Below the pieces are notes generated by a model that did not search any database, was not told the DNA's origin, and was given only the letters and a program-made list of their open reading frames with translations. Positions 1 through 28,912 of a DNA stretch of 28,912 bases are shown here, one piece after another. The stretch lies in IMG/VR virus record IMGVR_UViG_3300046002_005253, positions 1 through 28,912 of that record; one strand, written 5' to 3'. The position numbers and the translations under genes are program-made. Numbering within the stretch: position 1 is the first letter of the stretch; every line of letters begins with the position of its first letter. This stretch comes from a virus.

Positions 1-1
1 G

Positions 2-1120
2 GATGTGTTTGTGATGATTGATTCTGAAGTGATCAAGTACTCAGGCAAAACAGGCAATGACTTGACAGGTTGCACTCGAGCAGCAACATTTACTCAATGG
101 GTTGAGGGACAAAGCCGCAGTTTTACATCCAGTGCTGCTGCCAGTCATGCAGACAATTCTGGAGTTATCTTGATATCCAACACCTGCACGCCAGTGGTCA
201 ACCACTGGGGTAGTTCAGTAATCATGGACGGTAATTTTGATGACGACGAGGGTTATCAGTTTACATTTAACCGAATCAATTATGGCTTGCCAGTCATAGT
301 GGGAACCAAACAAACTGTGTTTTGCATGAGACTTGCCCCCAGTGTGAGCAATAGCATTATCGGAGAACTTGGCGAACGAGACTTGATCAACCGTGCGCAG
401 TTGTCGTTGACCAACATGGTCGTCAACATCAGTGCTGGTCGATACTTGGTTGAAGGAATTTTAAATCCCAACAATATTGACAGTGCCAACACAGCTTGGT
501 CTGGACTCAACAACTTGGCTGGCGGATTCCAACCTAGTTTTACAGAGTTTGCCACATCACCTCGATACACTGGCGAAACCACAGGCGGCCTGACATCATC
601 GCCGTTTGGTTCCACAGGCGGTTTTACCAAATCAGGCACAAAAGTGTCAAGTGGCGGGGGTATAAAAACTTTTGCAAACTTGGCACCAATCAACGTTTCA
701 AGTTCAGGCTCAGGTGCCAACCTAACTGTGCAGCTTACACCCACTGGCACAACTTACAACATGAACACCACGCAAATTACTGTGCAAGCAGTTGGTACAG
801 GGTATGCAGTGGGAGACACACTGAAAATTCTTGGCAATGCACTAGGTGGTTCAACCACAACCAACGACCTGGCAATAACAGTAACTGCTATTACTACAGA
901 ATTGAACGGCGGCGAAAGATTGTTTGCTATTCCAATTTCCACCACAAACTCTGGTTTACTGGACTTGAACACAGTCAAACAGATTGGTACCAGTGCAGTA
1001 CCAGGCACAGGTACATATCCAAATGGTCCCGAAGTCTTGGCTATTCAAATCACAGCACTGGCAACAATAACAACCCCAACTGGAGATATCCAGTTGCAGT
1101 TCCAAGAAAGTCAGGCCTAA
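2..1120 (+). CDS. C-terminal part of a large virion structural protein (5' end outside window)
   Basis: The reading frame is open to the left edge (GAT at 2-4 precedes the first GTG at 5), so this is the 3' end of a longer gene and no start is called. The visible 373 residues are rich in Ser, Thr, Gly and Asn. They include a segment reading NHWGSSVIMDG near residue 67 and a following stretch with LAPSVSNSIIGELGERDL. From memory, such segments occur in very large baseplate- or fibre-associated proteins of T4-like marine phages. The second half is a low-complexity beta-type region (repeated TTG, SSG, TPTGTT). It ends at TAA 1118-1120, overlapping the stop of the converging Nudix gene. A tail or baseplate role is an inference; no catalytic motif is seen. 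Confidence 0.75.
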   Translation, partial: DVFVMIDSEVIKYSGKTGNDLTGCTRAATFTQWVEGQSRSFTSSAAASHADNSGVILISNTCTPVVNHWGSSVIMDGNFDDDEGYQFTFNRINYGLPVIVGTKQTVFCMRLAPSVSNSIIGELGERDLINRAQLSLTNMVVNISAGRYLVEGILNPNNIDSANTAWSGLNNLAGGFQPSFTEFATSPRYTGETTGGLTSSPFGSTGGFTKSGTKVSSGGGIKTFANLAPINVSSSGSGANLTVQLTPTGTTYNMNTTQITVQAVGTGYAVGDTLKILGNALGGSTTTNDLAITVTAITTELNGGERLFAIPISTTNSGLLDLNTVKQIGTSAVPGTGTYPNGPEVLAIQITALATITTPTGDIQLQFQESQA

Positions 1121-1554
1121 CGTGCTGCAAAATCCTGCTCAAGTAGCAGGATTTTGCTTTGTACAGCTTCAATGTTGACGGTGTTCCACAGTCCTGGATG
1201 CATGGGCCGCGGCCAAGTTCCAGCATCAATCCAGGCCCAGCCCAGGTGCTCGTGATTGAGCACAGGTGTAAACTCACCAGCGACTACACATACCCAAGTA
1301 TGATACTCAAACGCCCCGTCGGCACTAGTAAACTTCTCTAGTGGTATGAGTCTTTCGTAGGCGGGAAAGCTGCCCAGTTCTTCAGTGCATTCGCGTTCCA
1401 TGCCGCCCAGCAGTGTTTCGCCAGTTTCTATTTTGCCGCCAGGCAAGCCCCAAGCTCCAGGATTTTTGTTGTCGTTGCGAATCAAGTACAAGTAACGACC
1501 TGTACTTTTTGATCGAAACCAAACACCCACCGCTTTCAAAGAACAATGCTCCAT
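1117..1554 (-). CDS. Nudix hydrolase
   Basis: The protein of 145 residues carries a complete Nudix box, G-x5-E-x7-RE-x2-EE-x-G, starting in GGKIETGETLLGG and running through RECTEELG. This is the metal-binding, pyrophosphate-hydrolysing signature. Nudix enzymes cleave nucleoside diphosphates linked to another group; the substrate cannot be told here. The frame is open further upstream, but ATG at 1554 is preferred because AGGTGG stands just before it and because it leaves only a 19-base overlap with the end of the gp15 gene (1536). It is the last gene of the minus-strand gp14-gp15 unit and ends in a TAG that overlaps the stop of the opposite gene. Its last codons form one arm of the terminator hairpin. 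A housekeeping or nucleotide-recycling role during infection is inference. Confidence 0.88.
   Translation of the reverse strand: MEHCSLKAVGVWFRSKSTGRYLYLIRNDNKNPGAWGLPGGKIETGETLLGGMERECTEELGSFPAYERLIPLEKFTSADGAFEYHTWVCVVAGEFTPVLNHEHLGWAWIDAGTWPRPMHPGLWNTVNIEAVQSKILLLEQDFAAR
1127..1157. terminator. Perfect 13-bp hairpin, probable bidirectional terminator
   Basis: GCAAAATCCTGCT (1127-1139) and AGCAGGATTTTGC (1145-1157) pair perfectly around the 5-base loop CAAGT. It begins 7 bases after the stop of the plus-strand structural gene and lies within the last codons of the minus-strand Nudix gene. The stem carries AAAA on one side and TTTT on the other, so either strand gives a GC core followed by U residues. 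The position between converging transcription units supports termination in both directions. Confidence 0.75.
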
Positions 1555-2933
1555 TCGCCACCTGGATAGATACCCTGGTAGCTCTTGATCCACATTTCGC
1601 CAGTCCAATAGTATTGCACTCCTGTGGTCAGGTTTGTGACGTATTGACCCGCTGGCAGGATACTGGCGTTGAATGCTACTTGCCAATACATGCCAGAGTA
1701 TTCAATAATGTCATTGGCTTCTGCTATTAGTGGTCTGCCATTGGCACCAACCCAGGCTGCGGCATTGAATTGGTTTTCGGCATTGCCAGTGGGTTCAGTC
1801 AGTAAGTATCGTTGTCCATCTAGGGCACTGTCAAGACCGTCTAACGGAGCACTGGCTTGTGGATTGATCACAGCGTCAACTGCTGCTAGAGTATTTTGTG
1901 GTACAGTATCAGGATCAACGTCAAACAACATAAAGCGTTCGTCATTGGGATCCAATGAGATTGTTCCAATCACTTCAGTTCCGTTGGGCTGTTCCAATCT
2001 GATCTGACTAATGCCAGGCCGCAGCACGCCATACACACTGACCACTGCTGGCCATTGTAAATTGCTAGTGGACACTGGATCAGGAGGAATCAGGCTGCTG
2101 TTGGGTTGATCCACAATGGTTCTATCTTGTAAACATTGCAGTTTGTTGCCAATCAGCACAACTTTGTAGTTGTAAGGAGTGACCTTGACTCTAGTACCTA
2201 GTAATAAATCATTGTTGGTCACTGCATCTTGCAAGTCACCTTGTGCGTCATACATGGATGCAATCACACGTTCAACCACACCTAGCTTTTTAACCTTGGC
2301 GGGTGAACTGATCCAGATGGGCAGGCTAAATTTCAACGTAGCGATGTCAATAGGATTTTCTGTGCCCATGGGAATTGTTCTCGAAGTCCATTGTGTAGAG
2401 TCTAATTCTACTACACTTAGGCTGGTCCAGTCAATATAGTTGTCAGTGGATTGCACTTCTAAACTGGGGTTGAACAGCGTGAGCATTTGCTCTAACAACT
2501 GCATTTTTTGATTGGTATTGCTGGTCCATATGTCCAGGGTAATACCCAATTTGTACGGTACTGGCATCAAGCGTTCAATTGTGAATGCATTGCCCTGAGT
2601 TGTTTCGTAGGTCTCTGTGTCCTGATCGTAGGTGCGTTGACGCACATTGACCTTGCTCACAAAATACGGCTCTTGCATTCTTGGTCGATCATAATCCAGA
2701 GCAGACACATAAAATGTCATCAGCGGTGTGCTGGGCATGCTAGATGCTGAGTTTTCTTGAATGATAGTTTGTGCATTGCGACTGGCATCGCCGTATCGCA
2801 CTGGCACACGCAGCAGTGCAGCTTGATCGGACCCTTCTTCGCGTCCGTATTCAATTTGAAAGTTGCTACAAATTCTAGTAAACTGTAACAAGAAACGCCG
2901 GATTTGGGCGTCGTAAAAATATTGCTGTGCCAT
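1536..2933 (-). CDS. 15: Tail sheath stabiliser/completion protein, T4 gp15-like
   Basis: The 465-residue protein begins MAQQYFYDAQIRRFLLQF and continues with CSNFQIEYGRE and LLRVPVRYGDASR. This follows the start of T4 gp15 (YFYNSSFRRY..., NIQIKR, IRVPITYAS). A further match is the segment with QKMQLLEQMLTLFNP, comparable to the gp15 segment IVEQILPYFQP. gp15 caps the tail after sheath polymerisation and joins it to the neck. The T4 protein is about 270 residues; here a C-terminal extension of roughly 200 residues (about 250-465) follows, ending in aromatic-rich segments (EYSGMYWQVAF, YYWTGEMWIKSYQG) that resemble small surface-binding modules. The gene starts 5 bases after the gp14 stop and overlaps the Nudix gene, so the three are probably co-transcribed. 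The assignment rests on remembered family sequence. Confidence 0.8.
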   Translation of the reverse strand: MAQQYFYDAQIRRFLLQFTRICSNFQIEYGREEGSDQAALLRVPVRYGDASRNAQTIIQENSASSMPSTPLMTFYVSALDYDRPRMQEPYFVSKVNVRQRTYDQDTETYETTQGNAFTIERLMPVPYKLGITLDIWTSNTNQKMQLLEQMLTLFNPSLEVQSTDNYIDWTSLSVVELDSTQWTSRTIPMGTENPIDIATLKFSLPIWISSPAKVKKLGVVERVIASMYDAQGDLQDAVTNNDLLLGTRVKVTPYNYKVVLIGNKLQCLQDRTIVDQPNSSLIPPDPVSTSNLQWPAVVSVYGVLRPGISQIRLEQPNGTEVIGTISLDPNDERFMLFDVDPDTVPQNTLAAVDAVINPQASAPLDGLDSALDGQRYLLTEPTGNAENQFNAAAWVGANGRPLIAEANDIIEYSGMYWQVAFNASILPAGQYVTNLTTGVQYYWTGEMWIKSYQGIYPGGEWSIVL

Positions 2934-2938
2934 AATGA

Positions 2939-4246
2939 TTAACCGCCGTTGTCGGCCCTGGGTTTAAGAAGTTCACTGAGACTTTGGCGACTTGGCATCG
3001 GTCCGCGATCAGTAGTGTTAACAGTAGCTGTGTTGTTCACAAAGCTAGAACGTAAGGTTTTGTTAGCAGGACCATTGTTAAGATCAGTGCGCACACTGTC
3101 TTCAATTTTGACCCAACGAACGCCATCATATCTGAACAAACGATTAGGTTTGTAGTCTAATCTCAATACATAAGCACCTGCCACAGGGTTGGGAGGAAAT
3201 GCAACACCTGGTGTGACTGGCAAACCGTTGGGCGCAATTTCGTCGCTGCCTGTTAGATAGCCCATGGTGTAGCCCTCAGCACGCGGGGTAGTACCTTGCC
3301 CGCCCTGTGTGCCGTCAACTGTGGTTGTCTCGTCTGCGGTCATACTTCCATCTTGGGCCAGCGCAGGTTGTCCATCTATCAGTGTAGGAACAATGTAAAA
3401 CTTGGTAGTATCGTAACCACTCAACGGAACTTCAACATCGGCCTGAGTAAGGATAGCATCGTTGATCTCAGTGTCTTTGGTGCGTGTGCCTTGAACATCG
3501 GCAATGGTAGGCGGAGCATATTCTTGCCAATAGGTAGTGTTGGTAATAGCTATATCGGCTGGGGTGTTGACCTGTGCCTGATAGTAAGTATTGCCATAGT
3601 TCACAATGGATCCAGCTGGATAGTAGTTGCCATTGTCCCAGATCTGTTCGCTCACAAAAGGCTTTTTGGTAATACTATTGTATTCTTGTGCATCGGTCAG
3701 CGGCGTTGCTTTGACCCGCCACAAGTGCGGCAACCAAGTTACAGAAAAGCCTTCACTTGCATACGCAGCGTCTTGAATCACATAGTACTTAGGCAGTGCA
3801 GCGGGTAATGCAGAATTTAGTGGATTGTAGTCTTTAAGGTTGGGAACTTCGATCACATCACCTGACATCAGTTTGCGACCAAAGGTATCAATCATGTCAT
3901 TGTAGTGCAGGGTAATAAACAGTGTGTCGTTGTTCAAAAACAAGCCAAACTGAGTCAAGTCAAAGTCCACGTCCTGTGTGTTGTAAACACCTCGCAATAT
4001 ATAGATGTCTGGATCATACACACGATCCCTGTTTTCCAACAGCAGCAGGTCTTGTATGTTTAGTGGACTCAGTGTTTCATAAACTGGTTGAGTAGCATCT
4101 GCATTGCCACTTAGGGCAGAGTCCTCGCCGCCAGTTTGCGGGCCCATGTATTTGTGTATGTAAAGATCAAGCCCGCCCACAGTGTACATTTCACTGACAG
4201 TGCGATCTATGAATTGGTAATCTCTCGTCCGATTGGGACGGAACAT
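2939..4246 (-). CDS. 14: Neck protein, T4 gp14-like, with extra C-terminal modules
   Basis: The 435-residue product starts MFRPNRTRDYQFIDRTVSEM and contains DPDIYILRGVYNTQDVDFDL and GDVIEVPNLKDY. The layout fits gp14-type neck proteins of T4-like phages, and the gene sits next to gp15 as expected. gp13 and gp14 form the collar that closes the filled head. T4 gp14 is about 256 residues; the extra length here is C-terminal. Residues about 201-245 (W203, YYPAGSIVNYGNTYYQA, W240) resemble a type 5/12 carbohydrate-binding module, and residues about 365-400 hold LRLDYKPNRLFRYDGVRW. ATG 4246 is two bases after the stop of a 19-codon leader ORF. The in-frame upstream codons ATC and ATT lie nearer to an AGGAG, so a rare start codon is possible. 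The neck assignment is likely, not certain. Confidence 0.7.
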   Translation of the reverse strand: MFRPNRTRDYQFIDRTVSEMYTVGGLDLYIHKYMGPQTGGEDSALSGNADATQPVYETLSPLNIQDLLLLENRDRVYDPDIYILRGVYNTQDVDFDLTQFGLFLNNDTLFITLHYNDMIDTFGRKLMSGDVIEVPNLKDYNPLNSALPAALPKYYVIQDAAYASEGFSVTWLPHLWRVKATPLTDAQEYNSITKKPFVSEQIWDNGNYYPAGSIVNYGNTYYQAQVNTPADIAITNTTYWQEYAPPTIADVQGTRTKDTEINDAILTQADVEVPLSGYDTTKFYIVPTLIDGQPALAQDGSMTADETTTVDGTQGGQGTTPRAEGYTMGYLTGSDEIAPNGLPVTPGVAFPPNPVAGAYVLRLDYKPNRLFRYDGVRWVKIEDSVRTDLNNGPANKTLRSSFVNNTATVNTTDRGPMPSRQSLSELLKPRADNGG

Positions 4247-4248
4247 GC

Positions 4249-4308
4249 TTAGGCGTGGAATTTTGATTCTCCTGACAGCGATTTACAATGGTGGTTATTG
4301 AAGATCAT
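4249..4308 (-). other. 19-codon leader ORF upstream of gp14
   Basis: ATG at 4308 opens a 19-codon frame ending at TAA (4251-4249), two bases before the gp14 ATG. The peptide would begin MIFNNHHCK. The ATG lies 4 bases after a late-type octamer, so it would be at or near the 5' end of the late transcript. An AGGAG for gp14 lies inside the frame. This is the usual geometry of a translationally coupled leader peptide. No proof of translation is available from sequence. Confidence 0.4.
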
Positions 4309-4312
4309 ACAG

Positions 4313-4320
4313 TATTTATG
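4313..4320 (-). promoter_or_regulatory. T4-late-type promoter for gp14-gp15-Nudix
   Basis: Read on the minus strand this is CATAAATA followed by CTGT and ATG. It matches the T4 late -10 octamer TATAAATA (with downstream CT) at 7 of 8 bases. It is the only promoter-like signal before the leftward structural genes. Confidence 0.65.
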
Positions 4321-4326
4321 GGCAGG

Positions 4327-4355
4327 TTGACCGATAAATCGACAAGTGCTACAAT
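4327..4355 (+). promoter_or_regulatory. Sigma-70-type promoter for the 89-residue gene
   Basis: TTGACC (4327-4332), a 17-base spacer and TACAAT (4350-4355). Counting 7 bases from the end of the -10 hexamer puts the start of transcription at 4362, which is the A of the ATG. No Shine-Dalgarno precedes this ATG. Confidence 0.8.
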
Positions 4356-4361
4356 AGCTGT

Positions 4362-4631
4362 ATGAAAGTAGTTAAACTGAACCGCAGATTTCGCCAATTC
4401 AAAGAACACGGACACACTGTGGGCCTGAGATTTTCTAGCTACACCGAATCTGTGCCATACGAAGCAGCAACCAGGAAGAAATTGGGCGTTAGCAGCTTGC
4501 GTCATGATTCATGGTACAGTTACTTTGGACATGGTCGGGTTGCCGGGTACCGTCCGTACTGGATCACGTTTCGCAACGCCGCAGATGCTACTTTGGTAGT
4601 ACTTTCTACTGACTTGACCAAAATTGGGTAA
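4362..4631 (+). CDS. Small basic protein of unknown function, probable leaderless early gene
   Basis: The 89-residue product (MKVVKLNRRFRQFKEHGH...) is strongly basic at its N-terminus and rich in Arg, His, Tyr and Trp. A central part reads WYSYFGHGRVAGYRPYW. No domain is recognised, and neither a signal peptide nor a membrane segment is visible. It stands alone behind a consensus sigma-70 promoter whose predicted start point is the A of the ATG. The promoter of the next gene lies over its 3' end. Small basic proteins made early by phages often bind host proteins or nucleic acid, but that is only a possibility here. Support for it being a real gene comes from the promoter placement and the absence of a better frame. 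Confidence 0.75.
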   Translation: MKVVKLNRRFRQFKEHGHTVGLRFSSYTESVPYEAATRKKLGVSSLRHDSWYSYFGHGRVAGYRPYWITFRNAADATLVVLSTDLTKIG

Positions 4632-4642
4632 TCTGCTATAAT
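4614..4642 (+). promoter_or_regulatory. Sigma-70-type promoter for the 386-residue gene
   Basis: TTGACC (4614-4619), a 17-base spacer and the consensus TATAAT (4637-4642). Expected transcription start is 4649-4650, at the ATG of the following gene. The promoter lies inside the last codons of the 89-residue gene. Confidence 0.85.
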
Positions 4643-4649
4643 TACTGAT

Positions 4650-5810
4650 ATGCTTAAAGGAGCCACCTTGAAAACTGCTGTAGTAAACAAACCCGTTAAA
4701 CCGCTCAATCCCCGTAGTGCTGACACCAATGTTATGGGTGTAGAGCCCACGTGGCGTGAACAACCAGTTAGCAATCGCATCAGCCAGATGACTGCTGCAT
4801 TCAGCTGGTACAATTACTTTTACGGCAAAAAAGATGCTCGTGACATGATTGTGAATTATCTGGAACTGCATGGGCGTAAAGCAGATGTCAGGGCACTTAA
4901 AGGTGTGTTGGACTCGGACATTCGATTGACTGCTGGCTGGCTGTGCCGAATGAGTATGGTGGGCTTGGAACTGTCTGACCACGAACAAATTAAACTGGAT
5001 AACATGCTGGCAGAATTGGTTGCAGTCAAGCAGCAAGAAGCTGTAGCTGAATCTGCAGAACCTGCGACAGCACGACTGACCATCCAGGACCGACTGCGTG
5101 AAAAAGTAAGCGAATGTGCCGGCGAACTAGATGGCTTGTTTGACGAGTTTGTCATGGCTGGTGCCAAGATGAGTGCAGACTACAAGCCAATTGTGCTAAT
5201 CCGTGGCATGAATGTGGCACCACAAATGGTGAGCACCTTGGCTGATATCTGGAAACGCAAACAAACTGAATTTGAAGAAGTAATCAAAGGCAAAGACGCA
5301 CAACTGGTTGAAGGCTACGGTTATCTCAGCAAGATCCAAATGCGTAATGTGCTAAAGTTTTGTGAAACTGTGGTCAATGACTGCGGTGCATACGTGCAGA
5401 TTAAAAAGGTCGAGCGTAAACCACGTGCAGTCAAAACAGTGTCTCCAGAGAAACGTGCCGTCAAATTCAAAGTTGTGCTGGAGTTTGCAGACCTCAAACT
5501 CAAAGGATTGCCTGCTGCAAGCCTGGTGGAAAAAACAGAAGCCTGGCTGTATGACACCAAAAAGCGCAAGCTGATTCACATTGTGGCAGACTCGCATGCA
5601 GGGTCGTTTACTGTAAAAAGCAATTCCATAATTGGGTTCAGTGTGTCTGAGAGCATGCAAAAGACTGTGCGAAAACCCGCCGAAGTAATCAAGGCCATGC
5701 AGGCCGCTGGTAAACCGGCTGCTCGTAAAATCTTCAAAGACTTGAGCACTACTGAAACAGGGTTCAATGGACGCGGCACTGATAACTTGATGGTGCTCAA
5801 GACCTGGTGA
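4650..5810 (+). CDS. Conserved-type phage protein of unknown function, probable early gene
   Basis: The 386-residue protein has no motif I can name. It is largely helical in character, with a Lys/Ala-rich middle (about 120-250), a Lys/Arg-rich linker near residues 255-275 (KKVERKPRAVK) and a C-terminal beta-type domain. Within that domain, WLYDTKKRKLIHIVADSHAG leads to a C-terminus with GFNGRGTDNLMVLKTW. Two starts compete. ATG 4650 coincides with the predicted transcript 5' end (leaderless). TTG 4668 in the same frame has AAAGGAG (4656-4662) five bases before it and would give MKTAVVNKP. The second would be a normal ribosome-bound start on an 18-base leader. Strong promoter, separate unit and position before gp13 suggest expression early in infection. 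Function is unknown. Confidence 0.85.
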   Translation: MLKGATLKTAVVNKPVKPLNPRSADTNVMGVEPTWREQPVSNRISQMTAAFSWYNYFYGKKDARDMIVNYLELHGRKADVRALKGVLDSDIRLTAGWLCRMSMVGLELSDHEQIKLDNMLAELVAVKQQEAVAESAEPATARLTIQDRLREKVSECAGELDGLFDEFVMAGAKMSADYKPIVLIRGMNVAPQMVSTLADIWKRKQTEFEEVIKGKDAQLVEGYGYLSKIQMRNVLKFCETVVNDCGAYVQIKKVERKPRAVKTVSPEKRAVKFKVVLEFADLKLKGLPAASLVEKTEAWLYDTKKRKLIHIVADSHAGSFTVKSNSIIGFSVSESMQKTVRKPAEVIKAMQAAGKPAARKIFKDLSTTETGFNGRGTDNLMVLKTW

Positions 5811-5818
5811 GCTAAATA
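5811..5818 (+). promoter_or_regulatory. T4-late-type promoter motif for gp13
   Basis: GCTAAATA, two bases away from the T4 octamer TATAAATA, directly after the stop of the preceding gene and 20 bases before the gp13 ATG. Initiation about 6 bases downstream would fall inside the 5' arm of the hairpin at 5816-5840. Confidence 0.5.
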
Positions 5819-5840
5819 TAAGGAACGGAGTTCCTTATAT
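5816..5840 (+). promoter_or_regulatory. Perfect 11-bp hairpin covering the gp13 ribosome-binding site and start codon
   Basis: ATATAAGGAAC (5816-5826) pairs without mismatch with GTTCCTTATAT (5830-5840) around the triloop GGA. The GGAG that would serve as Shine-Dalgarno is in the loop and top pair, and the A and U of the ATG (5839-5841) are the last two bases of the stem. RNA that reads in from upstream would therefore have a closed start site. Confidence 0.8.
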
Positions 5841-6600
5841 GGCCGAAAATACATTACCCCAGCTCAAGCAAGATCTTATTGATTACGTGGGCTTATTGCT
5901 GGGCAATCAGATCATTGATCTTGAATTAGACCCTGCACACTTTGAAGCTGCGTATCAAAAGACCATTGGCACATTCCGACAGCGTAGTAACGCAGCTTAC
6001 GAAGAAGCCTACATCTTTATGGAACTGATTCGGGACGTTAATATCTATACATTGCCCCAAGAAGTTACCGCCGTGCGCCAAATTTTTCGTAGAACATTTG
6101 GCGATTCTACAGGACCGTTTGCCAGTAATTTTGATCCATTTGCACAGGCCAGTATCAACGTTTATCTCATGAACTTTAACGTGGCCGGCGGTCTTGCTAC
6201 CTATGACTTTTACAGCCAGTATGTGGAACTAGCTGCTAAAATGTTTGGTGGCTTTATGAACTACACCTGGAATCCTGTGACCAAGAAGTTGCAGTTGATA
6301 CGGGATCCAAAAGGCACCGGGGAAAATGTGCTGCTTTGGGCATATCAACTCAAGCCTGAGATTCAGTTGTTGACCGATCACCAAACTGGACAATGGATCC
6401 GTGACTATATGGTTGCTGTTTCTAAAATGATCATCGGAGAAGCTCGTGAAAAGTTCAGCACCATTGCCGGCCCACAAGGTGGCGGTAGCCTAAACGGTGC
6501 AGCTATGAAAAGCGAAGCACAAACACAGATGGATGCACTACTGGAACAACTCAAACTGTATGTAGATGGTTCACAACCATTGACTTTTGTAATTGGCTAA
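5839..6600 (+). CDS. 13: Neck protein, T4 gp13-like
   Basis: The 253-residue protein contains LKQDLIDYVGLLLGNQIIDLE and ELDPAHFEAAYQKTIGTF, matching the T4 gp13 pattern [31 protein letters not shown]. It ends PLTFVIG, where T4 ends PPFGILVG. The segment WIRDYMVAVSKMIIGEAREKF corresponds to the T4 segment WVKDYATALAKELNGQI. gp13 with gp14 joins the filled head to the tail. T4 gp13 is about 309 residues, so this copy is somewhat short. In T4 it lies beside gp14 and gp15, but here those two are on the other strand with two early genes between. Its start site is held in a hairpin that overlaps a late-type promoter, which suggests translation only from late transcripts. Confidence 0.85.
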   Translation: MAENTLPQLKQDLIDYVGLLLGNQIIDLELDPAHFEAAYQKTIGTFRQRSNAAYEEAYIFMELIRDVNIYTLPQEVTAVRQIFRRTFGDSTGPFASNFDPFAQASINVYLMNFNVAGGLATYDFYSQYVELAAKMFGGFMNYTWNPVTKKLQLIRDPKGTGENVLLWAYQLKPEIQLLTDHQTGQWIRDYMVAVSKMIIGEAREKFSTIAGPQGGGSLNGAAMKSEAQTQMDALLEQLKLYVDGSQPLTFVIG

Positions 6601-7321
6601 CGGTCAAACACTGATGATTGGTTGCAGCTTTATGTCCAGGCTGCAAGCTCGATATAACGGCGACATGGGAATAAACGCTGCAAAGTACCATGTGCTAGCT
6701 AGCCCGGGCACTGGCAATCAAGCAATTGCTGCCAGAGCAATGCATCAGTTATCGCAACAACACTATGACCATGTGGTAGTGTTATGGTCTGGTATTAATC
6801 GAGTTGACTTTCCGGTCAGCGAAGAACTACAGCGTACACAACATAACAACCCTGATGGCGATTGGGTGGCCAGCTGCAACATTGGCAACATGGCTTGGTA
6901 TCATTCAGGCGGCTTTCTAGGTACAGGAGTGTTTGGTGCAGTGCCAGATCCAGTACAGATCTTTATGCGAGCACAGTATCTGGGTTCAGAACCCAACAGT
7001 CAGTATCTAAGCGAACTTACCTTGATGAGCATTGTTAACCTACAAAGTCTACTTGTTGCTCGGGGAATTTCCTATCAGATGGCATTTATATACAACACCG
7101 AGCACGGTGATATTGGGTGCCGGGAAGAACATGCACATGGCAAACTAGATCGCACTTCTTCTCTGAATAATTTAGTGGACTGGTCTAAATTCAACATGAA
7201 CAGCAACCCATATGAATGGGCCAAACATCAAGATCGGCTAGAGTCTGATCAATATCATCCTACCAGAAATGCCATGATCGAATGGTTTAAAGAACACATG
7301 AGCATTGACATGACCCAGTAA
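6593..7321 (+). CDS. SGNH-hydrolase-like protein
   Basis: The 242-residue product has the block order of SGNH/GDSL esterases. Ser12 is in MIGCSFM (block I), Gly residues occur in SPGTGNQAI (block II), Asn69 is in LWSGINR (block III), and Asp219-x2-His222 is in DQYHPT (block V). These enzymes hydrolyse ester or acetyl groups on sugars and lipids, but phage members often have no known substrate. No signal peptide is seen. The start is uncertain. TTG 6593 overlaps the gp13 stop by eight bases and gives MANGQTLMIGCSF; ATG 6614 would begin right at the first strand. No Shine-Dalgarno precedes either. Its last codons contain the -35 element of the next gene's promoter. A second SGNH-like protein is encoded at 23482-24252. 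Confidence 0.75.
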   Translation: MANGQTLMIGCSFMSRLQARYNGDMGINAAKYHVLASPGTGNQAIAARAMHQLSQQHYDHVVVLWSGINRVDFPVSEELQRTQHNNPDGDWVASCNIGNMAWYHSGGFLGTGVFGAVPDPVQIFMRAQYLGSEPNSQYLSELTLMSIVNLQSLLVARGISYQMAFIYNTEHGDIGCREEHAHGKLDRTSSLNNLVDWSKFNMNSNPYEWAKHQDRLESDQYHPTRNAMIEWFKEHMSIDMTQ

Positions 7322-7333
7322 TTGTGCTATACT
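7305..7333 (+). promoter_or_regulatory. Consensus sigma-70 promoter for the exonuclease-nucleotidase-kinase unit
   Basis: TTGACA (7305-7310), exactly 17 bases, TATACT (7328-7333), one base short of full consensus. Six bases follow before the ATG at 7340, so the predicted +1 is the A of that ATG. Confidence 0.88.
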
Positions 7334-7339
7334 TGCAGT

Positions 7340-7864
7340 ATGGCCGATTTAATGATAGACATCGAAGGACTGGGTACCGGTCCTGACACAACCATTCTAA
7401 CTATTGCTGCACAAAGTTTTGATCCTTTGGGCACAGGTTATCACGATCGGCATTACTATGCTCGTATCACATTAGAGAGCCAAGAGAATCGCAGCATCCA
7501 GCAAGACACCATTGACTGGTGGGCAAGCCAACCTGATGCTGCCAGGGAAGAAGCGTTTGGCGAAGACGATCGTATTCCACTAGATCAAGCATTAGATGAG
7601 CTGGCTAAATTTATTTGGCAAAGCAAACTAATATGGGCTAATGGTCCCACTTATGACATGAACATCATTGAGCATGCGTACAAGAGCTTTGGTAAGCCGC
7701 TACCTTGGCAATTTTATGTGGTGCGCGATGCCCGTACAGTGTACAGTTTGTGGCCAGGCTTACCAAAGCCTTCTACTAGTCACCACGCCCTAGAAGATTG
7801 CAAGCGGCAAATTGATATGCTGCAACAAACACTTCAACATCTAAACATTACAGAACTCAAATGA
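7340..7864 (+). CDS. DEDDh-type 3'-5' exonuclease, Rv2179c-like family
   Basis: The 174-residue protein opens MADLMIDIEGLGT. Asp7 and Glu9 form the first acidic pair of DEDD exonucleases, Asp106 (TYDMN) is the second motif, and His148 with Asp153 (H-x4-D) is the third. The segment QENRSIQQDTIDWWASQ is typical of the Rv2179c-like exoribonuclease family, which T4-like phages often carry. It would remove nucleotides from 3' ends of RNA or DNA using two metal ions. ATG 7340 is chosen over the TTG at 7322 because the promoter -10 box occupies the upstream codons. No ribosome-binding site is present, so the message is probably leaderless. The gene overlaps the nucleotidase by ATGA. Confidence 0.85.
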   Translation: MADLMIDIEGLGTGPDTTILTIAAQSFDPLGTGYHDRHYYARITLESQENRSIQQDTIDWWASQPDAAREEAFGEDDRIPLDQALDELAKFIWQSKLIWANGPTYDMNIIEHAYKSFGKPLPWQFYVVRDARTVYSLWPGLPKPSTSHHALEDCKRQIDMLQQTLQHLNITELK

Positions 7865-8355
7865 ACATTTATCTTGACATGGATGATGTAGTAGCCGATT
7901 GGCGAGCACACGCACAGGATTTCTTAAAGATGCGATGGGATCATCTCACAGATGAACGTATTCCACCAGCTGACTGGGATAGACTCAAAGCTGATTCGCA
8001 TTTTTATCGTTCATTACCCTTGAAATCAGGTGCAGTCGAATTGGTCAATTACTGCCGTGATCTTACGCAGCAAACTGATGGTACATTGAGATTTTTAACA
8101 GCCCTGCCGCATGATTATTCAATGCCGTTTGCAGTAAGCGACAAAGTTTTCTGGGCACAAGAACACTTTCGGGACATTCCAGTTACTATTGGTCCATTCT
8201 CTTTTGACAAGTGGCGACACTGCAAAAACCCCACTGATATCTTGATTGATGATCGTACAAGCAACTGTGCAGAATGGCAGGCAGCGGGCGGCCTGGCACA
8301 CGTTTACCGAGACTGGCCCGCTTGTAAAACATGGTTTGAGGAAACTATCAAATGA
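7861..8355 (+). CDS. 5'(3')-deoxyribonucleotidase, HAD superfamily
   Basis: The 164-residue protein has the HAD motifs in order: MNIYLDMDDVVADW with nucleophile Asp6 and acid Asp8, Thr80 in FLTALP, and the metal-binding pair Asp130-Asp131 in DILIDDR. Length and motif spacing fit the NT5C-type 5'(3')-deoxyribonucleotidases, which remove phosphate from deoxynucleoside monophosphates. The start codon overlaps the exonuclease stop (ATGA at 7861-7864) and its stop overlaps the kinase start in the same way, so the three genes are translationally linked. Together they can break down host nucleic acid and tune the dNMP pool for phage DNA synthesis; that joint role is inference. Confidence 0.85.
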   Translation: MNIYLDMDDVVADWRAHAQDFLKMRWDHLTDERIPPADWDRLKADSHFYRSLPLKSGAVELVNYCRDLTQQTDGTLRFLTALPHDYSMPFAVSDKVFWAQEHFRDIPVTIGPFSFDKWRHCKNPTDILIDDRTSNCAEWQAAGGLAHVYRDWPACKTWFEETIK

Positions 8356-8924
8356 AAACACTACCTAAATTACTGATTATTGGCAATGCTCGACACGGCA
8401 AAGATACTGTGTGTGATATCTTGCGTGATACATTCGAATACTCTTTTCGGTCCAGTTCAGACTTTTGTGCTGAAAAGTTCATCTATGCAGAGCTCAAAGA
8501 CAAGTACGGATACACCACTTATGAGCAATGTTTTTTGGATCGCCACAATCACAGATCAGAATGGTATGACATGATTCATGCCTACTGCAAGGACGATTAT
8601 GCTAGACTGGGTCGGGAAATCTTTGCTGAAAACAAAATCTACTGTGGACTACGAAACAAAGCTGAATTTCATGCTATGCGTAATACTGGTGTATTTGACT
8701 ATGCTATCTGGGTTGATCGCAGTGATCACTTGCCCCAGGAAGACAAATCCAGCATGACTCTGGAGCCTTGGATGTCAGACTATGTGATTGACAACAACGG
8801 CACCCTGGCAGATCTGCAACGAAACACTGTTGAACTAATCACACGTCTGGTTGCAGATCACCGAGCCGCCACACAGAATCAGACTTTGACAAATCGACTT
8901 CGCAGTTTCGGCACACACTCTTGA
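8352..8924 (+). CDS. Deoxynucleoside monophosphate kinase-like P-loop protein
   Basis: The 190-residue protein begins with a beta-strand and a P-loop, LLIIGNARHGKDTVCDIL (G11-x4-GKDT, K17). The GKDT form is typical of the dNMP kinase family to which T4 gp1 belongs. Further family-like features are WMSDYVIDNNGTLADL near the C-terminus, comparable to DLVITNDGSLEEL in T4 gp1. It would phosphorylate dNMPs to dNDPs with ATP. The last about 29 codons overlap the 3' end of the HNH gene on the other strand, so the original kinase C-terminus may have been altered when that gene arrived. A hairpin (8934-8950) follows the stop by nine bases. The exact substrate range is not visible. Confidence 0.75.
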   Translation: MKTLPKLLIIGNARHGKDTVCDILRDTFEYSFRSSSDFCAEKFIYAELKDKYGYTTYEQCFLDRHNHRSEWYDMIHAYCKDDYARLGREIFAENKIYCGLRNKAEFHAMRNTGVFDYAIWVDRSDHLPQEDKSSMTLEPWMSDYVIDNNGTLADLQRNTVELITRLVADHRAATQNQTLTNRLRSFGTHS

Positions 8925-9186
8925 GATTTTTAGCCTCAACATTGTTGAGGTTGCCGTCAACGTGATACACCAACATCTGTGCTGAATATCGGGCTCTAAA
9001 CCCGCAACGATCACAAGTCATCTTCTTTCGATACCCAGCTGTTTGCCAGCTGGGTTCTCTTGGCTTTAGTCCCTTGTTCTTTCGTTGGCAAGTCTCGCAG
9101 CGACTGCGATAATGAGGCACATTATCTTTGTGATAGTTTACAGCACACAACCGTTGCTGGCAAGCCTGACATAATGGTCTTTTCAT
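8839..9186 (-). CDS. Small HNH endonuclease with paired CxxC zinc motifs
   Basis: The 115-residue protein has CxxC pairs at 6/9, 30/33, 58/61 and 92/95. The core YHVDGNLNNVEAKNLKSVC has His75, Asp77, Asn87 and the closing CRNC, the pattern of HNH nucleases with zinc-stabilised beta-beta-alpha folds. Proteins of this type occur as free-standing genes between structural genes of T4-like phages. ATG 9186 is preferred to the longer frame because a late-type GGTAAATA sits four bases upstream. It is transcribed against its neighbours and overlaps the kinase 3' end tail to tail by 86 bases, as expected of a mobile or recently inserted gene. Its DNA target cannot be told. Confidence 0.8.
   Translation of the reverse strand: MKRPLCQACQQRLCAVNYHKDNVPHYRSRCETCQRKNKGLKPREPSWQTAGYRKKMTCDRCGFRARYSAQMLVYHVDGNLNNVEAKNLKSVCRNCEVDLSKSDSVWRLGDLQPDV
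8934..8950. repeat. 7-bp perfect hairpin after the kinase gene
   Basis: CCTCAAC (8934-8940), loop ATT, GTTGAGG (8944-8950). It lies within the 3' part of the HNH gene and nine bases after the kinase stop. There is no T-run on the plus strand, so termination or RNA-end protection is only possible. A second palindrome, stem ACCCAGCTG with loop TTTGC, lies in the same gene at 9033-9055. Confidence 0.4.
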
Positions 9187-9190
9187 ACAG

Positions 9191-9198
9191 TATTTACC
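9191..9198 (-). promoter_or_regulatory. T4-late-type promoter for the HNH gene
   Basis: Minus-strand GGTAAATA followed by CTGT and the ATG at 9186. The same TAAATACTGTATG string occurs upstream of gp14, so the motif and its spacing to ATG are shared. Confidence 0.5.
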
Positions 9199-9247
9199 CA
9201 GGACCTTTGGCAAAGGGCAGTGTAGAACCACCTTTTTTGAATATACC

Positions 9248-9255
9248 TATAAATA
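9248..9255 (+). promoter_or_regulatory. T4 late promoter for gp18
   Basis: TATAAATA, identical to the T4 late octamer, 28 bases before the gp18 ATG. A Shine-Dalgarno-like AAAAGGAA (9267-9274) lies between. This is the one late unit in the window with a perfect octamer and a conventional leader, fitting the very high demand for sheath protein. Confidence 0.8.
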
Positions 9256-9282
9256 TCTACAACTTGAAAAGGAAACCACAAG

Positions 9283-12200
9283 ATGGCTCTAATCTCTCCC
9301 GGCGTAGAAGTAACAGTAATTGACGAAAGTCAATACATCCCCTCAGCAGTTAACACAGTTCCCTACTTTGTAGTGGCAACTGCACAGAACAAAGTATCCA
9401 GTGATGGTATCACTGTGGCCGCTGGCACTACTGCTGCAAACGCTAACAAAACTTATTTGATCACTAGTCAACGTGATTTGGCAGCTACATTTGGTGTGCC
9501 ATTCTTCTACAACACAACCACTGGTACTCCTATCAATGGCTATGAACTCAACGAATACGGCTTGCTTGCTGCTTACTCAGCCCTGGGCGTTACCAATCGT
9601 GCATATGTTCAACGTGTGGACATTGACCTTACTGAGCTTACAGCTACGCTGTCTCGTCCAGTTGGTTCTGCAGCCAATGGCACATACTGGTTAGATACTA
9701 CCAATAGTACCTGGGGAATTTTTGAATGGAATCAGACCACTGCAACATTTACCAATCAAGTGCCTATCACAGTGTCAAGCACTGCCGAAGTTGAGGATGC
9801 AGCAGGCGGTGATTATACTCCTTTGGCCAGCATTGGCAGCATTGGCGACTATGCAGTAGTCACATTAAGTACTTTGCTGCCTGTCTACTACAAAATAGAC
9901 AATAACTCTTGGCAATTGCTAGGTTCTGAAGCTTGGCAGACTAATTGGCCAACAGTTAGTGGCACTGACGCACCATCTAGTTTAACCAATGGTTACAACA
10001 TGTATATCAATGGTAGTTTAGTCACAGTTGGTGCTGGCGGGACTGCACTTACTGTGGCAGGTTTTGCTACTGCTATCAACAACGCAACAATCGCAGGTGT
10101 CACAGCCGCAGCAGTTTCTGGTAAGTTGGTGATGTATGCTGACGAAACCGCCGGCAATGATAACTCCAGCGAAACTGCAGGTGTTATAGATATCGAAGCT
10201 GGGCCCAATTCGGGTTCAACATTACTGCTGGCTCTGGGTATTACTGCCAATAATTATCTTGCTCCAGTATATTTTCCAGGTTATAGCTACCAGAGTCCAC
10301 GTTGGAGAACTACAGATACTACACCTCGCCCAACTGGCAGTGTGTGGAACAATGTTAGCATTGCAAACAATGGATTAAGCATTTCACTTAAAAAATATAA
10401 CGCTGCCCTTGACACCTTTGTATCTCAAGCAGTCCCGGCTTACTCGTCTGATCGTGCGGCTATAGCTGCTCTTGACCCTAGCGGCGGCGGAAAAAATATT
10501 CCAGCAGGTACAACTTTTGTGCAGTATGATTCTAGTTATTATCTATACGCACCTTTGTCTGTAGGATCTTTTGAAATTCTTGAAAGATATACCATTGGAC
10601 AATTAGTAGTTACTGGCACCACATCACCTGTTGGCAACGCATTTATTGTTGGCAATCAATTTACAATTGAAGCCACTAATGCAAATGCTAGTAATAACAA
10701 TCTAGCTATAGCAACTATAGCAGGAACAGGCACTGTAGCTGATTTTATTGCAGCAGTTAGTGCTGCTAATGTACCTTTTGTGTCAGCTAGTGTTAACTCA
10801 GCTGGTAATATAGTGATTACACACAGCCTTGGTGGCCGTATTAATTTGATTAATAACACTGGCACCCCAGTTACTACTGCTGGGTTTACAACTTCTACTC
10901 CTTTGTGTCGGCCCAATCCCACTGATCCTTTGAGATTAACATTAAGTAACTGGGTCACTACTGATCTGTTTACATACACTGCCAGTGACACAGCTCCTGA
11001 TCAAGATCCGGCCGATGGCCGTTTATGGTTCTACAGCACAGTAAGTGATGTGGACATCATGATTCAAAACAATGGTTCCTGGTTTGGATATCAGAACGTT
11101 AACAACGATGTCCGCGGATTTGATCTGTCACTGACCAATGCATCAGGTCCAATTATTGCAGCATCTGAACCAACCACACAAAATGACGCAAGTCTTAGCC
11201 CGCTTGAGTACGGTGATTTGTGGATTGATTCCAGTGATCTAGAAAATTATCCTGTGATGTATCGCTGGCAGCCAGTTAGTGGTGTTGATCAGTGGGTGGC
11301 AATTGACACCACTGATCAGGTGACTGAAAACGGTGTGCTATTTGCAGATGCTCGTTGGGCACCCAACGGTACCACAGATCCAATTGCTGATCCAATCCCG
11401 ACAATTGCTAGTTTGTTAGATAGCAATTATCTAGACTTAGATGCACCAGATCCTGCACTTTATCCACAAGGTATGTTGTTGTTTAACACACGCCGTTCGG
11501 GATACAATGTCAAGAGTTTCCAGGTCAATTACTTTAACAGCACAACATTCCCTGATGACACTTTGCCTGCTGTGACCAATACCTGGCTAACTGCCAGTGG
11601 AAACAAAGCAGACGGAGCAATGTACTCTGGACGTCAAGCACAACGCAAGATGGTTGTAGCTGCAATGAAGTCGGGTATTGATACTAGTACTGCCGCACGT
11701 GAAGAACAAAACCAGTTCAACATTATTGCATCACCTGCGTACCCTGAGTTGACACCAAACATGATTGCACTCAGCAATGAGCGCAACAACACCCTGTTTG
11801 TGGTAGCAGATACTCCAATGCGACTTGGCGTAACTGGCACTGAACTTGTGACTTGGGCAACCAACAACAACGGCGAAGGTTTGCCAACTGAAGATGGCAA
11901 CAGTGCAACCAGCAACTATGCTGGCGCATTCTACCCCAGCTGCCAAACTACAGACTTGGGTGGCAACATAGTTGTTGCTCCGCCAAGCCACATGATGGTA
12001 CGTACAATTCTACGCAGTGATGCTGTGAGCTACCCTTGGTTGGCGCCAGCTGGAACACGCCGAGGTGTTGTGGACAATGCCAGCGCAATTGGTTATATTG
12101 AAAGTGCCACTGGTGAGTTCCAACAGATTGGTGTGAGTCAAAGTGTTCGCGACATCTTGTATGAACGCAACATCAATCCGATCACGTTCATCCCAGGCAT

Positions 12201-12570
12201 TGGTATCACCAACTTTGGTAACAAGACCACAACTACCACAACCACAGCACTGGATCGTATCAACGTTGCTCGCCTGGTTGCATTCCTGCGTGGACGACTT
12301 GAAGAAATTGGTAAACTGTTCTTGTTTGAACCCAACGATGAAATCACACGTAACGAAATCACCAACTTGTGCAACAGCTTGATGATTGATCTAATTGCTA
12401 AACGAGCAATTTATGACTACCTGGTTGTTTGTGACTTGAGCAACAACACTCCAGCACGTATTGACCGCAACGAATTGTGGGTTGACATTGCAATTGAACC
12501 AGTGAAGGCTGTAGAATTTATCTACATCCCATTGCGTATCAAGAACACTGGCGAGATTGCTGCTGGTTAA
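9283..12570 (+). CDS. 18: Tail sheath protein, T4 gp18-like, enlarged
   Basis: The 1095-residue protein begins MALISPGVEVTVIDESQY and ends in a segment with WVDIAIEPVKAVEFIYIPLR, matching the N- and C-terminal strands of T4-type sheath proteins. The conserved C-terminal part has PLEYGDLWID, SGRQAQRKMV, FIPGIGITNFG and NVARLVAFLRGRLEE. Sheath subunits surround the tube and contract on infection. T4 gp18 has 659 residues; most of the extra 430 lie between about residues 140 and 600. That region contains two related segments (about 239-320 and 451-535) resembling flagellar hook IN-type domains. Such insertions would project outward as decorations. Expression is from a perfect late promoter; a strong hairpin follows the stop. 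Confidence 0.9.
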   Translation: MALISPGVEVTVIDESQYIPSAVNTVPYFVVATAQNKVSSDGITVAAGTTAANANKTYLITSQRDLAATFGVPFFYNTTTGTPINGYELNEYGLLAAYSALGVTNRAYVQRVDIDLTELTATLSRPVGSAANGTYWLDTTNSTWGIFEWNQTTATFTNQVPITVSSTAEVEDAAGGDYTPLASIGSIGDYAVVTLSTLLPVYYKIDNNSWQLLGSEAWQTNWPTVSGTDAPSSLTNGYNMYINGSLVTVGAGGTALTVAGFATAINNATIAGVTAAAVSGKLVMYADETAGNDNSSETAGVIDIEAGPNSGSTLLLALGITANNYLAPVYFPGYSYQSPRWRTTDTTPRPTGSVWNNVSIANNGLSISLKKYNAALDTFVSQAVPAYSSDRAAIAALDPSGGGKNIPAGTTFVQYDSSYYLYAPLSVGSFEILERYTIGQLVVTGTTSPVGNAFIVGNQFTIEATNANASNNNLAIATIAGTGTVADFIAAVSAANVPFVSASVNSAGNIVITHSLGGRINLINNTGTPVTTAGFTTSTPLCRPNPTDPLRLTLSNWVTTDLFTYTASDTAPDQDPADGRLWFYSTVSDVDIMIQNNGSWFGYQNVNNDVRGFDLSLTNASGPIIAASEPTTQNDASLSPLEYGDLWIDSSDLENYPVMYRWQPVSGVDQWVAIDTTDQVTENGVLFADARWAPNGTTDPIADPIPTIASLLDSNYLDLDAPDPALYPQGMLLFNTRRSGYNVKSFQVNYFNSTTFPDDTLPAVTNTWLTASGNKADGAMYSGRQAQRKMVVAAMKSGIDTSTAAREEQNQFNIIASPAYPELTPNMIALSNERNNTLFVVADTPMRLGVTGTELVTWATNNNGEGLPTEDGNSATSNYAGAFYPSCQTTDLGGNIVVAPPSHMMVRTILRSDAVSYPWLAPAGTRRGVVDNASAIGYIESATGEFQQIGVSQSVRDILYERNINPITFIPGIGITNFGNKTTTTTTTALDRINVARLVAFLRGRLEEIGKLFLFEPNDEITRNEITNLCNSLMIDLIAKRAIYDYLVVCDLSNNTPARIDRNELWVDIAIEPVKAVEFIYIPLRIKNTGEIAAG

Positions 12571-12579
12571 TCAAGGAAA

Positions 12580-12603
12580 AGGTGGGTGATTTTTCACCCA
12601 CCT
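12580..12603. terminator. 10-bp hairpin between gp18 and gp19
   Basis: AGGTGGGTGA (12580-12589) and TCACCCACCT (12594-12603) pair perfectly around TTTT. There is no U-tract after it on the plus strand, so it may stabilise the gp18 message 3' end or attenuate read-through rather than terminate fully. A late-type GGTAAATA follows seven bases later. Confidence 0.6.
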
Positions 12604-12609
12604 GATTCA

Positions 12610-12617
12610 GGTAAATA
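12610..12617 (+). promoter_or_regulatory. T4-late-type promoter for gp19
   Basis: GGTAAATA, two bases from the T4 octamer, 19 bases before the gp19 ATG. TAGGAGA (12624-12630) between them is a good Shine-Dalgarno. Confidence 0.5.
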
Positions 12618-12636
12618 AACACATAGGAGATAACAA

Positions 12637-13260
12637 ATGGCAGTTTCATCATTACAGCGCATGACAGTACCTTTGGCGAGCGATCAAAGCTCTTCAACCC
12701 AGGGCCTGTTGATGCCCAAACTCAAATATCGCTTTAGAGTGATGTTTGAAAACTTTGGTGTGTCAAAACCCACCACCGAATTGACCAAGCAGGTTATGAG
12801 TTTTTCGCGTCCAAATCCAACATTTGAAGAAATTTCATTGCCAATCTACAACTCAACATTAAAATTGGCCGGCAAACATTCGTGGCCCGACGTCACGTGC
12901 GAAGTACGAGACGACGCAGGCGGTTCTGTGAGCAAGTTGATTGGCGAACAGTTGCAGAAGCAAATGGACTTTTTAGAGATGGCTAGTGCAGCGTCTGGTA
13001 TTGACTACAAGTTTACTACCGTGGTAGAAATACTCGACGGCGGCAACGGCGCCAGTACTCCGGTGGTTCTTGAAACTTGGAATCTGTATGGTTGCTACAT
13101 TAAAAATGCAGATTACGGTGCTCTTAACTATGGTGAAAGTGCTCCAGTAACAATTAACATGACTATCACTTATGACAACGCCAATCAAGGCGAAGGCGAA
13201 GGCGTTGGTACACTGATTGGTAGAACTCTTGGCGATGTGGTAACTGGCGCCGGAGCGTAA
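12637..13260 (+). CDS. 19: Tail tube protein, T4 gp19-like
   Basis: The 207-residue protein has the gp19-family layout. A short N-terminus leads to LKYRFRVMFENFG, then FSRPNPTFEEISLPIYNST and LAGKHSWPDVTCEVRDDAGG, with a C-terminal half holding WNLYGCYIKNADYGALNYGES and INMTITYDNA. Tube subunits stack as hexamers to form the channel inside the sheath. T4 gp19 is 163 residues; the extra residues are mostly N- and C-terminal tails, the last rich in Gly (GEGEGVGT). It is placed right after gp18, as in T4, behind its own late-type motif and a good AGGAGA site. Confidence 0.9.
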   Translation: MAVSSLQRMTVPLASDQSSSTQGLLMPKLKYRFRVMFENFGVSKPTTELTKQVMSFSRPNPTFEEISLPIYNSTLKLAGKHSWPDVTCEVRDDAGGSVSKLIGEQLQKQMDFLEMASAASGIDYKFTTVVEILDGGNGASTPVVLETWNLYGCYIKNADYGALNYGESAPVTINMTITYDNANQGEGEGVGTLIGRTLGDVVTGAGA

Positions 13261-13266
13261 AACTCC

Positions 13267-14442
13267 ATGGGCAGTTTCGGCCAAGACTTCGCTAAGGGTT
13301 TTTTTGGCACCGACAGCTTGCGTGATTACACTCACGCAAGCAAGGTCTTTCGCACAAATGCATACGAACTTAAACCTCGGTTCAAGTTCCTTTTTCACGT
13401 GAGCTTTACAGTGAACTATCAGCAAATTCCTGCACTCAAAGGTGCCATGGACATTGATGCACTGAATAATCTAAGCTACGTGGTCAAAACTGCTGACCTT
13501 CCCAAGTTCACTGTGAATCATGAGTACATGAATCAGTACAATCGCAAACGACTGGTTCAGACCAAGATCAACTATGATCCAATTAGTTTGACTTTTCATG
13601 ACGATGGTAGCGATACTGTTCGCAACATGTGGTACAACTACTACAGCTACTACTACAAAGATGCCAGTCAGAAGTACGGCAATGACGCCAACAGCAACGG
13701 CAGCTTGGGCGCAAGTCAAAACAAACAAAATGGATTTGGCGGCTGGGAACGAGATATCTATTCAGACAATCGACAAGTCAACGATTGGGGCTACGTAGGC
13801 GAAACGGTCAACGACGGCACTAACACCACAACTTCGTCAGGCGGCAAGCCTGCGTTCTTTCGTGACATCCGCATTTACGGCTTTGACACCAATCACAAGT
13901 ATGCTGAATATGTGATGATCAATCCCATCATCACCAACTGGGCACATGATCAGTATGACTACAGTGCCAGCAATGGCATCATGCAAAATACCATGACTGT
14001 GGCCTACGAAAGTATCAAGTACTTTACTGGCGCACCTAACAAAACTGCTGTGGGATTTGGCAAGCCCGAACACTACGATACTACTCGTAGTCCTATTGCT
14101 CGACCAGGCAGCACCAACAGCATCTTTGGACAAGGCGGCTTGTTGGATGTGGTGGGTGGCATCAGCGAGGACTTGGAAAAAGGATCAGTGCTGGGTCTAA
14201 TTGGTGCAGCACAAAAAGCTGGTACATTCTACAACACCAACAAGCAATTTGGTGGGCTCAAGACGCTGGCAGTAAGCGAAGCCACTGCACTGGGCAAACA
14301 AGTATTGCTAGGTTCATTGCCTGCTGCCACTCGAGCAGTGGCCAACAAAGCTGATGGTTGGATATTCCCAACAGCACAGCAAGCACGGCAAACGACAGCA
14401 GCCGCAGCAGCAGCCAAGGCCAACGGCTCGGGTACTCCATAA
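13267..14442 (+). CDS. Tail-tube-family protein, gp54-like or second gp19-like
   Basis: This 391-residue protein shares the logic of the gp19 fold: ELKPRFKFLFHVSFTVN, then VKTADLPKFTVNHEYMNQYN, YDPISLTFHDDGSDTVRNMW and a later FRDIRIYGFDTNHKYAEYV with a WAHDQYDYSAS segment. T4 gp54, which starts the tube on the baseplate, has the same type of core and a helical C-terminus; here residues about 285-391 are Ala/Gly-rich and probably helical. A tube initiator or tube-tip role is therefore the best guess. Its ATG is six bases after gp19. The only ribosome-binding candidate, GGAG, could pair with CTCC next to the ATG. Its stop overlaps the next start (TAATG). Confidence 0.6.
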   Translation: MGSFGQDFAKGFFGTDSLRDYTHASKVFRTNAYELKPRFKFLFHVSFTVNYQQIPALKGAMDIDALNNLSYVVKTADLPKFTVNHEYMNQYNRKRLVQTKINYDPISLTFHDDGSDTVRNMWYNYYSYYYKDASQKYGNDANSNGSLGASQNKQNGFGGWERDIYSDNRQVNDWGYVGETVNDGTNTTTSSGGKPAFFRDIRIYGFDTNHKYAEYVMINPIITNWAHDQYDYSASNGIMQNTMTVAYESIKYFTGAPNKTAVGFGKPEHYDTTRSPIARPGSTNSIFGQGGLLDVVGGISEDLEKGSVLGLIGAAQKAGTFYNTNKQFGGLKTLAVSEATALGKQVLLGSLPAATRAVANKADGWIFPTAQQARQTTAAAAAAKANGSGTP

Positions 14443-14801
14443 TGAGCACAGTCAACGCGGTAAATCCAAGACTGGGTCAAACAGTTAGGGTGTTTGATTC
14501 TTTTTATGCATTTGACATAAATGCTCCTGCTGCTGAATACGATGTGGTGTTTAGTTATTTTCAAAAACAAATGACCACCAAGCGAGCAGCAGGAAACTTT
14601 GCCATAAGTTTGTTCAGAGTGGCCCAAGAAACTGGTATCCCTGCACTAACCTTGCTGTCAGAGTTTGAAGGTACATCAGGTGTTAATCTCAATGTGCAGC
14701 TGGCTTACTATCTTAACTTGATACGCAATCGTGCTACTTTGCTGGGTGTGGGAGTTGCAGTGCAGCCCAACTTTTATCCAGCTAGGGCAGTGCTAGAATG
14801 A
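14442..14801 (+). CDS. Conserved-type virion-cluster protein of unknown function
   Basis: The 119-residue product starts at ATG 14442, which shares its A with the TAA of the previous gene. It has no domain I can name. It begins MSTVNAVNPRLGQTVRVFD, has a helical middle with VVFSYFQKQM and AISLFRVAQETGIPALTLL, and a C-terminal part with YYLNLIRNRATLLGVGV. It ends by ATGA overlap with the gp4-like gene. Tight packing between tube and head-completion genes points to a morphogenesis role such as assembly factor or minor tail part, which is inference. Confidence 0.8.
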   Translation: MSTVNAVNPRLGQTVRVFDSFYAFDINAPAAEYDVVFSYFQKQMTTKRAAGNFAISLFRVAQETGIPALTLLSEFEGTSGVNLNVQLAYYLNLIRNRATLLGVGVAVQPNFYPARAVLE

Positions 14802-15229
14802 CGCACTGGGCCCAGGGCAACTACGACATCATCAACCGAGCCAAGTACGCAGGCAAAGGTACGCCACGATATCGGTCGGGCTGGGAACTTAGCTTTATGC
14901 GATTTTGCGACACCAACGACCACATCTTGCAGTGGGCCAGCGAGTCAATTGCTATCCCTTACAAACACCCGCTGACCGGCAAGATGACACAGTATATTCC
15001 AGACTTTCTAATCACCTACCGCACAAGAAACAACACAATGAAAGCAGAGCTAATTGAAATCAAACCCAAAAAGCAAAGCGTTATTGAATCAAAAATGAGC
15101 AGCCGCGAACGTGCGGTTGTTGCAGTCAACTATGCCAAATGGCATTCGGCTACCATATGGGCCAAGCGAAATGGCATGACTTTTCGCGTAATAACTGAAG
15201 ACGACATGTTTACAAACGGTCGTTCGTAA
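14798..15229 (+). CDS. 4: Head completion protein, T4 gp4-like (TnsA-type nuclease fold)
   Basis: The 143-residue protein contains YRSGWELSFMRFCDTNDHI, LQWASESIAIPY and YIPDFLITY. These follow T4 gp4 (YRSLWELSFFKWCDRNP, IKWSSEELAIPY, RRYFPDFFIE). The later AELIEIKPKKQ gives the E-x-K of the nuclease-like core (PD...ExK). gp4 acts late on packaged heads before tail joining. The length is close to the T4 protein (about 150). It overlaps the previous gene by ATGA and ends 15 bases before gp16, whose late-type promoter begins three bases after its stop. Confidence 0.9.
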   Translation: MTHWAQGNYDIINRAKYAGKGTPRYRSGWELSFMRFCDTNDHILQWASESIAIPYKHPLTGKMTQYIPDFLITYRTRNNTMKAELIEIKPKKQSVIESKMSSRERAVVAVNYAKWHSATIWAKRNGMTFRVITEDDMFTNGRS

Positions 15230-15232
15230 GTC

Positions 15233-15240
15233 CATAAATA
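15233..15240 (+). promoter_or_regulatory. T4-late-type promoter for gp16
   Basis: CATAAATA, one base from the T4 octamer. The gp16 ATG (15245) is only four bases further, with no Shine-Dalgarno. An extra ATG at 15240 opens a two-codon frame (ATG GCA TGA) whose stop overlaps the gp16 start. Confidence 0.65.
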
Positions 15241-15244
15241 TGGC

Positions 15245-15745
15245 ATGACCAGAAAATTAGAAGAACTGTTTGACTTACCGCCTACTACAGATGAAATTGA
15301 CACAGCAATTCCTAAACTAGCAGAAAATCGTGTTGCACTAGCAGAGTTAGATGCAACAATAGACAAAGTAGAAGCAGCCCTTCCGCAAGTTAGGGGATTA
15401 GAGTTAGCAGACGAAGAATTTGACAAGTTGTCTAAGTTAGCAGTTGACGGATATAACGATTTGACTACATTAGGTATGCAAGTGGATTCAAGATTTGCAG
15501 CAGAAATTTTTAGCGTGGCATCAAACATGTTGGGGCATGCTATCACAGCAAAAACAGCCAAACTGGACAAAAAACTCCGGATGATCGACCTGCAACTAAA
15601 AAAGATGCGACTAGATCAAACAGCCAAACCAGAAGATGACAGCAACGATGGCACAGTGCAAACAGCACAAGGTGTTGTGCTGAGTCGCAATGATTTGCTG
15701 GAAAGAATTGTGGGTCGTAAAGATCAAAACAGTCAAAAAGAATAA
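15245..15745 (+). CDS. 16: Terminase small subunit, T4 gp16-like
   Basis: The 166-residue protein is short, charged and mostly helical. It starts MTRKLEELFDLPP. A central coiled-coil-like part (about 85-130) reads FAAEIFSVASNMLGHAIT then KLDKKLRMIDLQLKKMRLDQ. A C-terminal tail ends LSRNDLLERIVGRKD. This is the pattern of T4-type small terminases, which oligomerise and stimulate the gp17 motor. T4 gp16 has 164 residues. The large subunit is about 9 kb downstream rather than adjacent, which is unlike T4. Identification rests on length, layout and gene neighbourhood more than on a diagnostic motif. A late-type octamer four bases before the ATG and the lack of a ribosome-binding site suggest a leaderless late message. 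Confidence 0.75.
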   Translation: MTRKLEELFDLPPTTDEIDTAIPKLAENRVALAELDATIDKVEAALPQVRGLELADEEFDKLSKLAVDGYNDLTTLGMQVDSRFAAEIFSVASNMLGHAITAKTAKLDKKLRMIDLQLKKMRLDQTAKPEDDSNDGTVQTAQGVVLSRNDLLERIVGRKDQNSQKE

Positions 15746-15748
15746 ATA
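15741..15748 (+). promoter_or_regulatory. Late-type promoter motif before the 202-residue gene
   Basis: AATAAATA overlapping the gp16 stop, one base from TATAAATA. ATAGGATA follows and gives an AGGA seven bases before the ATG at 15766. Confidence 0.5.
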
Positions 15749-15765
15749 GAGCATAGGATACCGAT

Positions 15766-16374
15766 ATGAAACCATTTGCAAAATACCTAGCTGAAAGTGA
15801 ACGAACCTACAACTATCGCATCAAGATAGCAGGAGATGTCCCATCAGAATTCTTCAAAGAACTTGAAGATAAACTGGCACAGTTTGACGTTGTCAAAATG
15901 TCAAAACCCAAGACAAGTCCAGTTCGTAAAGAAATTCCAGACTTTCCTGCTTTCCCCAATCAAAGCATGACCATTGTGGACGCAGAGTTCAAATACCCTG
16001 CTATCGAACCACAAGTTAAGCAGTTGGCACAGTTGCTGGGCATGGACCCTAATCGTATTATAATGAGCACTACTCCTTATGAAGAAAGCATGGACATTGA
16101 AGCTGACAAGATTGAAAGTCAAAACAAAGATTTGTTAGACGATCCAACATACCCAGCTGACGATGCAACACAACGTGCTCTTAAGAAAGACTATGCTACT
16201 GGTCCTTACGATCATGCTGTGTTGAAAAATGCTTATAAAAGCAACTTTACCATTGCAGGAGCAAAAACTCCACCTGCCAAAACCACAAATGAATTGCCCA
16301 TGGGTGTTAATAGTCCAATGAGCAAGATCAAGCGTCAGCCCAAGCCAGCCACTGGCGCAAACCCAAGAGGATAA
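15766..16374 (+). CDS. Virion-type protein with a putative capsid-targeting N-terminus
   Basis: The 202-residue protein begins MKPFAKYLAESERTYNY. Residues 1-10 resemble the N-terminal capsid-targeting sequences of T4 internal head proteins (short, basic/aromatic, ending Leu/Ile-x-Glu), and L8-A9-E10 fits the T4 prohead-protease site. The middle has YRIKIAGDVPSEFFKELEDKL and a strand/helix pattern. The end is basic and Pro-rich (SPMSKIKRQPKPATGANPRG). It is probably carried into the prohead, but this is inference from the N-terminus and its neighbours with similar starts. AGGA precedes its ATG, and its last codons (CCAAGAGGA) supply the Shine-Dalgarno of the next gene. Confidence 0.8.
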   Translation: MKPFAKYLAESERTYNYRIKIAGDVPSEFFKELEDKLAQFDVVKMSKPKTSPVRKEIPDFPAFPNQSMTIVDAEFKYPAIEPQVKQLAQLLGMDPNRIIMSTTPYEESMDIEADKIESQNKDLLDDPTYPADDATQRALKKDYATGPYDHAVLKNAYKSNFTIAGAKTPPAKTTNELPMGVNSPMSKIKRQPKPATGANPRG

Positions 16375-16380
16375 TTCACT

Positions 16381-18993
16381 ATGTCATTTTTTTACGATCT
16401 AAACAAAAAGCTAGATAGCATTCGTGCTACACCAAGTACCACACACGGTCAACTTAACGAAGGTACACATACTCAACATGCCATGGATTTGAATCCTGAT
16501 ATGGGGCGTCCTCCCAAGCAAGGTATTATGGGCAAGATTGGTTCTGGCATTAAAAAAGTTGCCGATGTACTTGCACCCGGCGATGAAGAATTACTAAAAC
16601 AATTAAAACAAAGTTCTAGCGACAACCGTCGTCCCCCACCAATGGCCAAAGAAGAAGTAGACGAAGGGTTGGGCGACATGGCTCGCGCAGCAGGCAGCGC
16701 CATAGTAGATCGCCTCACTGGCAAACCAACAAAGGCCCAGTATGCTGCGCGGGCTGCTCGTCGGGCAGATAATGTTCACGGTGCTCAGGGCAAGGCCAAT
16801 CGAGATGAAGTCATGCGCCAGGTCGGTGCCCGCGATGATGCAATGGGATATGATGAGAGTCTAGACGAGGTTTATGCTTGGAATCCATCTAACCAATATG
16901 ATCATTACGGTGATGATGCATCACCTGAAGAACACAAAGCATGGAACGACGAGCTAAATCTATATAGGCCAACAGGTGTCGGTTCCGTAACAGCAAGCCA
17001 TGCTGCCATTAGGGGTATGGGCCGCGCTCAGGCTATGAATTCGCGTTTAATCCAAACACTACAAAAAAGAGGAAAACCAGTTCAACAAGCCTATGGTGAA
17101 ACGGCGGCTGGTGCTCCAATGTCTGCCAAACAAAAATCGTTTGCCAAACTAGCACCACCCAAAGATAAAATTACCTTTGCCGACAAGATAGCCGGAGCCA
17201 AAAAAGAAGTGGACGAAATGCTGGGTGACGTTGCTGCTGATGCAATGAAAAAAGCTATCGGTGGCGGCCGTGGGCGTAATTCTAAAATGGACGAAACGCA
17301 AGGTGCTACTACCTACACAGTTGCTTACAAAGATCCTAGCAAGCCGGGCAAGTCGCACAGCACTCAAGTCAAAGCTACCAGCGCAGCAGAAGCAAAAGCA
17401 GCGTTTCAAGATTGGAATCACACAGATCGTTTTGTTTACCTGGGTGCTAGACCTGATGTTGACACAGTTTATGAAACTAACAAAGAAAATGCATTTACAG
17501 CACACAAGCGTCCCCGTGCAGAAACTCCTAAAGTAGGCACAGTCACACACGGTTCCAAGCACGATGTGGAAGAAATTCCTGGCGGTCGTAGAGTTACTCG
17601 TCGTGTTGACAGTGCTGGTATCAGCGTTGGTGCTGATGATGGCCAGAGCAGCAGCGATGCTCCGCGTGGTCGTGGACGTCCAAAGGGTCCTGCTAAGGCA
17701 CCTGAGCGTGTGACTAGCAAAGCCACCAAGCACAAAGATGGCCGCAAGGTCAAAGAAGGTGCTGATCAAGGCCAAACACAACAAATTTACGATGAACTTG
17801 CTGATATTCGTGCAGTAGCAAAGCAAGCACAACGTGGGGGCGAATTCCCACAAGGGTTTGCTAGCCGTTTAGAATCTGTGCTGTATGCAGCAATGACCTT
17901 GATTAAAAATCAACAGCCCGGCAATGCACAAGTTAGTGAAGAAGAAATAGACGAAAAAGCAACTAGCAAGAAGCAACAAAAATTCATGGGCATGGTTCAT
18001 GCTGCACAAAAAGGCGAAAAGCCTGCCAGTGGAGCAGTTGCCAAAGTAGCCAAAGAAATGCCTAAAAAAGCAGCCAAAGACTTTGCTGCAACCAAGCATA
18101 AAGGTCTGCCAGAAAAGAAAAAGCCTGAAGCCAAAGACAAAAAAGAAGAATCTGTAGAAGAAACTTCTGACAACAAACCCGCCAAGAGCTCGGGTGGCTT
18201 CAAGTTTGGCGGCGGAATTTATGATTCTATCAATCGTGATCTTGAAAAAATGATTGCCGAAAGCATGAGCATTAACATGAGCATGAACAACGACGAGCAC
18301 GGTGGTCCAACTCGCAGTCTCACAGTCACAGCAACAGATGACGATGCAATGAAACTGAGTCAACTGTTAAAGAGTGCAGGACTTGGCGGAGGCGATGAAG
18401 GCTACGGTGGTGATGGATACAAACCAGCTTGCAGTTGTGGAACACCTGACTGTTCGTGCGGTGAACAACAAATGCACGAAGTGTCTATGAATCAACCAGA
18501 CTATCCTACCAACACAGAAACCAGCAATGATGCGTTTCAATACAGTGGCGGATTGAACAAGCCCAAGTCAACAGGACAAAGCACAGTGCCTGTATTGGCC
18601 AGTCAAGAAGAACGTCAGTACACACACGAAGGTTCTGATTATGACGAGCTTGCAGACAAAATAGAATACTTAATGACGGTAAAACACAAGACCAAGGACG
18701 AAGCCAGAGAAGTTGCGGCCTACACTCCAGATACCGATAATATCTGGGACGAATACAACCGTGAATCCACTGACGAAGATTCTCTTGCTAGAATGATGGA
18801 AATGGCTGGTGTCAAGAAAAAAGCAGTTGAAGAAGAAAAAACTCAAGAAGGCAACAAGTTCACCAAAGGCCTTGAAGACGACAATGTCAAAGTTGGCGAT
18901 AAAATTCCTGGAACCAATGCTGTTAAGAAAAAAGACATTGACGAAAGCATTTTTGCAATGACTGCAAATCTATGGAAAACCTACAAAGGATAA
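16381..18993 (+). CDS. Large disordered virion-type protein with AT-hook and Cys cluster
   Basis: The 870-residue protein is highly charged, Lys/Glu/Ala-rich and mostly of low complexity. Starting MSFFYDLNKKLDSIRATPS, it has a possible prohead-protease site L25-N26-E27 before Gly28. Others are possible later (SLDE, EIDE, and DIDE just before the C-terminus). Recurrent acidic motifs EEVDEGLGD and KEVDEMLGD occur near residues 95 and 277. An AT-hook, RGRGRPKGP, lies at 429-437, the classic minor-groove DNA-binding core. Four cysteines in CSCGTPDCSCG (684-693) could bind zinc. Such content suits a scaffold-core or internal DNA-condensing head protein cut during maturation. The frame is unbroken; the long opposite-strand frames are shadows. 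Its last codons, AAAGGATAA, form the next gene's ribosome-binding site. Confidence 0.85.
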   Translation: MSFFYDLNKKLDSIRATPSTTHGQLNEGTHTQHAMDLNPDMGRPPKQGIMGKIGSGIKKVADVLAPGDEELLKQLKQSSSDNRRPPPMAKEEVDEGLGDMARAAGSAIVDRLTGKPTKAQYAARAARRADNVHGAQGKANRDEVMRQVGARDDAMGYDESLDEVYAWNPSNQYDHYGDDASPEEHKAWNDELNLYRPTGVGSVTASHAAIRGMGRAQAMNSRLIQTLQKRGKPVQQAYGETAAGAPMSAKQKSFAKLAPPKDKITFADKIAGAKKEVDEMLGDVAADAMKKAIGGGRGRNSKMDETQGATTYTVAYKDPSKPGKSHSTQVKATSAAEAKAAFQDWNHTDRFVYLGARPDVDTVYETNKENAFTAHKRPRAETPKVGTVTHGSKHDVEEIPGGRRVTRRVDSAGISVGADDGQSSSDAPRGRGRPKGPAKAPERVTSKATKHKDGRKVKEGADQGQTQQIYDELADIRAVAKQAQRGGEFPQGFASRLESVLYAAMTLIKNQQPGNAQVSEEEIDEKATSKKQQKFMGMVHAAQKGEKPASGAVAKVAKEMPKKAAKDFAATKHKGLPEKKKPEAKDKKEESVEETSDNKPAKSSGGFKFGGGIYDSINRDLEKMIAESMSINMSMNNDEHGGPTRSLTVTATDDDAMKLSQLLKSAGLGGGDEGYGGDGYKPACSCGTPDCSCGEQQMHEVSMNQPDYPTNTETSNDAFQYSGGLNKPKSTGQSTVPVLASQEERQYTHEGSDYDELADKIEYLMTVKHKTKDEAREVAAYTPDTDNIWDEYNRESTDEDSLARMMEMAGVKKKAVEEEKTQEGNKFTKGLEDDNVKVGDKIPGTNAVKKKDIDESIFAMTANLWKTYKG

Positions 18994-18998
18994 TCATC

Positions 18999-19178
18999 AT
19001 GATGAAACCATATACAGAAATTCAAGCCCAACATGCACGTAATGAAGCCAGTGGATTTGTTCCTCCAGCATTTACTCCAGCAACAGTAAAACAAACACCA
19101 GTAGAAATTCCTGGTGTTATGTATCAAACTGCTAGCTTGTATCAACCGGTTGTTAGTCAACCTGCGGACAAAAAATAA
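18999..19178 (+). CDS. Small virion-cluster protein of unknown function
   Basis: A 59-residue product, MMKPYTEIQAQHARNEASG..., with a Pro/Val/Thr-rich second half. Start at ATG 18999 is favoured because AAAGGA ends eight bases before it; ATG 19002 is equally possible. The first residues (MKPYTEIQ) are similar in style to the capsid-targeting starts of its neighbours, but lack a Leu/Ile-x-Glu site. The stop shares bases with the next start (TAATG). Confidence 0.7.
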   Translation: MMKPYTEIQAQHARNEASGFVPPAFTPATVKQTPVEIPGVMYQTASLYQPVVSQPADKK

Positions 19179-19468
19179 TGGCTACCGTTCATACAAGTCT
19201 TTCAAACGCAACTGTGTCCACAGACAAATTGCAAATCTCCACAGGCAATACAGCAGTGACATGCCAAGTGTATGTTGTGGCTCTAGGCACAGCAACCGCT
19301 GCTGGTAATCTATATTCTGTTCCTATCAATATTCCTGCCAACACAGTGTACGAAACATATTCTGGTACTGGCAACAGGGTTACTATTACAGGTGCAAACT
19401 GGACAGCACTAGAACTTGGAACAGCAAGCTCCGCCACTGAAGGCGTGTACAACTCTGCCGGGCAGTAA
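19178..19468 (+). CDS. Small beta-rich probable structural protein
   Basis: The 96-residue product is rich in Thr, Ala, Gly and Val, with alternating patterns (VTCQVYVVALGT, LYSVPINIPANTVYETYSG, VTITGANWTALELGT). It looks like a single beta-sandwich such as those found in head decoration or tail-tip proteins. The ending EGVYNSAGQ is unremarkable. It overlaps the preceding gene by TAATG and is followed after two bases by the GTG-started gene, so it is within one operon of virion-type proteins. The exact role is unknown. Confidence 0.8.
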   Translation: MATVHTSLSNATVSTDKLQISTGNTAVTCQVYVVALGTATAAGNLYSVPINIPANTVYETYSGTGNRVTITGANWTALELGTASSATEGVYNSAGQ

Positions 19469-19470
19469 CT

Positions 19471-19842
19471 GTGCGAGCTAATGAGTTCATCGCAGAAGCC
19501 CATATTGGCAAGATTAGCAAACGTAATCAAAACGCCACAGTGGGCCTAAACAAGTTTCGTGATCAGAAGTTTGCTGACCGTGTGTATGAACTCAACAGAA
19601 TCATGATGGCTGTGGCATCAACTGATGGCACTTTTGTTCCTGATGTTGATGGCGAATCATGGGCAGGCCGTAACAACGTTGCTGTGCCATACACTCAACA
19701 AGAACAAGACATGCTGACAAAAGCATATCAAGCTGTGGGCAGTCATCACGAAGACTTGAACCACGGTGATTTAAAATCTACAGAACATCCTGCTGTGAAC
19801 ACCACTAGCCCCATGCAATCATTCAGAGGATACCCTCGATGA
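19471..19842 (+). CDS. Putative internal head protein A (MRANEFIAE start)
   Basis: The 123-residue protein starts at GTG 19471 (no ATG is available before the conserved N-terminus). Residues 1-10, MRANEFIAEA, closely resemble the capsid-targeting sequence of T4 internal protein III as I recall it (MKTYQEFIAEA). I7-A8-E9 before Ala10 fits the T4 prohead-protease rule (Leu/Ile-x-Glu, then Ala/Gly). The rest is helical (RVYELNRIMMAVA, EQDMLTKAYQAVG) with a conserved-looking SWAGRNNVAVPYT. It ends SPMQSFRGYPR, nearly the same as the next protein. AGAGGA in these codons is the ribosome-binding site of the next gene, which it overlaps by ATGA. Confidence 0.8.
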   Translation: MRANEFIAEAHIGKISKRNQNATVGLNKFRDQKFADRVYELNRIMMAVASTDGTFVPDVDGESWAGRNNVAVPYTQQEQDMLTKAYQAVGSHHEDLNHGDLKSTEHPAVNTTSPMQSFRGYPR

Positions 19843-20225
19843 GAGCTCAAGAATTTCTTAGTGAGCAACGCGAACTGCCCGATGAAACCAAAGAGCCCCT
19901 GCGTTACACTTATACTTTGCCAGGTCTAAGTTCAGCAGATCCGTACAAGACCTATCGTATGGGAGTGGCTATTGCTCGTGCTCGAAGTGAGTATCGCAAA
20001 GATGATGTGAACCCACATATGCCTGAATGGACAGCCAAAACTGCGTTTGGTGAGCATGCAGTGGTGGCAGGCATGAACTCGGGCATTGGCGAGCTAATAG
20101 ACGCTGCACTACGCATGACCGATACACCAGGTGGAAAAAAACTGGTTTCAACACCAGACAGCACCGAACCCAGCTTTGTAACTACACAAAGCCCAATTAA
20201 AGCATTTAAAGGATATCCAAGATAA
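19839..20225 (+). CDS. Putative internal head protein B (MRAQEFLSE start)
   Basis: The 128-residue protein begins MRAQEFLSEQ, with L7-S8-E9 as a possible prohead-protease site. The start is clearly related to that of the preceding protein. The body differs: YRMGVAIARARSEYR, WTAKTAFGEHAVVAGMNSG and LIDAALRMTDTPGGKKLV. The end SPIKAFKGYPR again matches its neighbour. The two therefore share head and tail but not the middle. It overlaps the upstream gene by ATGA, and its stop TAATG overlaps the start of the 521-residue structural protein. Packaging inside the capsid is inferred from the N-terminus. Confidence 0.8.
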   Translation: MRAQEFLSEQRELPDETKEPLRYTYTLPGLSSADPYKTYRMGVAIARARSEYRKDDVNPHMPEWTAKTAFGEHAVVAGMNSGIGELIDAALRMTDTPGGKKLVSTPDSTEPSFVTTQSPIKAFKGYPR

Positions 20226-21790
20226 TGGCTATCCCTGACCCAACCCAAGTAGCACCCTGGTATCTACGCAACATCAATCAGGCCCTGGAGCTGGATGAAA
20301 CAACAGGCAATGTGTTTGTTCGTACCAACGCTGTGCTTGTTGGTAATGTATCAGTGGGAAATGTGGGCATTGGCAGTTTAGGCAATGTTAACATCAGTGG
20401 CAACTCACTGCCAGTAACTGTTCAATCAGGCAACGTCACAGTGTTCCAAGGCACAAATCCTTGGGTAGTTACTGGTAACGCCAATGTGTCTATTACAGCA
20501 GGCAATGTGGGCATTACAGGAAACATAGCAGGCATCACAGCCAATGTCACAGTAGTTGACGGCGGCGGAAGTATCACTGTAGACGGTAACGTAAATGCCA
20601 CAATCACTGGTGGCAATGTTGCTACTACAATTACAGGTACCAATCTTGATGCGTTTGGCAGACTGCGTGTGAGCAATCCTGTTACCTTGTTTGACAGTCA
20701 AAATCGTTACATAGACGGTGATCAGTTCAGCAACATCACAGCCACAGGCGGCAATGTGGTGTATGTGGCCAATGAAAGTTCGTTCAATCTAAATGTATCT
20801 GCTGCCAGCGGAAGCAGTGTGATTAGACAAAGCAAAACAGTTCAGGCTTATCAACCTGGCAAGAGTCTGCTGATCATGAACACCTTTGCCATGGCCACAC
20901 TCAAGGCAAATTTAACACAGCGTGTGGGCTACTTCACAGCAGACAACGGCATATATTTTGAAGCAGTGGGCACCACTCTAAATCTTGTGATTCGCAGCAG
21001 CACCACAGGCAGCATAGTTGAAGAACGAATTCCTCAGGCCTCCTGGAACGGCAACACTCTATTGTCGGGCACGGTACTAGATCCTACTCTCACACAGATT
21101 TTTTGGTGTGATGTTGAATGGTTAGGCGTGGGCAATGTGCGAACAGGATTTGTGATCAACGGCGAATTCATTGTGTGTCATACATTCCAGCATGCTAATC
21201 AGCCAGGCAACACCACAGTGTACATGACCACTGCTACCTTGAATCCTCGATATGAAATAACCAACACTGGTGCCACTTCGGGGGCCAGCACCATGAAACA
21301 GATTTGCTCCACGGTAATCAGTGAAGGTGGCTATACACCAAACACTACAGTTAAATATGTTACAAATGCTACAACCGTTACAAGAGTCTCAAGTGCAAAC
21401 ACAGTAACGGCATTATGCAGTATAAGATTAAATCCTGCGTATCCCGATGCAGTGGTTGTGCCTGCACAAGTAGATTTGTTATTAATTGATGTTAGATACG
21501 GCCAATTCCAACTGATTGAAAATGCCACCTTTACCACTAGTTTTAGCAATGTGGCTGGATCAGTTGTACAAACAGCCATACACAGCAATGTTATTACCGA
21601 TGGCACCGTGGTCTATTCTGGACTGACCAGCAGCCGAGACGAAGTAGAGATTAGTGATGATATCAAGAAACGACTTCAATTATGGAGAACAGCGGCAGGA
21701 ACAACCAGCACGCTGACTCTAGCAGTGGCCTATACAGCCGCCAACGCTGACTTGCTTTGGAAATTTGGCTGGGAAGAACTCACAAGCTAA
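20225..21790 (+). CDS. Virion structural protein with Gly-Asn-Val repeats
   Basis: The 521-residue protein has three parts. Residues 1-27 hold PWYLRNINQALELDE. About 28-140 is a run of short repeats built on GNV/GNI (VGNVSVGNVGIGSLGNVNISG and so on), which looks like a beta-solenoid or trimeric stalk. A large beta-rich domain follows, beginning near DAFGRLRVSNPVTLFDSQ, a segment I recall from structural proteins of many phages. The C-terminus reads YTAANADLLWKFGWEEL. A surface role such as fibre, whisker or head decoration is likely but not fixed. Its start overlaps the upstream stop, and it is the last of the virion-protein run. Confidence 0.82.
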   Translation: MAIPDPTQVAPWYLRNINQALELDETTGNVFVRTNAVLVGNVSVGNVGIGSLGNVNISGNSLPVTVQSGNVTVFQGTNPWVVTGNANVSITAGNVGITGNIAGITANVTVVDGGGSITVDGNVNATITGGNVATTITGTNLDAFGRLRVSNPVTLFDSQNRYIDGDQFSNITATGGNVVYVANESSFNLNVSAASGSSVIRQSKTVQAYQPGKSLLIMNTFAMATLKANLTQRVGYFTADNGIYFEAVGTTLNLVIRSSTTGSIVEERIPQASWNGNTLLSGTVLDPTLTQIFWCDVEWLGVGNVRTGFVINGEFIVCHTFQHANQPGNTTVYMTTATLNPRYEITNTGATSGASTMKQICSTVISEGGYTPNTTVKYVTNATTVTRVSSANTVTALCSIRLNPAYPDAVVVPAQVDLLLIDVRYGQFQLIENATFTTSFSNVAGSVVQTAIHSNVITDGTVVYSGLTSSRDEVEISDDIKKRLQLWRTAAGTTSTLTLAVAYTAANADLLWKFGWEELTS

Positions 21791-21803
21791 CCCAAAAAAC
21801 ATT

Positions 21804-22241
21804 ATGAAAAAACTCCTAACACTTTTGCTCCTAGTGCCTGTGCTGGCCATAGCACAACCCAAACAGCGTCCCGGCGTGACCTATGACGCTGTGATCACCA
21901 GAGTAATTGACGGTGACACCGTGGCTTTTCAGGCAGACTTTTTGCCCGCCCCACTCAAAAAAGAACTCAGCATTCGTGTGTACGGAGTTGATACTCCAGA
22001 AAAAGGATTTCGTGCAGCATGCCCGTCAGAAGCTGCTCGCGGCGAAGCTGCGAGTGCATTTACCAAGAATGCAATTGCCACGTCTACCAAACGTCAAGTC
22101 ACGCTAATTGACTGGGACAAGTATGGTGGTCGTGTGCTGGGTGATGTACTGCTGAATGGACAAAGCCTACGAGCCATGCTGATACAAAATGGATTTGCAC
22201 GAGAATACTACGGCGAAGCAAAACAAAGCTGGTGTAATTAA
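21804..22241 (+). CDS. Staphylococcal-nuclease-like protein with signal peptide
   Basis: The 145-residue product starts MKKLLTLLLLVPVLAIA, a clear Sec signal peptide with probable cleavage before Gln18. The rest is an SNase domain with all key residues: Asp38 in VIDGDTV, Arg58 in IRVYGVDTPE, Asp63-Thr64, Glu66 and Arg110 in YGGRVLGDV, equivalent to D21, R35, D40-T41, E43 and R87 of the staphylococcal enzyme. It should cut DNA and RNA with Ca2+ outside the cytoplasm. ATG 21804 is chosen because the hydrophobic core follows at once; the longer frame would bury it. A periplasmic nuclease could recycle released nucleic acid or destroy competing incoming DNA, which is inference. It stands 13 bases after the structural gene. 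Confidence 0.88.
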   Translation: MKKLLTLLLLVPVLAIAQPKQRPGVTYDAVITRVIDGDTVAFQADFLPAPLKKELSIRVYGVDTPEKGFRAACPSEAARGEAASAFTKNAIATSTKRQVTLIDWDKYGGRVLGDVLLNGQSLRAMLIQNGFAREYYGEAKQSWCN

Positions 22242-22261
22242 TCTTTCAATCAAATTGGGCA

Positions 22262-22269
22262 TGTAAATA
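22262..22269 (+). promoter_or_regulatory. Late-type promoter motif before the radical SAM gene
   Basis: TGTAAATA followed by CTAC and the ATG at 22274. There is no Shine-Dalgarno, so this too would give a leaderless transcript. Confidence 0.5.
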
Positions 22270-22273
22270 CTAC

Positions 22274-23416
22274 ATGAGCAATTTCTACTGTGCAGCCCCC
22301 TGGCGAGGCCTACATATCAATCCGCAAGGTAATGTAAAAACCTGCTGTGCCGGCGACCCCAATATGTTGGGCAACTTGAACAGCCTGAGCATTGAGCAAA
22401 TTCTCAACGGTGATCTCATGAAAGAGATCCGGGCCAATTTAGCACAGGGTCAGCCGCATGAATATTGCAGCAACTGTGTCAAAGCTGAACGATTAGGTGC
22501 AGATTCAGAACGTGCTTGGCACAACAATGTAAATCTCAACTTTGATTATGCTGCTGCTGGCACAGAATATCACTACCCTGTGATTGTGGATGTACGCTGG
22601 AACACCACGTGTAATTTGAGTTGTAACTACTGTGCTCCAACATGCAGCTCAAAGTGGGCCAGCTTAAAAAATATACCTTTCAAATCAGGAGCACGTCCTT
22701 ATTACGACCAAGTGTGCGACTTTATCGAACAGCATCAAGAGCACATACACGAAGTAGCATTAGTAGGTGGTGAGCCATTACTACTGCCTGAAAATAATCG
22801 ACTGTTAGACGTAATACCTCAAGATGCTATTGTTACACTGATTACCAACATGAGTGTGGATCTTGAAAACAACAAAATATTTCAAAAGCTAGCACAACGC
22901 AAACGTGTGGGCTGGAGCATGAGCTTTGACAACATAGGCCTGCGTCTTGAGTATGTGCGACATGGTGCCAGCTGGCCTTTGATACAAAAGAATCTGGCCA
23001 CGATTAAAAATCTAATGCAAACACAAGGACACTGGGGAGGTATACATGCAGTATACAATATCTACAATGCCACTCGCGTTTGTGAATTTAGGCAATTTGC
23101 TCAAGATGCTGGTGTTACTGTGTTGTGGCAGAACTTGTTTCAGCCTGATTACTTGGATCCATTCTTGCACGGTCCAGCAGTTGCAGCAGCAGCCGCAGAC
23201 GAAATTCAAAAGTTTTATATGTCTGGACAAGCAACTGCGGCTGAACGTACATTCTTTGACAACTCTCTAGCCATGTACCGAGCAATCACTGCTGCTGTAC
23301 CTGGCATAGAACACAAATTCAAACAACACATTCATGATATTGAAAATCAATATCACACAGATCAAACAGGAAATTTTGTTCAGTTATGGCCTGAGCTGGA
23401 GCACTTATGCAAATAA
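22274..23416 (+). CDS. Radical SAM protein of the twitch-domain type
   Basis: The 380-residue protein has two Cys-rich parts. Residues 5-70 (YCAAPWRGLHINPQGNVKTCC ... EYCSNCVKAE) hold C6, C24, C25, C65 and C68, a SPASM/twitch-like site for an auxiliary iron-sulfur cluster placed before the core. Then comes the radical SAM motif C113-x3-C117-x2-C120 in TCNLSCNYC, followed by GGEPLLL (165-171) for SAM binding. Such enzymes start reactions with a 5'-deoxyadenosyl radical and often modify peptides or RNA; the substrate here is unknown. It begins behind a late-type motif without a ribosome-binding site. An SGNH-like gene follows 65 bases later, then terminase. Confidence 0.88.
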   Translation: MSNFYCAAPWRGLHINPQGNVKTCCAGDPNMLGNLNSLSIEQILNGDLMKEIRANLAQGQPHEYCSNCVKAERLGADSERAWHNNVNLNFDYAAAGTEYHYPVIVDVRWNTTCNLSCNYCAPTCSSKWASLKNIPFKSGARPYYDQVCDFIEQHQEHIHEVALVGGEPLLLPENNRLLDVIPQDAIVTLITNMSVDLENNKIFQKLAQRKRVGWSMSFDNIGLRLEYVRHGASWPLIQKNLATIKNLMQTQGHWGGIHAVYNIYNATRVCEFRQFAQDAGVTVLWQNLFQPDYLDPFLHGPAVAAAAADEIQKFYMSGQATAAERTFFDNSLAMYRAITAAVPGIEHKFKQHIHDIENQYHTDQTGNFVQLWPELEHLCK

Positions 23417-23481
23417 CACCTGATTTAAAACTTAATTTACTTTGGGTAGAAAATATATTTCAGCAAGAAACATAACACCTT

Positions 23482-24252
23482 ATGAATACTTCTTTATTCC
23501 TCAACGACACCCCTCCATACCAGTACAATTATGCCCACAGAGAACGGACTATACATTGGAACGGGACTGATACCTTAGAACTTTATGAAAAAAATATGCA
23601 AAAAAGTTCAACTCATAATTTGTTGCACAAACTAGGCTGGATCGATTCCGTGGTCGAATATTCATACAATAGTCATGGCTACAGATGCAAAGAATTTGAT
23701 AACAGGCCATGTGCTCTGGCATTGGGATGCAGTTTTACTGAAGGAACAGGATTGCATACAGAGCAAACCTGGCCGCATATACTATCTTCTATGTTGGATT
23801 TGACAGTGTGGAATTTAGGCAGCGGTGGAGCCTCAATTGACACTGTGTTTAGAATTCTGGAACACTATATTAACAGATTGAAGCCAACATCTATTTTTCT
23901 TTTGATACCACCTGAATCAAGATTTGAGTATTGTGACATTCACACCGGATTTCCTATAATACAAATTGGATGTCTAGGTCAGCATGACAGCTTTGCCAAA
24001 GAGTGGTTATCCCAACCATTCAATGGCATTTACAACACAAAAAAAACCATGTTTGCCATTGAACAAATATGTGCAAACTATAATATTCCGCTATTTGCAT
24101 GTTCGTCCAAGGGTGCAACTGAAAATCATTCTGGATATGGCCAGGTTGATCTTGCTAGAGATCTTATGCACCCCGGAGAACTTTATCAAAAATACATAGC
24201 TGATGTTATGTATTTGCAACATCAAACAAACATTGAATCTACTAGATCATGA
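23482..24252 (+). CDS. Second SGNH-hydrolase-like protein
   Basis: The 256-residue protein has about 75 N-terminal residues with SYNSHGYRCKEFD, a lead-in seen in some SGNH-like proteins. Then comes ALGCSFTEGTGL with Ser84 (block I), VWNLGSGGASIDTVFRIL (block II) and a C-terminal DLMHPG with Asp227 and His230 (block V). Block III is not standard: LLIPPESRFEY stands where GxN is usual, so the oxyanion Asn may be missing or supplied elsewhere. No signal peptide is present. No clear ribosome-binding site precedes ATG 23482. The base composition is somewhat richer in A and T than the terminase gene. It ends by ATGA overlap with gp17, tying its translation to the packaging motor. Substrate unknown. 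Confidence 0.75.
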   Translation: MNTSLFLNDTPPYQYNYAHRERTIHWNGTDTLELYEKNMQKSSTHNLLHKLGWIDSVVEYSYNSHGYRCKEFDNRPCALALGCSFTEGTGLHTEQTWPHILSSMLDLTVWNLGSGGASIDTVFRILEHYINRLKPTSIFLLIPPESRFEYCDIHTGFPIIQIGCLGQHDSFAKEWLSQPFNGIYNTKKTMFAIEQICANYNIPLFACSSKGATENHSGYGQVDLARDLMHPGELYQKYIADVMYLQHQTNIESTRS

Positions 24253-25829
24253 GCAAAGTTCTCGACACAGTACTGGTCAAAGCACCACATCGAAAAGAAA
24301 CATACACAGAGACCGAACTTGAGGAGTTTGCCAAATGTGCAGATCCCATCAACGGCCCTATGTATTTCTTGAACAACTTCTTTAACATCCAACATCCTGT
24401 CCGGGGCAAGATGCTGTATCATCCTTTTGAATATCAGAAACGACTGATCAACAACTATCATACCAATAGATTTTCAATATCACTAATGCCACGACAAACA
24501 GGTAAAAGTACCAGCGCTGCTGGTTACTTGCTATGGTACGCTATGTTTGTTCCTGATGCGACTATTCTGATAGCAGCACACAAATATCTAGGTGCCCAGG
24601 AGATCATGCAGCGTATTCGTTATGCATACGAGCTGTGCCCTAACCATATCAGAGCAGGCGCCACAAGTTACAACAAAGGATCTCTAGAGTTTGACAACGG
24701 CTCACGTATTGTATCACAAACCACTACTGAAAATACTGGTCGTGGTATGAGTATTACACTGCTGTATCTGGATGAGTTTGCCTTCGTGCGGCCCACAATT
24801 GCCAAGGAGTTTTGGACTTCCATCACGCCAACACTTAGTACTGGTGGTAAAGCTATTATCACAAGTACTCCCAACAGTGACGAAGATCAGTTTGCCTACA
24901 TCTGGAAAGGCGCTCTCAAAACTGAAGATGAATTTGGTAATCAACGAGCCAACGGTCTTGGCATCAATGGCTTCAAAGCGTTTCGTGCATTTTGGCGTGA
25001 GCATCCGGATCGTGATGATGCCTGGGCAGAAGAACAGCGCTCTCAGCTGGGAGATGAACGATTCCGTCGAGAGATGGATTGTGACTTCGTTATCAATGAC
25101 GAAACACTGATCTCTCCACTCAAGCTACTAGAACTAGAAGGCATAGAACCCACTCACAAACTGGGCCAAGTTCGATGGTACAAGCCCATACGCAAGGACA
25201 AGATGTACATTGTTGCTCTAGATCCTAGCTTGGGCACAGGTGGTGACCCCAGTGCTATACAGGTGTTTGAAGCAGACACAACAGAGCAAGTGGCTGAGTG
25301 GCGCCATAACAAAACTGATGTGCCCACGCAGGTCAAAATCCTTGCAGACATTGTAAAAGAGATTCACTCAGTAACCAAGGACAGTAAAAGTGTGTACTAT
25401 TCTGTAGAAAATAATACACTAGGAGAAGCAGCACTGATCAGCATCAACGAATACGGTGAAGAAAACATCCCGGGCTACTTCCTAAGCGACAACAGTGTGC
25501 AAGGCAGCAGCGGGCGCAGGATCCGCAAGGGCTTTACTACCACAAACAAAAGCAAGATTTCTGCTTGCAGCAAGTTAAAAATTCTGATAGAATCTGGGCG
25601 TATGAAAATTTACAGCAAACCCTTGTTGAGTGAGCTCAAGAACTTTGTGGCAAACGGGTCTAGCTATGCTGCCAAACCCGGAGAAACAGACGATCTTGTT
25701 ATGGCCAGCTTGCTTGTAACTCGTATGCTAATGCTGCTGCAAACATATCATTCAGATCTGGACAGTCATATTAGAGATCACTCGGACAACATGATAGAAC
25801 CCATGCCCTTTATCAGTATAATGAGGTGA
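24249..25829 (+). CDS. 17: Terminase large subunit, T4 gp17-like
   Basis: All motor and nuclease motifs are present in 526 residues: Walker A MPRQTGKST (K86), Walker B LLYLDE (D175, E176), coupling motif ITSTPN (204-209), then nuclease acids Asp325 in ALDPSLGTGGD, Glu387 in VENNTLGEA and Asp481-Asp482 in GETDDLV. The protein pumps and cuts concatemeric phage DNA at the portal. T4 gp17 has 610 residues; the copy here is compact at the N-terminus. The gene starts by ATGA overlap with the SGNH-like gene and is separated by about 8.5 kb from gp16. The stop lies within a long-range inverted repeat (25810-25860). Confidence 0.95.
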   Translation: MSKVLDTVLVKAPHRKETYTETELEEFAKCADPINGPMYFLNNFFNIQHPVRGKMLYHPFEYQKRLINNYHTNRFSISLMPRQTGKSTSAAGYLLWYAMFVPDATILIAAHKYLGAQEIMQRIRYAYELCPNHIRAGATSYNKGSLEFDNGSRIVSQTTTENTGRGMSITLLYLDEFAFVRPTIAKEFWTSITPTLSTGGKAIITSTPNSDEDQFAYIWKGALKTEDEFGNQRANGLGINGFKAFRAFWREHPDRDDAWAEEQRSQLGDERFRREMDCDFVINDETLISPLKLLELEGIEPTHKLGQVRWYKPIRKDKMYIVALDPSLGTGGDPSAIQVFEADTTEQVAEWRHNKTDVPTQVKILADIVKEIHSVTKDSKSVYYSVENNTLGEAALISINEYGEENIPGYFLSDNSVQGSSGRRIRKGFTTTNKSKISACSKLKILIESGRMKIYSKPLLSELKNFVANGSSYAAKPGETDDLVMASLLVTRMLMLLQTYHSDLDSHIRDHSDNMIEPMPFISIMR

Positions 25830-25860
25830 TAAATAAAGGTGTAGTTCGCGATACTGATAA
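25810..25860. repeat. 10-bp inverted repeat around the gp17 stop codon
   Basis: TTATCAGTAT (25810-25819) and ATACTGATAA (25851-25860) are perfect reverse complements separated by 31 bases. The interval contains the gp17 stop (25827-25829) and a late-type octamer. Nested within the right side, GTAGTT (25841-25846) can instead pair with AACTAC further downstream, so two alternative folds exist. Confidence 0.6.
25828..25835 (+). promoter_or_regulatory. T4-late-type promoter before the HNH gene
   Basis: GATAAATA, one base from the T4 octamer, overlapping the gp17 stop and 62 bases before the HNH ATG. A GGAGG lies at 25883-25887, ten bases before that ATG. Confidence 0.55.
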
Positions 25861-25897
25861 TATCCAACTACTCTAACGCCGTGGAGGGCATCAGCAA

Positions 25898-26572
25898 ATG
25901 TATTTACAAAATAAGTATACCATCTGGTATAATAAAATTATTAAAAACGCACAATCAAGACAGTTGCCGGCGGGCACCTATTCTGAAAAACACCACATTG
26001 TGCCTAAAAGTTTAGGTGGCAGCAACGACCGGTGTAATCTAGTAAAGCTCACAGCAAAGGAACATTATATATGTCACTTATTGCTACCAAAGATGACTGA
26101 AAAATCAGCAAAGCGTAGTATGTGCCATGCTTTATGGAAAATAGTAAACCAGCACAGGGATTACCAATCTAGATACAAAGTTACTGCCCGGATGTACGAA
26201 ACCATCAAGCAGTTGAATTCAAAAGCGCTATCAGTTGCTAATACAGGTAAACCTAATTTAGCAGCCCGTGGTAAAACACTAGGTCCCGAGCAAAGAGAAA
26301 AAATACGACAAACCCTGCTGCATAGGAACTATAAAGGTGTGCCTAAACCCACAAAACAATGTGCTCACTGCGGGCAAGTGTTTGCTGGGCATATAATAAA
26401 TAGGTTCCACAATGATAAATGTAAATCGTTGTTAGGCTCCTCACCTAAGAAAGAAAAGGTAGCGTGGAACAAAGGTTTAACAAAAGAAACAGACGCCCGA
26501 CTGGCAGCATTAGGCGATACTTTGTCAAACGTGATGAGTGGGGTTAAACGAGGTTCATACAAGAAACGCTAA
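25898..26572 (+). CDS. HNH homing-type endonuclease, free-standing
   Basis: The 224-residue protein has an N-terminal HNH nuclease: YSEKHHIVPKSLGGSNDRCN then LVKLTAKEHYICH (His32-His33, Asn47, His56, His60). A basic middle follows, then a possible zinc finger (C-x2-C in QCAHCGQVF with a later His and Cys). A NUMOD3-like DNA-binding repeat, EKVAWNKGLTKETDARL, lies near 187-204. This layout is typical of phage homing endonucleases. It sits between gp17 and the 624-residue gene with its own leader. gp17 is intact and no intron core is seen, so it is a free-standing gene rather than intron-borne. Its codons are more A/T-rich than those of gp17, consistent with separate origin. Confidence 0.88.
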   Translation: MYLQNKYTIWYNKIIKNAQSRQLPAGTYSEKHHIVPKSLGGSNDRCNLVKLTAKEHYICHLLLPKMTEKSAKRSMCHALWKIVNQHRDYQSRYKVTARMYETIKQLNSKALSVANTGKPNLAARGKTLGPEQREKIRQTLLHRNYKGVPKPTKQCAHCGQVFAGHIINRFHNDKCKSLLGSSPKKEKVAWNKGLTKETDARLAALGDTLSNVMSGVKRGSYKKR

Positions 26573-26575
26573 ATA
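26568..26575 (+). promoter_or_regulatory. Late-type promoter motif before the 624-residue gene
   Basis: GCTAAATA overlapping the HNH stop, followed by seven bases and ATG 26583, with no ribosome-binding site. Confidence 0.5.
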
Positions 26576-26582
26576 CACTACC

Positions 26583-28457
26583 ATGGCACAAGAACAGAAT
26601 ATTTCAACACAGCTAGACAACCTATTGGTTACACGCAATTTCTCCCCAGAAATGCTGGATCGATCAGGTCAGCCGTCAGAAGCAGAAGACGCTAAAACAT
26701 TTACGTTTGACTATGTAAGCGGCAGCGGCAAAAACTACGGTACCATGGTCATTATCCTAGACTCTGAAAACGACATGAAAGTGTTTTACGGTGACAATCT
26801 GGGTAGAGCCATGGAAGGTGACGACAAGGACGAGTTCTTTGACTTTCAACAACATCTCAGCAAGTTTGCCAGAATGCATCGCTGGACCTACAGTGCCAAA
26901 GACCTAAATCAACTCAAGCACACCATGCAAGGACTTGCTGCTATTCAAGAAGGCTTGTTCGAAGGCTACTACGGCACACGCAAGATCAGCTATACCGGTA
27001 ACCCCACTGAAGCCAGATTGATGATCAAACACAATCGCACTCTGGGCGAAGCAGATGCTCGTTTCCGTTATGTTGAAAGTTTGTTTATTGAAACAGCAGA
27101 CAATGAACGCTTTAAACTAAGTTTCAAGAACTTAGCTGGCGGCCGTGCCATGCTAGAGCATGTGCGGCAAGGCGGCAATCCGTATGATGTTCGCGGTGTA
27201 CACATTGCTGAAATAGTAAACGAAATTGGTACACTGAATAGATTCAATCGTGCCAGTGCCAGCCGTATGCTAGAAGGCGTCACAAAAGAATTGGTTACAG
27301 AAGCACAGACCTATTACAAGAGTCTGCGTGAAAATATGAAACGCTTGTCTAGTCCTCGTGGCTACACTGCGTATTTTGAAACTTGGCATCCTGCTACCAT
27401 TGACGAACAACAAGAGCTAGTAGAAGATATCAAAACACTGTTTATTGAACAGACCCTGGACACACGAATTGAGGCAGCACTGCCACTACTGGCCAGAATA
27501 CAACAACAAGGAAATGCAATGAAAGAAGCACAGATTTTTGAAAACTGGATCAACAACATGTCCGAAGGTACTTGGAACTTGCCTGAGACTCCAGAACAAT
27601 TGAACAAGCTCAAAGAGCTCATGACTACCGAACTGATTGTAGGGCCAGATGCTACTAATGCCACAGAAGTGCTGTATGACATTGTAGGCGATGACGTACT
27701 GTTTGATCGGTTGAGTGAATTGGCCGAGCGTGATCCGCGTGCCAATGTATGGAATGATACCGAAGTAATGGAACGATTGAGAGAACTGGGCATCGATCTT
27801 CCAGAACCAACTGAGCCCGTGGCACAAGAGCCCGCACTTGACGCAGCAGCACCGGTTGCCGCAGCAGAACCTGCACCAGTAGCACCTCCTGTGGCAGAAC
27901 AGCTCAACAAGATACGCAAAGATGCAGGATTACCTGTGGTTGAATCCATACTGGACGAGTCTGGCGAAACAATTGATCACATCCTGAATCGTTTCAAACA
28001 CGAAGTTAGTCAATTCAAAGCAGGGGAAGAATTGGATTCTGACCTGTATGAAGCCTTGTTTGATTACTACTCGGACCGCGGCGACATGCCATATGGTATT
28101 GCCAAAGCACGTACCGGCGATCCAATTACCTGGGTAAGCGACAAGTTGAATGGCTACCTGGGTATCGACGAAGCAGACAATATGGCCACGTTCGTCGAAA
28201 CACCACTAGATGAAGTGTTTGGTATGCCTGTGGTTGGCGAAGCTGCTGATTGCAACATGACCACAGAAGGCAATTTCTGCCCCGAACACGGCTTAGCCGA
28301 ATGTGGCGGAATGATGGAAATGGGCACAGTAGCAGGCGGCATTGCTCCTGTAATGGGAGAAGCTGGCCAGGACCCAATGGACCATCGCGGTGCAGTCACA
28401 GACAGTTTTTACGAATCAGCTTTGGCAAGAATAAAATCACTGGCTTTGCTCAAGTAA
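26583..28457 (+). CDS. Conserved-type phage protein of unknown function next to gp32
   Basis: The 624-residue protein starts at ATG 26583 (MAQEQNISTQLDNLLVTRNF), just after a late-type motif; the frame upstream belongs to the end of the HNH gene. It has an alpha/beta N-terminal part (TFDYVSGSGKNYGTMVIILD, FYGDNLGRAM). A region of about 120-260 reads EGYYGTRKISYTGNPTEARLM and continues with FNRASASRMLEGV. A long helical middle follows, then a Pro/Ala linker near 415-440, and an acidic C-terminal part with a Cys/His motif (CNMTTEGNFCPEHGLAECGG). From memory, related proteins sit beside gp32 or structural genes in aquatic T4-like phages without known role. It is probably a virion or DNA-associated protein; this is not established. 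Confidence 0.82.
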   Translation: MAQEQNISTQLDNLLVTRNFSPEMLDRSGQPSEAEDAKTFTFDYVSGSGKNYGTMVIILDSENDMKVFYGDNLGRAMEGDDKDEFFDFQQHLSKFARMHRWTYSAKDLNQLKHTMQGLAAIQEGLFEGYYGTRKISYTGNPTEARLMIKHNRTLGEADARFRYVESLFIETADNERFKLSFKNLAGGRAMLEHVRQGGNPYDVRGVHIAEIVNEIGTLNRFNRASASRMLEGVTKELVTEAQTYYKSLRENMKRLSSPRGYTAYFETWHPATIDEQQELVEDIKTLFIEQTLDTRIEAALPLLARIQQQGNAMKEAQIFENWINNMSEGTWNLPETPEQLNKLKELMTTELIVGPDATNATEVLYDIVGDDVLFDRLSELAERDPRANVWNDTEVMERLRELGIDLPEPTEPVAQEPALDAAAPVAAAEPAPVAPPVAEQLNKIRKDAGLPVVESILDESGETIDHILNRFKHEVSQFKAGEELDSDLYEALFDYYSDRGDMPYGIAKARTGDPITWVSDKLNGYLGIDEADNMATFVETPLDEVFGMPVVGEAADCNMTTEGNFCPEHGLAECGGMMEMGTVAGGIAPVMGEAGQDPMDHRGAVTDSFYESALARIKSLALLK

Positions 28458-28465
28458 CATAAATA
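28458..28465 (+). promoter_or_regulatory. T4-late-type promoter upstream of gp32
   Basis: CATAAATA, one base from the T4 octamer, directly after the stop of the 624-residue gene. A transcript from here would begin with the stem-loop series described next and run into gp32. Confidence 0.6.
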
Positions 28466-28473
28466 AAACAAAG

Positions 28474-28561
28474 AAGTGTGTGTAGTGGCACACATTTCCG
28501 TAAACAACTAGATAGGCAAAATTCTCTACCGTAATGGTAGGAAACACAGACAGGCTGTGTT
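28474..28561 (+). promoter_or_regulatory. Three consecutive stem-loops in the gp32 leader
   Basis: Hairpin 1: AAGTGTGTG (28474-28482) with CACACATTT (28489-28497), one G-U pair. Hairpin 2: TCTACC (28525-28530) with GGTAGG (28536-28541), one G-U pair. Hairpin 3: AACACAG (28543-28549) with CTGTGTT (28555-28561), perfect. With the fourth hairpin at 28582-28606 they form a folded RNA of about 135 bases between a late-type promoter and gp32. It may be a regulatory leader or a separate small RNA. Confidence 0.55.
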
Positions 28562-28581
28562 AAAATAACCTTGTAGGCAAC

Positions 28582-28606
28582 ATTTAAGCAAGTCTTAAAT
28601 TTTTTT
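28582..28606 (+). terminator. AT-rich hairpin with T7 tract just upstream of gp32
   Basis: ATTTAAG (28582-28588), loop CAAGT, CTTAAAT (28594-28600), followed by T residues to 28606. This has the form of a weak intrinsic terminator. It also lies 40-58 bases before the gp32 ATG, where T4 gene 32 mRNA carries its autoregulatory pseudoknot. The loop CAAG can pair with CTTG at 28570-28573. Confidence 0.5.
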
Positions 28607-28639
28607 AATCATATTAACGCACATGAAAGGCAACACAAT

Positions 28640-28912
28640 ATGGCAACACTAGCAGACATTCGAGCACGACTACAGGCATCTGAGAACAAGGGTTCTAGCA
28701 ACACAGGCGGGGGTGACAAAGCAATTTACCCGCACTGGAACATGGAAGAAGGCCAAGCTGCCTCACTACGCTTCTTGCCCGACGGCAACAACAAAAACAC
28801 ATTTTTCTGGGCCGAACGTGCCATGATTCGACTACCATTCAACGGCGTCAAAGGAGAAATGGATTCTAAACAAGTAATGGTACAAGTTCCTTGCGTGGAA
28901 ATGTGGGGGGAA
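28640..28912 (+). CDS. 32: Single-strand DNA-binding protein, T4 gp32-like (3' end outside window)
   Basis: The first 91 codons are visible. MATLADIRARLQASENKG is followed by AIYPHWNMEEGQAASLRFLPDG and by AERAMIRLPFNGVKG. The N-terminal peptide mirrors the cooperative-binding tail of T4 gp32 (STAELAAQMAKLNGNKG), and WNMEEGQAASLRFLPD corresponds to KLDNAGNGQAVIRFLPS at the start of the OB-fold core. gp32 coats single-stranded DNA in replication, repair and recombination. AAAGG (28626-28630) lies nine bases before ATG 28640. The ATG at 28623 is in another frame. The A/T-rich, mostly unfolded stretch just before the start, preceded by a hairpin, suggests autoregulation as in T4. Confidence 0.9.
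   Translation, partial: MATLADIRARLQASENKGSSNTGGGDKAIYPHWNMEEGQAASLRFLPDGNNKNTFFWAERAMIRLPFNGVKGEMDSKQVMVQVPCVEMWGE

Follow-up and report, generated by a model that had tools for sequence, protein, structure and literature searches.

Genes and leaders at the locus

The window, by which we mean the whole 28,912-base IMG/VR record IMGVR_UViG_3300046002_005253, derives from a T4-like contractile-tailed phage and carries a tail sheath gene, two tail tube genes, a gp4-like head closure gene, the gp17 terminase gene and several virion protein genes. Among isolates, its terminase is closest to those of the jumbo phages PA5oct, Phosso and Atu_ph07 (50–54% identity); a nucleotide-level search against isolates gave no match. 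The 166-aa gene at 15245 was considered as the gp16 small terminase, and profile comparison with T4 gp16 gave no support. The segment 23482–24252, flanked by a radical SAM gene (22274) and the terminase, may encode a GDSL-like hydrolase (E = 0.004, below the cut-off). The features discussed here are as follows.

15766..16374, + strand: p202, leader MKPFAKYLAE followed by S, then a ferredoxin-like domain; a conserved virion protein near the terminase
15766..15795, + strand: capsid-targeting-like leader of p202, MKPFAKYLAE, from an alignment of 38 homologues
16381..18993, + strand: p870, a modular low-complexity protein of 870 aa with a DUF3008-like stretch at residues 527–580
16381..16461, + strand: 27-residue leader of p870, ending in QLNE (E27) before G, from homologue comparison
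18972..19468, + strand: two small ORFs (68 and 96 aa) between p870 and p123, kept in relatives and without the leader
19471..19842, + strand: p123, 123 aa, GTG start, leader MRANEFIAE followed by A, from the ORF and its homologues
19839..20225, + strand: p128, 128 aa, leader MRAQEFLSE followed by Q, tandem paralogue of p123
24249..25829, + strand: large terminase gp17, a context gene

An earlier note on this DNA had likened the starts of p202, p123 and p128 to the targeting peptide of T4 internal proteins and had pointed out LNE before Gly28 in the 870-aa protein. All three peptides are present as listed, LNE|G occupies residues 25–28 of p870, and the T4 peptide given in the note is correct: ipII and ipIII of NC_000866 start MKTYQEFIAEA. 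The window starts combine a short N-terminal peptide bearing conserved targeting residues with an L/I-x-E end, as a T4-type leader does.

Among the 38 p202 homologues, Y7 and E10 are invariant, M1 and K2 nearly so, and L8 and F4 are kept in 37 and 35 sequences, respectively. Mutagenesis of the T4 IPIII leader assigned targeting to residues 4 and 7 and processing to residues 8 and 10 (PMC9026906); these functional residues are the conserved positions of p202. Conservation extends beyond E10, which weakens the leader argument for p202 taken alone. In the AlphaFold2 model the ferredoxin-like domain begins at residue 15 and the leader forms a separate, low-confidence helix at the edge of the body, so that trimming at E10 should, if the model holds, leave the fold intact. 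Foldseek returned generic ferredoxin-like matches at low TM-score (e.g. ribosomal S6), which we do not take as function, and Pfam and PHROGs yielded no function for p202, p123 or p128. The syntenic homologue in PA5oct, gp282, begins MKSFRDYYDA; it retains F4 and Y7, lacks L8 and E10, and carries an ESI-MS/MS flag for detection in virions, a combination that fits docking minus cutting. The Phosso homologue likewise keeps F4 and Y7 and has lost E10. Cleavage of p202 is therefore not universal.

For p870, an L/I-x-E within residues 23–27 is present in every homologue long enough to judge. The spacing upstream of this site varies, the sequence downstream aligns poorly, and the residue after the predicted cut is often Arg. 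Internal L/I-x-E sites show no overall enrichment (6 vs 4.5 in shuffles), which lends no support to cutting at many L-x-E sites in the manner of gp22, and conservation is seen for the site at residue 27 only. The DUF3008-like stretch (window 17959–18120) scores below the Pfam cut-off and also occurs in a hypothetical protein that numerous Synechococcus phages encode.

The proteins p123 and p128 are diverged tandem paralogues: a single profile recovers both, and their bodies alone match at E = 3e-6. A 60-sequence set of this family shows no variation at M1, R2, F6 or E9. The information content is 4.32 bits at Glu9 and just 0.97 bits at residue 10, indels start immediately after E9, and the residue following the glutamate is unconserved. 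Because the leader motif itself fetched part of this set, the unbiased figures are those for homologues selected without it, by tail sheath and body only. These retain the leader in 14 of 14 cases for p123 and 12 of 12 for p128; the same selection gives 33 of 33 for p202 and every full-length homologue of p870. AlphaFold2 models p123 as a small helical protein whose leader is a low-confidence helix at the margin of the fold, and a fold search with p123 gave no convincing match and no effector fold. Neither protein has a match among 50,697 isolate records; p123-like pairs are widespread and syntenic across this phage lineage. Two further features are common to p123 and p128, a conserved C-terminus, SP[VIM]xxF[KR]GYPR, and a conserved S-x-E (residues 103–105 of p123), which may serve as a second signal or be a site of processing.

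Leader-like starts and their reuse on unrelated bodies

The frequency of leader-like starts was compared with chance in six long relatives picked solely by tail sheath, using the motif M[KRN]x(1-4)[FYW][ILVM]xE. It occurs after 15 of 1088 candidate start codons and after 7 of 8332 internal ATG/GTG codons (p = 6e-10, odds ratio 16.6), the 15 matches being partly non-independent because many are orthologues of window genes. At the internal-codon rate the window would contain 0.04 such starts; 3 are observed (p = 1.2e-5, or p = 9e-4 with the paralogous p123/p128 pair counted once).

A DNA pattern for MRAxEF[ILV]xE was run on IMG/VR (at least 127 matches) and on bacterial genomes (120 matches). 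The peptide stands at an ORF start in 98 of the 127 viral matches listed vs 5 of the 120 in bacterial genomes (p = 2e-35). The matches listed comprise 100 distinct ORFs, whose bodies fall into at least 25 mutually unrelated clusters (E < 1e-3). The leader is common to otherwise unrelated proteins, and within the window p202, p870 and the p123/p128 family likewise have no relation to one another. Leader-bearing bodies include an acetyltransferase (above the Pfam cut-off), DUF6267 and many unknowns. One body (L242) is homologous to PA5oct gp279 (E = 5e-25), an MS-detected virion protein that starts MKLFEVFTLYE followed by D. The bodies of three others (L261, L151 and L227) look ADP-ribosyltransferase-like by eye (FHYTN.., LYHG.. 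and VYHVT..) and have no Pfam hit. The earlier note's view that the window proteins are unrelated in their bodies to the T4 internal proteins is borne out: tblastn of the window proteins against T4 60–110 kb, the ipI–III region, gave no match at E ≤ 0.1.

The prohead protease and virion proteins of relatives

Co-occurrence with a gp21-type protease, which the earlier note had proposed as a check, is found among the relatives and not within the window: of 9 long relatives, 8 carry a Peptidase_S77 gene, and none lies in the 28.9-kb fragment. The head genes of the relatives are ordered as in T4, gp20 – small core genes – gp21 – gp22 – gp23, where gp20, gp22 and gp23 are named by T4 synteny and PA5oct annotation. 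Directly ahead of the conserved start of the presumed mature capsid protein, L-x-E|[NST] occurs in 60 of 60 distinct N-termini. The N-terminus of the protease itself bears an L-x-E of the YLRE type in 10 of 10 genomes, and T4 gp21 carries such a site too, at LIE-9 (PMC9026906). Since capsid proteins and protease share L-x-E with the leaders, the leaders end in a site that the protease of this lineage should cut, and it appears that this protease applies an L/I-x-E rule to its capsid protein. PA5oct has two annotated head maturation proteases, gp331 at 84079 and the MS-flagged gp212 at 180349–181020.

Mass spectrometry flags for PA5oct, which are data of others, place the homologue of p202 in virions, together with its neighbours. 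Around its terminase gene, gp282, gp281 and gp279 are virion proteins; gp281 holds the p870 position, is likened to p870 by position alone, and has no clear L-x-E leader. With a relaxed pattern, leader-like starts occur in 7 of 93 MS-detected proteins vs 5 of 373 other ORFs (p = 0.0034; p = 0.01 with any start codon allowed among the other ORFs). The strict aromatic pattern gave 0 of 93 vs 1 of 373, and two looser patterns were also non-significant; because the pattern was loosened after these stricter ones had failed and sequences had been inspected, the enrichment among virion proteins, which is modest, is supportive rather than confirmatory. One of the five leader-like starts without MS detection belongs to the gene in the gp22 scaffold position; the gp22 scaffold of T4 is degraded. 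Phosso shows no leader enrichment (10 of 1143 starts vs 28 of 3768 internal codons).

Proposed role and lineage-specific tags

The N-terminal peptides of the window proteins are likely to be leaders that target proteins to the capsid as in T4, in a lineage-specific form, and with somewhat less assurance we also favor cleavage at any given leader site. Each leader would form a short helix by which its protein attaches to the scaffold core of the prohead. During capsid protein maturation, a gp21-type protease, presumably encoded outside the window, would then cut after the Glu of L/I-x-E, and the trimmed bodies (p870, p123, p128 and probably p202) would remain inside the head or head-neck, some of them perhaps to be injected. 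On this scheme p202 and p870 are probably permanent parts of the virion or core, and p123 and p128 may be core or injected proteins. The earlier note's likening of the leaders to T4 targeting peptides is supported by the behavior of the leader, namely its body-independent conservation, the shared L-x-E, the protease in relatives and the modest PA5oct enrichment. The note's suggestion of new injected effectors fares poorly for p202, which in every relative looks like a conserved component of the virion and is detected in PA5oct virions as a homologue without L8 and E10; p202 is probably a conserved virion part rather than an effector.

A stronger version, in which the leaders are capsid-targeting and p123 and p128 are injected effectors against host defences, as IPI–III are against GmrSD, strikes us as unlikely. 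Both proteins are small, tandem, fast-diverging and absent from the 50,697 isolate records, and the T4 internal proteins similarly have only the leader in common (PMC12373910). However, the widespread syntenic p123-like pairs are no less compatible with a role in structure or in the core, and the p123 search gave no effector fold. Less probable still is that the leader is a docking helix for the neck, portal, tail or packaging machine, normally uncut and with L-x-E as part of its binding face. The position of the genes between the tail tube and gp4 genes and the terminase would suit such a helix, as would the PA5oct and Phosso p202 homologues that keep F4/Y7 and lose E10, and the unconserved residue after E in p123/p128. 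Yet E9/E10 is invariant wherever the leader is retained, docking alone needs no exact L-x-E of the kind found in the capsid protein and protease, and a single leader is carried by many unrelated bodies. This last observation also bears on the idea that these are ordinary structural proteins whose starts resemble one another through common descent or chance in fast-evolving genes, with no role in transport. The N-termini of related proteins should look alike, and p123 and p128 are paralogous, but the three groups of window proteins (p202, p870 and p123/p128) are unrelated to each other, as are the at least 25 bodies that carry the leader. Together with these bodies, the strong start-codon enrichment, both in the relatives and in IMG/VR compared with bacterial genomes, largely refutes that idea, which we regard as very improbable.

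Capsid-targeting leaders of this kind resemble those of T4 IPI–III and Alt in being short and N-terminal, with Lys/Arg at position 2, an aromatic residue at 4 and/or 7 and an L/I-x-E end, in their attachment to unrelated bodies, and in the gp21-type protease and T4-like head gene order of the relatives. They differ in consensus, which in this lineage takes the form of a 9-residue MRAxEF[IVL]xE, a 10-residue MKxFxxYLxE and the 23–27-residue leader of p870; the bodies are unrelated to those of T4, and processing is here predicted from sequence alone. Head proteins of phiKZ and SPN3US also carry N-terminal propeptides. A gp21-like protease cleaves these after Glu, and they have been proposed to target proteins to the prohead (PMC5694885). 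The rule in those phages is A/S-x-E, and most of their propeptides are far longer than the window leaders. In the openly licensed literature we found no description of leaders of this sort in environmental T4-like phages. The principle is that of T4, and its lineage-specific form and scale in uncultured T4-like phages are new within that literature.

In T4, a ten-residue tag can bring a protein into the head and thence into the host. To our knowledge, packaged effectors are mostly unknown beyond the T-even phages. The presence of the tag on at least 25 unrelated proteins of related environmental phages means that it may help to list the proteins that these phages carry into bacteria. A broader reading, which we offer tentatively and put just short of an even chance, is that T4-like and jumbo T4-like phages use lineage-specific tags (MRAxEF[IVL]xE here, M[RK]WxQL[TN]E in Atu_ph07 and MK[IL]x[DE].. 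in PA5oct) to load changing, unrelated proteins, enzymes included, into the head for delivery, so that the tag alone would enumerate injected effectors. Where such a tag can be read, as in these abundant uncultured T4-like phages, the question of which proteins are injected would become a sequence search, testable by virion proteomics of available isolates such as PA5oct and Atu_ph07.

In Atu_ph07, the gene cluster CDS 31–76 includes 29 proteins detected in virions (PMC6102473). The first relaxed pattern, applied across all three virion clusters, was non-significant (p = 0.25). With E allowed at residue 8, a pattern set after the sequences had been inspected, leader-like starts occur in 10 of 50 genes of CDS 31–76 vs 22 of 798 elsewhere (p = 5e-6, a value that overstates independence because nine of these genes lie side by side and are in part paralogous). 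Inside this virion-protein-rich cluster lies a tandem array of eleven genes, gp53–gp63 (NC_042013 39484–50592, − strand; L522:3319–10592), with M[RK][WL]xxL[TNIL]E starts and E at residue 8. Most of the bodies in the array share YRG(M/I)...F(I/F)C(T/S)T...E(V/I)(W/M), which looks by eye like an R-S-E ADP-ribosyltransferase signature, on which Pfam is silent; T4 Alt offers a parallel.
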